Assembly: GCF_020037015.1 (NCBI RefSeq)
Contig: NZ_JAIQDE010000011.1
Location: 62,001 to 126,000, forward strand
Direction: 5' to 3'
DNA from: Corallococcus sp. AS-1-6
GTDB lineage: Bacteria > Myxococcota > Myxococcia > Myxococcales > Myxococcaceae
DNA: 64,000 nt
Below, in pieces: positions 1 through 64,000 of the stretch. Both the position numbers and the translations under genes were made by a program. The notes beneath the pieces are model-generated. The model ran no database searches, was not told where the DNA came from, and was given only the letters and a program-made list of their open reading frames with translations. Position 1 is the first letter of the stretch. Each line of letters begins with the position of its first letter.

Positions 1-102
1 AGAGGCGCTTGATGGGCCCGGGTGCCCCTCCCTCCGGGGTGGGGGCCTCGGGACTGCGAGGGCCCCGTTCACGCGCCGCACGGCGGCCGTGGGCAGGGCC
101 CT

Positions 103-126
103 CATGCGTTGCGGGGCGCACGCATG
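103..126. repeat. Inverted repeat upstream of the aquaporin gene
   Basis: The left arm at 103-113 pairs with the right arm at 117-126 around a GGG loop, giving ten base pairs with one bulged base. It lies 25 bases before the aquaporin ribosome binding site. It could end transcription from a gene left of the window or act as an operator; no T run follows. Bases 1-102 hold no gene I can support. Confidence 0.35.
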
Positions 127-164
127 CACAGCCTCTCCTCTGGACACTTCAAGGAGGCTTGACC

Positions 165-992
165 ATGCGAGACGGGAGCGTGAGGGCTCCCCCGCGGACG
201 GCGACCGCGGGCGGGGACGCGATGCAGAAGTACCTGGCGGAGGCCGTCGGCACGTTCGTGCTGGTGCTCGGCGGCGTGGGGGCGGCGGTGCTGGCGGGCG
301 ACCGCATCGGCTTCCTGGGCGTGGCCTTCGCGTTCGGGCTGTCACTGCTGGCCATGGTCTACACGATAGGCCCCATCTCCGGCTGCCACGTGAACCCGGC
401 CGTGACGGTGGGCCTCTTGATGGCGGGCAAGTTCGACAAGCGGCATGTGGCCGGCTACGTCATCGCGCAGTGCGTGGGCGCCATCGTCGCGGCGGGCGTG
501 GTGCTGCTCATCGCGAAGGGCGCGCCGGGCGGCTACTCCGCGGGCGCGGAGGGGCTGGGCAGCAACGGCTACGGGGTGGCGTCGCCGGAGGGGTATGGCG
601 GCGGGGCGGCGTTCCTCACGGAGGTCGCGCTCACCTTCCTGCTGGTGCTGACGGTGCTGGGGGCCACGGACTCGCGCGCGCCGGTGGGCTTCGCGGGCCT
701 GGCCATTGGCCTGGTGCTGACGCTCATCAACCTGGTGGGCATCCCCGTCACCAACACGTCGGTGAACCCGGCGCGCAGCCTGGGCCCGGCGCTCTTCGCC
801 GGAGGGGACGCCCTGCGCCAGTTGTGGCTGTTCATCATCGCGCCGCTGTTGGGGGCGGCCTTCGCGTCCGCGGTGTACCGGCTGGTGCACCGCCCGGCGG
901 TGCAGATTACCGCCGCGCGCGCGGAGCAGGCGACGGACGAGGAGCGCCGCGAGCGCGTGGTGGGCCGGCGCGACGTGGAGCGCCCCGTTTGA
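165..992 (+). CDS. aqpZ: Aquaporin Z-like water channel (MIP family)
   Basis: Inner-membrane water channel of 275 residues. It aligns along its whole length with E. coli AqpZ as I recall it. The two pore motifs are NPA at residues 77-79 (context CHVNPAV) and 201-203 (context NTSVNPARS). The start at 165 is chosen because a perfect AAGGAGG at 151-157 sits seven bases before it; the ATG at 222 (MQKYLAEAVG) gives the minimal family-length form, so the first 19 residues are an extension. In the selectivity filter Phe57, Thr198 and Arg204 are kept, but the position of E. coli His174 is Asn189. A charged tail of about 35 residues follows the last helix. It converges on nrdB across a hairpin. Family assignment is secure; substrate range is inferred. 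Confidence 0.93.
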   Translation: MRDGSVRAPPRTATAGGDAMQKYLAEAVGTFVLVLGGVGAAVLAGDRIGFLGVAFAFGLSLLAMVYTIGPISGCHVNPAVTVGLLMAGKFDKRHVAGYVIAQCVGAIVAAGVVLLIAKGAPGGYSAGAEGLGSNGYGVASPEGYGGGAAFLTEVALTFLLVLTVLGATDSRAPVGFAGLAIGLVLTLINLVGIPVTNTSVNPARSLGPALFAGGDALRQLWLFIIAPLLGAAFASAVYRLVHRPAVQITAARAEQATDEERRERVVGRRDVERPV

Positions 993-998
993 AGCACG

Positions 999-1034
999 AA
1001 GGCCGTGCCTCGCTTCGGCGCGGGGCACGGCCTT
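999..1034. terminator. Bidirectional hairpin between aquaporin and nrdB
   Basis: A perfect 11-bp stem (999-1009 with 1024-1034) and a 14-base loop lie between two convergent genes. Neither flank has a long T run, but position and stem strength fit a shared terminator. Confidence 0.6.
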
Positions 1035-1060
1035 GAGTGTGTGGAGCAGGGGAGGGGGCC

Positions 1061-2071
1061 TTAGAAGGCGGCGTCGAAGACGACGTCGTTGGCGGCGCCC
1101 ACGCCCACGGCGACCTGGTAGGACGACACGCGGCGCTCGAAGAAGTTGGTGAGCTCCTGCACGTCCTGCAGGTCCATGAAGTGCAGCGGGTTCTTGGTGT
1201 GGAAGATGGGGGCCATGCCCAGCATCTGGAGGCGCTGGTCGGCCACGTACTCCAGGTAGCCGCGCATCTCCTGCACCGACAGGCCCATCACGCCGCCGCT
1301 CAGCAGGTCCTGGGCGAACTGCGTCTCGCACTCCACCGCGTCGCGCATCATCTGCACGACGTCCTTCTCCAGGCTCGCGTCGAAGAGGTCCGGCTCCTCC
1401 TTGCGCGCCGTCTGGATGGCCTCGAAGGCGAAGGCCATGTGGGCGGACTCGTCGCGGAACACCCAGTTGGTGCCCGCGGCCAGGCCGTTGAGCAGCCCCT
1501 TGCTGCGCAGGAAGTACACGTACGCGAAGGCCGCGAAGAAGAAGAGGCCCTCGATGCAGCCCGCGAAGCAGATGAGGTTCAGGAGGAACTGGCGGCGGTC
1601 CGACCTGGAGCGGACCTGATCCAGCGCCTGGATGCTGTCCATCCACTTCATGCAGAAGCGCGCCTTGCGCTGGATGGACGGGATGTTGTCCACCGCCGCG
1701 AAGGCCTTGGCGCGCTCCGCCGGGTCCGGCACGTAGGTGTCCAGCAGCGTCAGGTAGAACTGGACGTGCAGGGCCTCTTCGTAGAGCTGGCGCGACAGGT
1801 ACATGCGCGCTTCGGGCGCGTTCAGGTGCTTGTAGAGGTTGAGCACCAGGTTGTTGCCGACGATGGAGTCGCCCGTGGCGAAGAAGGCCACCAGCCGGTG
1901 GATGAGGTGACGCTCCGCGTCCGTCATCTTCGAGCGCAGGTCCACCAGGTCCGTGGAGAAGTCGATCTCCTCCACCGTCCAGGTGTTCTTGATGGCGTTG
2001 CGGTACATCTCGAAGAAGACGGGATACGCCATGGGGCGCAGCGTCAGGTTCATTCCCGGATCAAGCAGCAT
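1061..2071 (-). CDS. nrdB: Ribonucleotide reductase class I, beta (radical) subunit
   Basis: Carries the di-iron tyrosyl-radical cofactor that drives reduction of ribonucleoside diphosphates by NrdA. 336 residues. All iron ligands of the E. coli protein can be placed: Asp68, Glu99, His102, Glu174, Glu208 and His211. Tyr106 in the E-x-x-H-x-x-x-Y arrangement is the radical tyrosine, so this is the tyrosine-radical type. The ATG at 2071 follows a GGGAG-type ribosome binding site. It lies 50 bases downstream of nrdA on the same strand, the expected nrdAB operon. The C-terminal tail, which docks into NrdA, ends in FDAAF. Confidence 0.97.
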   Translation of the reverse strand: MLLDPGMNLTLRPMAYPVFFEMYRNAIKNTWTVEEIDFSTDLVDLRSKMTDAERHLIHRLVAFFATGDSIVGNNLVLNLYKHLNAPEARMYLSRQLYEEALHVQFYLTLLDTYVPDPAERAKAFAAVDNIPSIQRKARFCMKWMDSIQALDQVRSRSDRRQFLLNLICFAGCIEGLFFFAAFAYVYFLRSKGLLNGLAAGTNWVFRDESAHMAFAFEAIQTARKEEPDLFDASLEKDVVQMMRDAVECETQFAQDLLSGGVMGLSVQEMRGYLEYVADQRLQMLGMAPIFHTKNPLHFMDLQDVQELTNFFERRVSSYQVAVGVGAANDVVFDAAF

Positions 2072-2121
2072 TGCTTCGGTACTCCCTTACGAAGGACGGG
2101 TGGGGTGGGGACGGCCAGGGG

Positions 2122-4593
2122 CTACTGGCACGCCTCGCACGCCTCGGGGTTTTCCAGCGAGCACGCCACCGCCTCCGCCTCCGCCGTCACCATCTGCGGC
2201 GCGGGCGAGGGGGCGGCCGAAATCGTCGGGCCGCCCTGGCCCACGGTGGCCTTGGCGATGCGGGTCGCCGGGCGCGAGCGCAGGTAGTAGGTCGTCTTGA
2301 GCCCCTTCTGCCACGCGTAGAAGTACATCGAGGACAGCTTCCCGATGTTGGGCGTCTCCACGAAGAGGTTGAGCGACTGGCTCTGGTCGATGAAGGCGCC
2401 GCGGTCCGCGCCCATGTCCAGGAGCGAGCGCATGGGGATCTCCCACGCGGTGCGGTAGATGGCGCGCAGCTCCTCGGGCAGCTCCGTGAGGTCCTGCACG
2501 CTGCCTTCCGCCAGCTTGATGCGGTTGCGGGTGTTCTCGTTCCAGAGGCCCAACTGCTGCAGGTCGCGCACCAGGTAGCGGTTCACCTGGAGGAAGTCCC
2601 CGGACAGCGTCTCGCGCTTGAAGAGGTTGGACACCTGCGGCTCGATGCACTCGTAGCAGCCGGCGATGGACGCGATGGTGGCCGTGGGCGCGATGGCGAT
2701 CATCAGCGAGTTGCGCAGGCCCACCTTCATGATGCGCGAGCGCAGCGCGTCCCAGCGCAGCGTGTCCTCCGGGACGATGCCCCAGCTATCGAACTGGAGC
2801 TCGCCCTTGGCCGCGCGCGTCTCCGGGAAGGCCGGGTGCGCGCCGAACTGCTCCGCCAGGTCGGAGGAGGTCACGAGCGCCGCGTAGTAGATCTCCTCCG
2901 AAATCTTCTTGGACAGGTTGCGCGCCTCCACGGAGTCGAAGGGCAGGCGCAACTGGAAGAAGACGTCCTGGAGGCCCATCAGGCCCAGGCCCACCGGGCG
3001 CCAGCGGCGGTTGGAGTCCGCGGCGGTGGGGATGGGGTAGTAGTTGAGGTCGATGACGCGGTCCAACTGCTTGAGCGCGAGCATCGCGTTGGAGCGCAGC
3101 AGGTCGAAGTCGAACTTCCCGTCCTTCACCATGCGGCCCAGGTTGAGCGAGCCCAGGTTGCACACCGCCGTCTCGCCCTGGCTGGTGACCTCCAGGATTT
3201 CGGTGCACAGGTTGGACAGGTGGATGACGTTGCCCGGCTGGCCGGTCTGGTTGCTCTTGCGGTTGGAGATGTCCTTGAAGGTCATCCAGCCGTTGCCCGT
3301 CTGGGCCAGCACCTTCATCATCCGGGCGTACAGGTCGCGCGCCTTCACCTTGCGCACGGCCTGGCCCTGCGCCTCGGCCGCGACGTAGGCCTTCTCGAAG
3401 GCGTCGCCGAAGAGGTCGGTGAGGTGGGGCGTCGTCTTCGGGTCGAAGAGGCTCCACTCCTGGTCGGCCTCCACGCGGCGCATGAAGAGGTCCGGCACCC
3501 AGTTGGCCAGGTTGAGGTTGTGCGCGCGGCGGGCCTCGTCACCGGTGTTGTCGCGCAGCTCGAGGAAGTCCTCGATGTCCGCGTGCCACGTCTCCAGGTA
3601 CACGCAGCACGCGCCCTTGCGCTTGCCGCCCTGGTTCACCGCCGCCACGGACGCGTCCAGCGTCTTGAGCCACGGGACGATGCCGTTGGAGTGGCCGTTG
3701 GTGGACTTGATGAGCGAGCCGCGCGCGCGCACGCGGTGGTACGCCACGCCGATGCCGCCGCTGAACTTCGACAGCATCGCGATGTCCGAGTACTTCTTGT
3801 AGATGGCGTCCAGTTCGTCCGCCGGCGAGTCCAGCAGGAAGCAACTGGAGAGCTGCTCGTGGCGCGTGCCGGAGTTGAACAGGGTGGGGGAGGACGGCAG
3901 GTACTCCAGCGAGCTGAAGAGGCGGTAGAGCTCGATGGCCTCGCGCGCGTTGTCGCCGGACAGGGCGCACGCCACGCGCAGGAAGAAGTCCTGCGGCGTC
4001 TCGATCACCTCGCGCGTCTGCGGGTTCTTGAGCAGGTAGCGGTCGTAGACGGTGCGCAGGCCGAAGTACTCGAACAGGTCGTTGCGGACCGGGTCGATGG
4101 CGGCGTTGAGCTTGCGCGCGTTGGCCTGGACGAAGGTGAGCAGGCGGTCCGCGATGAGGCCGTGCTTGTGGCCGGCGGCGACGGACTGGCTGAAGGACTG
4201 GATGTCCTGGTTGCTGACCTCCTTCTGGATGAAGGTGGACAGCAGGCGCGCGGAGAGCCGGGCGTACTCGGGCTCCTCCACGATGAGCGCCGCGGCGGTC
4301 TGGATGGACAGGCTGTCCAGCTCCCGCGTGGTGGCGCCGTCATACAGGCCGCTGATGGTCTTGGTGGCCACGCGCATCACGTCCACGCGCGACAGGCCCA
4401 CGCACGACTTGCCCACCGCGCGGACGATCTTGTTGAGGTCCACCGGCTCCGCCGTGCCGTTGCGCTTCTTCACCCGCATGGTGGTGGCGAAGTCGCCGGG
4501 GGCCGACGGGGCCTGCGTGGCGGGCGCCACGGCGGCGGAGTCGGGGGGCGGCGAGGCGACGACGTTCGGCTTGAAGGGCGTCTGGACGGTCAC
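2122..4593 (-). CDS. nrdA: Ribonucleotide reductase class I, alpha (catalytic) subunit
   Basis: Catalytic subunit making deoxynucleotides. About 823 residues from the GTG at 4593; another in-frame GTG at 4632 would add 13. I prefer 4593 because GGAAG lies ten bases before it. Order: a Pro/Ala-rich leader, an N-terminal ATP-cone (roughly residues 38-125, starting MRVKKRNGTAEPVDL) for allosteric activity control, then the R1 barrel. The redox cysteines are visible (SSCFLLDSP and ETAVCNLGSLNL), as is the radical cysteine segment NLCTE and the Tyr-Tyr radical relay in TTYYLRSRP. The C-terminus ends CEACQ, the swinging cysteine pair that accepts electrons from thioredoxin or glutaredoxin. nrdB follows in the same operon. 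Confidence 0.96.
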   Translation of the reverse strand: MTVQTPFKPNVVASPPPDSAAVAPATQAPSAPGDFATTMRVKKRNGTAEPVDLNKIVRAVGKSCVGLSRVDVMRVATKTISGLYDGATTRELDSLSIQTAAALIVEEPEYARLSARLLSTFIQKEVSNQDIQSFSQSVAAGHKHGLIADRLLTFVQANARKLNAAIDPVRNDLFEYFGLRTVYDRYLLKNPQTREVIETPQDFFLRVACALSGDNAREAIELYRLFSSLEYLPSSPTLFNSGTRHEQLSSCFLLDSPADELDAIYKKYSDIAMLSKFSGGIGVAYHRVRARGSLIKSTNGHSNGIVPWLKTLDASVAAVNQGGKRKGACCVYLETWHADIEDFLELRDNTGDEARRAHNLNLANWVPDLFMRRVEADQEWSLFDPKTTPHLTDLFGDAFEKAYVAAEAQGQAVRKVKARDLYARMMKVLAQTGNGWMTFKDISNRKSNQTGQPGNVIHLSNLCTEILEVTSQGETAVCNLGSLNLGRMVKDGKFDFDLLRSNAMLALKQLDRVIDLNYYPIPTAADSNRRWRPVGLGLMGLQDVFFQLRLPFDSVEARNLSKKISEEIYYAALVTSSDLAEQFGAHPAFPETRAAKGELQFDSWGIVPEDTLRWDALRSRIMKVGLRNSLMIAIAPTATIASIAGCYECIEPQVSNLFKRETLSGDFLQVNRYLVRDLQQLGLWNENTRNRIKLAEGSVQDLTELPEELRAIYRTAWEIPMRSLLDMGADRGAFIDQSQSLNLFVETPNIGKLSSMYFYAWQKGLKTTYYLRSRPATRIAKATVGQGGPTISAAPSPAPQMVTAEAEAVACSLENPEACEACQ

Positions 4594-4831
4594 GGGCGTC
4601 TCACTTCCAGGACAAGGCAATAGCGGAGCCACCGGGGGTGGGCAGACCCCGTGGGTGATGACTCCGGAGATGGCAGGGAGGGACTACTTCCGATCAGGAT
4701 CCACGGGCTTGGCGACAACAACCCGACATGTAGCGAATTGTCAGGCAGATGTGTGTGTCAGGCAAGAAAACCACACCAGCCTCCGGGTTCCGTGAGCGTG
4801 CCCCCGGGGTGGCGGGCGAGCAACAGAGGAG

Positions 4832-4879
4832 ACCCAAGCTATGGGGGGTCACCCGGTGTGTCAACGCAAGATCCTGTGT
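4832..4879 (-). promoter_or_regulatory. Candidate NrdR-box pair over the nrdAB promoter
   Basis: Read on the plus strand, 4864-4879 (ACGCAAGATCCTGTGT) matches the NrdR box consensus ACACWATATWTWGTGT at 12 of 16 positions. A second, weaker match (10 of 16) at 4832-4847 lies exactly 32 bases away, the three-turn spacing known for paired NrdR boxes. One box abuts the -35 and the other covers the -10. This is inference from spacing and partial matches only. Confidence 0.4.
4836..4864 (-). promoter_or_regulatory. Probable housekeeping promoter of nrdAB
   Basis: On the minus strand a perfect -35 TTGACA (4859-4864) is followed after 17 bases by TAGCTT (4836-4841), which keeps the key T, A and final T of a -10. 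It lies about 240 bases upstream of nrdA in a patch of clearly lower G+C. The 4594-5023 interval has no gene I can support. Confidence 0.55.
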
Positions 4880-4881
4880 AA

Positions 4882-4896
4882 ACCTGCCGGGCAGGT
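4882..4896. repeat. 15-bp perfect dyad upstream of nrdAB
   Basis: ACCTGCC-G-GGCAGGT, perfectly symmetric, just upstream of the -35 of the nrdAB promoter. A likely protein-binding site of unknown partner. Confidence 0.4.
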
Positions 4897-4902
4897 CGGA
4901 TC

Positions 4903-4922
4903 GATCATTGCAATCTATGATC
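4903..4922. repeat. GATCAT...ATGATC dyad upstream of nrdAB
   Basis: Six-base perfect arms separated by eight bases, immediately upstream of the preceding dyad. Together they suggest a composite control region for nrdAB. Confidence 0.35.
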
Positions 4923-5023
4923 ACTCACCGGCACTTTTCCCGGCGTCTTCCGGTCGACATTTACAGGCGCGCAAAGGCCGGTCGGGCCCCGTCTTTTTGA
5001 CCCCCTCACCCAACCCCTGGAGA

Positions 5024-5809
5024 TCAGGGCCGGGCGCCCGCGTCGGGGGTTGGGGCGGCGGACGGAGGCGTGGCGGAGGCGTCACCGGCGGGTGACGGGG
5101 CGGGCGGGCGGGGCGCCGGTGCTACAGGGGTGTTGTCCGGGGCGCTCTCGCTGTGGACGGCGCGGCGCAGGGCCTCCTCCAGGTCGCGGGCGGTGGGGCC
5201 CACGGTGGTGAGCATCTGGTTGGCGGCGCGGGCGTGGCGGTTCTCCGTCTGCGCGGCGAGCTTGAGCTGGGCCAGCCCTTCGGACACGAGGCGGCGGGCG
5301 TCCTCCAGCTTCTGGCGCGCCTGGTAGAAGGCGACATCGGTGAGCATGGACTGGAGGCTGCGGTGCTGCTCCTCCGTGATGCCGGAGAGCTTCTCCGCGC
5401 GGCGCAGGTAGTAGAGGCCGCGCTCCACCTTGGCGGGCTCGCCGGACGCGATGCGCGGGCGGGCCAGGCTCTCCAGGAGGGGGAAGAGGGCGCGGTCCAG
5501 GTCGTCGCGGTCGGTGAACTTCTGCTGCGTCAGCAGGGTGACGTCCTGGCCCTCCAGGGGGAGCGGGGCGTAGGCGTCCGCGAGGCGCGGGTCCCCGGGG
5601 CGGTAGGCGGCGGCGCCCGTGGGCATGGCACGGCCCTTCATCACCACCAGCTCGCCGTTCTCCTGCACGACGGTGAAGGTGCGGGCGTTGAGCTGCCCCA
5701 GGAGGAAGACGACGCCGCCGCCCAGGCCCAGGATGACGAGGAAGACGACGAGCCGGGTGAAGGTGCGGCGGGCCCGGTAGCCGAATCCCTGCGGTGAATG
5801 GGTGGTCAT
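5024..5809 (-). CDS. Membrane-anchored protein of unknown function
   Basis: About 261 residues from the ATG at 5809 (MTTHSPQGFG), preceded by GGAG ten bases away; a longer reading frame starts at 5884 but lacks a ribosome binding site. A basic N-terminus is followed by one transmembrane helix (about residues 18-40), then an exported region with a beta-rich start and a helical middle. The last roughly 50 residues are Pro/Ala-rich, a likely flexible tail. I do not recognise the family. It is divergent from the giant coiled-coil gene and shares its short upstream region. Topology (single N-terminal anchor, bulk outside the cytoplasm) is inferred from hydrophobicity. Confidence 0.7.
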   Translation of the reverse strand: MTTHSPQGFGYRARRTFTRLVVFLVILGLGGGVVFLLGQLNARTFTVVQENGELVVMKGRAMPTGAAAYRPGDPRLADAYAPLPLEGQDVTLLTQQKFTDRDDLDRALFPLLESLARPRIASGEPAKVERGLYYLRRAEKLSGITEEQHRSLQSMLTDVAFYQARQKLEDARRLVSEGLAQLKLAAQTENRHARAANQMLTTVGPTARDLEEALRRAVHSESAPDNTPVAPAPRPPAPSPAGDASATPPSAAPTPDAGARP

Positions 5810-5916
5810 GTCGCCTGCTCTCCGGTCGGACGGGCGTGGGCCCGTGAAGGTCGAAACCTGAAATTGGGTCTTCTGGGACTCCAACGCTACAGTCCTGGAC
5901 CCGCCGGGATCATCAT

Positions 5917-8900
5917 TTGCAATCCACCTTTCGTCGCCTGGGGCCCAGCGAGCTGCTGCCCCGCTACATCTTCGCGGAGAGCCTGTTCGCGCGCCGACGT
6001 GTGCTCGAGGTCGACGCCGTCGCGTCCACGGGCGGCGAGAGCGCGCGCTTCCTGGTGGAGCGGGGCGCGCGCACCGTGGTGGCGTGCGACGCGGACGTGG
6101 CCGCGGTGGAGGCGGCGCAGAAGGCCCATGCGCACCCGCAGGTCCGCTACCGCGCCAACGTCTATGACGACCTGGAGGCGGGCAGCTTCGACCTGGTGCT
6201 GGTGACGGACCTGGCGCCCTACGTGCGCGCGCCGGAGCTGCTGGCGGAGCTGGCGCGGCTGGTGGCCCGGCAGGGCTTCCTGGTGGGCGGCCTGCGCAAC
6301 ATCGCGGGGCTGGCGCTGCCGCAGTTGCTGGAGCCGGAAGAGGCGGTGCCGCCCACGTACGGGCAGCTCCTGGACGCGCTCACCGCGCACTTCCCGCATG
6401 TGGAGGTGGCCACGCAGTCGCCGGTGCTGGGCTACCAGCTCGCGTTCGAGCGGGGCGAAGGGCTGCAGGTGGACGGCTCGCTCGTGCGGCACAGCGAGGC
6501 GGCGTACTTCGTGGTGATGGCGGGCCTGGAGCCGGCGCGGGTGGTGGACCCCACGTGGGTGCAGTTGCCGCCGGAGCCGCTGGCCTTCACGCGCGGCAAG
6601 CTGGACGAGGTCGCTGCCCGGGCGAAGACGTGGGAGGAGCGGGCGGGGCGGCTGAAGGAGGCCGTGTCCAGGCTTCGCGCGGAGATTGGTGACCGCGAGG
6701 CGGAGGTCGTGGCTCTCAAGCCGGCGCTGGAGGGCGCGCGGCAGGACATGGCGCGGCTGACCGCGCAGTTGGAGCAGGCCCGGGGCACGGTGGAGTCCGC
6801 TCGCGAGCGGGACGACCTGAGCAGCCGGCTGCGTCGCCGTGAGCTGGAGCTGCAGGTCGCGACGGAGCGGATCGCGGACGCGGACCGGCGGCTGACGGCG
6901 CAGCGCCTGGAGGTGGAGGCGGCGCAGCGCGCACAGGCGGACGCGGGCGTGCAGGTGCTGGCCGCGCAGGAGTCGCTGCGGCTGGAGCGGGCCCGGCGCG
7001 AGGAGACGGCGGCGACGCTGGACGAGTCTCGCGAGCGGCTGACGCAGGCGTACACGGAGCTGCGCGCGCTTCAGGACGAGCTGGGCTCGCTGCGCATCGA
7101 CCGGGAGCGGGACCGGCTGGCGGCGGAGCGCGCGCAGGACGCGGCCGAGGACCGGCGGCGTCAGGCGGAGGCGGCTCGCGAGCGGGAGCTGCGCATCGCG
7201 GAGCAGTACTCGACGGCGCTCGCGGCGGTGGAGCACCTGAAGGCGGAGCTGGCGCGCGCGCAGGATTCGGCGCGGACGGCGGGCGACGCGGTGCCGGTGA
7301 AGGAGGCGGAGCTGGCGCGGGCGCGCCGGGAGCTCGCCGAGGCCCAGCAGCGGATGCACTCCGCCGAAGGGGCGCGCAAGGACGCGGAGGCCCGGCTCGC
7401 GGAGCGGGAGGCGTCGCAGCGGGGGCTGGAGACGGAGCTCACCAGCGCGCGTGAGGCGGAAGGCCGGCTGCGGCAGGAGCTGGAGGGCCGCGCGCAGTCG
7501 GAGTCAGCGGCCCGGGCGCTGGCGGCGCGGTTGGAGGAGGAGCTTCACGGGGCCAGGCTGCGGCTGGAGGCGCTGGAGGCGGAGCAGAAGCGCGTCGAGT
7601 CCGCGCAGCACGTGGCGGGGCAGCGGCTGGCGGCGGCGGAGACGGAGCGCGTCCGCGTGGAGGCCGCGCTCGTCCAGGCCATCGACGCGGAGCGGGGCCA
7701 GGCGCAGGCACGGCTGGAGGAGGCGCTGGCCCAGGCTCGCGCCGAGGCCGACGAGCGGGTGACGAACGCGCTGGCCGCCGCGCATGCTGACGCGGATTCG
7801 CGTCAGGAGCGCGCGCTGGCGGAGGCCCGCGAGCAGGAGGAGGCGCGGCTCGCGCGGGCGGTAGGCGAGGAACGGGAGTTCGCGGAGCTCGCGCTGACGG
7901 AGGCCCGTGAGCAGGCGGAGGCCCGGCTCGCGCGGGCGTTGGAGGAGGCCCGTGAGCAGGCGGAGGCCCGGCTCGCGCAGGCGTTGGAGGAGGCCCGGTC
8001 CGACGCGGAGGCCCGTGTCGAGCGTGCGCTGGCGGATGCTCGTGAGTCGGCACGGGTGCTGGAGGCGAATCGCTCTGACACGGATTCGCGAGTCGAGCGT
8101 GCGCTGGCGGATGCGCGCGAGGCGGCCCAGGCGTTGGAAGCCGCTCGGGCCGATGCGGATGCGCGTGTCGAGCGCGCGGTCTCTGATGCGGCTCAGGCGT
8201 TGGATGCGGCTCGGGCCGATGCGGATGCTCGTGTCGAGCGCGCGGTCTCTGATGCGGCTCAGGCGTTGGATGCGGCTCGGGCTGATGCGGATGCGCGAGT
8301 CGAGCGTGCGGTCGCGGATGCGGCTCAGGCGCTGGACGTGGCTCGGGCCGATGCGGATGCGCGTGTCGAGCGTGCGCTGGCGGATGCTCGGGCCGACGCG
8401 GATGCGCGGGTGGCGAAGGCGCTCGCGGAGGCTGCTGCTGAACGGACCGCGGCTCTGGCGGAGGCGGAGAGCCGGCGCGAGCAGGCGCTCTCCGAGGTTC
8501 GTGCCACGGCCTCGGCTCAGCGGAGCCGGCAGTTGGCGGATGTCGAGGCTCGGACCGCGCAGGCCCTCGCGGAGGCGCGTGCCGAGGCGGAAGCCGAACG
8601 GGAGCAGGCGTTGGCCGAAGCCCGCGCCGAGTCCGAGGCCGAGCGGGTCCGGCAGTTGGAGGAGGCCGAGGTCCGCGCGGCGCGGATGCTCTCAGAGGCT
8701 CGTGCCGAAGCCGAGGCTCTCCTGGCCCGCCGGCTGGAAGAGGCCGAAGCCCGCGCGGCCACCGCGCTCGCAGAAGCCCGCGCCGAGTCGAGCGGCCAGA
8801 CGGAGCAGGTGCTCGCCAACGTGCGCGCCGAGGCGGAGGCGCGTGCCGCCGAGGCACTCGAACAGGCCCGTGCCGAAGCCCGGGACACCCTGGCCCGTGA

Positions 8901-11900
8901 AGTGTGGGAACACGGGGTCCGGCTCGCGGAGTCGAACCAGGCGCGAGAGACGGCCGAGGCTCGCAACGCGGAGCTGGAGGCGACGCTCCGCTCGCTGCGG
9001 CAGGAGCTGACCGACTCGGAATCCCTGGCGGCGCTCATCCAGGAGGACCTGGCTCGGGAGCAGAAGGCCCGGGCCTCCGCGCAGGCGGAGCTCGACGCGG
9101 CTCGCGAAGCGCTGACCCACGAGCAGGAACGGGGGGCTCGCTGGGAGGCGCTGCTCGCCGATACCCAGGCGCAGCTCTTGTCGGAGCGCGAGCAGCAGGC
9201 CCGCGCGCAGGTGGCGCTCGCGAACCTCCAGGAGTCGCTCGACGCGGAGCGGGCCCTTCGCTCCCGGCTGGAGGGCTCCGAGTCCTCGTGGAACGAGGCG
9301 CAGAGCGCACTGGAGGCGGACCGGCTGCGGCTGGACGCCGCGCTGGGCGTGGCGCGCACGGTCCTGGAGGAGGAGCGCGCGCAGCGGGCCCGGTTGGAGG
9401 CGTCGTTCGCCCAACTCCAGCAGGACTCCGCTTCGGCGCTGGAAGAGGAGCGTGCCCGGGCCGAGGCCTCGCGGGTTTCGGCGCTGGAGGCCCGGACCCA
9501 GCTTGAAGCGGACCTGTCGGCGGCGCGTGCCGCGCGGCTGTCCACCGAGGCCGCCTTCGAGCAGACGCGCCAGACCCTTTCCGAGGTCCAGACCGCCTTC
9601 ACCGAGTCGCAGCGCACGAACGAAGCCGCGTTGCTGGAGCTGCGGCAGGCGCTCGCGGCGTCGGAGGACGAGGCGCGGGGGTACGTCCGGGAGCTGGAAG
9701 AGGCCCGCGCCGCGCTGTCGGAGGCGAAGCAATCGCAGGCGGCCCTGGATGCGACGGTGCGCGAGCTGCGCGCGGAGCTCACCGAGGCGCGGCGGTCCGA
9801 GGTCGACGCGTTGTCCTCGCTGGATGATGCACGTACGCAGGAGGCTCAGGACCGCGAGTCGCGCGCGAAGGATGAGGCTGCGCTCCGCTCGGAGCTGGAG
9901 ACCCTGCGCGAGCGGCTGACCAAAGCGGAGCAGGCGCGGGACGCGGTCCAGACCCGGCTCACGGAAGTCGAAGCCCGCCGCGCCGAACTGGAAGCGTCGC
10001 TGTCGGACACCGAGTCCCGCTTCACTGAAGAGGCTGCTCGTCTCCCCGCGATACAGCAGGCCCTCACGGAGGCGGAGGCCCACCTCGCGACAGAGACCGC
10101 GCGGGGGACCACGCTGGAGCAGGCCCTGTCGGAGGCGGAGGCCCGCCATGCCGCCGCGTCCTCGCAGAAGGCCGCGCTGGAGCAGGCCCTGTCGGAGGCG
10201 CAGGCCCGTCATGCCGCGGATGCAGCACGCCTGACTTCGCTGGAGCAGGCACTGGCGGAGGCGGAGTCCCGGCAGTCCACGGAGACCGAGCTGCATGCCT
10301 CGTTGACGCGGACGCTCGCGGACGCCGAGGCCCGGCTTGCCACGGAGTCCACACGGCGGGCCGAACTGGAAGCAGCGCTCGCGGAGGCCGAGTCCCGGCA
10401 GGCCGCTGAATCCGTGCGGCGTTCCGAGCTGGAAGCAGCGCTCGCGGAGGCGGAGGCCCGACAGGCCGCTGAATCCGCGCGGCGTGCCGAACTGGAAGCA
10501 GCGCTCGCGGCAGCGGAAGCCCGGCAGGGCGCGGAGTCCACCCTCCGTTCCGAGTTGGACGCTGCCATCGCCACGGCGGAGTCCACGATTGCCGCCGAGT
10601 CCGCTCGACGGTCCGAGCTGGAAGCTTCGTTGAAGGACGCGGAGGCCCGGCTCGCCACCCTGGAGCAGGCCCTGGCGGAGGCGGAGAAGCTTGCCGCCTC
10701 CGAGACGTCGCGCCGTGTCGGACTGGAAGCCTCCCTGACGGAGGTGGAGTTCCGGCTCGCCGCCGAGACCGCGAACCTCAGCGCGCTGGAGGATTCGCTC
10801 GCGCAGGCGGAGGCCCGGCTCGCGGAGGGCACGCAGTCGCAGGACGCGGCACGTGAGTCCGAAGCCCGGGCCGCGCGGCTCACCGAGTCCCTGACCGCGC
10901 GCGAACAGGAGCTGCGCGAGGCCAGTGCCCTGCGGGTCTCCATGGAAGCGCAGTTGGAAGGCGCGCTCTCACGTACCGAGCGCCAGCAGCAGGACCTGGA
11001 CGAGCTGCGCGCGCAGTTGGAGCTGAAGGAGCAGGAGTTGATGGCCCTGCGCGCGGAGACGGCCCGCCTGGGCGCCGCGCACCAGGAGTTGATGCGCCTG
11101 GGCTCCGAGCTGCAACGGGCGCACGCCGCGCTGCACGAGCGCAGCCAGCAGGTCGGCCGGCTGGAAGCGGAGTTGGTGGACGCCAGCGACCGGCTCGCCG
11201 CGACGCGCGAGCACGCGGAAGTGCTCGTGGTGCAGCTCGAAACCGCGCGCCGCTTCGCGGGCAAGGCCACGAACCTGGAGTCGTCGCTGGAAGGCCTGCG
11301 CGCGGAACTGGAAGCCGCGCGCGCGGACGCGGCCGAGCGCATCGCCACGCTGGAAGCACAGCTCGCGGCCCTCACCACGCGCGCGGAGCAGGAGCGGACC
11401 GACCTGGAGGCCCGGCTCGCGGAGGCCACCGCCCAGGCCGGCACGGATCAGGCCGAACTGGAGCTGCGTCTCACCGAAGCGCTCACCAGCGCAGGGACGG
11501 ACAAGGCCACGCTGGAGCTACGCCTCAACGAAGCGCTCGCGCGAGCCGGCCTGGAGAAGGCCGAACTGGAGACGCGCTTCAACGAGCGTCTCGCAATCAC
11601 CGAGGCCGAGAAGGCCGGACTGGAAGCACGGCTCAACGAGCTCCTCGCGAACGCCGGGACCGAGAAGGCCGAGCTGGAGACGCGACTCAACGAGCGCGTC
11701 GCGAGCGCCGAGGCCGAGAAGGCCGAACTGGAGACGCGACTCAACGAACTCCTCGCGAACGCCGGAACGGAGAAGTCGGAGCTCGAAACACGCCTCGCCG
11801 AAACGCTCGCCCAGGCCGGCGCCGAGCGCTCGGACCTCGAAGCCCGCATCGCGGAGCTCACCGAACAGGCCCGCGAGGAGAGGTCCTCCATCGAAGCCCA

Positions 11901-12672
11901 GCTCGCGGACGCCACCGCCCGGGCCGCCGCGGAACGGGCCGAACTCGAAGCCCGCATCGCGGACCTCACCGCCCAGGCGGACTCCGCGAACTCCGAGCGC
12001 GATGCCCGCCTCTCGGAAGTCCAGACGCGCGCCGCCACGGAGCAGGCCGAGCTCGAAGCCCGCCTCGCCCAGGCCGCCGCAGAGACCCGCGAAGCCCTCG
12101 CCGCCATGGAGTCCCGGCTCGCCACGGCGCTCGAGGACGCTCGGACCGAACAGGCCGCGTTGGAATCCCGCGTCGCCGCCCTGACCCAGGCCGCCGCCGA
12201 CGCCGAGGCCCATGCCCGCCGCGCGGACTCCGAACGCGAGCGCCTCCAGTCGGACCTGACCGTCGCCCGCGCCGCCCGCGTCCGCCTGGAGGGCCGGACC
12301 AACTCCCTGGAGACCGCCGCCGCGGATGCCGCGCGCCTCCTGGACGCCGAGCGCGCCGAACGCGACCAGCTCTCCGCCCGGATCCGCGAGCAGCAGGCCC
12401 GGCTGGAAGCGTTGGAGACCGAACGCCAGACCCTCCTCCAGGCCCTGGAGGAGGCGAAGTCCGCCGCCGCCCCGCCCCCGGAGGACGTGCTGGAGATGGC
12501 CGCGGAGATGGAGGTCCTCCAGGCCCACGTGGAGAAGATGCAGGACCAGCTCGCCGCCCGGGAGGCCGAACTGGCCGAGCTGCGCAGCGCCAGCACCCCC
12601 GCCGCCTCGCGCCGGGCCATGCCCGCCCTGGATGTCCCCGCCGCGCCCATGAAGGCCGGCGAGCGCGAATAA
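5917..12672 (+). CDS. Giant methyltransferase-like domain plus very long coiled coil
   Basis: 2251 residues from a TTG start (MQSTFRRLGPSELL); no clear ribosome binding site is visible. Residues about 1-200 look like a Rossmann-type SAM methyltransferase, but the glycine-rich loop is degenerate (VLEVDAVASTGG rather than a GxGxG form) while the acidic end of strand 2 (VVACDAD) is kept, so catalysis is doubtful. Residues about 225-2200 are almost uninterrupted coiled coil rich in Ala, Glu and Arg, with three tandem-repeat blocks of different period (22, 21 and 18 residues). Such length suggests a scaffold or filament hundreds of nanometres long. It precedes dapF by 24 bases and two receiver-domain genes, hinting at a polarity or motility role, but this is context only. 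I cannot assign a known gene name. Confidence 0.85.
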   Translation: MQSTFRRLGPSELLPRYIFAESLFARRRVLEVDAVASTGGESARFLVERGARTVVACDADVAAVEAAQKAHAHPQVRYRANVYDDLEAGSFDLVLVTDLAPYVRAPELLAELARLVARQGFLVGGLRNIAGLALPQLLEPEEAVPPTYGQLLDALTAHFPHVEVATQSPVLGYQLAFERGEGLQVDGSLVRHSEAAYFVVMAGLEPARVVDPTWVQLPPEPLAFTRGKLDEVAARAKTWEERAGRLKEAVSRLRAEIGDREAEVVALKPALEGARQDMARLTAQLEQARGTVESARERDDLSSRLRRRELELQVATERIADADRRLTAQRLEVEAAQRAQADAGVQVLAAQESLRLERARREETAATLDESRERLTQAYTELRALQDELGSLRIDRERDRLAAERAQDAAEDRRRQAEAARERELRIAEQYSTALAAVEHLKAELARAQDSARTAGDAVPVKEAELARARRELAEAQQRMHSAEGARKDAEARLAEREASQRGLETELTSAREAEGRLRQELEGRAQSESAARALAARLEEELHGARLRLEALEAEQKRVESAQHVAGQRLAAAETERVRVEAALVQAIDAERGQAQARLEEALAQARAEADERVTNALAAAHADADSRQERALAEAREQEEARLARAVGEEREFAELALTEAREQAEARLARALEEAREQAEARLAQALEEARSDAEARVERALADARESARVLEANRSDTDSRVERALADAREAAQALEAARADADARVERAVSDAAQALDAARADADARVERAVSDAAQALDAARADADARVERAVADAAQALDVARADADARVERALADARADADARVAKALAEAAAERTAALAEAESRREQALSEVRATASAQRSRQLADVEARTAQALAEARAEAEAEREQALAEARAESEAERVRQLEEAEVRAARMLSEARAEAEALLARRLEEAEARAATALAEARAESSGQTEQVLANVRAEAEARAAEALEQARAEARDTLAREVWEHGVRLAESNQARETAEARNAELEATLRSLRQELTDSESLAALIQEDLAREQKARASAQAELDAAREALTHEQERGARWEALLADTQAQLLSEREQQARAQVALANLQESLDAERALRSRLEGSESSWNEAQSALEADRLRLDAALGVARTVLEEERAQRARLEASFAQLQQDSASALEEERARAEASRVSALEARTQLEADLSAARAARLSTEAAFEQTRQTLSEVQTAFTESQRTNEAALLELRQALAASEDEARGYVRELEEARAALSEAKQSQAALDATVRELRAELTEARRSEVDALSSLDDARTQEAQDRESRAKDEAALRSELETLRERLTKAEQARDAVQTRLTEVEARRAELEASLSDTESRFTEEAARLPAIQQALTEAEAHLATETARGTTLEQALSEAEARHAAASSQKAALEQALSEAQARHAADAARLTSLEQALAEAESRQSTETELHASLTRTLADAEARLATESTRRAELEAALAEAESRQAAESVRRSELEAALAEAEARQAAESARRAELEAALAAAEARQGAESTLRSELDAAIATAESTIAAESARRSELEASLKDAEARLATLEQALAEAEKLAASETSRRVGLEASLTEVEFRLAAETANLSALEDSLAQAEARLAEGTQSQDAARESEARAARLTESLTAREQELREASALRVSMEAQLEGALSRTERQQQDLDELRAQLELKEQELMALRAETARLGAAHQELMRLGSELQRAHAALHERSQQVGRLEAELVDASDRLAATREHAEVLVVQLETARRFAGKATNLESSLEGLRAELEAARADAAERIATLEAQLAALTTRAEQERTDLEARLAEATAQAGTDQAELELRLTEALTSAGTDKATLELRLNEALARAGLEKAELETRFNERLAITEAEKAGLEARLNELLANAGTEKAELETRLNERVASAEAEKAELETRLNELLANAGTEKSELETRLAETLAQAGAERSDLEARIAELTEQAREERSSIEAQLADATARAAAERAELEARIADLTAQADSANSERDARLSEVQTRAATEQAELEARLAQAAAETREALAAMESRLATALEDARTEQAALESRVAALTQAAADAEAHARRADSERERLQSDLTVARAARVRLEGRTNSLETAAADAARLLDAERAERDQLSARIREQQARLEALETERQTLLQALEEAKSAAAPPPEDVLEMAAEMEVLQAHVEKMQDQLAAREAELAELRSASTPAASRRAMPALDVPAAPMKAGERE
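8143..8385 (+). repeat. 66-bp tandem repeats coding 22-residue coiled-coil units
   Basis: Copies begin at 8143, 8209, 8275 and 8341, exactly 66 bases apart; the fourth is partial. Units read like ARADADARVERAVSDAAQAL and are nearly identical at DNA level. 22 residues equals two hendecads (11-residue units). Looser 25-residue units precede them. Confidence 0.9.
10114..10617 (+). repeat. Eight 63-bp tandem repeats coding 21-residue units
   Basis: Eight in-register units, each starting L-E/T/D and ending near a basic-acidic pair, for example LEAALAEAEARQAAESARR. 21 residues equals three heptads, a classic left-handed coiled coil. DNA copies are more diverged than in the 66-bp block. Confidence 0.88.
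11404..12105 (+). repeat. Thirteen 54-bp tandem repeats coding 18-residue units
   Basis: Units such as LETRLNELLANAGTEKAE recur every 18 residues with Leu-Glu at the start of nearly all. 18 residues equals one heptad plus one hendecad, giving 3.6 residues per turn and an almost untwisted coiled coil. Confidence 0.88.
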
Positions 12673-12696
12673 ACGCGGGCGTCTACACTTGCCCCC

Positions 12697-13548
12697 GTGG
12701 ACGCAAGCGAACGCATCTTCAAGTACCACGGCCTGGGCAACGACTTCGTCGTCCTGGACCGCCGCCGCACCGGCGTGGACATCAACGCGGAGCAGTCCCG
12801 CTGGCTGTGTGACCGGCGCCGGGGCATCGGCGCGGACGGGGTGCTCGCCATCCTCCCGTCGTCCCGCGGCCTCGCCCGCATGGTCGTCCACAACGCCGAC
12901 GGCAGCGTCGCGGAGATGTGCGGCAACGGCCTGCGCTGTGCGGTGAAGTATCTGGTGGACCGCTCCGGCGAGCACCCCGCGCTCATCGACGTGGAGACCG
13001 GGGCCGGCGTGCTCACCTGCGAGCCCGGCTATGGCGACGGCGGCGTCGTCGGCGTGGACATCTCCATGGGCCCGGCGCGGCTGGTGGCCGCGAACCTGCC
13101 CTCCGGGACGACCGGCCAGCCCTTCGTGAGCGCCCCCGTCCCCGGCCATGAGGGCCTGCTCGGCACCGCGGTGAACATGGGCAACCCGCACCTGGTGCTC
13201 CTGGACCAGCCCCTGGAGGCCGCCGAGCGCCTGGGCCCCGGCCTGGAGCGGCACCCCGCCTTCCCGGACCGCACCAACGTGGAGTTCGTCCGCGTGGACG
13301 AGGACGGCCTCACCGTCGTCGTCTGGGAGCGCGGCTGCGGCCTCACCCAGGCGTGTGGGACGGGGGCGTGCGCGTCGGCGGTGGCGGCCGTGCTGGCGAA
13401 GCGCCTGCCCTCGAATGCCTGGCTGCGCGTCACGCTGCCGGGCGGCGACCTGAGAATCCGCGTTCCGGACGACCTGTCCGACATCCGGCTCCGAGGCCCC
13501 GTGGCCTTCGTCTTCGAAGGCGTTGTCGCGCTTCCAAGGGCCCGATAG
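12697..13548 (+). CDS. dapF: Diaminopimelate epimerase
   Basis: Converts LL- to meso-diaminopimelate for lysine and peptidoglycan synthesis in the cytosol, without cofactor. 283 residues, usual for the family. The opening FKYHGLGNDFVVLD is typical. Both catalytic cysteines are present: in HNADGSVAEMCGNG near residue 74 and in GCGLTQACGTGACA near residue 225. The start is a GTG at 12697, 24 bases after the giant gene, with no good ribosome binding site, so translation may rely on the upstream gene. It is followed after 34 bases by a receiver-domain gene. Confidence 0.96.
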   Translation: MDASERIFKYHGLGNDFVVLDRRRTGVDINAEQSRWLCDRRRGIGADGVLAILPSSRGLARMVVHNADGSVAEMCGNGLRCAVKYLVDRSGEHPALIDVETGAGVLTCEPGYGDGGVVGVDISMGPARLVAANLPSGTTGQPFVSAPVPGHEGLLGTAVNMGNPHLVLLDQPLEAAERLGPGLERHPAFPDRTNVEFVRVDEDGLTVVVWERGCGLTQACGTGACASAVAAVLAKRLPSNAWLRVTLPGGDLRIRVPDDLSDIRLRGPVAFVFEGVVALPRAR

Positions 13549-13582
13549 CCTTCGGTTTTCCTCCCTTCGCCCCCCGAGCGCC

Positions 13583-15433
13583 GTGGCCGGTCCCATCCTC
13601 GTCGTCGACGACGACCTGTTCTTCCGACAACTCGCCACGGACCTGCTGTCGCGCCGGGGGCACCGCGTGGTGGCGGTGGAGAACGCCACCCTGGCCCTGG
13701 AAGAGGTGGCCCGGGCGACGTTCGACCTGGTGCTCACCGACGTGGTGATGCCCGGCGTGGACGGCTTCGCGCTCACCGCGCGCCTGCGCGAACGCGACCC
13801 CGAGCAGGAGGTCATCCTCGTCAGCACGCGCGACGACGTGCAGGGCTCGGAGGTCGCGCTGCGCCTGGGCGTGGCGGACTGCCTGGTCAAGCCGGTGGAG
13901 GAGTCGGACCTGCTGCTCGCGGTGGACCGCGCCATGGAGCGCGCCCAACTGCGCCACGAGCGCGCCCGGCTCCAGGACGAGAACCTGGAGTTCGCCCGCT
14001 TCCACAACCTCCAGCAGCGCTGCCTGGAGCTGCTCTCCCACCCGGACCTGGAGTGGCTCCAGGAGCGCGTCATCGCGGACCTGGGCGCGGTGTGTGACGC
14101 GCAGAGCGCCGCGCTGTGGGTGGTGGACGACCGGGGAGACCTGGCGCTGCGCTCCTACCGGGGCCTGCTCGACAAGCAGTTCCTGCCGGAGAAGATGAGC
14201 CCGGAGGGGCCGCTGTCCCTGCGCCTGCGCGAAGCCGCCCCGTGGCTCGCGCGCGATGAGCGCTCGCCGGTGCTGTACGTGCCGCTGGTGGCCGCCGGGG
14301 AGGTGATGGGCCTGGCGCAGCTTTCGGATCCGCTCACCGGCGACTTCCGGCTGGAGCACACGCGCGACGCGAAGGTGCTGGCGGACTTCGCCGCGGTGGG
14401 CGTGAAGAACGGCCGCAAGCTGATGGCGCTCCAGCGCCTGGGCCTGCGCGACCGCGACACCGCCGCGTACAACCTCAGCTACTTCACCGACTACGCGTCC
14501 AAGGAGATCTACAAGGCGCGCAGGTACGGGCGCACGTTCTCGCTCCTCACCTTCAGCATCGACAACCTTCCGCTGGTGCGCGTGCGGCTGGGCGCGCAGG
14601 ACGCGAAGAAGGCGGTGCGCGGCATCATCAAGGCGCTCAGTAAAATCATCCGCGACTCGGACGTCATCGCGAAGGCGAGCGACCAGGAGTTCTACCTCCT
14701 GCTGCCGGAGACGGACTTCTTCGGCGCCATGATGTTCGTGCGCCGCGCCGTCGCCGCCGTGCGTGACGAGCCGGAGGTGCAGGACGTGGAGCAGCGCCTG
14801 CCGCTCGCGCTCGTGGGCGGGGCCAGCACGTTCCCCAAGGACGGCGAGGACTTCGACGAGCTGGTGCACCGCTGCCGCCGCCGCATGGACGAGCGCCGCG
14901 CGTCGCTCCAGCGCCGGCTGATGCTGGACGGGCTGCCGTTCTGGGACGAGGTGGACCTGCTCCTGGGCACGCCCAACAGCCCCCGCCTGCCCACGGACGA
15001 CCGCGCGGAGCCCAGCCGCAGGGGGAAGGTCGCGGACGTGCTCTTCGACGAGCTCCAGGTGGAGATCGCCCGGGAGCTGGTGCGCGACCCGGGCTCGCGC
15101 GGGTTGCTCTACGTGGGCGGCCCGGAGATCCGCGCGGACCTGCCGCTGGCGGTGGGCCTGGAGCAGGCGCCGCCGGACCTGTCGTCCCGCATCTACCTGT
15201 TGGGCCGCCGCGTGGATTTGGAGTCGCACGCCGCGCTCACGCCGGTGTTCCTGGAAGGGGACGAGCGGGTGGCGCGCCACGAGTTCATCCTCTGGCTGTC
15301 GGAGAGCGCGTCGTATGCGCTCATCCAACGGCGCGGACGGGGCGCGACGTGGGGTTTCCACACCTCGGACACCGCGGTGGTGGACGGGCTCATCTCCAAG
15401 CTGCAGGCCGAATACGACCTGCAGCCCTACTGA
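13583..15433 (+). CDS. Receiver-GAF-degenerate GGDEF signalling protein
   Basis: 616 residues from the GTG at 13583. Residues about 1-120 form a complete receiver domain: acidic pocket VVDDD, phospho-acceptor Asp in LTDVVMPGVDG, Lys in LVKPVE. A linker helix and a GAF-like segment follow (about 145-290). A GGDEF-like fold comes next (YNLSYFTDYASKEIYKARRYG onward), but the signature is SDQEF, so diguanylate cyclase activity is very unlikely. The last 130 residues form a further domain I do not recognise. It may bind rather than make cyclic di-GMP, or serve as a phosphorylation-controlled scaffold. It lies between dapF and a second receiver gene, all on the plus strand with short gaps. A longer reading frame upstream (from 13523) would overlap dapF. 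Confidence 0.85.
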   Translation: MAGPILVVDDDLFFRQLATDLLSRRGHRVVAVENATLALEEVARATFDLVLTDVVMPGVDGFALTARLRERDPEQEVILVSTRDDVQGSEVALRLGVADCLVKPVEESDLLLAVDRAMERAQLRHERARLQDENLEFARFHNLQQRCLELLSHPDLEWLQERVIADLGAVCDAQSAALWVVDDRGDLALRSYRGLLDKQFLPEKMSPEGPLSLRLREAAPWLARDERSPVLYVPLVAAGEVMGLAQLSDPLTGDFRLEHTRDAKVLADFAAVGVKNGRKLMALQRLGLRDRDTAAYNLSYFTDYASKEIYKARRYGRTFSLLTFSIDNLPLVRVRLGAQDAKKAVRGIIKALSKIIRDSDVIAKASDQEFYLLLPETDFFGAMMFVRRAVAAVRDEPEVQDVEQRLPLALVGGASTFPKDGEDFDELVHRCRRRMDERRASLQRRLMLDGLPFWDEVDLLLGTPNSPRLPTDDRAEPSRRGKVADVLFDELQVEIARELVRDPGSRGLLYVGGPEIRADLPLAVGLEQAPPDLSSRIYLLGRRVDLESHAALTPVFLEGDERVARHEFILWLSESASYALIQRRGRGATWGFHTSDTAVVDGLISKLQAEYDLQPY

Positions 15434-15457
15434 CGTCACGAAGCGGAGCAAGCGACC

Positions 15458-16960
15458 TTGGCCCAGGTGCGGAAGATCCTCATCGCCGACCCCGACCTCG
15501 ACTCGGTGCGCGCCCTGTCGCGGGCGCTGCGCACGAAGGGCTATCAGGTGCACTACGCGCCGGATGGCTCGCGGGCGCTGGAGGTCGCGGTGCTCCGGCA
15601 CCCGGACCTGACCCTCTTCGACGAGGCGTGCCGCCTGCTGGACGCGCGCACGTTCGTTCAAATCCTGCGCACCAACCCGCGCACGGAAGACATCCCGGTG
15701 GTGCTCACCACGTCCAGCCTGGACTCGGACCGGGCGCGGGGCATGCGGGACGGCACGCTGCGCAAGCCCTTCAACCTGGACGAGGTGCTCAGCCGCATCG
15801 AGCACATCTTCCGCCGCAACGAAGCGGCCAAGGACCTCAAGAGCGAGCAGCAGGAGATCGAAGGTTCGCTCAGCCAGCTCAGCATCCCGGACCTCATGCA
15901 GATTCTGGGCATGAACAAGCGCAACGGGCGCCTGGCGCTGGAGCGCGGTTCGGAGCGCGGGGAGATCACCGTCTCGGACGGGCGCACGGTGAACGCGCGG
16001 CTCGGGAGGGTGGAAGGGGAGAAGGCGCTGTTCCGGCTGTTGGCGTGGACCGAGGGCAACTTCACCTTCACGCCCGGCACCAGCGCCGCGCGTCCGCGCA
16101 TCAACCGCGCCATGGACGACGCGCTGCTGGAGGGCATGCGCCAGTCGGACGAGGTGAACCGCCTGCTGCCGGGCCTGCCGCCGCGCCACACGCGGCTGAT
16201 GCTGGCGCCGGAGGTGGACCTGTCCGAGGAGCAGCACCCGGTGACGGCGCAGGTGATGGAGCTCTTGCGCCAGCCGCGCGCGCTGGGCGAGGTGTTGGAC
16301 CTGGCGCCCGCCACGGACATGGAGGTGCTGGGCGTGCTGTCCACGCTGCTCCAGAAGGGCGTGGCGCGCCCCACGGAGAGCGAAGGCCAGAACCTGGGCG
16401 GGGGTGACCTCATCGGCGCGGCGGAGGTGCACGCGCTGCGTGGGCGCCTGCTCCGCACCCGCACGCTGGCGAAGGTGGCGACGGCGAAGGTCTTCGTCTG
16501 CGGCAGCGGCTCGTCCGCGGCGCGCCGCATCCTGGCGCGGGTCCCGGGGCTGGAGGCGATGTCCGCGGACCCCACCGCGGTGAAGAGCGGCTTCGGGACG
16601 CTGGGGCGCCTGGAGCTGAGTGACGTGCTGAACGTGGACTTCTGCGTGCTGCCGCCCGCGGAGGCCGCGCGCCCGCTGTGGCGTCCGTTCAGCGCGGGGG
16701 CGATTGGCGCGCTGTTGATGGACAACTCCGAGCCGGCGGTGCGGCTGGCGCACTACCTGGCCTGGGAGGTCCGCATCCCCATCGTGGTGGTGGGCACGGA
16801 GGTCCCGGCGCCGCTGCAGGGCGCGCCCGCGGGCGTCATCGCTCCCGGTGAGGACCTCACGGAGGCCCTGCGCGCCATGCTGGTCCAGGCGCTCAACCCC
16901 GCGCCCACGCTGCCCGGCGTCACGCAGGTGCAGCGCGCGTCCGTGACGCCGTCTCCCTGA
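15458..16960 (+). CDS. Receiver-PATAN (DUF4388)-GTPase-like protein
   Basis: 500 residues from a TTG at 15458, preceded by GGAG nine bases away. A receiver domain occupies about residues 1-120 (Asp in LFDEACRLLD, Lys in LRKPFN). A PATAN/DUF4388 domain follows (about 130-235, GSLSQLSIPDLMQILGMNKR), then a helical region. The C-terminal part (about 335-490) resembles a Ras-like GTPase with a ruined P-loop (KVFVCGSGSSAARR), a switch-like LWRPFSAGAIGALLMDNSE and PIVVVGTEVP where NKxD would be. GTP binding is therefore unlikely. PATAN domains are common in myxobacterial and cyanobacterial polarity and motility regulators. It is 24 bases after the GAF/GGDEF-like protein, so the two are probably cotranscribed. 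Confidence 0.84.
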   Translation: MAQVRKILIADPDLDSVRALSRALRTKGYQVHYAPDGSRALEVAVLRHPDLTLFDEACRLLDARTFVQILRTNPRTEDIPVVLTTSSLDSDRARGMRDGTLRKPFNLDEVLSRIEHIFRRNEAAKDLKSEQQEIEGSLSQLSIPDLMQILGMNKRNGRLALERGSERGEITVSDGRTVNARLGRVEGEKALFRLLAWTEGNFTFTPGTSAARPRINRAMDDALLEGMRQSDEVNRLLPGLPPRHTRLMLAPEVDLSEEQHPVTAQVMELLRQPRALGEVLDLAPATDMEVLGVLSTLLQKGVARPTESEGQNLGGGDLIGAAEVHALRGRLLRTRTLAKVATAKVFVCGSGSSAARRILARVPGLEAMSADPTAVKSGFGTLGRLELSDVLNVDFCVLPPAEAARPLWRPFSAGAIGALLMDNSEPAVRLAHYLAWEVRIPIVVVGTEVPAPLQGAPAGVIAPGEDLTEALRAMLVQALNPAPTLPGVTQVQRASVTPSP

Positions 16961-17008
16961 CGCATCCAGGGAGGCAGGCGCCGGAATCCGTCCCTCGCGC
17001 GGAATGTT

Positions 17009-17026
17009 TTCCCCCCAGGAGGGGAA
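17009..17026 (+). promoter_or_regulatory. Hairpin that could mask the next ribosome binding site
   Basis: TTCCCC at 17009-17014 is complementary to GGGGAA at 17021-17026, and the pairing includes most of the strong AGGAGGGG before the ATG at 17032. It might lower translation, but six pairs could also arise by chance. Confidence 0.3.
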
Positions 17027-17031
17027 CACGG

Positions 17032-17631
17032 ATGATCAAGACGCTGAGGGACGCGGAGGAGCTGGTGCGCACGCGCCACGTCATCACCGAGGTGCCCACC
17101 CACGGGCCCACGTCCCTCGTCGAACAGGTCATGGGCGGCAGGCCCACTGGTAGCTGGCGCGACCACGCGAAGGGGCGCCTCGCGTACCGGCTGGGGCGCA
17201 TGTTGCGCGCGTCGAAGGACGTGCTCGCGGTGCGGCTGGTGGAGGGCAAGGTCGCCTTCGTGGACCCCACGCTCTGGCCCGCCGTGTACCGCGTCGCCAT
17301 GGAGCCCTCTCGCCGCCGCCCGTCACTCCAGGGCCTGTCCCCGGACGCACGCGCGCTGCTCTCCACCGTGGAGCGGGACAAGCGCGTCCAACTGGACAAG
17401 GAAGGCCCGTGGACCAAGGCGCGCGAAACGCTGGAGGAGCGGCTGCTGGTCCACTTCTCCGAGGCGCAGGATGACGACGGCCGCCACGTCGCGGTGCTGC
17501 GCTCGTGGCGGGACTGGGCCTCCGCGTCGCTCCAGGCGGACGCGGCCCGGCTCTCCTACGAGGACGCCCAGGCGCGGCTCAGGGCGGCCTGCGACGGGGC
17601 GCCCACGGGCCTGGGGCCCTGGATCTTCTAA
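17032..17631 (+). CDS. Conserved-looking hypothetical protein
   Basis: 199 residues from an ATG with a strong AGGAGGGG ten bases upstream. No signal peptide or membrane helix. The middle (TGSWRDHAKGRLAYRLGRML, then VLAVRLVEGKVAFVDPTLWPAV) looks like a winged-helix fold seen in uncharacterised proteins sometimes annotated near DNA-glycosylase relatives, but I cannot assign an activity. It converges with the next minus-strand gene, 13 bases between stops. Codon use is like its neighbours. Confidence 0.8.
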   Translation: MIKTLRDAEELVRTRHVITEVPTHGPTSLVEQVMGGRPTGSWRDHAKGRLAYRLGRMLRASKDVLAVRLVEGKVAFVDPTLWPAVYRVAMEPSRRRPSLQGLSPDARALLSTVERDKRVQLDKEGPWTKARETLEERLLVHFSEAQDDDGRHVAVLRSWRDWASASLQADAARLSYEDAQARLRAACDGAPTGLGPWIF

Positions 17632-17644
17632 TCGCGCGGAAGCC

Positions 17645-17989
17645 TCAGGCGGCCTCGTCCAGGATCTCCAGCGCGTCCCGGACGCCCGGCAGCCGGGCGA
17701 GCAGCTCGTACTCCGCGGGCTGGAGCATGGACACGCGGCGGCCCGCGACGCGCTCCATCCACAGCTCGATGCGGTGGTCTCCGTCCGGGTTGACCTGGCG
17801 GGAGATGCGCGCGCGCCGGCCCTCCTTGTGACAGGCCAGGATGTCCTGCTGGAGGCTGCGCAGACGGCGGAACACCTTCAGCGCCATTCGACCCTCGGGG
17901 GTGTCGAACGTGTGGAAATGCCGGTTCCGCGACAGCGGCCGGCTGGGATCATGAAGCCTCTCCACGAGGCGGCGCACGAAAGGGTCCAT
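17645..17989 (-). CDS. Small hypothetical protein
   Basis: 114 residues from the ATG at 17989 (MDPFVRRLVERL). Basic and His/Arg-rich in its first half (SRNRHFHTFD), acidic at the C-terminus; no signal peptide or membrane helix. The open frame continues upstream but would run antisense through the TPR gene, so the short form is preferred. It is divergent from the TPR gene with 40 bases between starts. Function unknown. Confidence 0.6.
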   Translation of the reverse strand: MDPFVRRLVERLHDPSRPLSRNRHFHTFDTPEGRMALKVFRRLRSLQQDILACHKEGRRARISRQVNPDGDHRIELWMERVAGRRVSMLQPAEYELLARLPGVRDALEILDEAA

Positions 17990-18029
17990 CGACGGAGAAG
18001 GATAACATCCGCTACCCTGTCCCTCAGCG

Positions 18030-19355
18030 ATGCCCCCTCGATTTTTCCCCCGTCCCTGGACGCTCGTCCTGCTCCTGCCGCTTGCCTGCAAGGACCCGGA
18101 GACGGCGGCCGCGCAGAAACAGGCCGTCCAGGTCCAGAACTCCCTGTCCCAGGGCCGCGAGGCGCTCTCGCAGGGCCAGTACGCCCGCGCCATCTCCGAG
18201 CTGCGCAAGGCCGCCAACGCCGCGCCAGAGAGCGTGGAGCCGCTCCTCCTGTTGGCCAGGGCCCACCAGGGCGCCGGCAACCCGGGCGCGGCCATCCTCA
18301 CGCTGAAGCAGGCGGAGGGCCTCATTCCGGGCACGGATCCCGTCATCCAGAAGCAGCTCTCCGACCTGTACATGGGGGAGGGGCAGATCCCCCAGGCCAT
18401 CTCCACGCTCGTCTCGCTGCGGGACGAGGGCAAGCTGTCCAACGAGGACATCCTGTCGCTGGCCCGCCTCCAGGCGCGGCAGGGCCACCCGGACGAGGCC
18501 TTCACCACGCTGGAGCGCATCCTCCGGGAGAACCCGGACGACGCCCCGACGAAGACGGTGGAGGCTGAAATCCTGCTCATGAAGGGCGAGGAGCTGCTCG
18601 CGGCCAACCTGATGGACCGCGTGCTCCAGGGCACCCCCAGCTTCACGCCCGCGCGGCTGCTCCGCGCGCGCTACTTCCTGATGAGCGGCGTCTACGACAT
18701 GGCGGAGGCGGACCTCCAGTCCGTGCCGCCCGAGGACGCGGACACCACGGACGTGGTGGCGATGAAGGCCCGCGTGCTCATGGCGCTCGGGCGCCCGGCC
18801 GAAGCCGAAGGCGCGCTCCGCAAGCTGCTGGAGGACGACGCGGAGAACGCGGAGGCCACCGCGTGGCTGGCGGAGATCGTCTGCGCCCAGGGCCGCGCGT
18901 CGGAGGCCCAGCAACTGGTGGACCGCGCGCTGCACCTGCGCCCGCGCTTCGCCCGCGCCCTGTACGTGCGCGGCCGCGTGCTGGAGGAGCAGAGCGACGC
19001 GCGCGGGGCGGAGGACAGCTACCGCTTCGCCCTCAAGGCGGAGCCCGCGTTCCCGCCCGCGCTGTCACGCATGTGGCGGCTGCACCTGAAGGCCGGCCGC
19101 AAGCCGGAGGCGCAGGAGGTGCTGGAGCGGCTGGCGGGCCTGAACGAGGCGTCCGTGGAGGAGAAGGCCGCGCTCGCGAACCTCTACGCCCAGTTCGAGA
19201 CCCAACTGCCGCGCGGCAGGAAGCTCATCGACGAGGCCCTGAAGCGCGAGCCGCAGAACCCCGAGTACCTGCGCATCCAGAAGGCCATCGACAAGGCGAC
19301 GCCCAAGAAGAAGAAGGCCCCCTCGGGGCCCATCATCATCCGCGGGCGGCGCTGA
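18030..19355 (+). CDS. Exported TPR-repeat protein, possible lipoprotein
   Basis: 441 residues. An N-terminal hydrophobic stretch ends in LLPLAC at residue 20; this is an imperfect lipobox (Pro at -3), so lipid attachment is possible but uncertain. The rest is a run of about ten TPR-like helical pairs (for example QGQYARAISELRKAANAAPE and ARALYVRGRVLEEQSDARGA). It ends with a Lys-rich tail (PKKKKAPSG). TPR arrays mediate protein-protein contacts; in myxobacteria similar proteins act in envelope assembly or motility. The 3' end overlaps the convergent M16 peptidase gene by 20 bases. Confidence 0.82.
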   Translation: MPPRFFPRPWTLVLLLPLACKDPETAAAQKQAVQVQNSLSQGREALSQGQYARAISELRKAANAAPESVEPLLLLARAHQGAGNPGAAILTLKQAEGLIPGTDPVIQKQLSDLYMGEGQIPQAISTLVSLRDEGKLSNEDILSLARLQARQGHPDEAFTTLERILRENPDDAPTKTVEAEILLMKGEELLAANLMDRVLQGTPSFTPARLLRARYFLMSGVYDMAEADLQSVPPEDADTTDVVAMKARVLMALGRPAEAEGALRKLLEDDAENAEATAWLAEIVCAQGRASEAQQLVDRALHLRPRFARALYVRGRVLEEQSDARGAEDSYRFALKAEPAFPPALSRMWRLHLKAGRKPEAQEVLERLAGLNEASVEEKAALANLYAQFETQLPRGRKLIDEALKREPQNPEYLRIQKAIDKATPKKKKAPSGPIIIRGRR

Positions 19356-20658
19356 CGGCGGGCGCGGCGGAGGAGGGCAGCCCCTCCGCGTCCAGGACGA
19401 CCTTCTCCAGCGCCTTGTGCCCCTTGCGCTGGCCCACCGCCACCACGAGCAGGTTCTCGCGGGTGAAGTAGCGCCGGGCCACCTCGCGCACCCGCGCGGC
19501 CGTCTGGCGGTCCACCTGATCCGCGCGGTGGCCGAACGTCTCCGGCCGGCGGAACAGCTCCACGCCGCCGAACCACCCGGCCAGCTCCCCCGGCGAGTCC
19601 TGGGAGAACTCCAGCAGCATCCGGTGGCGGCGCTTGGCGCGGTTCAGCTCCTCCTCGCTCGCGTCCTTGTCACAGAGCTCCGCGAGGCAGCGCAGCGCCT
19701 CCGCCACCACGAGCGACGCCTTCTCCGGCGCGCTGGCCGCCTCAATCTCGAAGAGGCTGAGGTCGTGGTACGTGTCCAGCCCCGCCTGCACCGAGTACGC
19801 GAGGCCGCGCTTCTCCACGATCTCGAACGGCAGCCGCGACGACAGGCCGTCGTCCAGCAGGCGCCGGAGGATCTGCAGCGCGGGGAAGTCCTCGTGCTGC
19901 TCCGGCACGGCGCGGAAGGTGAGCTTGAACTCCGTCTGCGACTCGTCGTGGGAGACGAAGTGGAAGTGCGGCCCGGGGCCCAGGGGCGGCGGCGCGCTCT
20001 CCGTGGTGGCGCTGCCCTTGGGCAGGTGCGCGAAGGCGCGCTCGGCCAGGGCCAGCACCTCCGAGTGCTTCACGCTGCCCGCGGCGGACACCACCAGGTT
20101 GCCGGCCACGTAGTGCCGGGCGAAGTGCTCCAGCACCTGGGCGTGGGTGAGCGCCTTCACGGACTCGCGGGTGCCGGCGATTTTGAGGGACAGCGGGTGG
20201 CCGGGGAACAGCAGGCGCTTGGACAGGTTGTCCAGGTCGATGTCGCGCCCCTTGTCGTCCACCTCGTCGAGCATCTCCTCCAGGATGATCTGCCGCTCCA
20301 CCTCCATGTCGGTGAGGCGGGGGCGGGTGAGCATGTCGCCGATGACGTCCAGGCCCACGCGCAGGTGCGACGGGTGCAGCGGGGTGTAGTAGTAGCCGTG
20401 GTCGCGGGTGGTGGCGCCGTTGAGGTTGCCGCCCACCTCCTCCACGGCCGCGTTCATCTTCACCGTGTCCGGCCAGGCCTCGCTTCCCCGGAAGAAGAGG
20501 TGCTCCAGGAAGTGGCTGACGCCGTTGTTCTCCGCCGTTTCGTGGCGGCTGCCGGTCCTCACGTACACGGCCAGGAGGGCGGTGTGCAGGTGGGGCGTTT
20601 CGACGGTGACGACGCGCAGCCCCGAGGGCAGCACGTCCCGGTACGGTGTAAAGCTCAT
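19336..20658 (-). CDS. M16-family zinc peptidase (insulinase/PMPB type)
   Basis: 440 residues. The inverted zinc motif HFLEH (H-x-x-E-H) is at about residue 49-53, with the third ligand in the downstream EVERQIILEE segment, so the active site is complete. A second M16 lobe without zinc ligands follows (GLAYSVQAGLDTYHD). No signal peptide is obvious, which would place it in the cytoplasm. The ATG at 20658 overlaps the stop of the upstream histidine-kinase gene by four bases, so the two are translationally coupled. Substrate unknown; family relatives degrade short peptides. Confidence 0.92.
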   Translation of the reverse strand: MSFTPYRDVLPSGLRVVTVETPHLHTALLAVYVRTGSRHETAENNGVSHFLEHLFFRGSEAWPDTVKMNAAVEEVGGNLNGATTRDHGYYYTPLHPSHLRVGLDVIGDMLTRPRLTDMEVERQIILEEMLDEVDDKGRDIDLDNLSKRLLFPGHPLSLKIAGTRESVKALTHAQVLEHFARHYVAGNLVVSAAGSVKHSEVLALAERAFAHLPKGSATTESAPPPLGPGPHFHFVSHDESQTEFKLTFRAVPEQHEDFPALQILRRLLDDGLSSRLPFEIVEKRGLAYSVQAGLDTYHDLSLFEIEAASAPEKASLVVAEALRCLAELCDKDASEEELNRAKRRHRMLLEFSQDSPGELAGWFGGVELFRRPETFGHRADQVDRQTAARVREVARRYFTRENLLVVAVGQRKGHKALEKVVLDAEGLPSSAAPAVSAARG

Positions 20659-22196
20659 GCGCGAGGAAGCCTTAACACGAAGGTCGTCCCCTGGCCGGGA
20701 ATACTCTGGCAGGAGAGCGAGCCCCCGTGGGCCTGGAGGATCTGTTGGCTCACCGCGAGCCCCAGGCCCGTGCCGCCCTCCTTGGTGGTGAAGAAGGGCT
20801 CGAAGAGGTGGCGGCGGACCTCCTCGGTCATGCCGTTGCCGGTGTCTCGCACGGTGACCTCCACGTCGCCCTCGTGCGGGGCGGTGGCCACGGTGAGCTG
20901 GCCCCCCGTGGGCATGGCCTCGCGGCTGTTGCGAAGCAGGTTGAGGAACACCTGCCGCAACTGGCCCTGGTCCGCGAGCACGCGGGGCGTGTCGGGCGCG
21001 AAGTCGCGCACCACCTCCACGCCCGCGCGCACCAGCTCCTCGCGGGTGAAGTCGAGCACGCCGTCCAGCACCGCGGTGATGTCCTCCGGCTCCAGGTCCG
21101 GCCGGGCGGGGCGGGCCATGCGCAGGTACTGCTCGGTGACGTCGGTGAGGCGGTCCACCTCATGGGTGACGGCGGAGAGCAGCTCGCGCGCCTCCGTGGC
21201 GGTGTCCTGGGAGTCGAACCTGGCGCTGTCCACCGCGTCCTGGAGCAGCTCCACGTTGAGGCCGATGGAGGACAGGGGGTTGCGCACCTCGTGCACGATT
21301 TGGGCGGAGATGCGGCCGACCGCGGCCAACTGCTCCGCGCGCATCAGCGCCTCCGCCTGCGACTTGAGCTGCGCCTCGCGCGCCTGGAGCGAGCGGGCCA
21401 TCTGGTCGAACTCGCGCGCGAGCAGCGCGACCTCGTCCTCGCCGCGCACGCCCAGTTGGGCGGAGTAGTCGCCCCGGCCGATGCGGGACACGCCTTCAAT
21501 CAGCGTGCGCACCGGGCGCAGCGTGCGGGCGGACCAGGCGGTGACGCCCACGCCCACGCCAATGGCCATGATGGACAGCGCGATGATGGTGAGGCCCGTC
21601 CTGCGCTCGCGCTCCTCCGCGCCGTCCACGCGCTCGCGGATGCGGTTGGTCAGCGTCGCGCGCAGCACGCGCAGCTCACGGCCGATGGCGCTCTCCAACT
21701 GGCGCAGCTCGGCGGTGGCGCGCGCCACCTCCTGGCTCTCGGGGGACTCGGACGCGAGCGCGGCGAACACGGCCTCCACCGCGTGGCCGTAGGCCTGGGA
21801 GTTGCGCGCCAGCTCCGCGAAGCGCGAGTCCAGCTCCATCACGAAGCGGACCTCTCCCTCCGGGGCGAAGGTGAGCACCTCGCGGGCCTTGGCGCGGGCG
21901 GCCTCCAGGCGCTGGGCCATCTGGGGCGCGTAGTACAGGCTCGCCAGCCGGATGAGCGCGCGGCGCGTCTCCACGCTGTTCTGCTCCAGCACCCGCTCGG
22001 TGTCCTTCTCCTGGCTCGTCTGGAACGTCTCCAGCGCGGCGGCGTCCTGGGACAACTGGAGGTAGCCCTGGCTGACGAGCCGGATCTCCAGCCGGTTGCG
22101 GTGCAGCTCCGCCACGCTGAAGAGCGACACCGCCCCGAACGTCAGCAGCACCAGCGCGTAGCCCAGGAAGATGCGGGTGGCGAGCGAGAGCTTCAT
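20655..22196 (-). CDS. Membrane sensor histidine kinase with HAMP domain
   Basis: 513 residues from the ATG at 22196 (MKLSLATRIFLGYALVLL); a longer frame reaches 22235 but neither start has a strong ribosome binding site. Two transmembrane helices (about 8-28 and 190-212) flank a helical periplasmic sensor region. A HAMP domain follows (RTLRPVRTLIEGVSRIGRGD). The phospho-acceptor His is in QIVHEVRNPLSS, and the ATPase boxes are FLNLLRNSREAM, VRDTGNGM and FEPFFTTKEGGTGLGLA, all intact. No response regulator gene is adjacent, as is common in myxobacteria. Coupled by an ATGA overlap to the M16 peptidase. Confidence 0.94.
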   Translation of the reverse strand: MKLSLATRIFLGYALVLLTFGAVSLFSVAELHRNRLEIRLVSQGYLQLSQDAAALETFQTSQEKDTERVLEQNSVETRRALIRLASLYYAPQMAQRLEAARAKAREVLTFAPEGEVRFVMELDSRFAELARNSQAYGHAVEAVFAALASESPESQEVARATAELRQLESAIGRELRVLRATLTNRIRERVDGAEERERRTGLTIIALSIMAIGVGVGVTAWSARTLRPVRTLIEGVSRIGRGDYSAQLGVRGEDEVALLAREFDQMARSLQAREAQLKSQAEALMRAEQLAAVGRISAQIVHEVRNPLSSIGLNVELLQDAVDSARFDSQDTATEARELLSAVTHEVDRLTDVTEQYLRMARPARPDLEPEDITAVLDGVLDFTREELVRAGVEVVRDFAPDTPRVLADQGQLRQVFLNLLRNSREAMPTGGQLTVATAPHEGDVEVTVRDTGNGMTEEVRRHLFEPFFTTKEGGTGLGLAVSQQILQAHGGSLSCQSIPGQGTTFVLRLPRA

Positions 22197-22318
22197 GGAG
22201 GAGGGCACAGGACATACGTCCTGGAGCGGGCGCATTACAGCGCAATCCCCACCGCGCCGCCTGCTTCCGGCCGTCTGGACTCCACCCCTCCGGGGAGGGG
22301 GCTGGTAGCGTCCACCGC

Positions 22319-23836
22319 ATGGCACCGCGCTTCGTCCGCTCCACGCTCCTCGCCGCCGCCCTGGTGTCCCTCACCCCCGCGTGCGGGGTGAAGGAGGTCC
22401 GCCCCTCCCTGGACCTGCTCACCGCCTCCTGCGCGGGCACCCAGCCCCTGGCCGGGGTGACGCACCTGCGCTTCCGCGTGACGGGCCCGGGACTCGACGG
22501 GCCCCGCGAGCGCGTGTCGACGGTGCAGTGGGCCCCCGAGGACGTGCCGGCCCTGCCGCCAGGGAGCGCGCGGGTGCTGGAGGTGCGGGCCTACGCGGGG
22601 GCGCCGGACCAGGGAGGACGGTTGGTGTCGCTGGGGCGCACCGCGCCGTTCGACGTGGCGGAGGGGCAGGCGCCCAGGGTGCGCGTCTTCCTGCGGAGGC
22701 TGGGGGAGTTCGTGCCGGTGAACCTGGCGGCGGACCCGAGGACCTGCGCGTTGCCGGCCGAAGCGCGCGCGGCGCACACGGCCACGACGCTGCCGGATGG
22801 GCGGGTGTGGCTCGCCGGTGGCTACCGGCCCCAGCCGGATGGCACGCGGCCCGTGTCCCGGACCTCGGAGGTGTTCAACCCGGCGGACGGCACGTTCAGC
22901 GCCGGGCCGGAGGTGGGCGCGAGGGCCTTCCACACGGCGTCGCTGCTGCCGGATGGCCGCGTGTTCGTGGCGGGCGGCGCGGAGTCCTTCGCCCCCGTGT
23001 CATTGCAGCCCACGGCGCGCCTCGTGGACGTGGCGACAGGCGGGGTGAGTGAACTCACGCCCAAGGTGGCGCGCTACCAGCATGCGGCGGCGGTGGACGC
23101 GGAAGGTCACGTGGCGCTGGTGAGCGGACGCGCGGCGGACGGCGGCACGGTGAGCGAGCTGGAAGGCTTCGACGCGGTCACGGGGCTGTTCGTGTCCTCC
23201 GGCACGCCGCTCCACCGCACGGACGTCGCGCTGGCGGTGAGGCCGGACGGGATGGACATCCAGGTCGTGGGGGGCGTGGATCCCCTGAAGAAGGCCGAGA
23301 CCGACGTGCCGGCCTTCAGGTTCCAGAACGGCTCCCTCGGGGCTCTCCCGGCAGGGACGGCGCTGCGCATCGGCAGGCAGGGGGCCGCCGTGGCGATGCT
23401 GGGCCGCGCCGACGAGTCTCCAGCGCTCCTGGTCATGGGCGGCTTCGACGGCGCGGAGCCGGAGCAGGGCGCGCGGCCTGTCGGCGCCTCCGAGTTCCTG
23501 GACGGTGTGAACTCCGTGCGTGACGGCCCCGCGCTGATGCCCCGGGGCAACCTGTGCGCGGTGACGCTGACGGACGGCCGCGTCGTGGCGCTGGGCGGGC
23601 GGGGCACCGGTTTCGGCACGACGTACGCGGTGCCGTGGGCGGAGCTGATCACCCCGCACGCGGGCGCGCAGCCCACCGTGCTGGGCCTGCCGCTGATGCC
23701 GCAGCCGCGCGTGTGGCACACGTGCTCCGCGCTGCCGGACGGCTCCGTGCTGGTGGTGGGCGGCGTGGACGACAGCACCGGGGAGATCCGCGCCAACACC
23801 GAAGCCCTGGTGGTGATGCCGCCGCCGCGCGACTGA
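22319..23836 (+). CDS. Kelch-repeat-like lipoprotein
   Basis: 505 residues. A signal peptide ends at a lipobox (SLTPAC, Cys22). The following 120 residues look like a beta-sandwich, then about six Kelch/galactose-oxidase-like blades recur, each with a pattern such as HTATTLPDGRVWLAGG, HTASLLPDGRVFVAGG and HTCSALPDGSVLVVGG. This predicts a beta-propeller on the cell surface or periplasmic face. Such propellers bind proteins or sugars; the oxidase copper ligands are not evident. It is divergent from the histidine kinase with about 120 bases between and ends at a strong hairpin. Confidence 0.87.
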   Translation: MAPRFVRSTLLAAALVSLTPACGVKEVRPSLDLLTASCAGTQPLAGVTHLRFRVTGPGLDGPRERVSTVQWAPEDVPALPPGSARVLEVRAYAGAPDQGGRLVSLGRTAPFDVAEGQAPRVRVFLRRLGEFVPVNLAADPRTCALPAEARAAHTATTLPDGRVWLAGGYRPQPDGTRPVSRTSEVFNPADGTFSAGPEVGARAFHTASLLPDGRVFVAGGAESFAPVSLQPTARLVDVATGGVSELTPKVARYQHAAAVDAEGHVALVSGRAADGGTVSELEGFDAVTGLFVSSGTPLHRTDVALAVRPDGMDIQVVGGVDPLKKAETDVPAFRFQNGSLGALPAGTALRIGRQGAAVAMLGRADESPALLVMGGFDGAEPEQGARPVGASEFLDGVNSVRDGPALMPRGNLCAVTLTDGRVVALGGRGTGFGTTYAVPWAELITPHAGAQPTVLGLPLMPQPRVWHTCSALPDGSVLVVGGVDDSTGEIRANTEALVVMPPPRD

Positions 23837-23863
23837 CGACGGCAGGCCCTCCGGAAACACGAA

Positions 23864-23896
23864 GGCCCCGCGTCCCGGTGAGGGGACCGCGGGGCC
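23864..23896. terminator. Bidirectional terminator hairpin
   Basis: A 13-bp GC-rich stem with one bulge between two convergent genes. The minus-strand side continues CTTCGTGTTTCC, modestly T-rich. Confidence 0.7.
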
Positions 23897-23921
23897 TGCT
23901 TGCTTCACGCCGGGGTGCGGC

Positions 23922-24983
23922 TCAGGCGTTGGACGGCGGGGCCTCGGAAGGCTTCGTCTCGCCCTCGGTGGACGCCGGCTCGGGGGCGGCCGGGGCCTCC
24001 GTGGGCGTGGCCGCGGCGGCGGCGCGGGCCTCCGCCTCGGCGCGGGCGCGGGCCTGCTCGTCGCTGCGCTGGTCGCTGGCGGCGACCTCGTCCGGCGTCA
24101 GCTCCGTGCGGTCCGCGAGCATGCCCGTCTTCTTCTCCAGGTCCTTGATGGCCCGGCGAAGCAGGTCGCGCTCCAGGAGCGTGCGGTTGAGGCGCTTCTC
24201 CAGCGCCTTGTACTTGTCCTTGCCCAGGTCGGCCTCGGACTTCGTCACGGACAGGATGCGCGCCTGCGTGTCGGCGCGGCCCTTGAGCCGGCGCACTTCC
24301 TTCTCCAGCTCCGCGGCGCGCGCGCGGTCCTTGTTCGCCGCCTGCTCCAGGCGGTTCATCTTCTCGCGGTCCGCGTCGTTCAGCTCGCGGTAGCGGCGCA
24401 CGGGCTCCGCCGGGGCCGCGGGCGTCACGGCCACCGCCGCGCTCACCACGGGCTCGCTCGCGGGCGCGGCGATCTGCTCCGCGGGGGCCGCGGCGGCCAC
24501 GGGCGTCTGCGTGGGGACGGCGGCGGCCGGGACCTCACGGCGGCGGGGGCCATTGCGCGACTCGGTCTCCGCGCGCAGCCGGGCGTTCTCCGTCAGGGCC
24601 TGCGCCAGCTCCGCGCGGGTCTGCTCCAGTTGGATGCTCGCGTTGCGCTCCACCTCGGCGCGGGCCTTGGCCAGGTCGTTCGACCCCTTCTCGCCTTCCT
24701 TCTGCTCGAAGAGCTTGCGCTTGGTCTGCTTGAGCTGCTCCTTGACCTCCTGGAGCTGCGCGCGCTGCTCGTCCAGCTCCTTCTGCTTGCGCTGGACCTC
24801 CGATTCCGCCTTCGCGCGCGCCTTGCTCTCGGACTCCAGCTCGCCCCGGAACGACGGCGCGGAGGAGGAAGAGGAGAGCGAGGGGCGGCCCGCGTTGGCT
24901 CCAGCGCCGCTCTTGTCTCCGAAGAGCAGCAGGCCGAGCGTCACGGCGAACCCGACCGATACGAGGATGAGTGCAACCAGCAA
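23922..24983 (-). CDS. Membrane-anchored coiled-coil protein
   Basis: About 353 residues from a TTG at 24983 with a perfect GGAGG eight bases upstream; a TTG at 25010 would add nine residues without a good site. One N-terminal transmembrane helix (MLVALILVSVGFAVTLGLLL). Then a charged coiled coil (about 45-150), a Pro/Ala-rich linker (about 155-205), a second coiled coil (about 210-310) and an acidic Ala/Pro-rich tail. Domain architecture resembles cell-envelope or cell-division scaffold proteins, but no family is recognised. Confidence 0.78.
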   Translation of the reverse strand: MLVALILVSVGFAVTLGLLLFGDKSGAGANAGRPSLSSSSSAPSFRGELESESKARAKAESEVQRKQKELDEQRAQLQEVKEQLKQTKRKLFEQKEGEKGSNDLAKARAEVERNASIQLEQTRAELAQALTENARLRAETESRNGPRRREVPAAAVPTQTPVAAAAPAEQIAAPASEPVVSAAVAVTPAAPAEPVRRYRELNDADREKMNRLEQAANKDRARAAELEKEVRRLKGRADTQARILSVTKSEADLGKDKYKALEKRLNRTLLERDLLRRAIKDLEKKTGMLADRTELTPDEVAASDQRSDEQARARAEAEARAAAAATPTEAPAAPEPASTEGETKPSEAPPSNA

Positions 24984-25160
24984 GGGAACGACCTCCACAG
25001 AAAGATGCAAAAAGCGGGGCAGCCTACCGCCCGGACATGGCGCGTCAAGGCTTCACTGGCAGGCAACCCGGCGGGCCCCACCCACGGTGCTGGCCGGGCC
25101 GTGGCGTCCCCCCGCATTCCGGCTCCCCTCCCGGCGCCGTCCTGGGGCACGCTCACGCCC

Positions 25161-26009
25161 ATGGCGCACCTGGAGCTGAAGCCGAAGCGGGACGTGTCGA
25201 GCTTCCGCAAGCTCGCCATCGGGAGTTGGGCGACCGCGTATGATCCGACGGTCTACGGCACGCTGACGGTGCGCATGGACGCGGCGCTCGCCTGGCTGGA
25301 CGCCTTCCATCAGCGCACCGGCGTGCGGCTCACCGCGACCCATCTGGTCATCAAGGCCGTGGGCGAAGCGCTGCGCCGCTGCCCGGACGCCAACGCGCTG
25401 CTGCGCTACCAGCGCATCTACCTGCGCCAGCGGATCACCGTGTGCGCGGTGCTCCCCGGCGCGGATCAACGCGGCCTCACGCCCGTGCGCATCGAGGACG
25501 TGGACGCGAAGTCCGTGCACGCGCTGGCGCTGGAGGTGGAGTCCACCGCGGCGCGCGTGCGCGAAGGCAGGGACGCGCAGGTGGAGCAGGGCCGCCGCCT
25601 CCTCGAGCGCGTGCCGCACCTGTTCCTGAACCGCTTCACCGGGCTCGTGTCGTTCCTCACGTACACGCTGAACGTGGACCCGTCCTGGCTGGGCCTGCCC
25701 CGGGATCCGTTCGGGTCCGCGGTGGTGGTGGACGTGGGCGCGCTGGGGCTGGAGACGGCGTACCTGCCGCTGGCGCCCTTCACCCGCGTGCCTGTCTTCC
25801 TCGCGCCCGGCGCGGTGCGCGAGGTGGCGGTGGTGGAGGAGGGCAGGGTGGTGCCCGGCCACGTGATGAACATCAACGCGTCCTTCGACCACCGCTTCCT
25901 CGACGGCTACCACGCGGGCGTCATCGCCAGCACGCTGCGCGAGATGCTGGAGCACCCGGAGGAGGCCTTCGGGCCCCCGCCGGATGCTCCGCCGGCCGCG
26001 TCCCGCTAG
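25161..26009 (+). CDS. Stand-alone 2-oxoacid dehydrogenase E2-type acyltransferase domain
   Basis: 282 residues. The fold of the E2 catalytic core is evident, with the active-site segment NASFDHRFLDGYHAG near the C-terminus (catalytic His and Asp). There is no lipoyl domain, no peripheral-subunit-binding domain and no E1 or E3 gene nearby. Known E2 enzymes move acyl groups from lipoyl-lysine to CoA; here the partner could be a lipoyl protein encoded elsewhere or another acyl carrier. The stop codon shares bases with the convergent htpX stop. Start ATG at 25161 (MAHLELKPKRD). Confidence 0.8.
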   Translation: MAHLELKPKRDVSSFRKLAIGSWATAYDPTVYGTLTVRMDAALAWLDAFHQRTGVRLTATHLVIKAVGEALRRCPDANALLRYQRIYLRQRITVCAVLPGADQRGLTPVRIEDVDAKSVHALALEVESTAARVREGRDAQVEQGRRLLERVPHLFLNRFTGLVSFLTYTLNVDPSWLGLPRDPFGSAVVVDVGALGLETAYLPLAPFTRVPVFLAPGAVREVAVVEEGRVVPGHVMNINASFDHRFLDGYHAGVIASTLREMLEHPEEAFGPPPDAPPAASR

Positions 26010-26983
26010 TACGCGTACTCCCAGCCGCCACGGCCGCGAGCGCCCTGGCCCATCCGCGCGCTCATCTCGCGCAGCCGGCGCACGCGCTCCGGGATGGGCG
26101 GGTGCGTGGAGAACAGCGACATCACCCCGCCGTGGTGCAGCGGGTTGACGATGAACAGGTGCGACGTCGCGGGGGCCCGGTCATACGGCATGAGCTCCGC
26201 GCCGCGCTCCATCTTCAACAGCGCGCTCGCCAGCGCATCCGGGTCGCCGCACAGCTCCGCGCCCGTGGCGTCCGCGCCGTACTCGCGCGAGCGGCTCACC
26301 GCCAGTTGCAGCAGCGTGGCCGCGATGGGCGCCACCAGCAGCAGGCCCAGGTTGGACAGCGCCCCGGCCAGGCCGCCGCCCTCGTCGTCGTCGCTGCGGC
26401 TGAGCATGCTGCCGCCGAACCAGAAGAGCATCTGCGCCGCGTAGCTGATGATGCCCGCGAGCGTCGCCGCCACCGTGCCGATGAGCGTGTCCCGGTTGCG
26501 CACGTGGCCAATCTCGTGCGCCAGCACGCCCTCCAGCTCGCGCCGGTCCAGGATGTCCATGATGCCCGCCGTCACCGCGACGGCCGCGTGGCTCGGGTTG
26601 CGGCCCGTGGCGAACGCGTTCGGCTGCGCGGTGGGCAGCAGGTAGACCTTCGGCTTCGGCATGCCCGCGCGCGCGGCCAGCCGCTCCACCATCTCATGCA
26701 GCCACGGGGCCTGCTCGTAGGACAGCGGCTGCGCGCCGTGGATGGCCAGCGCGATGCGGTCGCTGAACCAGTACGAGCCGAAGTTCATCACCACCGCGAA
26801 GAGGCCCGCCATCATCAGCCCCTGCGCGCCGCCCAGCCGCTGGCCGATGACGAGCACCAGGGCCGTCAAGCCCGCCAGCAGTACGGTCGTCTTCAATGCA
26901 TTGCCCAGCCGGTGCCACCCGCCGCCCTTGAGCGCCGGTGCGGCCGGTCCTCGGGTTGTCATGTGGGGGTCACGCTGCGCCAT
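26006..26983 (-). CDS. htpX: HtpX-like membrane zinc metalloprotease (M48B)
   Basis: Inner-membrane quality-control protease that cleaves misfolded membrane proteins. 325 residues, slightly longer than E. coli HtpX. The zinc site is HEIGH (about residues 157-161) plus the Glu in SREYGAD. Two N-terminal helices (about 30-75) and two central hydrophobic helices are visible. A longer cytosolic N-terminus (MAQRDPHMTTRGPAAP) is unusual but is the only frame with a start near the promoter. The end overlaps the acyltransferase stop by four bases at a CTAG. Confidence 0.92.
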   Translation of the reverse strand: MAQRDPHMTTRGPAAPALKGGGWHRLGNALKTTVLLAGLTALVLVIGQRLGGAQGLMMAGLFAVVMNFGSYWFSDRIALAIHGAQPLSYEQAPWLHEMVERLAARAGMPKPKVYLLPTAQPNAFATGRNPSHAAVAVTAGIMDILDRRELEGVLAHEIGHVRNRDTLIGTVAATLAGIISYAAQMLFWFGGSMLSRSDDDEGGGLAGALSNLGLLLVAPIAATLLQLAVSRSREYGADATGAELCGDPDALASALLKMERGAELMPYDRAPATSHLFIVNPLHHGGVMSLFSTHPPIPERVRRLREMSARMGQGARGRGGWEYAY

Positions 26984-27027
26984 GGTCCTCGTTCCGTGCC
27001 TTTCGCCCCGTCAAGGGGGCCACACGA

Positions 27028-27055
27028 AACGTAAGCAGGAGCAGGGGGGCGTCAA
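27028..27055 (-). promoter_or_regulatory. Putative htpX promoter
   Basis: On the minus strand TTGACG (27050-27055), 16 bases, then TACGTT (27028-27033), about 45 bases before the htpX start. Moderate matches to the housekeeping consensus. Confidence 0.4.
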
Positions 27056-27125
27056 CGTAACGGGGCCAGGCTACCCCGGAGGCCCATGGCCCCGGCCGGC
27101 GCCCGTCCCAAAGGTAGTGCCGGCC

Positions 27126-27545
27126 TTAAAGATAGAAACGATCCGCCACGCCCGCCGTACGCTGGAGGATGGCGCTCCAACCGAGCCAGACGTCAATGCC
27201 ACTGCCGCCCGCCTTCGACTCGCTCCCCAGGGCACCGAGCGAGCCCGTGCAGCCCGCCACCAGGCCCAGCCCGGACTCGCGCACGTGCTCGAGGAGCGCA
27301 CGCACGGTGGGCATGCCGCGCGCCTCGAAGCGGTCCGCCACGTCCTCGCGTCCGGCGAAGTCCGGTTCGTCCAGCCTGTCCAACAGGAAGCGTTCCAGGG
27401 CCCACCAGAACAGGTACACCTCCGCCCGCCGTCCGGCCGCGGTCGCCGCCGCCGCGATGGACAGGCCCTGGTGCACCCGGTCGTATTCACCACTGTGCAG
27501 GAAGACGACGACCCTGTTGTCCGGCGCGCTCACGCGGTCGCTCAT
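27126..27545 (-). CDS. DsrE/DsrF-superfamily small protein
   Basis: 139 residues from the ATG at 27545 (MSDRVSAPDNRVVVFLHSG). The alpha/beta pattern with alternating strands (RVVVFLHS, RAEVYLFWWA, GLGLVAGCTGSLGALG) matches the DsrE-like fold. A Cys sits in the GCTGSLGALG turn, the position used by sulfur-relay members, but sulfur transfer is not shown by context. A longer frame to 27611 would extend into the region upstream of fni; the short form is favoured. Divergent from the mevalonate operon. Confidence 0.68.
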   Translation of the reverse strand: MSDRVSAPDNRVVVFLHSGEYDRVHQGLSIAAAATAAGRRAEVYLFWWALERFLLDRLDEPDFAGREDVADRFEARGMPTVRALLEHVRESGLGLVAGCTGSLGALGSESKAGGSGIDVWLGWSAILQRTAGVADRFYL

Positions 27546-27696
27546 ACCGTCCAGAAGCCACTGCGTCCATTCACGCCCGGAGGGGGACCGCTGGGGCCCT
27601 TTGGCTTGCACCCCGGCCCTGGCGCTTGCTAGGAACCCAATGACCTTCCAGGCTTACAGGTTTTTTGCAGCGACAGCACGGGTGGCTTTCAGCGAC

Positions 27697-28755
27697 ATGG
27701 GCGACGAGACGACAGCCAGGCGGAAGGATGCCCACCTCGATTTGTGCGCGACCGGAGACGTGGAGCCCGCGCGCAACTCCACGCTGTTGGAGGACGTGCA
27801 CCTCATCCACTGCGCCATGCCGGAGATGGCGGTGGAGGACGTGGACCTGTCCACGCCGTTCCTGGGCAAGCGCCTGAAGGCGCCGCTGCTCGTCACCGGG
27901 ATGACGGGCGGCACGGACCGGGCGGGCGTGGTGAACCGGGACCTGGCGCTGCTCGCGGAGCGGCACGGCCTGGCCTTCGGCGTGGGCAGCCAGCGCGCCA
28001 TGGCGGAGGACGGCGCGCGCGCGGCGTCCTACGCGGTGCGCGACGTGGCGCCCACGGTGGCGCTCCTGGGCAACATCGGGCTGTACCAGGCCATTGGCCT
28101 GGGCGTGGACGGCGTGCGGCGGTTGATGGACGCCATCGGCGCGGACGGCATGGCGCTGCACCTCAACGCGGGCCAGGAGCTGACGCAGCCGGAAGGCGAC
28201 CGCGACTTCCGCGGCGGCTACCGCGTGGTGGAGGAGCTGGCGCGCGCGATGGGCGACCGGCTGCTGGTGAAGGAGACCGGGTGCGGCATCGGTCCGGACG
28301 TGGCGCGGCGCCTGGTGGAGCTGGGCGTGCGCAACCTGGACGTCTCCGGCCTGGGCGGCACGTCCTGGGTGCGCGTGGAGCAGCTTCGCGCGGTGGGCTC
28401 GCAGGTCCAGGTGGGCGAGGAGTTCAGCGGCTGGGGCATCCCCACCGCGGCGGCCATCGCCAGCGTGCGCAAGGCGGTGGGGCCGGAGGTGCGGCTGGTC
28501 GCCAGCGGCGGCGTGCGCGGCGGGCTGGAGTCCGCGAAGGTGCTCGCGCTGGGCGCGGACCTGGCGGGCATGGCGCTGCCGCTGTTCCGGGCCCAGCAGC
28601 AGGGCGGGCTGCCGGCCGCGGAGGAGGCGCTGAAGATCATCCTCACGGGCCTGCGTCAGGCGCTGGTGCTGACGGGCAGCCGCACCGTCGCGCAGTTGCG
28701 GCAGCGGCCGCGCGTGGTGACCGGCGCGTTGAAGGATTGGCTGGCGGCGTTGTGA
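27697..28755 (+). CDS. fni: Isopentenyl-diphosphate delta-isomerase, type 2
   Basis: FMN-dependent interconversion of isopentenyl and dimethylallyl diphosphate. 352 residues from the ATG at 27697; RRKDAHLDLC right after it is the family's usual N-terminus. An upstream in-frame ATG at 27640 would add 19 residues. Family landmarks are LVTGMTGGT, FGVGSQRAM, HLNAGQELTQPEGD and VKETGCGI, and the FMN phosphate loop LVASGGVRGG. First gene of the mevalonate operon; mvaA follows after 33 bases. Confidence 0.95.
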   Translation: MGDETTARRKDAHLDLCATGDVEPARNSTLLEDVHLIHCAMPEMAVEDVDLSTPFLGKRLKAPLLVTGMTGGTDRAGVVNRDLALLAERHGLAFGVGSQRAMAEDGARAASYAVRDVAPTVALLGNIGLYQAIGLGVDGVRRLMDAIGADGMALHLNAGQELTQPEGDRDFRGGYRVVEELARAMGDRLLVKETGCGIGPDVARRLVELGVRNLDVSGLGGTSWVRVEQLRAVGSQVQVGEEFSGWGIPTAAAIASVRKAVGPEVRLVASGGVRGGLESAKVLALGADLAGMALPLFRAQQQGGLPAAEEALKIILTGLRQALVLTGSRTVAQLRQRPRVVTGALKDWLAAL

Positions 28756-28788
28756 TGCAGGGTGGATCCCAGGTTGGGAAGGAAGAAC

Positions 28789-30117
28789 ATGTCTGACACC
28801 GTGACGTCCCGGCTCGCCGGATTCCACAAGCTGCCCCTGGAAGAGCGCCTGGCGCGCATCGGCCAGATGTTCCGCCTGACCGAGGCGGAGCTGGAGCAAC
28901 TGCGCGGCGAGAACGGCCTGGACCTGTCCATCGCCAACCAGATGATCGAAAACGCGGTGGGCACCTTCTCCCTGCCGCTGGGCCTGGGCCTCAACCTCAC
29001 CGTCAACGGGCGCGACTACCTGGTGCCCATGGCCGTGGAGGAGCCCTCCGTCGTGGCGGCGGTGTCCTTCGCGTCGAAGATCGTCCGCGAGGCGGGCGGC
29101 TTCACCGCGGAGGCCGACGAGTCGATGATGATCGGCCAGGTGCAGGTCTCCAACTACGGCGACCCCGGCCGCGCGTCCGACAGGATCCTCGACGCGAAGG
29201 AGCAGATCCTCGCCCTGGCCAACAGCTTCCACCCGGCCATGGTGGCCCGCGGCGGCGGCGCCCGGGACGTGGAGGTGCGCCTGCTGCCCGCGCCGGAGGG
29301 GCCGCGCGGCGAGCCGCTGCTCATCGTCCACCTGCTCATCGACGCGCAGGAGGCCATGGGGGCGAACCTCATCAACACCATGGCGGAGGGCGTGGCGCCG
29401 CTGATCGAGCAGTTGACGGGCGGCCGGGTGTACCTGCGCATCCTGTCGAACCTGGCGGACAAGCGGCTCGCGCGCTCCACGTGCCGCATCCCGCTGCCGC
29501 TGCTGGCGGACTTCGGCCTGCCGGGCGAGGTCATCGCCGAGGGCATCGCGCAGGCGAGCCGCTTCGCGGAGGCGGACCCGTACCGCGCCGCCACGCACAA
29601 CAAGGGCGTGATGAACGGCATCGACGCGGTGGCCATCGCCACGGGGCAGGACTGGCGCTCCATCGAGGCGGGGGCGCACGCGTTCGCGTGCCGCAAGGGG
29701 CAGTACCGCCCGCTGTCCACCTGGTACCTGGAGGAGGGCCACCTGGTGGGCCGCATCGAGCTGCCGCTGGCGCTGGGCATGGTGGGCGGCCCCATCAAGA
29801 TCCACCCGGGCGCGCAGGTGGCGCTCAAGCTGATGCGCGCCACCAGTGTGCGCGAGCTGTCCATGGTGTTCGCGTCGGTGGGCCTGGCGCAGAACTTCGC
29901 GGCGCTCCGCGCCCTGGGCTCCGTGGGCATCCAGAAGGGCCACATGGCCATGCACGCGCGCAGCGTCGCCGTCACGGCGGGCGCGCGCGGCGGGGACGTG
30001 GAGAAGGTGGCCAACCTGCTGGTGAAGGCCGGGCACGTGAAGGTGGAGAAGGCGCGGGAGATCCTCGCGAACCTGCCCCCGGAGACGCCCGCGGTCGCCA
30101 CCCTCACCAACGGCTGA
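28789..30117 (+). CDS. mvaA: Hydroxymethylglutaryl-CoA reductase, class II
   Basis: Makes mevalonate from HMG-CoA (or the reverse). 442 residues from an ATG after an excellent GGGAAGGAAG site. Class II (Pseudomonas mevalonii type) by length and sequence. Catalytic residues map to Glu in VPMAVEEPSVVAA, Lys in THNKGVMNG, Asp in TGQDWRS and His in GHMAMHARS. No membrane region, so it is soluble. Placed in the pathway between HMG-CoA and mevalonate kinase, whose gene is next. Confidence 0.96.
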   Translation: MSDTVTSRLAGFHKLPLEERLARIGQMFRLTEAELEQLRGENGLDLSIANQMIENAVGTFSLPLGLGLNLTVNGRDYLVPMAVEEPSVVAAVSFASKIVREAGGFTAEADESMMIGQVQVSNYGDPGRASDRILDAKEQILALANSFHPAMVARGGGARDVEVRLLPAPEGPRGEPLLIVHLLIDAQEAMGANLINTMAEGVAPLIEQLTGGRVYLRILSNLADKRLARSTCRIPLPLLADFGLPGEVIAEGIAQASRFAEADPYRAATHNKGVMNGIDAVAIATGQDWRSIEAGAHAFACRKGQYRPLSTWYLEEGHLVGRIELPLALGMVGGPIKIHPGAQVALKLMRATSVRELSMVFASVGLAQNFAALRALGSVGIQKGHMAMHARSVAVTAGARGGDVEKVANLLVKAGHVKVEKAREILANLPPETPAVATLTNG

Positions 30118-30211
30118 CGTCCGCCCCCGGCGCTCTCCTCGCGGGAGCGCTTGACGGGGCAGGGCGGTGCGCGGAAAGAAGGCGCCGCCCCCTTCGCGTG
30201 TGCCTGGTGCC

Positions 30212-31162
30212 ATGACTTCCGCAATGAATCCCCTGGTCGCCTTCGGTGCCGGCAAGGTCATCCTGCTGGGCGAGCACAGCGTGGTGTACGGCTACCCGGC
30301 CATCGCCGGCCCCCTGAGCATCGGCGTGGTGGCGCGCGGCGGGCCTTCGCGCTCGTGCGTGCTGGACGTGCCGGTGACGGCGGACGCGGCGCAGAAGCGG
30401 ATGATGCGCAAGGCCTTCGCGCGGGCGGCGAAGCTGGTAGGCGAGCCGAAGGTGAAGGTGACCCTGGAGCCGCAACTGCCCCTGTCCGCGGGGCTGGGCA
30501 GCTCCGCGGCGCTGGCGGTGGCCACGTCGCGCGTGCTGCTCCAGGCCGCGGGGCAGGCGCCCACGGCGAAGGCGACGGCGCGGCTGGCGTGGGAGATGGA
30601 GCAGGAGTTCCACGGCACGCCGTCCGGCGTGGACCACACCACGAGCGCGGAGGAGCAGCTCATCCTCTACCGGCGGGTGCAGTCGCCGGCGGGCGTCACG
30701 GGCCGCGCGCGCGCATTGAAGAGCCCTCGGCCGGTGTCGGTGGTGGTGGCGCTGGCGGGGGCGCGCAGTCCCACGAAGCTGACGGTGGGGGCGCTGCGCG
30801 AGCGGCAGGCGCGGTGGCCCCAGCGCTATCAGCGGCTCTTCGGTCAGGTGGGCAGGCTCGTCACCGAGGCGGCGAAGTCGGTGGAGACGGGCGACCTGGA
30901 GGGGCTGGGGGACGCGATGAACGTCAACCAGGGCCTCCTGAACGCGCTGGGGCTGTCGTCGCCAGCGCTGGAGGACATGGTGTTCCGGCTGCGCTCGCTG
31001 GGCGCGCTGGGGGCCAAATTCACCGGGGCGGGAGGTGACGGTGGCGCGGTCATCGGCCTCTTCCCCGAACCGGAGCCCGTGGTCGCGCGGCTGACGCGCG
31101 ACGGCGTGCGCTGCTTCGCGAGCCAGCTCGCGGGGCCACGGCTCCAGGGAGACATTCCATGA
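30212..31162 (+). CDS. mvk: Mevalonate kinase (GHMP family)
   Basis: Phosphorylates mevalonate at C5 with ATP. 316 residues from the ATG at 30212; an in-frame ATG at 30224 gives the minimal form MNPLVAFGAGKVILLGEH. GHMP motifs: GAGKVILLGEHSVVYG at the N-terminus, PLSAGLGSSAALAVA for the phosphate loop, KFTGAGGDGGAVIGL near the C-terminus. The stop overlaps the mvaD start (ATGA), so the two are coupled. A small hairpin lies in the 94-base gap after mvaA. Confidence 0.95.
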   Translation: MTSAMNPLVAFGAGKVILLGEHSVVYGYPAIAGPLSIGVVARGGPSRSCVLDVPVTADAAQKRMMRKAFARAAKLVGEPKVKVTLEPQLPLSAGLGSSAALAVATSRVLLQAAGQAPTAKATARLAWEMEQEFHGTPSGVDHTTSAEEQLILYRRVQSPAGVTGRARALKSPRPVSVVVALAGARSPTKLTVGALRERQARWPQRYQRLFGQVGRLVTEAAKSVETGDLEGLGDAMNVNQGLLNALGLSSPALEDMVFRLRSLGALGAKFTGAGGDGGAVIGLFPEPEPVVARLTRDGVRCFASQLAGPRLQGDIP

Positions 31163-32145
31163 AGGCAACGGTCCGGGCGCATCCCAACATCGCGCTCGTG
31201 AAGTACTGGGGAAAGCGCGACGAGGCGCTCATCCTCCCGCACCAGTCCAGCCTGTCGCTGACGCTGGCCCCCATCCACGTGACGACGACGGTGGAGTTCG
31301 GCGCGCCGTCGGACACGGTGGAGCTGCACGGCCACGTGGCCAAGGGCAGCGAGCGCGACCGCGTGCTGCGCCTCCTGGACGCGGTGCGCGTGCAGGCGGG
31401 GCGCGACCTGGGGCCCGCGAAGGTGGTGTCGCGCGGGGACTTCCCCATGGCGGCGGGCCTTGCGAGCAGCGCGGCGGGCTTCGCGGCGCTGGCGGTGGCG
31501 GGGCGCGCGGCGGCGGGGCTGCCCCAGGACACGCGGGCGTCCAGCATCCTGGCGCGCCGGGGCAGCGGCTCCGCGTGCCGCAGCGTGCAGGGCGGCTTCT
31601 GCGAGTGGATGCGCGGTGAGCGCGCGGACGGCGAGGACAGCTACGCCGTGCAGCGCTTCGACGCGGGGCACTGGGCGGACCTGCGCATGGTGGTGGCCAT
31701 CCTCGACCGCGGCGAGAAGGAGGTGAAGTCGCGGGACGGGATGAAGAACACGGTGGAGACGAGCCCCTACTATCCGGCGTGGGTGAAGGACGCGGAGTCC
31801 GAGGTGCCCCGCGCCCGGGAGCTCATCGCGAAGAAGGACCTGGAGGGGCTGGGCGAGCTGTGCGAGCGCAACGCGTGGCGCATGCACTCCACCTCGCTCG
31901 CGGCGGATCCGCCGCTCTGCTACCTGAACTCGGCGACGCTGGGGCTCATCCAGCACCTGCGCGAGCAGCGCAAGAAGGGCGTGCCGGTGTGGTTCACGCT
32001 CGACGCGGGGCCGAACCCGGTGCTGCTGACGGACGCGGCCCACGAGGTCGCGGCGGAGGCCCTGGCCCGCGCCTGCGGCGCCGTGGACGTGGTGCGCTGC
32101 GTGCCCGGCGGTGACGCGACGCTGCTCACCGAGCACCTGTTCTGA
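31159..32145 (+). CDS. mvaD: Diphosphomevalonate decarboxylase
   Basis: ATP-dependent decarboxylation of mevalonate 5-diphosphate to isopentenyl diphosphate. 328 residues. Family signatures are ALVKYWGKRDEALILP at the N-terminus, MAAGLASSAAGFAALA, RRGSGSACRSVQGGFCEW and FTLDAGPNP carrying the catalytic Asp. Translationally coupled to mvk by a four-base overlap. Confidence 0.96.
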   Translation: MKATVRAHPNIALVKYWGKRDEALILPHQSSLSLTLAPIHVTTTVEFGAPSDTVELHGHVAKGSERDRVLRLLDAVRVQAGRDLGPAKVVSRGDFPMAAGLASSAAGFAALAVAGRAAAGLPQDTRASSILARRGSGSACRSVQGGFCEWMRGERADGEDSYAVQRFDAGHWADLRMVVAILDRGEKEVKSRDGMKNTVETSPYYPAWVKDAESEVPRARELIAKKDLEGLGELCERNAWRMHSTSLAADPPLCYLNSATLGLIQHLREQRKKGVPVWFTLDAGPNPVLLTDAAHEVAAEALARACGAVDVVRCVPGGDATLLTEHLF

Positions 32146-32252
32146 CGAACGGCGCATGACGCTGGAGCCGGCCTGAGGCTCCAGCGAATCCCCTGTCGGA
32201 AGGCTTTCAACGCAGGCACCGGGCCGTCGTGTCTGCACGAGGTGACACACGG

Positions 32253-33332
32253 ATGGACCGAGCGCTCTCCGCCCCGGGCAAGCTGTTCATCTCCGGCGAG
32301 TACGCCGTGCTGTGGGGCGGTGTGTCGCGCCTCGTGGCCGTGGGCCCGCGCACGGCCGCGTACGTGCGCAGGCGCCCGGACTCGCGCGTGCACATCTGCC
32401 TGGAGGAGGGGACGCTCCAGGGGCTCACCACGCCCCGGGGCGTGAAGTGGGACCGCGACGTGCCCGCGGGTTTCTCCTTCGTCGCCCGCACGCTGGATGA
32501 AGCCCTGCGCGCGCATGGCCGCGCGAGCGTGGGCTTCGACGTGGCCGTGGCTCCAGGCGCGCTCGGCCCCGGGGGCCACAAGCTGGGCATCGGCGGCAGC
32601 GCTTCCGCCACGGTGCTCGCCGCGGAGGCCGCGCGCTTCGTGCTGGAGGAGAAGTTCGACGTCCTCAAGCTCGCCCTCACCGCGCACACGCTGGGGCAGG
32701 GCGGCAAGGGCAGCGGCGGCGACGTGGCCACGAGCTTCGCCGGCGGCGCCGTGCGCTACCGGCGCTATGACGTCACCGCGCTCGCGGACGCCGCCAACAC
32801 CGGCCGCTTCAACGCCGCGCTCGCGGAGTCCCCGCCGGTGGACCTGTGGCGCATGCCCGTGCCGCGCGTGTCCATGCTCTACGCCTTCACCGGCGAGAGC
32901 GCGTCCACCAAGCTCCTCATAGGCCAGGTGGAGGCCCGCCTCGCGGAGGCCGGGCGCAAGGCCTTCGTGGAGCGCTCGGACGCGCTGGGCCACGCCATTG
33001 AAGACGGCCTGGGCGGCGGCGACTTCCGCGCCTTCGCCGAGGCCGTGAAGGCCCAGCACGCGCTGCTCCTGGAGCTGGGCCCGCTGGAGACCGAGGGCAT
33101 GCGCCGCGTGCTGGCCATCGCCGCGTCCTACCACTGCGCGGGCAAGCTCTCCGGCGCGGGCGGCGGTGACGGCTGCATCCTCTTCGCCCCGGACGCCCAG
33201 GCGCGCGAAGCGCTGCGCGAAGGCCTGGAGTCGCGCGGCTTCCTCACGCTGACGCTCGATGTCGAACAGGGCGTGCGCGGCGAGGCGCAGGTGGATGCGC
33301 GGCTTCGCGGCTGGGTGGACGCGCTCACGTGA
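32253..33332 (+). CDS. mvaK2: Phosphomevalonate kinase (GHMP family)
   Basis: Converts mevalonate 5-phosphate to the diphosphate. 359 residues from the ATG at 32253 (MDRALSAPGKLFISGEYAVL), preceded by GAGGTG; a GTG at 32229 would add eight residues. GHMP motifs are APGKLFISGEYAVLWGG, LGIGGSASATVLAAEA and KLSGAGGGDGCILFA. The 107 bases after mvaD hold no other feature I can support. Last gene of the mevalonate cluster; it converges on the outer-membrane barrel gene. Confidence 0.93.
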   Translation: MDRALSAPGKLFISGEYAVLWGGVSRLVAVGPRTAAYVRRRPDSRVHICLEEGTLQGLTTPRGVKWDRDVPAGFSFVARTLDEALRAHGRASVGFDVAVAPGALGPGGHKLGIGGSASATVLAAEAARFVLEEKFDVLKLALTAHTLGQGGKGSGGDVATSFAGGAVRYRRYDVTALADAANTGRFNAALAESPPVDLWRMPVPRVSMLYAFTGESASTKLLIGQVEARLAEAGRKAFVERSDALGHAIEDGLGGGDFRAFAEAVKAQHALLLELGPLETEGMRRVLAIAASYHCAGKLSGAGGGDGCILFAPDAQAREALREGLESRGFLTLTLDVEQGVRGEAQVDARLRGWVDALT

Positions 33333-33363
33333 AATTCCGCGCGGCGCGCGCCCGGGCCCGCCG

Positions 33364-34542
33364 TTAGAACATGTGACCGAACGTGATGTAGAAGCGCTGA
33401 CGGCCCGTCTCGGTGGAGCGCGCGTAGTCCATGCGCACCACGGCCGCGCGGCGCGAGAAGCGCAGGCCGCCGCCGATGCCCGGGTGCCACTCATGCCACT
33501 TGCCGTCCGTCACGCCCGGATGCCACACGCGGCCCAGGTCCAGGAACACCACCGCGCCCAGCGCCAGCGGCTGCCCGAAGAAGGACATCCGCGCCGCCTG
33601 GAAGCGCAGCTCGGAGTTGCTGAACGCCTTCACGTTGCCGGCGAAGCGGTTGCGCTCGATGCCGCGCACGCTGCTCATGCCGCCAATGCCCTCGGACACG
33701 TTGACGCCGCCCGTGGTCATCCACTCGAAGAACGGCACCTCCCCGAAGAGCATGTCCAGCGTGAGCCGCTGCGCGAAGATGAGCCGCGGGGTGATGCGGA
33801 TGTAGCGGCGCTCGCTCAGCGTCACGCCCGCGTACTGGTAGCGACTGAAGGTGGCCAGGCCCGACACGCGCAGCGCCACCTCCTCCACGCCGCCGGACGT
33901 GGGGTCGGACTCGTCGTCACGCGTGTCCCAGAGCGCCCCCGCGAGGAGCTGCCCGCTGGGCCCGCCCTCGATGCCGATGGGCCGCTCCTGCGCCAGGATG
34001 GACGTCTCGTAGGGTGACACGCGCGTGTAGCGCCAGCCGTAGCCCACGTACGACTGGAACGGGTGCTTGTCCCCGAAGGGCCGCCCGCGCAGCCGCACCC
34101 AGAGGCCCGGCGAGCCCTTGTCGTAGTTGTAGCGCTGGTCGTCCACGTCCCCCCGGAAGTCCGGGGCGGACAGGTTGCCCGCGCCGAAGAAGGGGCTGCT
34201 CTTCTCCTGGCGGTACTCCAGCCGTCCCTCCAGCCGCAGGGGCCCCAGCAACTGCGGCCCGTCGTAACGGAGGTAATGATTCATGGCGCCGCGCGAGCTG
34301 AAGAACACCTGCGCGGACAGGGCATGCGCGTACGGCGTCTTGCTGCCGTCGCCATAGAGGTACATGCCGCCGACAGCGCCGTAGCCGAAGCCCTGGTCCG
34401 AGCTGAAGGACACGAGCGGCAGCGCGATGCCGTCCATCGTCGGCGTCCGCTTCACCGGCACGAGGCCGGACGCCGTGCGGCCGGCGGCCACGGCGCTCAA
34501 CGACATCAGCAAGAAGAAGAGGAAGACGACTGGAGCCAGCAT
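33364..34542 (-). CDS. Omp85/BamA-type outer-membrane beta-barrel protein
   Basis: 392 residues from the ATG at 34542. Signal peptide MLAPVVFLFFLLMSLSAVAA. The body alternates hydrophobic and polar residues with many aromatic ends, typical of a 16-strand barrel of the surface-antigen (D15/TamA) type, and includes GVNVSEGIGGMSSVRGIERNR, which resembles the VRGY/F substrate-exit loop of Omp85 proteins (here SVRGIE). The last residue is Phe, as BamA clients require. There is almost no POTRA region, so this is a barrel-only member. It is divergent from a phosphatase-like gene. The role is inferred. Confidence 0.8.
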   Translation of the reverse strand: MLAPVVFLFFLLMSLSAVAAGRTASGLVPVKRTPTMDGIALPLVSFSSDQGFGYGAVGGMYLYGDGSKTPYAHALSAQVFFSSRGAMNHYLRYDGPQLLGPLRLEGRLEYRQEKSSPFFGAGNLSAPDFRGDVDDQRYNYDKGSPGLWVRLRGRPFGDKHPFQSYVGYGWRYTRVSPYETSILAQERPIGIEGGPSGQLLAGALWDTRDDESDPTSGGVEEVALRVSGLATFSRYQYAGVTLSERRYIRITPRLIFAQRLTLDMLFGEVPFFEWMTTGGVNVSEGIGGMSSVRGIERNRFAGNVKAFSNSELRFQAARMSFFGQPLALGAVVFLDLGRVWHPGVTDGKWHEWHPGIGGGLRFSRRAAVVRMDYARSTETGRQRFYITFGHMF

Positions 34543-34609
34543 CGAAACCCCGTGAAGCCCCGAGGGGGCGCGTCGATTCCAGCCCGGGACAGCGAGCCCA
34601 TCCGCCCGC

Positions 34610-34628
34610 CTGCTCTCCAAGAGAGCAG
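34610..34628. promoter_or_regulatory. Perfect dyad between divergent barrel and phosphatase genes
   Basis: CTGCTCTC-CAA-GAGAGCAG, eight-base perfect arms with a three-base centre, between the two divergent starts. A likely operator or an mRNA hairpin for one of them. Confidence 0.4.
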
Positions 34629-34695
34629 CGCGGCCCCGGAAGCTCCTGTCCCCCTGAATGCCCATTTTGCCTTGGGGGATGGGGGAGCCGTCAAC

Positions 34696-36288
34696 GTGCG
34701 CGAAAGTCTCAACGAGCTCGTCAGCGAGAATTCACGAAATTGGGCGAATACCCTCGTCCGGAGGATTGGTTCGAAAGTTCCGCCCGTGGCGGCGCGTCGG
34801 CCCCGGAACGCTCTGCTCGTCCACCTGGACGGGGTGCCCAAGGCGCTGCTCGACGAGGCCATCGTCACAGGGCGCATGCCTTTTGTTTCACAGCTCGTCC
34901 GCTCTGGCGCGTATCACCTGGAGAACGCGTTCTGGGGCGCGCCCACGTCCACGCCCTTCTTCCAGGCGGGGCTGCTCTACGGGCTGAGGCACCCGAACCT
35001 GCCGGGCTATAGCTGGTACGACCGGGCGCTCGGCCGCAAGGTGCAGATGAACACGCCCGCGGACGCAATGGCCATCGACGCGCGCCTGCGCGGCCACGGC
35101 CGCACGAGCCTGCTGGACGACGGCGGCCACACGTACTTCTCGCTCTTCCACGCGGGCGCCATGAACCGCATGTGCATGAGCACGCTGTCGAGCTTCAAGC
35201 TCATGGCGCGCTCGTTCGCGTACGAGCTCCAGGGGCTGGGTTCGGCGCGCACGAAGGGCGCGTGGGACTTCCTGCGTTCCTTCGGCATGGAGTCCTGGCA
35301 GGCCGCGCGCGAGGTGCGCCAGTGGGCGCGCTCGCTCAACGACTGGCGCCACGAGCAGGGCTTCCTCGTCAGCCGCATCCTCCTCCAGCGGTTGGGCTGG
35401 AGCTTCGCGCACACCAAGTCCCTGGTGGACATGGTGCGCGGCGTGCCGCTCATCTACCTGGTGTACGGCAACTACGACGAGGTGGCCCACCGCCGGGGCC
35501 CGCGCTCGGAGCTGGCGCTCCAGGAACTCTACCGTGTCGACGCGTCCCTGGCGGAGCTGTTCGCCGTGGCCCGCGCCGCGCCGGAGCCCTACGACGTCAT
35601 CCTCCTGTCGGACCACGGCCACGTGGACAGCCTGCCCCTGGAGCAGCGCCAGGGCCGGCGCCTGGAGGCCGTCCTCTTCGAGGGGGAGGTGCCTCCGCTG
35701 AAGGACGACGTGCGCCGGGGCCTGCTGGACGGGCGCCAGGCGCCAGCGCCGGACACCGCCGCGCGCGCGCCCTTCATCCCGGTGGTGGTGGAGGCCGGCA
35801 ACTTCGCCCACGTCTACCTGAGCGGCCGCCCCGTGCCGCTGGAGGCGCGCGAGCTGCTGGCGCGGCATCCGGAGGTGCTGGCGCGGGCCACGAACAACCC
35901 GGACATCGGCATGGTGGCGATGCGCCGGGGCGCGGAGGCGGTGGTGGTGATGGGCGGAGGTGTCTACGGCGCGGAGGACCTGGACCGCGCGCCGCTCACC
36001 ACCGAGTACAGCAAGCGCGCCGTGGCGGACTTCCTCCACGGGCTGCCGCGCATGGACACCGCGGGGGACCTGGTCCTCTTCGGTGAAGCCGTCCAGAAGG
36101 GCGGCACGGTGGGCTTCGCGTGGGAGTTCGGCTCGCACGGCGGCCTGACGCAGGTGGAGTCCGACAGCCTGGTGATGTGGCCCGCGAGCGGCCCGGTGGA
36201 CCTGTCCGGCCTGAGCCACTGCGCGCGGCTGCACGAGCGCCTGGCGGAGGCCTACCTGGACACCGGCTCGCCGCGGATTCTCCATTGA
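34696..36288 (+). CDS. Alkaline-phosphatase-superfamily hydrolase (phosphodiesterase type)
   Basis: 530 residues from a GTG at 34696 that follows GGGGGAG by eight bases. Metal-binding landmarks of the AlkP/nucleotide-pyrophosphatase fold: LLVHLDGVPKALLDEA near the N-terminus, the nucleophile region GAPTSTPFFQAGLLYG, YGNYDEVAHRRGP and VILLSDHGHVDS, then a C-terminal FGSHGG. No signal peptide is evident, which would place it in the cytoplasm. It is 20 bases upstream of a flippase-like membrane protein, suggesting lipid or head-group metabolism, but the substrate is unknown. Confidence 0.82.
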   Translation: MRESLNELVSENSRNWANTLVRRIGSKVPPVAARRPRNALLVHLDGVPKALLDEAIVTGRMPFVSQLVRSGAYHLENAFWGAPTSTPFFQAGLLYGLRHPNLPGYSWYDRALGRKVQMNTPADAMAIDARLRGHGRTSLLDDGGHTYFSLFHAGAMNRMCMSTLSSFKLMARSFAYELQGLGSARTKGAWDFLRSFGMESWQAAREVRQWARSLNDWRHEQGFLVSRILLQRLGWSFAHTKSLVDMVRGVPLIYLVYGNYDEVAHRRGPRSELALQELYRVDASLAELFAVARAAPEPYDVILLSDHGHVDSLPLEQRQGRRLEAVLFEGEVPPLKDDVRRGLLDGRQAPAPDTAARAPFIPVVVEAGNFAHVYLSGRPVPLEARELLARHPEVLARATNNPDIGMVAMRRGAEAVVVMGGGVYGAEDLDRAPLTTEYSKRAVADFLHGLPRMDTAGDLVLFGEAVQKGGTVGFAWEFGSHGGLTQVESDSLVMWPASGPVDLSGLSHCARLHERLAEAYLDTGSPRILH

Positions 36289-36308
36289 AACCGAGGAAGG
36301 GGAGGACC

Positions 36309-37391
36309 ATGCGGCTTCCCAACGCCGGTGGACGCACGTGGCTCAAGGTGCTGGGCGGAGCGGTGGGGGTCGTCCTGTCCCTGCTCCTGCTCTCCACCGC
36401 GTTCTTCAAGTGGAACCTGAGCGGGGCCGGCGACCTGCTGACGCCGCGCTTCCCCCTGGACAAGTTCGTGCGCGACCTGCCGGGGCACCTGGTGTGGCTG
36501 GTGCCGTTCATGCTGCTGCAGGCGTCGCTGGTGCCGCTGCGCGCGGTGCAATGGCAGGCCACGCTGCGCAGGCCCATCCCGTTCAAGGACCGCTTCCAGT
36601 TGGTGGGCATTGGCGTCTTCGTGCACAACGCGCTGCCAGGGAAGCTGGGCGAGGTGACGCGCTCCTTCCTCCTGTCGCGCACGCACAAGATCCCCTTCAT
36701 CCGGAGCCTGGGCTCCGTGGGCGTGTGCAAGCTGATGGAGTTCGCCTGCCTGATGCTGCTGGTGGCCCTGTCCTTCCTGGGCCCCTTCGGCGAGACGATG
36801 GCCCACTTCCGCACGGAGCTGCACGTGGCGCTGTCGCTGTGCATCGGCCTGGTGGCGCTGGTGGTGCTGCTGGCCCACTGGGCGGCGCCGCTGGGCCGCT
36901 GGCTCCACCAGCGTCACACCATGCCCCGCGTGGACAGCTTCCTGAGCCACGTGGGCGAGGGCCTGGGCACCGCGCGCTCCTTCAAGGGCATGGCGAAGGT
37001 GTTCTTCTTCTCCATCTTCCCGGTGTTCGCCTCCGCGCTGGCGTACGGCCTGGCGCTGCACGGCGTGCACATCCCCGGGGGCCTCTTCGCGGGCGCCGTG
37101 GTGCTGGGCGCCATCTCCCTGGGGCAGTCGCTGCCGGGCGTCCCGGCGGGCATGGGCATCTACTACTTCGTCACGAGCTGGGCGGCGCGCGCGCTGGGCT
37201 CCCCCGCGGAGGACGCGGCGGCCTTCGCCACGCTCACCCACCTGGGCACCGTCATCAGCCAGGTGGCGGTGGGGGCCTGGTCCGTGCACCGCTCCAAGCT
37301 GCGGATCCGCGACCTGCGCAAGGGCGGCCGGCTGGCCAACGCCGCCGCGCACCACGTGGCGCACGAGGCCGTGGAGCCCGCGCCGCCCTGA
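36309..37391 (+). CDS. Lysylphosphatidylglycerol-synthase-type transmembrane protein (flippase-like)
   Basis: 360 residues from an ATG after GGGGAGG. About eight transmembrane helices; first about residues 13-30. The family fingerprint is present: LRAVQWQATLRR, NALPGKLGEVTRSFLLSR, and SLPGVPAGMGIYYFVTSW. This matches the MprF/AglD N-terminal membrane domain without the soluble aminoacyl-transferase half. Relatives move lipids or lipid-linked sugars across the membrane. It follows the AlkP-type gene and is closed by a strong terminator. Confidence 0.86.
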   Translation: MRLPNAGGRTWLKVLGGAVGVVLSLLLLSTAFFKWNLSGAGDLLTPRFPLDKFVRDLPGHLVWLVPFMLLQASLVPLRAVQWQATLRRPIPFKDRFQLVGIGVFVHNALPGKLGEVTRSFLLSRTHKIPFIRSLGSVGVCKLMEFACLMLLVALSFLGPFGETMAHFRTELHVALSLCIGLVALVVLLAHWAAPLGRWLHQRHTMPRVDSFLSHVGEGLGTARSFKGMAKVFFFSIFPVFASALAYGLALHGVHIPGGLFAGAVVLGAISLGQSLPGVPAGMGIYYFVTSWAARALGSPAEDAAAFATLTHLGTVISQVAVGAWSVHRSKLRIRDLRKGGRLANAAAHHVAHEAVEPAPP

Positions 37392-37406
37392 CCGGAAAAA
37401 CAAAAA

Positions 37407-37431
37407 GGGCCCCGACTTGTGGTCGGGGCCC
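37407..37431. terminator. Terminator after the flippase-like gene
   Basis: Perfect 10-bp stem GGGCCCCGAC/GTCGGGGCCC with a five-base loop, preceded by A-rich sequence. It serves the plus-strand operon, and the A run at 37402-37406 provides U residues for minus-strand transcripts leaving the tRNA gene. Confidence 0.85.
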
Positions 37432-37445
37432 TTCGTCTACTGCAG

Positions 37446-37529
37446 TGCCCAGGAGAGGACTCGAACCTCCATGCCCTTGCAGGCGCTAGACCCTGAATCT
37501 AGTGTGTCTACCAATTCCACCACCTGGGC
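37446..37529 (-). tRNA. tRNA-Leu (anticodon CAG)
   Basis: 84 bases. The acceptor arms GCCCAGG/CCTGGGC pair fully with discriminator A. The anticodon stem CTAGA/TCTAG encloses TTCAGGG, giving CAG, which reads CUG. A long variable arm typical of leucine tRNAs and the T-loop GGTTCGAGTCC are visible. CCA is not encoded. CUG is a dominant Leu codon in this GC-rich genome. Confidence 0.97.
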
Positions 37530-37613
37530 AGGTGGCTCGCGGTGCCTCGCGGCGCCGTGATGGGCGAGACGTATAGAGAACCTCCCCCGCCCGGTCAACA
37601 CCCTTTTTTCCGC

Positions 37614-37991
37614 CTACTTCTTCAGCGGCCAGCGGCCCTCGGACTCGAGCTTCCGGCGGATGGCCGGGTTCTCGTCCATGAAGGCGACGAGGGACTCCTC
37701 GGTGATTTCGACCGTGACGTCCTCGCCGCCGACCTCCGTCTGGCAGGACAGGCGGGAGTACGGCCGGACGTCGAAGCCCATGTCCAGCCGGTCCATCTCG
37801 TCGTCGCGCTGTTCGCTCAGCGACTCCAGGCCCTTGCGGACCCAGACGTGGCAGGTGGAGCACCCGCACACGCCGCCGCAGCTATGGCCCACCTGGGCCT
37901 CGCCCTTCTCCGCGGCGTCCAGCAGGGTGGTGCCCGGGGGCACGTCCACGGCGACCTCGGCCAGGGGGCTCTTGAAGGTGACCTTGGGCAC
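37614..37991 (-). CDS. fdx: ISC-type [2Fe-2S] ferredoxin
   Basis: Electron donor to iron-sulfur cluster assembly. 125 residues, GTG start at 37991, three bases after the hscA stop, with a GGAGGAG ribosome binding site inside the end of hscA. Four cluster cysteines follow the adrenodoxin spacing: HSCGGVCGCSTC and RLSCQTEV. A C-terminal extension of about 25 residues (ESLVAFMDENPAIRRKLE) goes beyond usual family length. Last gene of the isc cluster. Confidence 0.94.
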   Translation of the reverse strand: MPKVTFKSPLAEVAVDVPPGTTLLDAAEKGEAQVGHSCGGVCGCSTCHVWVRKGLESLSEQRDDEMDRLDMGFDVRPYSRLSCQTEVGGEDVTVEITEESLVAFMDENPAIRRKLESEGRWPLKK

Positions 37992-37994
37992 GGC

Positions 37995-39839
37995 TCAGTA
38001 CTCCTCCACGGAATGGCCGGACACCACCTGGGTGATGGCGCGGTTCATGACCCGTTCGATGAAGGCCCGGGACGCCTCGTCCAGCGCGTGCAGGGCCTCC
38101 TTCACGGCCAGGTAGTCCTTGCCCGCGGCGGCCTCGCGCACGCGGGTCATGGCGGCCTGGATGGCCTCCGGCTCGCCGGCCTGGAGCAGCCCCGCGTTCT
38201 CACGAAGCTGGCGGTCGGCCTCGGAGAGGACGCGCTCGGCCTCCACCTGCTGCTCGCGCAACTGGCGGGCCTGGATGTCGTCCTCCGCGAAGTCGATGGA
38301 GTCCAGGAGCATCTTCTCGATCTCCTCGTCCGTCAGGCCGTGGCTGGGCTTCACGGTGATGGCCTGCGCCACGCCGGTGCTCTGCTCCTTGGCGGTGACG
38401 GAGAGGATGCCGTCCGCGTCCACCTGGAAGCGCACCTCCACGCGGGCCATGCCGGCCGCCATGGAGGGGATGCCGGAGAGCGTGAAGCGCGCGAGGCTGC
38501 GGTTGTCCTGCACCAGCTCGCGCTCGCCCTGCACCACGTGCACGTCCAGGCCCGTCTGGCCGTCCTTGAACGTGGTGAACACCTGCGCCGCCGCCGTGGG
38601 GATGGTGGAGTTGCGCGGGATGAGCTTCTCCGTGATGCCGCCCATCGTCTCCAGGCCGAGCGACAGGGGGATGACGTCCAGCAGCAGCACCTCGTCCTGG
38701 CGGCCGGTGTCGGTGAGCAGGCTCGCCTGCACCGCCGCGCCCAGCGCCACGACCTGATCCGGATCGATGTCGCCCAGGGGCTCGCGGCCGAACAGCTCCG
38801 CCACGAAGCGGCGCACCGCGGGCACGCGGGTGGAGCCGCCCACCAGGATGACCCCGTCCAGCTCGCCCGCCGCCACGCCCGCGTCCTTCAAGGCCCGCCG
38901 GCACACCGCGCCCGTCTTCGCCACGAGCGGTTGGATCCACGCCTCGAAGTCCGCGCGGGACACCGGCTGCGAGTGGCCGTCCACGCTGAGGACGACCTCC
39001 GCGGCGTCGGTGAGCGCCTCCTTCGCCTTCCGAGCGGCGGCCATCAGCTCCGCCACCTGCGCGGGAGTGGGGGACTGGACGCCCCGCTTCTGGAGCACGT
39101 GCTGCGCGATGGCGCGGTCGAAGTCGTCGCCGCCCAGCGCGGAGTCACCGCCGGTGGACTTCACCTCGAAGACGCCGTCCTCCAGCTTGAGGATGGAGAT
39201 GTCGAACGTGCCGCCGCCCAAATCATAGACGGCGAACATCCCCTGGCTGCCCTTGTCCAGGCCGTACGCCAGCGCGGCGGCGGTGGGCTCGTTGAGCAGC
39301 CGCAGCACCTCCAGGCCGGCGAGCTTCCCCGCGTCGCGGGTGGCCTGGCGCTGGGCGTCGTCGAAGTAGGCGGGCACGGTGATGACGGCCTGCTCCACCT
39401 TGCCGGAGAAGTGCGCCTCCGCGCGGCGCTTCAGGGCGCGCAGGATCTCGCCCGACACTTCGATGGGCGTCACCGGCTGGCCGCCGGCCACGTTGAAGCG
39501 CACCACGTTGGCGCCGGGGGCGAAGTCGTAGTGGCCCAGCTTGCGCGTCTCCGGGTCGTCCGGGCTGCGGCCCATGAAGCGCTTCACCGACACGATGGTG
39601 TCCGTGGGGGCCTCGGCCGCGAGCTTCCGCGCGCGAACGCCCACCACCACGCCGCCGTCCTTGCCGTAATGCACCACGGAGGGCAGCAGGAGCGAGTCGC
39701 CCTCGTCCACCGGAACGCACCGGGGCTTGCCCTGGGACACGGACGCCACCAGCGAGTGCGTCGTTCCCAGGTCGATGCCCACCACGTGGCCCTTCGGCTT
39801 GAGCGGGTCGTGGATCTGCAGATAGCCGTTGTTGCTCAC
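37995..39839 (-). CDS. hscA: Fe-S cluster assembly chaperone, Hsp70 type
   Basis: 614 residues. Hsp70 landmarks: [16 protein letters not shown] (phosphate 1), [14 protein letters not shown] (phosphate 2), [15 protein letters not shown] (adenosine loop). The substrate domain and a helical lid follow. Shorter than DnaK and located between hscB and fdx, so it is the IscU-dedicated paralogue. ATP-driven release of clusters from IscU is the established role. The start overlaps the hscB stop by four bases. It ends next to fdx. Confidence 0.95.
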
Positions 39840-40384
39840 GCGAGCACCTCCTCCTCGAACGCGTCCACCTGCTCGAGGAAGCGCGTGAAGTAGCGCACCC
39901 GCCCCAGCGCGTGCGATGCCTTTCTCACCCCGTCCGGAGAATCCCCGGCGGCCTCCAGCGAACCGAGCGCCGCGACGGCCTCCTGGAGCGCCGCCGCCTT
40001 GCGGCCCGCCACGTCCTTCGCCATGGCCTGGGCCCGGGGCAGGTCCTTCGCCGCGATGGCTTCATCCAGGGCCTCGCGCAGCTCCATGACCTCCTCCAGG
40101 AACTCCAGGGGCATGTCCTTCTGGGCGCCCGCGTCCTCGCGGTCCAGGTCCACGCCGTGGAGCTTGAGCAGGTAGAAGGCGCGGCGCACCGGGTCCTTCA
40201 GCGTCTTGAAGGCCTCGTTGAGGGCGGTGGTGCCCTCCACGGCGGCCAGGCGCGCCTTCGCGTCACCGGGGCCGACCCGGTCCGGGTGCAGTTGGAGCGA
40301 CAGCTCCCGGTACTGCTTCTCCAGGGCCGGCATGTCCACGGCGTGGGAGCGGGGCAGCCCGAACACGTCGAAGTGGGTCCTCAC
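39836..40384 (-). CDS. hscB: Fe-S cluster co-chaperone, J-domain protein
   Basis: 182 residues from the GTG at 40384 ([17 protein letters not shown]). A GAGG lies eleven bases before this start; the frame stays open to 40429, but that would begin inside a terminator hairpin. The J-domain HPD is in [14 protein letters not shown], and the C-terminal three-helix IscU-binding domain is recognisable ([17 protein letters not shown]). It delivers IscU to HscA and stimulates its ATPase. Confidence 0.94.
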
Positions 40385-40412
40385 GGTGCGCACATCCTCA
40401 TGGGGGGAAACG

Positions 40413-40442
40413 AAAAAGGGGCCCGGCACCGGGCCGGACCCC
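40413..40442 (-). terminator. Intrinsic terminator between iscA and hscB
   Basis: On the minus strand, GGGGTCCGGC pairs with GCCGGGCCCC with one mismatch and is followed directly by TTTTT. It is a textbook rho-independent terminator, about 30 bases before the hscB start and inside the otherwise continuous isc cluster. Confidence 0.8.
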
Positions 40443-40490
40443 TGCTGCCCGCTCCCTGACCCACGGGGCGGGCGGGAAGGCCGCTTCAGT

Positions 40491-40874
40491 TCAGACGGAG
40501 AAGCTCTCTCCGCAGCCGCAGGCGGCCTTGACGTTGGGGTTGTTCAGCTTGAAGCCGGACGCCATCAGCGTCTGCTCGAACACCAGCTCCGTGCCGATGA
40601 GGTACAGGTAGCTCTTCGGATCCACGAAGACGCGGACGCCGTCGCGCTCGAACACCTTGTCGCGCTCGCGGGACTTCTCCGACCACTCCATGGAGTACTG
40701 GAGGCCGGAGCACCCACCGCCCTTCACGGCGATGCGCAGGCCGGCGTCCGGCGTCTGGCGCTCCTCCAGGAGCTGCTTGAGGCGCGCCACCGCGCTGTCC
40801 GCCAGGCCAATGCCCTTGGGGGCCGGCTTGGGGGGCGTCTGAGGGGCCTGGGTCGTCTGGGCCTGCTCGTTCAT
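40491..40874 (-). CDS. iscA: A-type Fe-S cluster carrier
   Basis: 127 residues from the ATG at 40874, with GAGGA eight bases upstream. The three conserved cysteines are in GGGCSGLQY and ACGCGESFSV. A 20-residue Gln/Pro/Thr-rich leader is unusual for the family; without it the length is standard (about 107). It carries clusters or iron to target proteins. Third gene after iscS and iscU, followed by a terminator. Confidence 0.93.
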   Translation of the reverse strand: MNEQAQTTQAPQTPPKPAPKGIGLADSAVARLKQLLEERQTPDAGLRIAVKGGGCSGLQYSMEWSEKSRERDKVFERDGVRVFVDPKSYLYLIGTELVFEQTLMASGFKLNNPNVKAACGCGESFSV

Positions 40875-40918
40875 GGGGTCGTCCTCAATCCAGTGAGAAG
40901 AAGTGCCGCGCGGAAGTC

Positions 40919-41311
40919 TCAGGCCTGCCGCGACGCGCGCTTCTTCTTGAAGTCCTCGATGGCCGCCTTGATGGCGTCCTCGGCCAGCACGGAGCAGTGG
41001 ATCTTCACCGGGGGCAGCGCCAGCTCCCGGGCCACGTCCTTGTTGGAGATGGTCATGGCCTGATCCACCGTCTTGCCCTTCACCCACTCGGTGACGAGCG
41101 AGCTGGACGCGATGGCGGAGCCGCAGCCGAAGGTCTTGAAGCGCGCGTCCTCGATCACGCCCGAGTCGCTGATCTTCAACTGGAGGCGCATCACGTCGCC
41201 GCAGGCAGGGGCGCCCACGAGGCCGGTGCCGACGTTCGGGTCGTTCTTGTCGAGCGTCCCCACGTTGCGGGGGTTCTCGTAGTGCTCGATGACCTTCTCG
41301 CTGTAAGCCAT
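40919..41311 (-). CDS. iscU: Fe-S cluster assembly scaffold
   Basis: 130 residues, full family length. Scaffold cysteines are in GLVGAPACGDVMRL, FKTFGCGSAIASSS and VKIHCSVLAEDAI, and the HscA recognition motif LPPVK is intact. It assembles [2Fe-2S] clusters with sulfur from IscS and passes them on with HscAB help. Confidence 0.97.
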   Translation of the reverse strand: MAYSEKVIEHYENPRNVGTLDKNDPNVGTGLVGAPACGDVMRLQLKISDSGVIEDARFKTFGCGSAIASSSLVTEWVKGKTVDQAMTISNKDVARELALPPVKIHCSVLAEDAIKAAIEDFKKKRASRQA

Positions 41312-41428
41312 GCGTCTAACGCTCCTTCACACAACGCTTGAACTGATGCGCCATCCGGGCAACCGATGCGCGGCCGGGCGGGCGGGGGCTTCCGTGCCCG
41401 GCGGGAAGTCTTGAGGGGAGGGGAGCGC

Positions 41429-42793
41429 CTAGTGGGCGGTCCACTCGATGCTCTTGAGGTCGATGCCTTCCTTGGCCATCTCGTACAGGGGGCTCATGTC
41501 TCGCAACTTGCGGACTTTGTCCACCACGAGGCGGATGACGAAGTCGACCTCCTCCTCCGTGTTGAAGCGGCCCAGGCCGAAGCGGATGGAGCTGTGCGCC
41601 ATGTCCTCCTCCACGCCCAGCGCGCGCAGCACGTAGGACGGCTCCAGCGACGCGGACGTGCACGCGGACCCCGAGGACACGGCGACGTCCTTGATGGACA
41701 TCATCAGGGCCTCGCCCTCCACGTAGGAGAAGGAGATGTTGAGGCTGCCCGGCATGCGGTGCTCCAGGCTTCCGTTCACCGTCACCATGTCCAACTGCTC
41801 CATGATGCCGGTGCGCAGCCGCTCGCGCAGGCGGAACAGGCGCGCCGCCTCCTCCGGCAGGTCCTGCTTCGCGACCTCCGCCGCCGCGCCGAAGCCGACG
41901 ATGGACGCCACGTTCAGCGTGCCGCTGCGCATGCCGCGCTCGTGACCGCCGCCGTCCACCATGGGCGCGATGCGCACGCGCGGCTTGCGGCGCACATAGA
42001 GCGCGCCCACGCCCTTGGGGCCGTACATCTTGTGAGCGCTGATGGAGGCCAGGTCGACGTTCATCTTCTCCACGTCGAAGGGCACCTTGCCCACGCCCTG
42101 CACCGCGTCGCAGTGGAAGAGCACGCCCTTCTCACGGCACAGCTTGCCAATCTCCGCCACCGGCTGGACCACGCCGATCTCATTGTTGGCGAACATGATG
42201 GAGACGAGCACCGTCTTGGGCGTCATCGCCGCGGCCAGCTTCTCCAGGCTCACGCGGCCGTCCTTCTCCACGTCCAGGTAGGTGACGCGCGCGCCGCCCG
42301 TGGGCAGCTCCGCCCACTTCTTGTACGTGTCGTCCGCGTCCAGGTTGAACTTCGCCGCCAGCTCGGGGACTTCTTCCGGCATGACGTCGCGCCCGGCCAA
42401 CTGGCCCAGGCGCAGGAGCTTGAGCTCATCCAGCCGCTCCTGGCGCACGCGCTCCAGGCGCTTGCAGGTGTCCAGTACGGCCTTGTGCTCCGTCTTCAGG
42501 GTGATGATGTGGTCGCCCTTGGACTTGTAGAACTCGATGACGCCCTTGATGGCCAGGTTGTCGGACTCGGTGGCGCCGGAGGTGAAGACGATCTCCTTCT
42601 CCGACGCGCCGATGAGGTCCGCCACCTGCCGGCGCGCCTTCTCCACCGCGGCCTCGGCCTTCCAGCCGAACGCGTGGTTGCGGCTGGCCGCGTTGCCGAA
42701 GTCCTCGCGGAGGTAGGGCAACATCGCCTCCAGCACCCGCGGGTCGAGCGGGGTGGTCGCGTGGTTGTCCATGTAGATGGGCAGGTTCAGCAT
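41429..42793 (-). CDS. iscS: Cysteine desulfurase with an extra internal segment
   Basis: 454 residues from the ATG at 42793 ([17 protein letters not shown]), about 50 longer than E. coli IscS. PLP Lys is in [12 protein letters not shown], the sulfur-carrying Cys in [14 protein letters not shown], and the C-terminus SIEW resembles E. coli. The surplus lies at about residues 115-168 between [15 protein letters not shown] and VTYLD, where E. coli has about four residues. It supplies sulfur to IscU. First gene of the cluster, about 110 bases after a strong promoter. No iscR gene is adjacent. Confidence 0.96.
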
Positions 42794-42902
42794 GAAGTCC
42801 TCAGGAAGAAGTGATGCAGGAGGGTGGAACACCCCTCCGCTCCCCGGCGACGCGGTGGGTCCGCGCGCAGCGGCAGGGTCTACATGGGCCCACACGAATG
42901 TG

Positions 42903-42915
42903 GACCGGACTGGTC
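42903..42915. promoter_or_regulatory. Candidate Rrf2/IscR-type operator
   Basis: GACC-ggact-GGTC, extended on the minus strand to ATAATTGACC...GGTCCA, overlaps the last base pairs of the isc -10 region. Spacing and TTGAC core resemble the type-1 IscR site; this is inference. Confidence 0.4.
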
Positions 42916-42916
42916 A

Positions 42917-42944
42917 ATTATAAAATCGACCCCCCTCGGGTCAA
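42917..42944 (-). promoter_or_regulatory. isc operon promoter
   Basis: On the minus strand TTGACC (42939-42944), 16 bases, then a perfect TATAAT (42917-42922). It stands out in a very GC-rich setting and lies about 124 bases upstream of iscS. Confidence 0.75.
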
Positions 42945-42975
42945 GGGAACATGGGGTCCGGGGCCCCTGTCTCCG

Positions 42976-42994
42976 ACGCATCAGGTCGATGCGT
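42976..42994. repeat. ACGCAT...ATGCGT dyad between iscS and the SPFH gene
   Basis: Six-base perfect arms around seven bases. A further pair of arms (GGAGTGC at about 42997 and GCACTCC at about 43036) could form a long hairpin. The 42794-43167 gap holds no gene I can support; it contains the isc promoter and these repeats. Confidence 0.3.
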
Positions 42995-43167
42995 GCGGAG
43001 TGCGCCGGCCTGGGTCAACGCGCCTCCAGAGTGGAGCACTCCGGCCGCGCCAGGTTGGCGCGGGGTGATCCGAAACAGCGCTTCGCGCGCCCATAAGTGC
43101 CCGTTTCAAGGCCCCGCCGGGCATGGCCGGGCGCCTGCACTGGTGCCGGCGCGGAGGGTGCCAACAC

Positions 43168-44781
43168 ATGAGCGCCAACGCGAAGTCGCAGGCCCGGAGC
43201 AACGCCCAGGACATGCAGCAGGAGGGGATGGGGCGGCCGTCGCTGATCCGCCTGGAGGGGGGCCTGGAGCGCTCCCGCTACGCGGACGGCTGGCGGGCGG
43301 GCAAGCCGGCGGAGGACCCGGACAAGGTGAAGAAGTGGGGGCTCATCACCGCGCGGCCCAGCGAGTTCCTCATCCACATGCGCCGGGGGCGCGTGCGCGA
43401 GGTGAGCGGCCAGGGCGCGAGCTGCTTCAAGCTGCCGGGGGACTCGGTGGCCATCGTGCCCACCAGCATCCAGCGCTTCCAGTTCACCGCGGATCAGGTG
43501 ACGAGCGAGAAGGTGGGCGTGGCGGTGACGGGCCTGGCGGTGTACCGCATCGCGGATCCGCTGGTGGCCTTCCGGATGCTCAACTTCAGCTACCCGGAGC
43601 GCGCGCAGGAGAAGCTGGCGGAGCTGCTCGGGGAGATGTTCGTGGGCGCGGCGCGCCGGCTGGTGGCGAACCTCACCGTGGAGCAGTGCCTCACCCGGCG
43701 CAAGGAGGGCATCGCCGAGGAGCTGATGCGAGAGATCGCGCCGGTGCTCTCCGGGCGGGGCCGGCTGGAGGACCGCACCGACTCCGGCTGGGGCGTGCTG
43801 CTGGACACGATTGAAATCCAGGACGTGCGCGTGCTCTCCAGCGCCGTCTTCGAGCACATGCAGGCCCGCTTCCGCCGCGAGCAGGAGCGGCAGGCGCGCG
43901 AGGCGGAGCTGGCCAAGGAGCGCTTCGTGCGGCGCGAGGAGACGGAGGCCGAGCGCGTGCTCAACCTCCAGAAGCTCGCCGCGCGCGAGGAGGTCCGCCA
44001 GCGCACGCAGGGCACGGACGAGCAGGCGCGGCTGGAGCAGCTCGCGGTGGAGGCGCGGCTCGCCCAGGCGAAGATGGAGCAGGTGCGCCAGCAGCAGCAG
44101 GAGCGCACGTCCGTGGAGCGGGAGGTCGCGCTCGCGAAGCTGGCCGCGCAGGAGGAGGTCCGCACGCGCACGCAGGCCCTGAAGGAGCAGGCCCGGCTGG
44201 AGGCGCTGGCCACGGACGCGCGGCTGGAGGAGGCGCGGCTCACGAGCGAGCGGCAGCTCGCGTACAACCGCGCGCAGGGAGAGCTGGAGCAACTGCGCTG
44301 GGAGCAGGAGGCGGAGGCCGCCAGGGCCCAGGTGGAGCTGGACCGGCTGCGCCGCCAGCGCGAGGCGGAGGCCGCGCGTCACGAGGTCCAGCTCGCGGAG
44401 GCCCAGCAGGAGGCCGAGCAGTTGTCCGCCCGGCTCCAGGTGCTCCTGACGAAGCAGTCCATCGCGGAGGCGGAGGCCGGCATCGCGGAGCTGGAGCTGC
44501 GCCGCACCCGCGCGCAGCAGGGGCTGGAGCTGGAGCGCGCGAAGACGCTGCGCGACATCGAGAACGCGGTGAGCCCGGAGGTCATCCAGTTGACGTTGGC
44601 GCAGCAGTTGCCGCAGGTGGCGGCGGCCTTCCAGCAGCGGATGGGCGAGGTGCACGTGACGGCGGTGGATGGAGCGAACCCCTTTGGCTACATCGCCGCC
44701 GCCGTGGAGGGCGTGATGGGGCTGGCGCGCTCCGCGGGGCTGAAGGTGCCTGCCTCCCCCGCGCAGATGCCGGCGGGGTAG
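43168..44781 (+). CDS. SPFH/band-7 (flotillin-like) protein without membrane anchor
   Basis: 537 residues from an ATG with GGAGGG ten bases upstream. An SPFH domain fills about residues 60-240 (VAIVPTSIQRFQFTADQVTSEKV-type strands), then a long Glu/Arg/Gln-rich coiled coil (about 240-475). The end (NPFGYIAAAVEGVMGLARSAGL) is amphipathic. No transmembrane or signal sequence is visible, unlike classical flotillins, so membrane contact would be peripheral. Related proteins form large rings or scaffolds. Function unknown; divergent from iscS. Confidence 0.82.
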   Translation: MSANAKSQARSNAQDMQQEGMGRPSLIRLEGGLERSRYADGWRAGKPAEDPDKVKKWGLITARPSEFLIHMRRGRVREVSGQGASCFKLPGDSVAIVPTSIQRFQFTADQVTSEKVGVAVTGLAVYRIADPLVAFRMLNFSYPERAQEKLAELLGEMFVGAARRLVANLTVEQCLTRRKEGIAEELMREIAPVLSGRGRLEDRTDSGWGVLLDTIEIQDVRVLSSAVFEHMQARFRREQERQAREAELAKERFVRREETEAERVLNLQKLAAREEVRQRTQGTDEQARLEQLAVEARLAQAKMEQVRQQQQERTSVEREVALAKLAAQEEVRTRTQALKEQARLEALATDARLEEARLTSERQLAYNRAQGELEQLRWEQEAEAARAQVELDRLRRQREAEAARHEVQLAEAQQEAEQLSARLQVLLTKQSIAEAEAGIAELELRRTRAQQGLELERAKTLRDIENAVSPEVIQLTLAQQLPQVAAAFQQRMGEVHVTAVDGANPFGYIAAAVEGVMGLARSAGLKVPASPAQMPAG

Positions 44782-44850
44782 CCGCGTCCCCGGCCTCCGC
44801 ATATAGAAGGGGCCTCCGAAGGTCCGGACGCGCGGAGGCGTAAGGCACGC

Positions 44851-46275
44851 ATGGACACGAAGAAGCTGACGCTGGCGGCGGTGGTGGCGGGTGTGGCGGT
44901 GGCGGTGGTGCCGTGGCTGTTGCCCACGGGGCCGAGCGCCGGGCTGGACGCGGCCCGGTTCCTGGAGTCCGGCAACCTCGCGTGGGGCGCGCTGGTGGTG
45001 TTCGCCGGCGGCCTGCTCACCGCGATGACGCCGTGCGTGTACCCGCTCATCCCCATCACCGTGTCGGTGTTCGGCGCGAGGAAGGCGGAGGCGCGGGGCC
45101 GCTCGCTGGCGCTGACGACGTCGTACATCGTGGGCATGGGCGTGGTGTTCAGCGCGCTGGGCATCCTGGCGGCGAAGACGGGCCAGGCTTTCGGCGCCAT
45201 GCTGGGCAGCCCCGCGGTGGTGATGGGGCTGGCGGCGTTCCTGCTGCTGCTGGCCTCGTCGATGTTCGGCGCGTTCGAGCTGGCACTGCCGTCGTCCCTG
45301 CAGACGAAGCTGAGCAACGTGGGCGGCGCGGGCATCGCCGGGGCGTTCGTGATGGGCAGCGTGTCCGGGTTCCTGGCGGCGCCGTGCACGGGGCCGGTGC
45401 TCACGGGCCTGTTGGCCTTCGTGGCGAAGTCCGCCAACACGACGCTGGGCGCGACGCTGCTGTTCATCTACGCGCTGGGCATCGGCGTGCCGTTCTTCCT
45501 CATCGGCGTCTTCACCGTGCGCCTGCCGCGCGGTGGCGTGTGGATGGAGTGGGTGAAGAGCGTGCTGGGCATCATGCTGGTGGCGCTCGCGTTCTCGTAC
45601 CTGAAGGACGCCTTCCCCTGGGCGCGCGACCACGTGAAGGCGCTGGGCGCCGAGGTGGGCCAGGTGCCCGGCGCGGTGATGGCCGCGGCGCTGGTGATGG
45701 TGGGCGTCGGGGTGGGCGCGGTGCACCGCTCGTTCAAGGAGGGCGCGCGCGACTTCGGCTTCAAGGCGCTGGGCGTGGCGCTGGTGGTGGGCGCGCTGGT
45801 GGTGCGCGGCGGCGCGCTGGACGCGCGGCCCGTGGGTGAGCTGTGGGTGCGCATGGGGCTCCAGGAGCGCCCGGTGGCGCCGTCCTGGCAGTGGCACCAC
45901 GTGATGCCGGAGAAGCAGGCGACGTTCGACGCCGGCCAGTTCGAGCGGGTGCTCGCGGCGGCGAAGAAGGAGGGCCGCCCGGTGCTCATCGACTTCTTCG
46001 CGGACTGGTGCGCGGCCTGCAAGGAGCTGGACCGGCTGACGTACCCGTCCACGGAGGTCATCTCCCAGGCGCAGGACAGCCGCTTCCTCACCATCAAGAT
46101 CGACGCGACGAACAGCGAGGACCGCCTGGATGCGCTGATGGAGAAGCTGGGCGTGGAGGGCCTGCCCACGGTGGCCTTCGTGAACCCGGACGGCACCGTG
46201 CTGACGAAGCCGCGCGTGACGGGCTTCCTGGAGCCCGTGCCCTTCGCGGCGGAGATGCAGAAGGTCGTCCAGTAG
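44851..46275 (+). CDS. dsbD: Thiol:disulfide interchange protein DsbD, lacking the alpha domain
   Basis: 474 residues. N-terminal hydrophobic segment, then the membrane beta domain with its two redox cysteines in AMTPCVYPLIPI and FLAAPCTGPVLTG. A C-terminal thioredoxin-like gamma domain carries DFFADWCAACKELD. The N-terminal periplasmic alpha domain of E. coli DsbD is absent, so another protein must take the electrons in the periplasm. It moves reducing power from cytoplasmic thioredoxin outward, for example for cytochrome c maturation. Confidence 0.92.
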   Translation: MDTKKLTLAAVVAGVAVAVVPWLLPTGPSAGLDAARFLESGNLAWGALVVFAGGLLTAMTPCVYPLIPITVSVFGARKAEARGRSLALTTSYIVGMGVVFSALGILAAKTGQAFGAMLGSPAVVMGLAAFLLLLASSMFGAFELALPSSLQTKLSNVGGAGIAGAFVMGSVSGFLAAPCTGPVLTGLLAFVAKSANTTLGATLLFIYALGIGVPFFLIGVFTVRLPRGGVWMEWVKSVLGIMLVALAFSYLKDAFPWARDHVKALGAEVGQVPGAVMAAALVMVGVGVGAVHRSFKEGARDFGFKALGVALVVGALVVRGGALDARPVGELWVRMGLQERPVAPSWQWHHVMPEKQATFDAGQFERVLAAAKKEGRPVLIDFFADWCAACKELDRLTYPSTEVISQAQDSRFLTIKIDATNSEDRLDALMEKLGVEGLPTVAFVNPDGTVLTKPRVTGFLEPVPFAAEMQKVVQ

Positions 46276-46294
46276 GCTGTGGTAGGAGGCTCGA

Positions 46295-47407
46295 ATGCTT
46301 GAGCGGCTCTACGTCGACAATTACCGGTGCTTCGTCAACTTCGAGTGGAAGCCCGACCGGCTGGCGCTGCTGCTGGGAGAGAACGGCTCGGGCAAGACGT
46401 CGGTCCTCGACGTGTTGTGGAGTGTGCGAAGTCTGGTTGTACGAGACCGCGAGGTCCGCGGATGCTTCCCACACGAGTCCCGGACCCGGTGGGAATCCAG
46501 GCTGAACCAGCGCGTGGAACTGGATGTGCGACTGGGCCAGGATCTCTACAAGTACCGTTTGCAGGTAGACCACGATGAAGAGGAACCATCCAATACCCGG
46601 GTCGGGTTCGAGTCTCTTCATTGCAACGAGACGTCACTGCTGGAGTTCGTCAACGGGCAGCTCACGATACGTGGAAGTAAGGGGGCGCCGGACGTCACGT
46701 TCAGCGCCCGCACAGGCAGTTCGGGACTGAGTGCGCTCGGGACAGGGGCCAAGAAGCTCGCGGTATTCAAGCGTTGGCTTGACGAGGACGTTTGGTACTT
46801 CCGTCCGGATCCACGCCGGATGTCGGGCCGCACGGACGCGCAACGCGACATGCTCGAGGAGAGCCTTCACAATCTCGCGTCGTGGTACCCGCCGCTCATC
46901 ACGCATGAATTGATGGATGCCATCCGTATCCAGGATGCGCTTCGCGAGGTCATCCCGGGATTTGAAGCACTGGCGGTGGACAAGACACGGCCCCAGCTCC
47001 AGGTCCGGTTCTCCGCAGGCAAGGGAGCCCCTTATTCGGTGGACTTTGTTGAGCTGTCAGACGGCCAGCGCGCGCTCATCGCGCTCTACATCTTGCGCCA
47101 CACCGTGATCAAACCGGGGCGGCTGATCATCTTCGATGAGCCCGACAACTACGTCGCTCTGCGGGAGATTCAGCCTTGGCTGCTCGACGTCGTCGATGCT
47201 GCTTCGGAGGAAGACGGACCCCAGGTCTTCTTCGTGAGCCATCATCCCGAGTTCCTCAATCAGCTGGCTCCCTCGAATGGAACAAGGTTCTTCCGCCAGG
47301 CCGGAGGGCCTTCGAGAATCGAGCCCTTCCAAGGGCTTCCTGGGCTGAATTCAGCGGAAGTCGTCGCACGCGGCTGGGAGGACACCACGGAGCCGCCTCA
47401 TGAGTAG
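46295..47407 (+). CDS. ABC-type AAA ATPase of a two-gene ATPase-TOPRIM module
   Basis: 370 residues. Walker A GENGSGKTS at residues 29-37, a signature-like LSDGQRALIALYIL, Walker B RLIIFDEPDNYV and a switch His in VFFVSHHPEF, all intact; the middle lacks a long coiled coil, so it is of the AAA_15/AAA_21 (OLD/RecF-like) type rather than SMC. Codon usage is clearly less GC-rich than flanking genes (about 50-55% G+C in sampled lines against about 70%), suggesting transfer. It overlaps the next gene by eight bases and follows dsbD by 19. The layout resembles anti-phage ATPase plus TOPRIM systems (PARIS, AbiL, OLD/Gabija). Function inferred. Confidence 0.85.
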   Translation: MLERLYVDNYRCFVNFEWKPDRLALLLGENGSGKTSVLDVLWSVRSLVVRDREVRGCFPHESRTRWESRLNQRVELDVRLGQDLYKYRLQVDHDEEEPSNTRVGFESLHCNETSLLEFVNGQLTIRGSKGAPDVTFSARTGSSGLSALGTGAKKLAVFKRWLDEDVWYFRPDPRRMSGRTDAQRDMLEESLHNLASWYPPLITHELMDAIRIQDALREVIPGFEALAVDKTRPQLQVRFSAGKGAPYSVDFVELSDGQRALIALYILRHTVIKPGRLIIFDEPDNYVALREIQPWLLDVVDAASEEDGPQVFFVSHHPEFLNQLAPSNGTRFFRQAGGPSRIEPFQGLPGLNSAEVVARGWEDTTEPPHE

Positions 47408-47948
47408 TCGTGGAGTCAAGTACGTCATCCTCTGTGAGGATAAACAGGCACGAACCTTCATTGAACGAGCGCTTAAATCTCGGGGTGTGGGACGTCGGGA
47501 TATTCGCACGGAGCCATTGCCCTCCTCTGTAGGAGGCGCAGGGGAGCAGTATGTGCGCCAGCGTGCGCCCGAGCAGATCAAGGCGCATCGGACTGCTCAC
47601 GTGAACGCGGCGTTGATCATCCATGTCGATGCGGATCCCGCCAACTCCGTCCATGACCGCCGCCAGCAACTCGACGCGGCGCTCAAGGAGCAGGGGCAAT
47701 CGCCTGTGACGAATCCGGAGCGAATCGCCCGCCTCGTCCCCAAGCGGAACATCGAGACGTGGATCCGCTTCTATCTGGACGGTTCGCCGGTCGACGAAGT
47801 CCAGGCGTACCCGAAGTACACTGGGAACGAGAGTGCTTGCTGGCCCGCTGCGGATTCCTTCGCGCGAGATGCCGCAGGCAACGTCCAGCCCCCGCAGGCA
47901 CCAGGGTCCCTCCTGCTGGGGCTCGATGAGTTCCGGTGCGTTCTGTAG
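47400..47948 (+). CDS. TOPRIM-like partner of the preceding ATPase
   Basis: 182 residues; its ATG lies within the last codons of the ATPase gene. A possible TOPRIM core: strand with acidic residue VKYVILCEDKQARTF, then DxD in ALIIHVDADPANS, then KRNIETWIRFYL with a conserved-looking Glu-Thr-Trp. In families such as DUF4276, DUF4435 and RloB similar features form a metal-dependent nuclease or nucleotide-processing site. Low G+C like its partner (47401-47460 is 48%). The C-terminus is short and lacks an obvious extra domain. It is followed 18 bases later by the convergent tapT gene. Exact family uncertain. Confidence 0.75.
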   Translation: MSSRGVKYVILCEDKQARTFIERALKSRGVGRRDIRTEPLPSSVGGAGEQYVRQRAPEQIKAHRTAHVNAALIIHVDADPANSVHDRRQQLDAALKEQGQSPVTNPERIARLVPKRNIETWIRFYLDGSPVDEVQAYPKYTGNESACWPAADSFARDAAGNVQPPQAPGSLLLGLDEFRCVL

Positions 47949-47966
47949 CGCCCCGGCCACCGCCCG

Positions 47967-48557
47967 CTAGAGGTAGTTCTCCCAGCCCAGCCGCCCGCGG
48001 CTCGCGAGCACGCGCTCGATCATCAGCTCGTGCAGCGTGAGCAGCGGCTTCGCGATGTCCTCGCCCTCCAGCCGCGCGAGCGCGCCGGCCATGGCCTCCA
48101 GCGTGGACATCCCGTCCGGGTGCGGCGGCTTGCGCAGCCGCCGCGTGTCCGGGGCGGGCGGCGGCAGCCTCATGCCGGGCAGGCGCCGCAGGGCGGGGAC
48201 GCGCTGCACCATGCGCCGCGCCTGCGCCCAGCTCCCGTCGATGACCACGAGCCGCTTCGGCGGAGGCCCCTCCGCCTCCGGTGCGTCCGGGAAGAGCAGC
48301 CACGTGTCCGGCGCGTCCAGCACCGACGCGTCGAAGGGCGCTCCGGGCGCGCCGTACGACACGATGTGGCAGCGGGGCAGGGCCAGCGCCGCGATGCGCG
48401 CCGTGTTGGTGCTCTTCTGCGACTCCTTGTTATGCCGGATGATCAGCAGCTCCGTGCGCGTGGGGATGACGGGCACGTTGGCGCACAGGCACAAGGCCGT
48501 GGGCAGGTAGCAGCGCGCACAGCGACCCGACAGGTCCTCCGGGGTGCTCGACCTCAT
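47967..48557 (-). CDS. tapT: tRNA-uridine aminocarboxypropyltransferase (DTW domain)
   Basis: Transfers a 3-amino-3-carboxypropyl group from SAM to tRNA uridine (acp3U47 in E. coli). 196 residues. Zinc-type cysteines in GRCARCYLPTALCLC near the N-terminus, and the DTW-family active-site segment LVVIDGSWAQARRM. The start overlaps the stop of the upstream minus-strand gene by four bases. Convergent with the ATPase-TOPRIM pair. Confidence 0.9.
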   Translation of the reverse strand: MRSSTPEDLSGRCARCYLPTALCLCANVPVIPTRTELLIIRHNKESQKSTNTARIAALALPRCHIVSYGAPGAPFDASVLDAPDTWLLFPDAPEAEGPPPKRLVVIDGSWAQARRMVQRVPALRRLPGMRLPPPAPDTRRLRKPPHPDGMSTLEAMAGALARLEGEDIAKPLLTLHELMIERVLASRGRLGWENYL

Positions 48558-49111
48558 TTCGCCGCGGTGCGGTAGCGCTCCATCAGGGCCCGCGCCTCAC
48601 GCAGCTTCTCCTCGACGAAGCGGTCGTCCGCGTCCGGCTCGTACTCGGCGTCCGGCGGATCCAACTGGAAGAGGGCGGACAGGCTCGCGGGGGCGACCTC
48701 CAGCCACTCGGACGTGCGGGTGAGCGCGGCCTGCCTCCGCCCGGCGAACGTCTCCGGCCCGTCCTCCGGGCCGCACCGGCAGATGCGCGCGGAGTCCCCG
48801 GACACGTCCACGTAGAGCCCCAGCACCTCCGCGTCCACCTCCGCGGCCAGCGCGCAGGTGGCCTCGCTGACGTAGGCCGCCATGGCCTGCGCCGCGCTGC
48901 GCTCCGTCAGCGAGCGCACCAGGTACACCTGCCACCCGGCCTCCGTGAGCGCACCGGCCTCGCTCAGCGGGGCCAGCTCCGCCGGAGGCGCCTGGATGCG
49001 CGACAGCAGCCGGCGCACCGGGACCTCCAGCCGCTCGAGCCGGGCGTTCGACGCGGGGCAGAAGAAGACCACGCGGTACTCTCGGCTGTCGGCGGCGGTT
49101 TCCATGGGCAT
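48554..49111 (-). CDS. Hypothetical protein coupled to tapT
   Basis: About 185 residues from the ATG at 49111 (MPMETAADSREYRVV); a second ATG at 49105 is equally possible, and neither has a strong ribosome binding site. Mixed alpha/beta with no signal peptide or membrane helix. A CRCGPEDGPETF segment with two Cys sits in the middle. C-terminal acidic helix (DADDRFVEEKLREARALMER). I do not recognise the family. Its stop overlaps the tapT start, so it may act with TapT. Confidence 0.65.
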   Translation of the reverse strand: MPMETAADSREYRVVFFCPASNARLERLEVPVRRLLSRIQAPPAELAPLSEAGALTEAGWQVYLVRSLTERSAAQAMAAYVSEATCALAAEVDAEVLGLYVDVSGDSARICRCGPEDGPETFAGRRQAALTRTSEWLEVAPASLSALFQLDPPDAEYEPDADDRFVEEKLREARALMERYRTAAK

Positions 49112-49487
49112 ACGGCGGTGGCCCAAGAGGACCAAAGGACTCCCCAGGCACGCAAGGGGGGAGTTTCGTCCGAGGACGCTTCCCCGGGCCCCGGGAGGAC
49201 TCCGCCCCCCGCCTGACGCACCAGGAGGTGCCGCCCGGGCCCGCCTCCACCGCGGATCCGCGTTCACGAAACCGCCCCATCCGCCGGGACGCCGCCGGGG
49301 CATGCTGACGCCCATTTTCCGCCCCCCTTTTCACGCCGGGTCTGGCCCGAGCCACCCCGGAGGCAAGTCTCACCCATGGAGAGACATTGGATCGGGGAGT
49401 CCCTGGATGTCTGTCTATTCCATGCAAGGAATTGGCGTCTGCTTGAAGTGTTTCAGCCGTACTGGTCGCCGTGCTGCGGAAAGAAGC

Positions 49488-49504
49488 GCGACAGCATTTG
49501 TCGC
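49488..49504. promoter_or_regulatory. Dyad upstream of the ECF sigma operon
   Basis: GCGACA-gcatt-TGTCGC, perfect six-base arms, 60 bases before the sigma-factor start in a locally AT-richer stretch (about 49370-49520). Plausible operator. The rest of 49112-49564 holds no gene I can support. Confidence 0.45.
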
Positions 49505-49564
49505 ATCCGTGAGAAGAAAAGAATCCGGCCCTCGGCGTTCTCTGGAGGGAAGGGAGGCGGTCGC

Positions 49565-50146
49565 ATGGTGCCAGGGAGGGAGGAGCCGCCAGTCCGGGAG
49601 GGCTCTGGAGGGGAGTTCGCCGCGTTCGCGATCCGCCATCAGCCGGTGCTGGTCGCCATCGCGCGCAATGTCTGCGGCAAGAGTGCCAGTGATTGCGACG
49701 ACCTGGTGCAGGACGTGCTCTTGCGCGCGCTCCTGCAATGGGAGCGGCTCAAGCGCTGGCCGGAGCCCGCACGCCGCGCGTGGCTGGTGCGCGTGCTGCA
49801 CAACCGGTTCCTGGACCAGTGCCGCCGCCAGGGCGCGGAGACGGACCGCCGGGTGGACCTGCACAACGTCCACATGCTCTTCGAGGACCCGGAGGACGCG
49901 CCGGAGCCCGAGCAGTGGGAGTGCGTCACGGAGGACGAGCTGCGCCAGGCCGTGGCGCGGCTCAACGAGAAGCTGCGTCAGGCGTTCGAACTGCACGCGC
50001 GGGGCCTGCGCCACGCGGAGATCGCCCGGCGGATGAACACCCCCAGCGCGGGAACGGTGGGCACGTGGCTCTTCCACGCCCGCCGCCGCCTCAAGGCCAT
50101 GCTCCACGACACCGCGGAACGCCGCCGCCAGGAGAGGGAACGATGA
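49565..50146 (+). CDS. ECF-type RNA polymerase sigma factor
   Basis: 193 residues from an ATG with GGGAGG eight bases upstream; the frame stays open further upstream but without a better start. Sigma region 2 is at about residues 15-85 (DCDDLVQDVLLRALLQWERL), region 4 at about 120-185 (LRHAEIARRMNTPSAGTVGTWLFHARRRL). Stop and next start overlap (ATGA), coupling it to a zf-HC2 protein, the usual anti-sigma arrangement. Target promoters unknown. Confidence 0.88.
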   Translation: MVPGREEPPVREGSGGEFAAFAIRHQPVLVAIARNVCGKSASDCDDLVQDVLLRALLQWERLKRWPEPARRAWLVRVLHNRFLDQCRRQGAETDRRVDLHNVHMLFEDPEDAPEPEQWECVTEDELRQAVARLNEKLRQAFELHARGLRHAEIARRMNTPSAGTVGTWLFHARRRLKAMLHDTAERRRQERER

Positions 50147-50616
50147 GCACCGCGTGTGAAGACCTCCAGCCCTTCCTGGACGGCAGCCTGTCCGCCGAGG
50201 ACCAGCGCCGCGTCCGGGGCCACCTGGCCACCTGCGACGTCTGCGCCCGCCGCTTCCATGACCTGCTGCAACTGGAGATGCTCGCGAGGCTCGCGCTGGA
50301 GGACCCCGCGGAGAGCGAGCGCTGGGTGTCCGCCCGTCAGGCCCGCGAGACGGTGCCCGGGTCCTGGGACGACGACGTGCCGGAGAACTGGCCCGGGGAC
50401 GTGCTCGCCACGCAGGTGCCCCCGCCCCCGGATCGCGAGGGCCGGGCCTGGCACCAGGGCGCCCGCCGCTTCCGCCGCCGCTGCCCGGGCTGCGCCAACT
50501 GCTGCCCCTGGTTCGCGAAGACGGAGGCGGTGGAGGCCGTCAGCGCGCCGCGCCTCCCGTGCCCGCGCACCAGCCGCTCCGGCGGAACGCTGATGCGCCC
50601 CCGCACGCGGCGCTGA
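50143..50616 (+). CDS. Soluble zf-HC2 anti-sigma-like protein
   Basis: 157 residues. The N-terminal zinc-binding anti-sigma motif is GHLATCDVCARRF (H-x3-C-x2-C). There is no transmembrane helix, so it would act in the cytosol. A second cysteine cluster CPGCANCCPW near residue 118 could bind metal or sense oxidation. Coupled to the sigma gene; probable antagonist. The C-terminal end is rich in Arg, Pro and Cys. Confidence 0.78.
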   Translation: MSTACEDLQPFLDGSLSAEDQRRVRGHLATCDVCARRFHDLLQLEMLARLALEDPAESERWVSARQARETVPGSWDDDVPENWPGDVLATQVPPPPDREGRAWHQGARRFRRRCPGCANCCPWFAKTEAVEAVSAPRLPCPRTSRSGGTLMRPRTRR

Positions 50617-50775
50617 AGGCGCGGGCGCCTGGCGCCTGTTCCTCCTCGGAGACTGGGCGGTGGGCAGGCGGGGGAGCAGGCGACGGACGCTGCCAGCGGA
50701 ATCCACCAAGGATTGCTCCCGCTCGCGTTTCGCAAGGGACGGGAGGCGGCCTTGAGACTCGGGCCCTGACGCTTG

Positions 50776-51627
50776 ATGGATCTCTGGTGCAAGAAGCTCT
50801 ACCGCTTCCTGGATGGGGAGCTGGAATCGGGGGACGAGGAGCACTTCCGGCTCCATCTGGCCCTCTGCCGTGCGTGCGCCAGTGGGCTGCATGATGCCAT
50901 GCAGTTGGAGATGCTCAGCGTCCAGGCCCTGTGTGGCGCGGTGGCCCACAACGACGCTCCACCACCGCCCAGCACCCCTGTCCGCGGACCGCTCCGCTTC
51001 GCGTTGCCGCGCGGCCGGTGGCGGCATGCGCTGGGCGCGGTGCTGGCCATGGGGCTGGGCGCGCTCGCCGCGTTCCTGACCGGGGACGGCTTCAAGCCGG
51101 GGGACGCGTGGCGGGCGGATGCGTCCGCGCGGGAGCTGGAGGCGCGCATCGCGTATCCGGCCGCGGACCGCTACCTCCCCTACGTCCCCGTCCGGACGGG
51201 GGCGGCTAGCGGAGCGGCGCTCGTGACCGAACCGCCGGTGCCCCTGCGCACCCTGGCGGCGCTGGAGGAGCGGGGGGACCTGCACGGCATCGCGGCGGCC
51301 TACCTGGTGCGCGGCGAACTGCGTCAGGCGTCGGACTTCCTGTCGCGCAGCGCCCCCTCGCTGGACCGGGACAGCGACCGGGCCGTGGTGGCGATGGCGG
51401 CGGGGGACTGGCGGCGCGCCCTGGACCTGCTCGAAGGCGTGCTGCGTCAGGCACCGGACCATCCCCAGGCCCTGTGGAACCGGGCGCTGGTGCTCCGGGC
51501 CATGGGGCTCCGGCTCCAGGCGGCGGAGGCCTTCGAGGCCGTGGCCCGCCGGGGGGAGCCGGGGTGGAGCGAGGAGGCCGGAATCCGGGCCCTGGCGCTC
51601 CGGCAGGGGGGCTCCTTCGTGAAATGA
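50776..51627 (+). CDS. zf-HC2 protein with one membrane helix and TPR-like end
   Basis: 283 residues from the ATG at 50776. The N-terminal motif HLALCRACASGLHDAMQLEML parallels the neighbour's HLATCDVCARRFHDLLQLEML closely, so the two are paralogues. A transmembrane helix lies at about residues 88-105 (ALGAVLAMGLGALAAFL), followed by an outside region with a TPR-like repeat (ALDLLEGVLRQAPDHPQALW). It may be a second, membrane-bound regulator of the sigma factor. No ribosome binding site is obvious. Confidence 0.75.
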   Translation: MDLWCKKLYRFLDGELESGDEEHFRLHLALCRACASGLHDAMQLEMLSVQALCGAVAHNDAPPPPSTPVRGPLRFALPRGRWRHALGAVLAMGLGALAAFLTGDGFKPGDAWRADASARELEARIAYPAADRYLPYVPVRTGAASGAALVTEPPVPLRTLAALEERGDLHGIAAAYLVRGELRQASDFLSRSAPSLDRDSDRAVVAMAAGDWRRALDLLEGVLRQAPDHPQALWNRALVLRAMGLRLQAAEAFEAVARRGEPGWSEEAGIRALALRQGGSFVK

Positions 51628-51733
51628 GTAGGGGGCGACCCAAGGATTCTGGCGGTCGGCGTCTAATTATCGAGGCGCGGCGTGGCGACGGCGGCGTGGG
51701 TGGACGGCAAGACACCGCACCCGGGGGGATTCG

Positions 51734-51916
51734 ATGTACCGCATCGATGCGTGGAGCCAGGGGGAAGGCGTGCTGTGGGCGCCCGGTTCCAACGGGGGCG
51801 CGGGCGTGCGGGAGGACACACACGAGGGGAACGGGGCGGAGGGCTCCCGGCACGAAGGCGAGCAACCGCCCCTCGACTTTGAGGAAAGCGACCTGGATTG
51901 GGTCGCCAGCTACTGA
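51734..51916 (+). CDS. Small acidic protein of 60 residues
   Basis: Starts with ATG five bases after GGGGGGA. Sequence opens MYRIDAWSQGEGVLW and ends DFEESDLDWVASY; Gly/Glu-rich in the middle, no Cys, no signal peptide. It sits between the sigma operon and its terminator. GC at third positions is high, as for real genes. Function unknown; could be a regulator or a peptide precursor. Flanking stretches 51628-51733 and 51917-52103 show nothing further. Confidence 0.5.
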   Translation: MYRIDAWSQGEGVLWAPGSNGGAGVREDTHEGNGAEGSRHEGEQPPLDFEESDLDWVASY

Positions 51917-52103
51917 GGTAACGGCGCGCGCGGTTGGATGTTCGCGCTCCACGCGGCCTTCGGGGGAGGGCCGCCGCTTCCAGTGGATTCGCGGGCCGTG
52001 AGGCCGGCGGGTTCCAGGTGTCCCGGACCGGGGGGGAAGGGATCCGGAAGCGTGAGGGAGCCAGGACATCCGAGCGGGTGAGCAGGTGGGAATGCGCCCC
52101 AGG

Positions 52104-52154
52104 CCCTCCGTTCCCGGACCCCATGGGTTCCGGGAGCGGGGGGCTTCGGTTTTT
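52104..52154 (+). terminator. Intrinsic terminator closing the sigma operon
   Basis: A long stem (left arm 52104-52121, right arm 52125-52143, one bulge) is followed by TTTTT at 52150-52154. It separates the sigma locus from the lipoprotein cluster. Confidence 0.82.
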
Positions 52155-52202
52155 CAGGCGCGCTAGGCTGCCGCTCCTCCTTCCCGACCTGGAGTTCCCG
52201 AC

Positions 52203-53549
52203 ATGAAGCGTTGGCGCGCAGTCCTCCCCGCCTTGAGCCTGGGCTGTCTGGTGGCGTGTGCCACCGCCCCCGTGAGCGCCCCCAGCGCCCTCACGACTCC
52301 CCCCGTGCCGCCGCCGTCCCAGGAGCGGGCCCTGCGCGAGTCCTGGCTGAAGGAGCGGCACGGGCTGCTGCTGGACATGATGCGCCGGCACGGCGTGGCC
52401 ATGTGGGTCGTGGTCAACGAGGAGTTCCACGATGATCCGCTGACGTCCTGGGTCGCGCCGCCGCTGCCGTACGCGGGCAACCGCGACGTGTTCGTCTTCG
52501 TGGACGCGGGCGACGCGGGGCTCCAGAAGGTCGCGTTGACGGGCTACGCCACGGAGGCGGTGTCGCGCTTCTTCGAGTCCCCCGCGGTGGAGCGCAAGCA
52601 GGCGGAGGCGCTCGCGGAGCTGGACGCGCGCTACCACCCGCGCACCATCGCGCTGGCCATGGACGGGCGGCGGGGCGTGACGCGCAGCCTGACGCACGAC
52701 ACGTACAGGTGGCTGGTGGAGGCGCTGGGCCCGTCCGCGCCAGCGCGCTTCGTGAGCGCGGCGCCGCTCATCGAGGAGTACCTGGACACGCGGCTGCCCG
52801 GCGAGTTCACGCCCTACCGCGACCTGGTGGTGCTGACGGAGTCGCTGGTGAAGCGGGCGCTCTCCAACGAGGTGGTGGTGCCCGGCAAGACGACGGTGGG
52901 GGACGTGCGCCGCTGGCTCTACGACGCGCTCTTCGAGGCGCGCGTGGGCACGTGGTTCCAGCCGGACCTGCGCGTGCAGCGGCAGGGCATGAAGGACGGC
53001 TTCTCCCGGGGCTTCCTGGCGGTGGCGGACGAGGCGGTGGTCATCCAGCGCGGAGACCTGCTGCACGTGGACTTCGGCGTCACGGCGCTGGGGCTGAGCA
53101 CGGACTGGCAGAAGATGGCCTACGTGCTGAAGGACGGGGAGACGGACGCGCCGGAGGGGCTGAAGCGCGCGCTGGAGAACACGCGGACGCTGCAGGACGC
53201 GCTGATGCTGCGGGCGTCGCGGCCGGGGCGCTCGTCGGCGGACGTCTACGACGCGACGATGGCGGAGATGAAGGAGCGGGGCATCGAGGCCAAGGTCTAC
53301 AGCCATCCGCTGGGCGCGCAGGGCCATGCGCTGGGGGCCTCCATCGACTTCCGCGCGGCGTCGCGCTCGGAGGCGCCCCGGCTGTTGCGCAAGGGCTCGT
53401 ACCTCGCCGTCGAGCTCAACACCGTCACGCCCGTCCCGGAGTGGGGCGGGCAGAAGGTGGCGGTGATGCAGGAAGATCCGGCGTACCTGACGGACGAAGG
53501 CTGGCGGTTCTTCGTACCGCGCCAGGACGCCTTCTATCTCATCCACTGA
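52203..53549 (+). CDS. M24-family (creatinase/aminopeptidase-P fold) lipoprotein
   Basis: 448 residues. Signal peptide with lipobox LVAC (Cys19), then a 30-residue linker. The pita-bread catalytic domain fills about residues 200-448; candidate metal ligands are Asp in HVDFG, Asp in STDWQ, His in [12 protein letters not shown], Glu in AVELNT and Glu in MQEDPAYLT, so the site looks complete. Exported M24 enzymes are unusual. GGAG lies nine bases before the ATG. First gene of an exported-protein cluster. Confidence 0.86.
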
Positions 53550-53571
53550 CGACACGAAGGGAGCGGACGTG

Positions 53572-54405
53572 ATGCGCGTGGGCAGGCCATGGACGACGTT
53601 CGGAAGAGGGGCGTGCGCACTGCTCCTCCTGGGAGTGACGGGGTGCAGCGCCGCCAGTGGGGACGAAGCCTCCGCGCGGCAGGAGGCCCCCCTGGCCGCG
53701 GAAGCGCCGCTCCGGCCGCCGCGCGCGGTGGACAGCCTGCTCGGCCTGTTCGACCAGACGGCCTCCGTGGTGGAGGGGGAGGTCACGGACGTGCGCGGTG
53801 AGTACTCGCCGCGCACGGGCCCGTGGACGGTGGTGACGCTCGGCAATGTGCGGGCGCACCTGGGCGCGGCGCCGCGGGAGCTGCGCCTCAAGCAGGCCGG
53901 AGGGCTGCTGCCGGATGGACGGCAGCTCGTGGTGAGCCATGTGCCCCGCTTCGTCCGGGGCGCGCGCTACGTGGTCTTCCTGCGCAACACCGGATGGAGC
54001 CTGTCGCCGGTGCTGGACGAGCACGCCTTCCGCGTGGAGCCGGTGGCGGGCCGCGAGGTGCTGGTGGGGGCCGAGGGCGGGCTCGTGGCGGGGCTGGGCC
54101 CGGCGGGGGTGCGGCAGACGGCGCCGGTGTTCGAGACGGTGGACCTGGCGGGGGCCCGTCCGGCGCCGCGCGCGGAGGCGCTGTCGCGGGGGGCGCCGGA
54201 GGGGATGGAGCGGGAGGCGTTCCTCTCGCTGCTCCAGAGCCACCTGCGCGCGCGGGGACTCACGGTGACGGGGGCGTTCCGCGAGGAGCCCGTCACGACC
54301 GCGTCGTCGTTGTCCGTCCCCGTGACGCCCGCCGCGGGCGCGTCCGGGGTGCCGGGTGCCGTTCCCCTCCAGCCCGAGCGGGACGTCCCGCCCGGCCAGC
54401 CGTGA
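53572..54405 (+). CDS. Putative lipoprotein next to a metalloprotease
   Basis: 277 residues from the ATG at 53572 after GGGAG (a GTG at 53569 is directly before it). Lipobox-like LLGVTGC. A beta-rich domain follows (about 50-150: SVVEGEVTDVRGEYSPRTGPW, then VRGARYVVFLRN). Pro/Ala-rich C-terminus. I do not recognise a family; similar beta domains appear beside matrixin-type proteases, so it may be a partner or inhibitor. It ends 11 bases before the protease start. Confidence 0.72.
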   Translation: MRVGRPWTTFGRGACALLLLGVTGCSAASGDEASARQEAPLAAEAPLRPPRAVDSLLGLFDQTASVVEGEVTDVRGEYSPRTGPWTVVTLGNVRAHLGAAPRELRLKQAGGLLPDGRQLVVSHVPRFVRGARYVVFLRNTGWSLSPVLDEHAFRVEPVAGREVLVGAEGGLVAGLGPAGVRQTAPVFETVDLAGARPAPRAEALSRGAPEGMEREAFLSLLQSHLRARGLTVTGAFREEPVTTASSLSVPVTPAAGASGVPGAVPLQPERDVPPGQP

Positions 54406-54416
54406 TGAGGTCCGCC

Positions 54417-55436
54417 ATGAAGACAACGACATACGTGGGCGCCGTCGCGGCGCTGGTGCTGGGCGGCATGGAGGCGGGCGCCGCCGCGTGGGATACGTGC
54501 AACGGGGCGCCGGTGAAGTGGTACAGCGGGCCGGTGGTGTACCGGAACCGGTGCAGCATCCCGGACTCCGGCAACACCAACACGGCTTACTGGAACGGCT
54601 TGAGGCAGTGGGACGACCTGTCCCACATCGTCGCGGGCTACAACGTGAACGCGGCGACGGACTGCTCGCTGGACCACACGGACGGGCAGAACGAGATCGG
54701 CCTGTGTGACCGGTCGGCCATCGACGGGAACAACGGCGTGACGTACTCCGTCGTGGGGCTGTGCTTCATCGGGAGCAACGGCATCGACGAGGCGGACATC
54801 TGCATCGCCAGCGACCTGGACTTCACGCCGCGCACCGGCAGCGCGTTCGGCACGTCGGGCCGGAGCACGTTCGTGCACGAGGCGGGGCACTTCTTCGGCT
54901 TCAAGCACGAGGGCGGGCACAGCATCCTGCGCACCTCGCCGCCGCACCTGGTGACGGGCGGCTACGAGTCCTCCACGCTGTGGCCCACGAACGCGCAGGG
55001 CATGAACACGCTGTACGGCTATTCGGTGACGAAGCCGAACCTGCTGCCGTCCGCCATGGGCGTGGTGGGGGACGTGGCGCAGACGCTGGACCCGGCTGGC
55101 ACGAAGACGGTGTGCCGGGGCACGGCGCAGAGCGTGAAGTTCTACGTGGGCAACATGGGCAACGCGGCCGCGTCGTCCTACGCCATGCGCGTGCGCCTGA
55201 GCCCGACGGCGCCGCCGAATGGCTACTACGAGTCCACCAACGTGGTGGCCACGTTCAACCACTCGCTGGGGGCGTTCTCGGAGGGCATCTACTCGCTGGG
55301 CTTCACGGTGCCGGCGTCGCTGCCGTTCAACACGTACTACGTCTACCTGGACATGGATCCGGCGGGCGCGGTGGACGAGCTGAAGGAGAACGACAACACC
55401 ACCGTCAGCGCCATGCTCCTGCGGGTGGGGTGCTGA
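54417..55436 (+). CDS. Metzincin-type zinc metalloprotease with CARDB-like C-terminal domain
   Basis: 339 residues from the ATG at 54417, preceded by GAGG at six bases; an ATG at 54405 overlaps the previous stop. Signal peptide ends near AGAAA. The zinc motif HEAGHFFGFKH (H-E-x-x-H-x-x-G-x-x-H) is complete, with a Met-containing turn GMNTLYGY after it, so this is a matrixin/metzincin. Several Cys pairs could be disulfides. The C-terminal 110 residues resemble a CARDB beta-sandwich (AVDELKENDNTTV). Secreted proteolysis is the likely role. Confidence 0.86.
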   Translation: MKTTTYVGAVAALVLGGMEAGAAAWDTCNGAPVKWYSGPVVYRNRCSIPDSGNTNTAYWNGLRQWDDLSHIVAGYNVNAATDCSLDHTDGQNEIGLCDRSAIDGNNGVTYSVVGLCFIGSNGIDEADICIASDLDFTPRTGSAFGTSGRSTFVHEAGHFFGFKHEGGHSILRTSPPHLVTGGYESSTLWPTNAQGMNTLYGYSVTKPNLLPSAMGVVGDVAQTLDPAGTKTVCRGTAQSVKFYVGNMGNAAASSYAMRVRLSPTAPPNGYYESTNVVATFNHSLGAFSEGIYSLGFTVPASLPFNTYYVYLDMDPAGAVDELKENDNTTVSAMLLRVGC

Positions 55437-55438
55437 GC

Positions 55439-56065
55439 ATGCGGCATGGGGCCCTGATGGCGGCGCTGCTCCTGAGCGCCTGCGCGAAGCCGAAGGAGGA
55501 GCGGGCGGCGTCGCGTGACGCGCTCACGGCGGAGCGGCCCCAGCCCCGGGGCGCGGCCACCGTGCGCACGGACCAGGGCTCCTACTCGGCTCCATCCGTG
55601 CGGTTCAGCGCCGACTTCCTGGGGGAGCCGCCCGTGCCCCTGATGCAGGTCGCGCTGAGCGCGCAAGCGGACGACGGGGGCACCTGGGGCTTCCGCATGG
55701 CGGTGGATGAGAAGTTCGTGACGTCAAGGCACGCCACCGCCCGGATCATCCCTCGGACGGCACTGGGCCCGGGCCTCGCGGTGGTGGACCACCAGGTGGC
55801 CGGGGGGCCCTCGATGATGATGGACGAGGGCACCCTGGAGCTGACCGTCACCGGGATGCAGGCGAAGGGTGAGGTCCGGATGAAGGACGGGAGCGTGCGC
55901 GCGACCTTCGAGGGTCCACTGACCGTCGAATGCACGGTGCCGCCCGCGTGGCTGGGTGGCGCGAACGCGCCCGTGCCGTCGTCTCCCGATGCAGGGACGG
56001 TCCGCGTGCCCGATGAGGCCCTGGCCACGAAGCAGTGCCGGTCCGTGGCGGACGCCTTCCGCTGA
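55439..56065 (+). CDS. Putative lipoprotein
   Basis: 208 residues, start two bases after the protease stop. Short signal peptide with lipobox LSAC (Cys15). The mature part is beta-rich and ends with two Cys (VECTVPP and KQCRSV) that may form a disulfide. Function unknown; the tight spacing suggests coexpression with the protease. Confidence 0.74.
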   Translation: MRHGALMAALLLSACAKPKEERAASRDALTAERPQPRGAATVRTDQGSYSAPSVRFSADFLGEPPVPLMQVALSAQADDGGTWGFRMAVDEKFVTSRHATARIIPRTALGPGLAVVDHQVAGGPSMMMDEGTLELTVTGMQAKGEVRMKDGSVRATFEGPLTVECTVPPAWLGGANAPVPSSPDAGTVRVPDEALATKQCRSVADAFR

Positions 56066-56174
56066 CACCCGGCCGGAAGGCCCGTGGAATGGAAATGCGG
56101 CCCGGGGAATGCGCCGTCCTGGGCCGCCGGACTACGCTGCGGGGCGCGGTCCTCCTCTGCCCACGGAGCATCCC

Positions 56175-56453
56175 ATGCAGGCTCGTTCCCTCCGTTCGTG
56201 TGTCCTGGCCACGTTGTCCGCGCTGTCCCTCCTCGCCTGTGGCGGTGGTTCGCCCGAAGCAGAGCCGGTGGGCCCGGAGGCGACGGAGCGCGAGTCCGTC
56301 ACCCAGGCCTCGGTTTCGTGCGTGGATGAGTGCTACCAGTCCTACTCCTGGTGCCCGGCTCAGTGTCAGGCGACGTATGAGCAGTGCGCCGCGGCCATTT
56401 CCATCTGCTACGACTCGTGCGACCGCGGCGTCGGCCCCTGGCTGCCCTGCTGA
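56175..56453 (+). CDS. Small cysteine-rich lipoprotein
   Basis: 92 residues. Signal peptide with lipobox LLAC (Cys22). The mature part of about 70 residues has eight cysteines in a regular series (CVDEC, WCPAQC, QCAAAISICYDSC, final LPC), apart from the lipid Cys. Such mini-proteins recur in myxobacteria without known function. The 109 bases before it probably hold its own promoter. Confidence 0.68.
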   Translation: MQARSLRSCVLATLSALSLLACGGGSPEAEPVGPEATERESVTQASVSCVDECYQSYSWCPAQCQATYEQCAAAISICYDSCDRGVGPWLPC

Positions 56454-56496
56454 GTCGCGAGCGCGGCCCGGTCGCCAGGATGGGGCCGGGCCAGCG

Positions 56497-58125
56497 TCAC
56501 TCCGCGTCGCGACCGCTCACGTCCGCCCAGGCCAGCCCGAAGCGCGCCAGGTACTTCCGGAGGCGGTCCGCGTCGTTGACGCTCTTCTTCTGCGCTCGGG
56601 ACTGCGCGAACAACGTCCGGCCCGCATCCGACAGCGAGCGCGCGGAGCGGCACACCGTCACCACGTCCCCGAGCTGCACGCGGTCGAACCGATCCAACTC
56701 CGCCGCGCGCGTGGCCCCCATCACCTCCACCAGCACGTCTTCTCCCGCTGACGTCGCCGCGCTCGCGGGCCGCCACTGCGCTCGCAGGCGGTCCAGCTCC
56801 TCGTCCACCACGTCGCGTGTCATCCGCCCACCGGCCGCCAGCGTGGACATGCGGAGCACCGCCGCGTTGAGGTCCCGGAAGTTGCCGCTCCACCGGCCTT
56901 CAGGGGACGTGGCGAAGCGCAGGAAGTGCTCCTGCGCCTCCTTGCTCATCGTCACCCGCGTCCCCAGCGCCTGGGACGCCTGATCCAGTTCGTATTGCAG
57001 GTTGGGCGCGATGTCCTCCGGCCGCTCTCTCAACGCGGGCAACCGGAAGGTCCACAGGTTGATGCGGGCGAGCAGGTCCTCGCGGAACCGTCCCCGCTCC
57101 ACGTCCAACTGAAGGTCGCGGTTCGTCCCCGCGATGAGCTGGAAGTCGCTCTCCGCCTCCTTGTCCGCGCCCACCGGGAGGAAGCGCTTGTCCTCCAGCG
57201 CTCGCAGCAGCATGGCCTGCTCGTCCGCGCCCAGCTCGCCAATCTCGTCCAGGAACAGCACGCCGCCATTCGCCTGCCGCATCAGCCCGGGCCGGTCTCC
57301 CACCGCGCCCGTGAACGCGCCCTTCACGTGGCCGAAGAGCGTGGACATCGCCCCATCGCCGCGCAGCGTGGCGCAGTTCAGGTCCACGAACGGCCCCGTC
57401 ACCTGGTTGCGCGCCTTCTTCAGCGCGTAGATGCGCTTCGCGAGCTGCGACTTGCCCGCGCCCGTGGGGCCTGTCAGCAGCAACGGCGCTCGGGACTGCA
57501 CCGCCACCTGTTCAATCCGCTCGATGATCCGGTTGAAGGCGGCGTTGCGCGTGTCGATGCCGGACTTGAGGAACGACAGGCCCTCGCGCTGCTGTTGCCG
57601 GAAGCGCGCCGCCAGCGTGTCGTAGTTGGACAGGTCCAGGTCGATGATGGCGTGCGTGCCCACCGCCCCGTGTTCCTTCCCCTTGCCCGGGGACGTCTGC
57701 ACCAGCCGGCCTGGAATCAACCGGCTCTCCACCAGGAGGAACATGCAGATCTGCGCAATGTGCGTGCCCGTGGTGATGTGCACCAGGTAGTCCTCTTCCT
57801 CCGGATGGAAGGGCTGCGCGCGCACGTGGTCCAGCAGCGCGCCGTACACCTCCTCCAGGTTCCATGGATCCCGGATGGGCAGTGACGTGAGCCGCACCTG
57901 CGTCTCCGGGGACACCTGCGCGATGTCGTCCCGGATGACCGCCGCCAGTGACGTCGCGGCGGGCGGGTGCAGCAACTCCAGCCGGTGCACCAGCAGGTCC
58001 TCCTGCTGACACAGCGACACCGTGGGCCGCCACCGCGTCCAGCGGTGCGCCCCCATCCCCGTGTCCAGCGTCGTCCCCAGCATCCCGATGACGACCGTCC
58101 GCCGCGCCTTCGTCTTTTGAGCCAT
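56497..58125 (-). CDS. rtcR: RtcR, sigma-54 enhancer-binding regulator of RNA repair
   Basis: 542 residues, near E. coli RtcR length. The N-terminal CARF-type ligand domain (about 1-180) includes HITTGTHIAQICMFLLVES. The AAA+ domain has Walker A GPTGAGKSQLAKR, the sigma-54 contact loop GAFTGA, and Walker B GGVLFLDEIGEL. A C-terminal DNA-binding region follows. RtcR binds an RNA-end-derived ligand and activates rtcBA. Divergent from rtcB across a 147-base control region. Start ATG at 58125. Confidence 0.96.
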   Translation of the reverse strand: MAQKTKARRTVVIGMLGTTLDTGMGAHRWTRWRPTVSLCQQEDLLVHRLELLHPPAATSLAAVIRDDIAQVSPETQVRLTSLPIRDPWNLEEVYGALLDHVRAQPFHPEEEDYLVHITTGTHIAQICMFLLVESRLIPGRLVQTSPGKGKEHGAVGTHAIIDLDLSNYDTLAARFRQQQREGLSFLKSGIDTRNAAFNRIIERIEQVAVQSRAPLLLTGPTGAGKSQLAKRIYALKKARNQVTGPFVDLNCATLRGDGAMSTLFGHVKGAFTGAVGDRPGLMRQANGGVLFLDEIGELGADEQAMLLRALEDKRFLPVGADKEAESDFQLIAGTNRDLQLDVERGRFREDLLARINLWTFRLPALRERPEDIAPNLQYELDQASQALGTRVTMSKEAQEHFLRFATSPEGRWSGNFRDLNAAVLRMSTLAAGGRMTRDVVDEELDRLRAQWRPASAATSAGEDVLVEVMGATRAAELDRFDRVQLGDVVTVCRSARSLSDAGRTLFAQSRAQKKSVNDADRLRKYLARFGLAWADVSGRDAE

Positions 58126-58138
58126 CAGGATAGGTATT

Positions 58139-58152
58139 TATCCCATGGGATA
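58139..58152. promoter_or_regulatory. Candidate RtcR activator site
   Basis: TATCCCATGGGATA, a perfect 14-bp palindrome, with a further GGATA half site at about 58128 and a CGGAT after it. It is 43 bases upstream of the sigma-54 promoter and close to the rtcR start. Inferred. Confidence 0.5.
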
Positions 58153-58194
58153 CGGATTTACAGCCTGCCCTGGGGGCTCCCCTCGGGGACGGCG

Positions 58195-58211
58195 TTGGCA
58201 CGCCGGCTGCT
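58195..58211 (+). promoter_or_regulatory. Sigma-54 promoter of rtcB
   Basis: TTGGCACGCCGGCTGCT matches TTGGCACGnnnnTTGCT except for one base, with GG and GC ten bases apart. It lies about 60 bases before the rtcB start. Confidence 0.88.
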
Positions 58212-58272
58212 CTAGCTCCCCCACGTGACCGGGACACAGCGCCCGGGTCGAACGACCGAAAGGTGCAGAGCC

Positions 58273-59508
58273 ATGGACCGCATGAACGCGAACTACGAGG
58301 TGCTGTCGGACGAAGCGGGCCGCCCCATCAAGGCGTGGACGGTGGGGGTGCCGTTCGAGGACGAGGCGAAGAAGCAGCTTCGCAACCTCCGCGGCCTGCC
58401 CTTCATCCACAAGTGGGTCGCCGTGATGCCGGACGTGCACCGCGGTTACGGCGCGACGGTCGGGAGCGTGGTGCCCACGGTGGGCGCGGTGGTGCCGGCG
58501 GCGGTGGGCGTGGACATCGGATGCGGGATGATCGCCGTGCGCACGACGCTGCGCGCGGATCAGCTCCCGGACTCGCTGCGCGGGGTGCGCTCGGCCATCG
58601 AGGCGGCGGTGCCGCACGGCCGTACGGACAACGGCGGCCGGAATGACCGCGGCGCGTGGAAGGACTCGCCCGCGACGCATACCGCCGCGTGGGCCCGCCT
58701 GGCGGAGGGGTACGCGCGCATCGTCGCGAAGCACCCGCGCATCGGCCGTGGGCCGGAGCTGGCGCACCTGGGAACGCTGGGAACGGGGAACCACTTCATC
58801 GAGCTGTGCGTCGATGAGTCGGACGGCGTGTGGCTGATGCTGCACTCGGGGTCGCGCGGCGTGGGAAACCGCATCGGAAGCCACTTCATCGAGCTGGCGA
58901 AGCAGGACATGGAGCGCTTCTTCATCCACCTGCCGGACGCGGACCTGGCGTACCTGCCGGAGGGGACGGAGCACTTCGAGGACTACGTCTTCGCGGTGAG
59001 CTGGGCGCAGGACTTCGCGGCGATGAACCGCGAGCTCATGCTGCACTCGGCGGTGGAGGCCCTGAAGGCGAGCGGTGAGCTGCCCGCGTTCGAGCTGTCC
59101 GAGTCCGCGGTGAACTGCCACCACAACTACATCTCGCGCGAGCACCACTTCGGAAAGAACTGCTTCGTGACCCGCAAGGGCGCGGTGCGGGCGCGCGAGG
59201 GCGACATGGGGATCATCCCCGGCAGCATGGGGGCCCATTCCTACATCGTCCGCGGGAAGGGAAACGCGGATGCCTTCCACTCGTGCAGCCACGGCGCGGG
59301 CCGGGTGATGTCGCGCGAAGCGGCGAAGAAGCGCTTCACGCTGGAGGACCACGCGAAGGCGACCGCGGGCGTGGAGTGCCGCAAGGACGTGGACGTGATT
59401 GACGAGACGCCGGCCGCGTACAAGCCCATCGACGCCGTGATGGCCGCGCAGGCGGACCTGGTGGAGGTCGTCCACACGCTCAAGCAGGTGGTGTGCGTGA
59501 AGGGATAG
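58273..59508 (+). CDS. rtcB: RNA ligase RtcB
   Basis: GTP-dependent ligase joining 3'-phosphate or cyclic-phosphate ends to 5'-OH ends. 411 residues. The start at 58273 has AAAGGTG ten bases upstream. Manganese ligands and guanylation site are visible: VGVDIGCGM, LGTGNHFIEL, LHSGSRGVGNR, NCHHNYISREHHFG, and the guanylated His in SCSHGAGR. Controlled by RtcR through the sigma-54 promoter. rtcA follows after 186 bases. Confidence 0.97.
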   Translation: MDRMNANYEVLSDEAGRPIKAWTVGVPFEDEAKKQLRNLRGLPFIHKWVAVMPDVHRGYGATVGSVVPTVGAVVPAAVGVDIGCGMIAVRTTLRADQLPDSLRGVRSAIEAAVPHGRTDNGGRNDRGAWKDSPATHTAAWARLAEGYARIVAKHPRIGRGPELAHLGTLGTGNHFIELCVDESDGVWLMLHSGSRGVGNRIGSHFIELAKQDMERFFIHLPDADLAYLPEGTEHFEDYVFAVSWAQDFAAMNRELMLHSAVEALKASGELPAFELSESAVNCHHNYISREHHFGKNCFVTRKGAVRAREGDMGIIPGSMGAHSYIVRGKGNADAFHSCSHGAGRVMSREAAKKRFTLEDHAKATAGVECRKDVDVIDETPAAYKPIDAVMAAQADLVEVVHTLKQVVCVKG

Positions 59509-59617
59509 CCGAAGCGTCGTTCCACCCGCCGCCCGCGGAGGTGCACATGCCGGGATGAAGACACCGAGGCGCCCGTTCCCCCGAAGAGGTCCGCGCAAGC
59601 GGCCGTTACGTGGGGGG

Positions 59618-59637
59618 AGCGGGCGCCGCTATTTTTT
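59618..59637 (+). terminator. Short hairpin plus T run between rtcB and rtcA
   Basis: AGCGG-GCG-CCGCT followed by A and six T (59632-59637). The stem is only five pairs, so termination may be partial or processing may occur. Confidence 0.4.
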
Positions 59638-59694
59638 GAAATCAGGGATGGGATGCTGCACACGTCCGCGAGCGCGCAAAGGAGCACCACGCAC

Positions 59695-60711
59695 ATGGTT
59701 CGCATCGATGGTTCACAGGGGGAGGGGGGCGGCCAGGTGCTGCGCACCGCGCTGGCGCTGTCGCTGGTGACGGGCACGCCGTTCGAGATGGTCAATGTTC
59801 GCGCCGGCCGCGCCAAGCCGGGCCTGCTGCGCCAGCACCTCACCGCGCTCAAGGCCGCGGAGGCCGTGGGCGCCGCGGAGGTGACGGGCGCGGAGCTGGG
59901 CTCCAAGCAGGTGGTCTTCCACCCGCGCGCGCTGTCGGCGGGCAACTACCACTTCGCGGTGGGCACGGCGGGCAGCGCGACGCTGGTGCTCCAGACGGTG
60001 CTGCCCGCGCTCCTGCACGCGGAAGGGGCCTCCACGCTGATGCTGGAGGGCGGGACGCACAACCCGGCGGCGCCGCCGTTCGAGTTCCTGGAGAAGGCGT
60101 ACCTGCCGCTCCTGCGCCGCATGGGCCCGCGCGTGGACGTGGCGCTGGAGCGGCCCGGCTACTACCCGGCGGGCGGCGGACGGTTCCGCGTGGACATCCA
60201 CCCCGCGAAGCTCCAGCCGCTCCAGTTGCTGGAGCGCGGCCAGGTGCTGCGCACGGAGGCCGTGGCCCAGGTGGCCTCCATCCCCTTCGACGTGGCGAAG
60301 CGCGAGCTGGAGACCGTGGCCGCCTTGCTCAAGCTGCGGCCGGATCAGCAGCGGCCGGAGGAGCTCAAGCGCGCCTACGGTCCGGGCAACGTGCTGCGCG
60401 TGGAAGTGGAGAGCGAGCACGTGACGGAGGTCTTCACCGGCTTCGGTGAGCGCGGCAAGCGCGCGGAGGCCGTGGCCGAGGAGGTCGCCTCGAAGGTGAA
60501 GCGCTACCTGGACGCGGGCGTGCCCGTGGGCGAGCACCTGTGTGATCAGCTCCTCCTGCTGTGCGCCCTGGCGAAGGGCGGCCACTTCCGCACGGTGGCG
60601 CTGGACAGCCATTCGCTCACGCAGCGCGAGACGATGGCGCACTTCCTCGACGTGAAGGTGGACGTGCGGGAGCTGGAGCGCGACGTCCACGAGGTGACGG
60701 TGCGCGCCTGA
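59695..60711 (+). CDS. rtcA: RNA 3'-terminal phosphate cyclase
   Basis: ATP-dependent conversion of 3'-phosphate to 2',3'-cyclic phosphate on RNA. 338 residues. Signature GSQGEGGGQVLRTALALS at the N-terminus, THNPAAPPFEFL mid-protein, and the adenylated His in DSHSLTQRETMAHFL near the end. Start at 59695 (MVRIDGSQGEGGGQ); a frame from 59653 is longer but the GGAG lies 12 bases from 59695. Same strand as rtcB. Confidence 0.95.
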   Translation: MVRIDGSQGEGGGQVLRTALALSLVTGTPFEMVNVRAGRAKPGLLRQHLTALKAAEAVGAAEVTGAELGSKQVVFHPRALSAGNYHFAVGTAGSATLVLQTVLPALLHAEGASTLMLEGGTHNPAAPPFEFLEKAYLPLLRRMGPRVDVALERPGYYPAGGGRFRVDIHPAKLQPLQLLERGQVLRTEAVAQVASIPFDVAKRELETVAALLKLRPDQQRPEELKRAYGPGNVLRVEVESEHVTEVFTGFGERGKRAEAVAEEVASKVKRYLDAGVPVGEHLCDQLLLLCALAKGGHFRTVALDSHSLTQRETMAHFLDVKVDVRELERDVHEVTVRA

Positions 60712-60738
60712 CGAGGAGATGGGGCAGGGCGGTGCCCC

Positions 60739-60771
60739 CTCGTCCGGCCGGACGCCCGGCGGTCGGACGAG
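60739..60771. terminator. Hairpin after rtcA
   Basis: CTCGTCCG/CGGACGAG, eight perfect pairs around a 17-base loop that can pair further. It lies 28 bases after rtcA; no T run. Confidence 0.45.
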
Positions 60772-60849
60772 GCGCCCGGCCGGCAGGGCTCAACCCATGG
60801 CGTTACCTCGCGGCCTTCCTACGTTGTGACCCGTGGGGGAGGCCTGCGC

Positions 60850-61707
60850 GTGGCGGAAGTCCCTGAAGTCGAAATCATCGTTCGAGACCTGAAGCAGGCC
60901 GTCGTGGGCCGGCGCTTCGTGGACGCGGAGGTGCGGGTGCCCGCGGCGGTGCGCTTCGCCTCGCCCCCGGACTTCATCCAGAACCTCCGGGGCCGCAAGG
61001 TGCTCGCGGCCGAGCGGCGCGCGAAGTTCATGCTGCTCACGCTGGATGACGGGCAGACGCTCGCGCTGCACTTCATGCTCTGGGGCGAGCTGCAGCTACG
61101 GCCCGTGGGAAGCGAACGGCCCCCCGCGACGCTCGTGGTCCTCACGCTGGAGGGCAATGAAGAACTCCAGCTCACGGACACGCTGGGCTACGCGCGCGTG
61201 GCGCTGGGGCCCACGGCGCTGCTGGCGTCCCAGCTCAAGCTGGAGGAGCTGGGGCCGGAGGCGCTCGATGAGGCCTTCACTCCGGAGGTCCTGGCGAAGC
61301 AGCTTCGCCGCAGGCGCAGCCCGCTCAAGACGGTGCTCCTGAACCAGCGCGTGCTCGCGGGGCTGGGCAACCGCGACGCGGACGAGAGCCTGTGGGTCGC
61401 GGGCATCGACCCCCGGCGGTTGGCGTCGTCCTTGTCCCCCGCGGAAATCGTCCGGCTGCACCAGGGCATCCGCGACGTGCTGGAAGAGGGCCTGCGGCTG
61501 CGCGGCACGCAGCGCGACCTGTTCGGCGTGCAGGGACAGGCGAAGCACCGGCGCAACATCTTCGGCAGGACGGGAGCGCCCTGTCCCCGCTGCGCCACGC
61601 CCGTGTCCCACCTGCGCGTCGGTGGCCGCAACACGCACTGGTGCGCGCACTGCCAGCCCGCGGACGGCGCCGCGACGGAGGCCCCGGCGCAGACGTCCCT
61701 GCTCTGA
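60850..61707 (+). CDS. Fpg/Nei-family DNA glycosylase with Ala at the catalytic N-terminus
   Basis: 285 residues from the GTG at 60850, which has GGAGG seven to eight bases upstream. The protein begins M-A-E-V-P-E-V-E where Fpg has M-P-E-L-P-E-V-E, so the nucleophilic Pro is Ala while Glu3 is kept. The Lys in RRAKFMLL, Asn in GLGNRDADESLW and the C-terminal zinc finger CPRCATPVSH...WCAHCQ with Arg in VGGRNTHWC are present. It is therefore folded and probably binds oxidised bases. An N-terminal primary amine might still act, as N-terminal Val is thought to in NEIL3. Could be a functional variant or an inactive paralogue. Confidence 0.88.
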   Translation: MAEVPEVEIIVRDLKQAVVGRRFVDAEVRVPAAVRFASPPDFIQNLRGRKVLAAERRAKFMLLTLDDGQTLALHFMLWGELQLRPVGSERPPATLVVLTLEGNEELQLTDTLGYARVALGPTALLASQLKLEELGPEALDEAFTPEVLAKQLRRRRSPLKTVLLNQRVLAGLGNRDADESLWVAGIDPRRLASSLSPAEIVRLHQGIRDVLEEGLRLRGTQRDLFGVQGQAKHRRNIFGRTGAPCPRCATPVSHLRVGGRNTHWCAHCQPADGAATEAPAQTSLL

Positions 61708-61713
61708 GCTGGT

Positions 61714-61971
61714 ATGTACCGGAGCGTGTCCGACGTCCCCGCCCCCGCGCCCCTGTGCCTCGATGACGCGCTCGCGCGAGCGAGCGAGGAGCTCCAGTTC
61801 CCCAGCTACTACCAGTCCAGCGTGCGCCCGCTCCTGCGCGACCCGGAGGGACGCTGGCCCCACTGCTGCGGCGGAGGCTGCGAGCCGTGCGCCCAGACGC
61901 TCATCCGCGTCGCGATGCGCGCGCTGGAGATGATGGGCACGCCGCGCCAGAGCCCTCCGCCGGACTTCTAG
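61714..61971 (+). CDS. Small hypothetical protein with Cys cluster
   Basis: 85 residues, seven bases after the glycosylase stop. It contains WPHCCGGGCEPCAQTL, four cysteines that could bind zinc or iron, next to FPSYYQSSVRPLL. No export signal. Its stop is immediately followed by the convergent next gene's stop. I do not know the family. Confidence 0.7.
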   Translation: MYRSVSDVPAPAPLCLDDALARASEELQFPSYYQSSVRPLLRDPEGRWPHCCGGGCEPCAQTLIRVAMRALEMMGTPRQSPPPDF

Positions 61972-62631
61972 TCAGAACAGCCGCGTCCCCAGGCCCACGC
62001 GCCCGGTGAGCCCCAGCCGCGTCTGGCCCGCGCCCGCGCGCTCCTGGAACGTCTCCACGCCCACCTGTCCCGCCGCGAGCAGCGACAGGTTGCCGCCCAG
62101 GTACACCTCCACGCCCAGGCCGCCCAGCGCCTGGAAGCGCCGCTGCTTGTCGCCCGTGAGCCCCAGGTCGATGGGCAGGTCCACCAGGCCCAGCACCGCC
62201 ACGGTGTCCGCCACGCGGTAGCCCGCCACCATCCCCGGCAGGATGCGCACCAGCACGCCGGAGAAGTTGTCGTCGTCCATGTACGTGGAGCCGGAGTTGA
62301 GCACCAGGCCCACGCCCAACGTCGGCGCCAGCCCGAACGCCCCGCTGCGCACCACCTCCTTGCGGCCCACGAGCTCCAGCGACGCGGCCAGCTTGAACCA
62401 GTCGAAGCGCGCCCGCGCCTCCACCTCCAGCGCGCCCAGCCCCTGCCGGAACCCCACGCCCACCTCCGGCGCGCCCGTGTAGCCATAGAGCGCCGTCGCC
62501 CCCGCGGGCAGCATCACCGGCGCCACCACGGAGCCCAGCGGGTCCTCCTGGGAGAAGGAGACCTCCGCGTCCTGGGCGGAGGCGAGGGCGGGCACGGCGA
62601 GGAGGGCGAGCAGCGGTCCGAGGCGCGTCAT
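61972..62631 (-). CDS. Exported beta-barrel-like hypothetical protein
   Basis: 219 residues from the ATG at 62631. Signal peptide MTRLGPLLALLAVPALASA. The rest alternates hydrophobic and small residues in strands (LYGYTGAPEVGVGFRQGL, FGLAPTLGVGLVLNSG), and the C-terminus is RLGLTGRVGLGTRLF with final Phe, as in outer-membrane barrels of about eight to ten strands. Function unknown. Confidence 0.72.
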   Translation of the reverse strand: MTRLGPLLALLAVPALASAQDAEVSFSQEDPLGSVVAPVMLPAGATALYGYTGAPEVGVGFRQGLGALEVEARARFDWFKLAASLELVGRKEVVRSGAFGLAPTLGVGLVLNSGSTYMDDDNFSGVLVRILPGMVAGYRVADTVAVLGLVDLPIDLGLTGDKQRRFQALGGLGVEVYLGGNLSLLAAGQVGVETFQERAGAGQTRLGLTGRVGLGTRLF

Positions 62632-62738
62632 GGCCGCGCACCCTAGCTTGGGATGCAGGCTGGCAAAAACCCAACGAACCCAGGGACTTGGGGGCGGATT
62701 GTACATCCGGCCGGGATCACTGGAAGAATGGGGAATCC

Positions 62739-63878
62739 ATGGTTGCCTACCTCCACGTCGCACCGCCTCCTGAAACCTCCATGCCCGCGGCAGGTCGTGA
62801 AGCACTCGACCTTCCGGGTGGGGCCGGGGGCTGGGTGCTGCTCGTGGGGGAGACGGCGCGGCCGGTGGTGGCGGCGGCGCTCGCCCGCGAAGGCTTCAGG
62901 CCCGTGCACGTGGACGGGGCCCGCGCGGCGCTGGAGCTGCTGGGCGTGGATCCGGGAGGGACGCGGCCGGACGCGGCGCCCCCGGAGTCGAAGGCCGAGC
63001 GGCCCCGGCTGGTCATCATCGACGCGGACCTGCCGGACGGCGACGGCTTCAGCCTCTGCGGCGTGCTCCGCGCGGACCCGAAGTCCGCGCACCTGCCGGT
63101 GCTGCTGGTGGCGAAGTGCGCGGAGGAGTTCCACCGCGACCTCGCCGCGGGCGTGGGCGCGGACGAGTACCTGGTGGAGCCGGTGGACGCGCGCGACGTG
63201 GCGGTGCTCGCGCGGCTCAAGGCGGGGCGGCGCGGCGAGGAGGACGTCTACGACGCGCACACCGCGACGCTGCCCCTCGTGGCGCTGATGCGCGCGCTCC
63301 TGTCCGGCGTGCGCTCGGGGCGGGTGGTGCTGTCGGAGGAGGCCGGCGCGCTCGTCTTCCGCCATGGCCAGGTGGTGGACGCGACCTTCCATGGCGAGCG
63401 CGGCTGCCTCGCGTTCCGGCGCCTCCTGTGCTTCGGCTCGGGCGCGTACACGGTGACGTTCGGCCCGGAGCTGCAGCGGGGCAGCTTCTCCATGGACCGC
63501 CCGTTCCTGTGCGACCAGGTGGTGCCCGGCCTGGAGCGCTTCGAACAGTTGCGCGTCAAGGGCCTGCCCCTGGCGGCGCGGCTCACGGTGGACTTCAACC
63601 GGCTCGCGCGGGAGCTGCCCTCGCTGCCGGAGGACGTGGAGCAGGTGGTGCGCCTGTTCGACGGACGGCGCACCGTGCGCGCGATGCTGCTGGAGTGCCG
63701 CTTCCCGGAGGCCCTGGCCTACGAGGCGGCGACCCGCCTGTTCATGCTGGGCGTGCTGGTGCCCGCCATCCTGGTGGAGGAGCGCGAGCGCGCCCGGGAG
63801 TCCGCGGGGCCGCCCCGCCTCTTCGAGCCCGTCCTGGCGCCCGAATCGGGGCCGGAGTCCGGGCCGGACGCGTCGTGA
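62739..63878 (+). CDS. Atypical receiver plus PATAN (DUF4388) protein
   Basis: 379 residues from the ATG at 62739 after GGGGAA. The receiver domain (about 30-165) keeps the phospho-acceptor Asp in IIDADLPDGDG but has Glu in LVEPVD where the conserved Lys should be, so phospho-signalling is probably altered. A DUF4388/PATAN domain follows (about 175-300: VRSGRVVLSEEAGALVFRHG), then a helical region. Last full gene before the yebC-like start. Confidence 0.82.
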   Translation: MVAYLHVAPPPETSMPAAGREALDLPGGAGGWVLLVGETARPVVAAALAREGFRPVHVDGARAALELLGVDPGGTRPDAAPPESKAERPRLVIIDADLPDGDGFSLCGVLRADPKSAHLPVLLVAKCAEEFHRDLAAGVGADEYLVEPVDARDVAVLARLKAGRRGEEDVYDAHTATLPLVALMRALLSGVRSGRVVLSEEAGALVFRHGQVVDATFHGERGCLAFRRLLCFGSGAYTVTFGPELQRGSFSMDRPFLCDQVVPGLERFEQLRVKGLPLAARLTVDFNRLARELPSLPEDVEQVVRLFDGRRTVRAMLLECRFPEALAYEAATRLFMLGVLVPAILVEERERARESAGPPRLFEPVLAPESGPESGPDAS

Positions 63879-63966
63879 GGGTTTGACTCGGGCGGCCTGC
63901 TCGGGGCACAAGGCCGGGAGCGCCCCGGGCTGAACGCCCGTCCACCCCACGCCGAAGCCGCCCCCC

Positions 63967-64000
63967 ATGTCCGGTCACAACCGCTGGTCGAAACTCAAAC
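63967..64000 (+). CDS. Start of a YebC/TACO1-family gene (partial)
   Basis: The first eleven codons read MSGHNRWSKLK, matching the highly conserved beginning of YebC-family translation/transcription regulators. The gene runs off the right edge. Confidence 0.75.
   Translation, partial: MSGHNRWSKLK

Follow-up and report, generated by a model that had tools for sequence, protein, structure and literature searches.

Pairs of an ABC ATPase and a TOPRIM protein are a recurring immune architecture, for which triggers and substrates are known for few members. The pairing recurs in PARIS, AbiL, MADS, Gabija, and HEC-04 (PMC10568477; PMC12409363; PMC12111858). In PARIS, AriA restrains the TOPRIM tRNase AriB until a phage trigger appears, and released AriB blocks translation (PMC12409363). 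In HEC-04, which protects against T4 and T5, the ABC ATPase is fused to the TOPRIM domain (PMC12111858). The metals of the OLD nuclease of B. pseudomallei (BpOLD) are held by E400, D455, and D457 and by E404, T506, and E508, the last of which is in the helical domain (PMC6755086).

Here we describe two adjacent genes from the predatory soil bacterium Corallococcus sp. AS-1-6, referred to as A and B. The pair is best read as a solitary, defense-like subfamily of the ABC ATPase-TOPRIM architecture that includes an uncatalogued TOPRIM subfamily.

A low-GC gene pair between dsbD and a DTW-domain gene

Both ORFs of the pair, as read in the window (the whole 64 kb stretch of DNA that was analyzed), are intact, lie on the + strand, and start with ATG. 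The features of the locus are as follows.

44851-46275: DsbD-like thiol:disulfide gene (dsbD), upstream of A
46276..46294, + strand: gap of 19 bp from the dsbD stop to the A start, holding TGTGGTAGGAGG, which is a ribosome-binding site and possibly also a -10-like element
46276..47966, no strand: approximate insert between dsbD and the DTW-domain gene, from empty sites with a short gap in at least nine of 16 Corallococcus genomes
46295..47407, + strand: A, ABC-type ATPase (AAA_21, Rad50/SMC/PtuA-head-like), 370 aa, from AAA_21 (E 1.4e-16), invariant motifs, AF2 model, and fold search
46490..46784, + strand: central part of A, the most divergent between orthologous loci (sliding-window nucleotide identity) and a candidate sensing region
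47400..47407, + strand: start/stop overlap of A and B, 8 bases, ATGAGTAG, from the sequence
47400..47948, + strand: B, TOPRIM-like small protein, 182 aa, from the AF2 fold, the OLD TOPRIM domain 6nk8, and residue conservation
47967-48557: DTW-domain gene, downstream of B and convergent to the pair

An earlier note on this DNA had described an intact ATPase and a small protein that overlap by eight bases and are poorer in GC than all neighbors. These observations hold: both frames are open, the overlap is ATGAGTAG, and GC is 0.613 in A and 0.623 in B (GC3 of 0.749 and 0.703), as against 0.68-0.74 (GC3 0.85-0.99) in the five nearest genes. The GC minimum of the entire window (0.63) falls at 46-48 kb. 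The overlap likely couples translation of the two genes. Upstream of A, the motif TGTGSTAGG(R)AGG, which has one match in the window, is also found in the three other Corallococcus-type loci. The element TGTGGTAGG occurs at 46278-46286, before A, and TGTGSTAGG is kept in all four Corallococcus-type loci; it may combine a -10-like element with the ribosome-binding site.

A and B form one module

Of the 195 genomes of the phylum that were searched, 20 have B (one of them only at 7.6e-5) and 19 have A (E<1e-30). All 19 genomes with A also carry B, in the same gene order; this count includes G165, in which A and B are at two contig ends and the contig with A holds the first residues of B. In 17 of the 18 readable loci, B has a start codon that precedes the end of A by 1-11 bases; in the 18th (G077), the options for the B start are -28 or +2. 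With 19 of 19 genomes paired and 17 of 18 loci overlapping, adjacency is obligate. The sequence identities of A and B are also correlated (Mantel r 0.92, 153 pairs, 0 of 5000 permutations), to which shared host descent contributes. Conserved overlap, co-divergence, and co-occurrence of the two genes amount to more than chance.

The family is concentrated in Myxococcota. A pair is also carried by a Chloroflexi MAG (L016), the host of which is not certain because the contig was assigned by binning.

The ATPase

The first reading of A as an ABC-type ATPase is confirmed by a match to AAA_21 (E 1.4e-16) and by the motifs of such an ATPase, all of which are present: Walker A GENGSGKT (residues 28-35), signature LSDGQR (254-259), Walker B FDEPD (280-284), and the switch histidine (His316). 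Alignments of relatives show little or no variation in Walker A, LSxGQR, Walker B, and the switch His. The AF2 model (pLDDT 88.8) shows an ABC head without arms, of the type seen in Rad50, SMC, and PtuA; heads of these proteins were returned by fold searches with Foldseek (E as low as 1e-13) and VIA (Z about 19-21).

The PADLOC models HEC-01A, AriA, AbiLi, and PtuA match 11-12 of 12 members of the A family, with a best score of 9.3e-30 for HEC-01A. The A protein of the window is matched by HEC-01A at 5.5e-19, AriA at 2.5e-18, AbiLi at 1.9e-17, and mad3 at 1.5e-19, and also by PtuA. It should be noted that PADLOC ATPase models are not very specific, because the mad3 model scores ordinary ABC transporter ATPases beside other loci (1.8e-29 and 2.2e-26) above A. 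An ABC transporter ATPase is also matched by AriA models, albeit at 3.6e-11. MADS membership was considered and rejected, given the nonspecific mad3 match and the lack of any other adjacent MADS gene.

Nucleotide identity of G005 and G007 to G000 drops to 0.52-0.64 in the center of A (46490-46784), whereas the flanks are mostly at 0.82-0.98. Judged from this divergence, the center may be a region that senses a trigger.

The small protein has a TOPRIM-like fold

The earlier note had remarked that the small protein is no clear match to the PARIS, AbiL, or split OLD-type systems, and this is borne out. B has no Pfam match (E<1), no PHROGs family, and no significant NCBIfam match, and a PDB sequence search with the B profile returned chance matches only. 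Assignment to DUF4276, RloB, or DUF4435 was rejected, as the B of the window is without a Pfam match at E<1. Weak matches to DUF3226 were found in three of 12 B relatives (best 7.6e-4). Matches to PADLOC are also weak, both for the B of the window (HEC-01B at 0.015 over 55 residues, PDC-M31B at 0.026, mad4 at 0.027) and for some of its relatives (HEC-01B at 0.0045, PDC-M38B at 2.1e-5, mad4 at 0.027). PDC-M38B matches four of the 12 relatives, the best of these at 2.1e-5, and does not match the B of the window.

These matches bear on whether the pair belongs, if divergently, to a candidate that has already been catalogued, that is, HEC-01 or PDC-M38 of PADLOC, or MAD3-MAD4 outside of a MADS operon. 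HEC-01A matches 11-12 of 12 A members, as strongly as 9.3e-30, and the HEC-01B, PDC-M38B, and mad4 models do reach some B members, if weakly. However, the best that the B of the window attains is an E of 0.015 over 55 residues, the mad3 model prefers ABC transporters, and no other MADS gene is adjacent. We consider membership doubtful, yet still a serious contender. It overlaps with the explanation that we favor, because the difference is one of filing and not of mechanism.

The AF2 model of B (pLDDT 89.9, pTM 0.88) has as its top PDB fold, in both programs, the C-terminal TOPRIM region of BpOLD (6nk8), which ranks first in Foldseek (E 6.3e-3, probability 0.96) and first in VIA (Z 7.2 over 150 residues). 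Two entries of the OLD nuclease of X. campestris (XccOLD) are also in the list, with Z of 6.2-6.4, and among viral models an RloB-like protein ranks first (E 0.035). Because the fold scores are modest and lumazine synthases are close behind (Z 6.8), conserved residues also carry weight in the fold call. Across 18 relatives, conservation is 94% or higher at E13, D77, D79, P114, E119, T120, and W121; E13, D77, and D79 are invariant and the ETW at 119-121 is invariant or nearly so.

The fold alignment places B residues 5..182 on BpOLD 392..590. If there is no gap in this alignment, E13 would correspond to the catalytic E400 of BpOLD, and D77/D79 and E119 are plausibly the natural equivalents of D455/D457 and E508. 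By the same alignment-based assignment, E404, the second metal-site acid of OLD, is without a counterpart, with B position 17 an alanine that is variable in the family. The model supports a fit of the invariant residues of B to a TOPRIM metal site, at which catalysis is putative. Given an OLD TOPRIM domain as the top fold, together with invariant E13, DxD, and ETW residues, the TOPRIM call for B is supported. The Glu...DxD features that had been read from the letters of the small protein correspond to E13, D77, and D79, set in a TOPRIM-like fold, with the fold match itself modest.

The same chromosomal site, occupied and empty

The pair occurs in four of 16 Corallococcus genomes: G000, G008 (C. 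interemptor), G005 (C. sicarius), and G007. The DTW gene is present in all 16. In G000, G008, and G005, the pair sits between dsbD and the DTW gene, and in G007 it follows dsbD directly and is itself followed by an AMP-binding gene. At least nine of the 16 genomes (G001, G002, G003, G004, G006, G010, G011, G013, and G015) have the empty site, with dsbD adjoining the DTW gene across a short gap. Because the pair lies directly behind dsbD in all four carriers, its position in the genus is fixed when it is present. The homologs are thus not found only as vertically inherited housekeeping neighbors, a possibility that the earlier note had raised, given that the site is empty in close relatives. 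The occupied and empty versions of one site in close relatives also constitute a natural on/off experiment.

In G014, dsbD and the DTW gene are separated by an ~34 kb cluster of very large ORFs, and similar large ORFs are found beside the DTW gene in G007, G009, and G012. The large ORFs at this junction (L112-L117) encode up to 3791 aa and are NRPS-like; an AMP-binding gene is part of the G007 locus. The dsbD-DTW junction may be a favored insertion site, because it holds the pair in some genomes and the large-ORF cluster in others.

The four carriers are spread over different parts of a tree built from the DTW region. G005 is placed next to G002, which has the empty site (support 0.97), and support for the other tips is weak. 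The distribution could reflect either several gains by homologous recombination or repeated losses, which are not separable because the tree was built from about 1.3 kb of sequence and has several weak nodes. No integrase or transposase was recognized beside the pair, and no target-site duplication was obvious by eye at the clean junctions; on these grounds, a mobile-element origin was rejected.

The pair is under purifying selection, judged from a dN/dS of 0.13-0.25. Its synonymous divergence exceeds that of its neighbors (0.34-0.47 vs. 0.09-0.26 for G008; 0.64-1.20 vs. 0.17-0.40 for G005), which may partly be owing to relaxed GC3 bias. Elsewhere, B is frameshifted in G053 (L033/L111), in what is either a decayed copy or a sequencing error, and a second pair in G044 (L109) has a truncated A and an N-terminally truncated B. 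Purifying selection combined with patchy presence indicates that the pair is accessory, not housekeeping.

This bears on the idea that A and B serve host genome maintenance, with an SMC/Rad50/RecF-like ATPase loading a TOPRIM nuclease for repair, in a manner like RecF/RecR or SbcCD. Rad50/SMC heads are the nearest folds to A, which also matches the RecF model (6.4e-8), and the pair sits among housekeeping genes outside defense islands and is kept by purifying selection. However, a gene pair found in 19-20 of 195 genomes of the phylum and four of 16 of the genus, gained or lost at one site and with decayed copies, is patchier than core repair genes, and the defense ATPase PtuA ranks with Rad50 in the A fold search. 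We regard a repair role as quite improbable.

Genomic context

The immediate neighbors of homologous pairs are unrelated or housekeeping genes: rpoN (sigma-54), enoyl-CoA hydratase, APH, abhydrolase, histidine kinase, and acyltransferase. A PADLOC scan of 88 neighbors (1e-12; 25 most-matched families) gave no defense-island signal around the pairs, so the homologs do not sit in defense islands, which the earlier note had proposed to check. The apparent defense matches are an SNF2 helicase adjacent to two loci that are syntenic and belong to one genus, one SWIM_XIII-like protein, CARF/RtcR-type matches resembling ordinary sigma-54 activators, and ABC ATPases of a generic kind, and island association was rejected. 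The SWIM_XIII match (4.2e-159) is to a neighbor of the pair in G051 (L096:7342-9543), with a 2157-aa ORF beside it and a Tox-REase-5 protein on the other side. The pair is thus located outside defense islands, in regions that guilt-by-association passes over. Such a location is reported to be common among PADLOC candidates (PMC12988326), and class 1 OLD genes, too, stand alone (PMC10568477).

Among phage, plasmid, and viral-contig collections, no copies of B were found, and remote homologs of A were found on two cyanobacterial plasmids. On one of these, plasmid pA of Kovacikia minuta (L144:5950-7595), a 164-aa ORF overlaps the stop of the A homolog by 4 bases. It has E and DxD-like residues and a remote likeness to B (hhalign E 0.0016, probability 16%). 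This arrangement suggests that the ATPase family may pair with different small TOPRIM-like proteins and that effector exchange is possible.

A chromosomal toxin-antitoxin-like or anti-plasmid module, in which a toxic nuclease B is restrained by A and selected for self-maintenance or against plasmids, would also account for the start/stop overlap, the solitary location, and the patchiness. The AAA_21 description names the type IV TA toxin AbiEii, and in PARIS the tRNase AriB blocks translation once AriA releases it (PMC12409363). Yet B was found on no plasmid, ATPase sensors are not usual antitoxins, and the pairing of an ABC ATPase with a TOPRIM protein has so far mostly been described in phage defense. 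We give such a module little credence.

Interpretation

We favor the reading that A and B are a two-gene, translationally coupled ABC-ATPase plus TOPRIM system that works against phage like a PARIS/AbiL-type split OLD, and would put its probability at about 0.6. Nuclease activity, a sensor-effector logic, and phage as the target are parts of this reading that we infer. A would bind ATP, oligomerize, and keep B in an inactive state. B would be released or activated when an infection cue acts on the variable center of A and, as a metal-dependent TOPRIM nuclease, could then cleave nucleic acid, either tRNA (as AriB does) or DNA (as OLD does). This would stop the phage, probably at the cost of the infected cell. 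Counting against this reading are the absence of island context and of phage, plasmid, or viral copies of B, the modest fold match, the missing E404 equivalent, and the distribution mainly in Myxococcota.

It is possible, at somewhat less than even odds, that the pair represents a separate and so far undescribed class of two-gene ATPase-TOPRIM immunity that is mainly myxobacterial, lies outside islands, is swapped at a fixed site, and has its own trigger-sensing region and nuclease substrate. The family would add a TOPRIM subfamily that is absent from the searched releases of Pfam, NCBIfam, and PHROGs and is matched weakly by PADLOC.

Comparison with known systems

We did not assign the pair to PARIS, AbiL, MADS, or Gabija, as the defining partners of these systems were tested for and not found. 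MADS is a multi-gene operon with a methylase that is not present here, where the pair is solitary between dsbD and the DTW gene. Compared with Gabija (OLD class 2), the genes are separate and the flanks are dsbD and DTW instead of the GajB helicase. HEC-04 differs in being a fusion, as A and B are separate genes. The PtuA of Septu and retrons shares the ABC ATPase head fold (Z about 19-20), but the partner here is TOPRIM-like, not the HNH protein PtuB, and no retron reverse transcriptase was recognized beside the pair of the window.

Among PADLOC candidates, HEC-01 is like the pair in that HEC-01A matches nearly all A members and HEC-01B a few B members, weakly, and unlike it in that the B of the window reaches at best an E of 0.015 over 55 aa. 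The likeness to PDC-M38 lies in the weak match of PDC-M38B to a few B members, not including that of the window. A literature search for descriptions of HEC-01 and PDC-M38 gave little.

OLD nucleases (class 1 and class 2/GajA) have the same two domains, the best fold match of B is an OLD TOPRIM, and TsOLD is among the matches of A; they differ in that the domains of A and B are on separate genes, there is no GajB, and the E404 equivalent is not conserved. In AbiL (AbiLi-AbiLii/RloB), an ATPase is likewise joined by a small TOPRIM partner, AbiLi matches A, and the top viral fold for B is RloB-like, if weak, whereas the B of the window lacks an AbiLii or RloB sequence match. PARIS (AriA-AriB, "class 4 OLD") shares an adjacent ABC ATPase and separate TOPRIM effector, and AriA models match A, as they do an ABC transporter ATPase, whereas B, at 182 aa, is without an AriB or DUF4435 match at E<1. 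The resemblance to PARIS, AbiL, and split OLD systems that had first been noticed in this DNA lies in the architecture itself, an ATPase and a TOPRIM-like partner encoded by adjacent genes.
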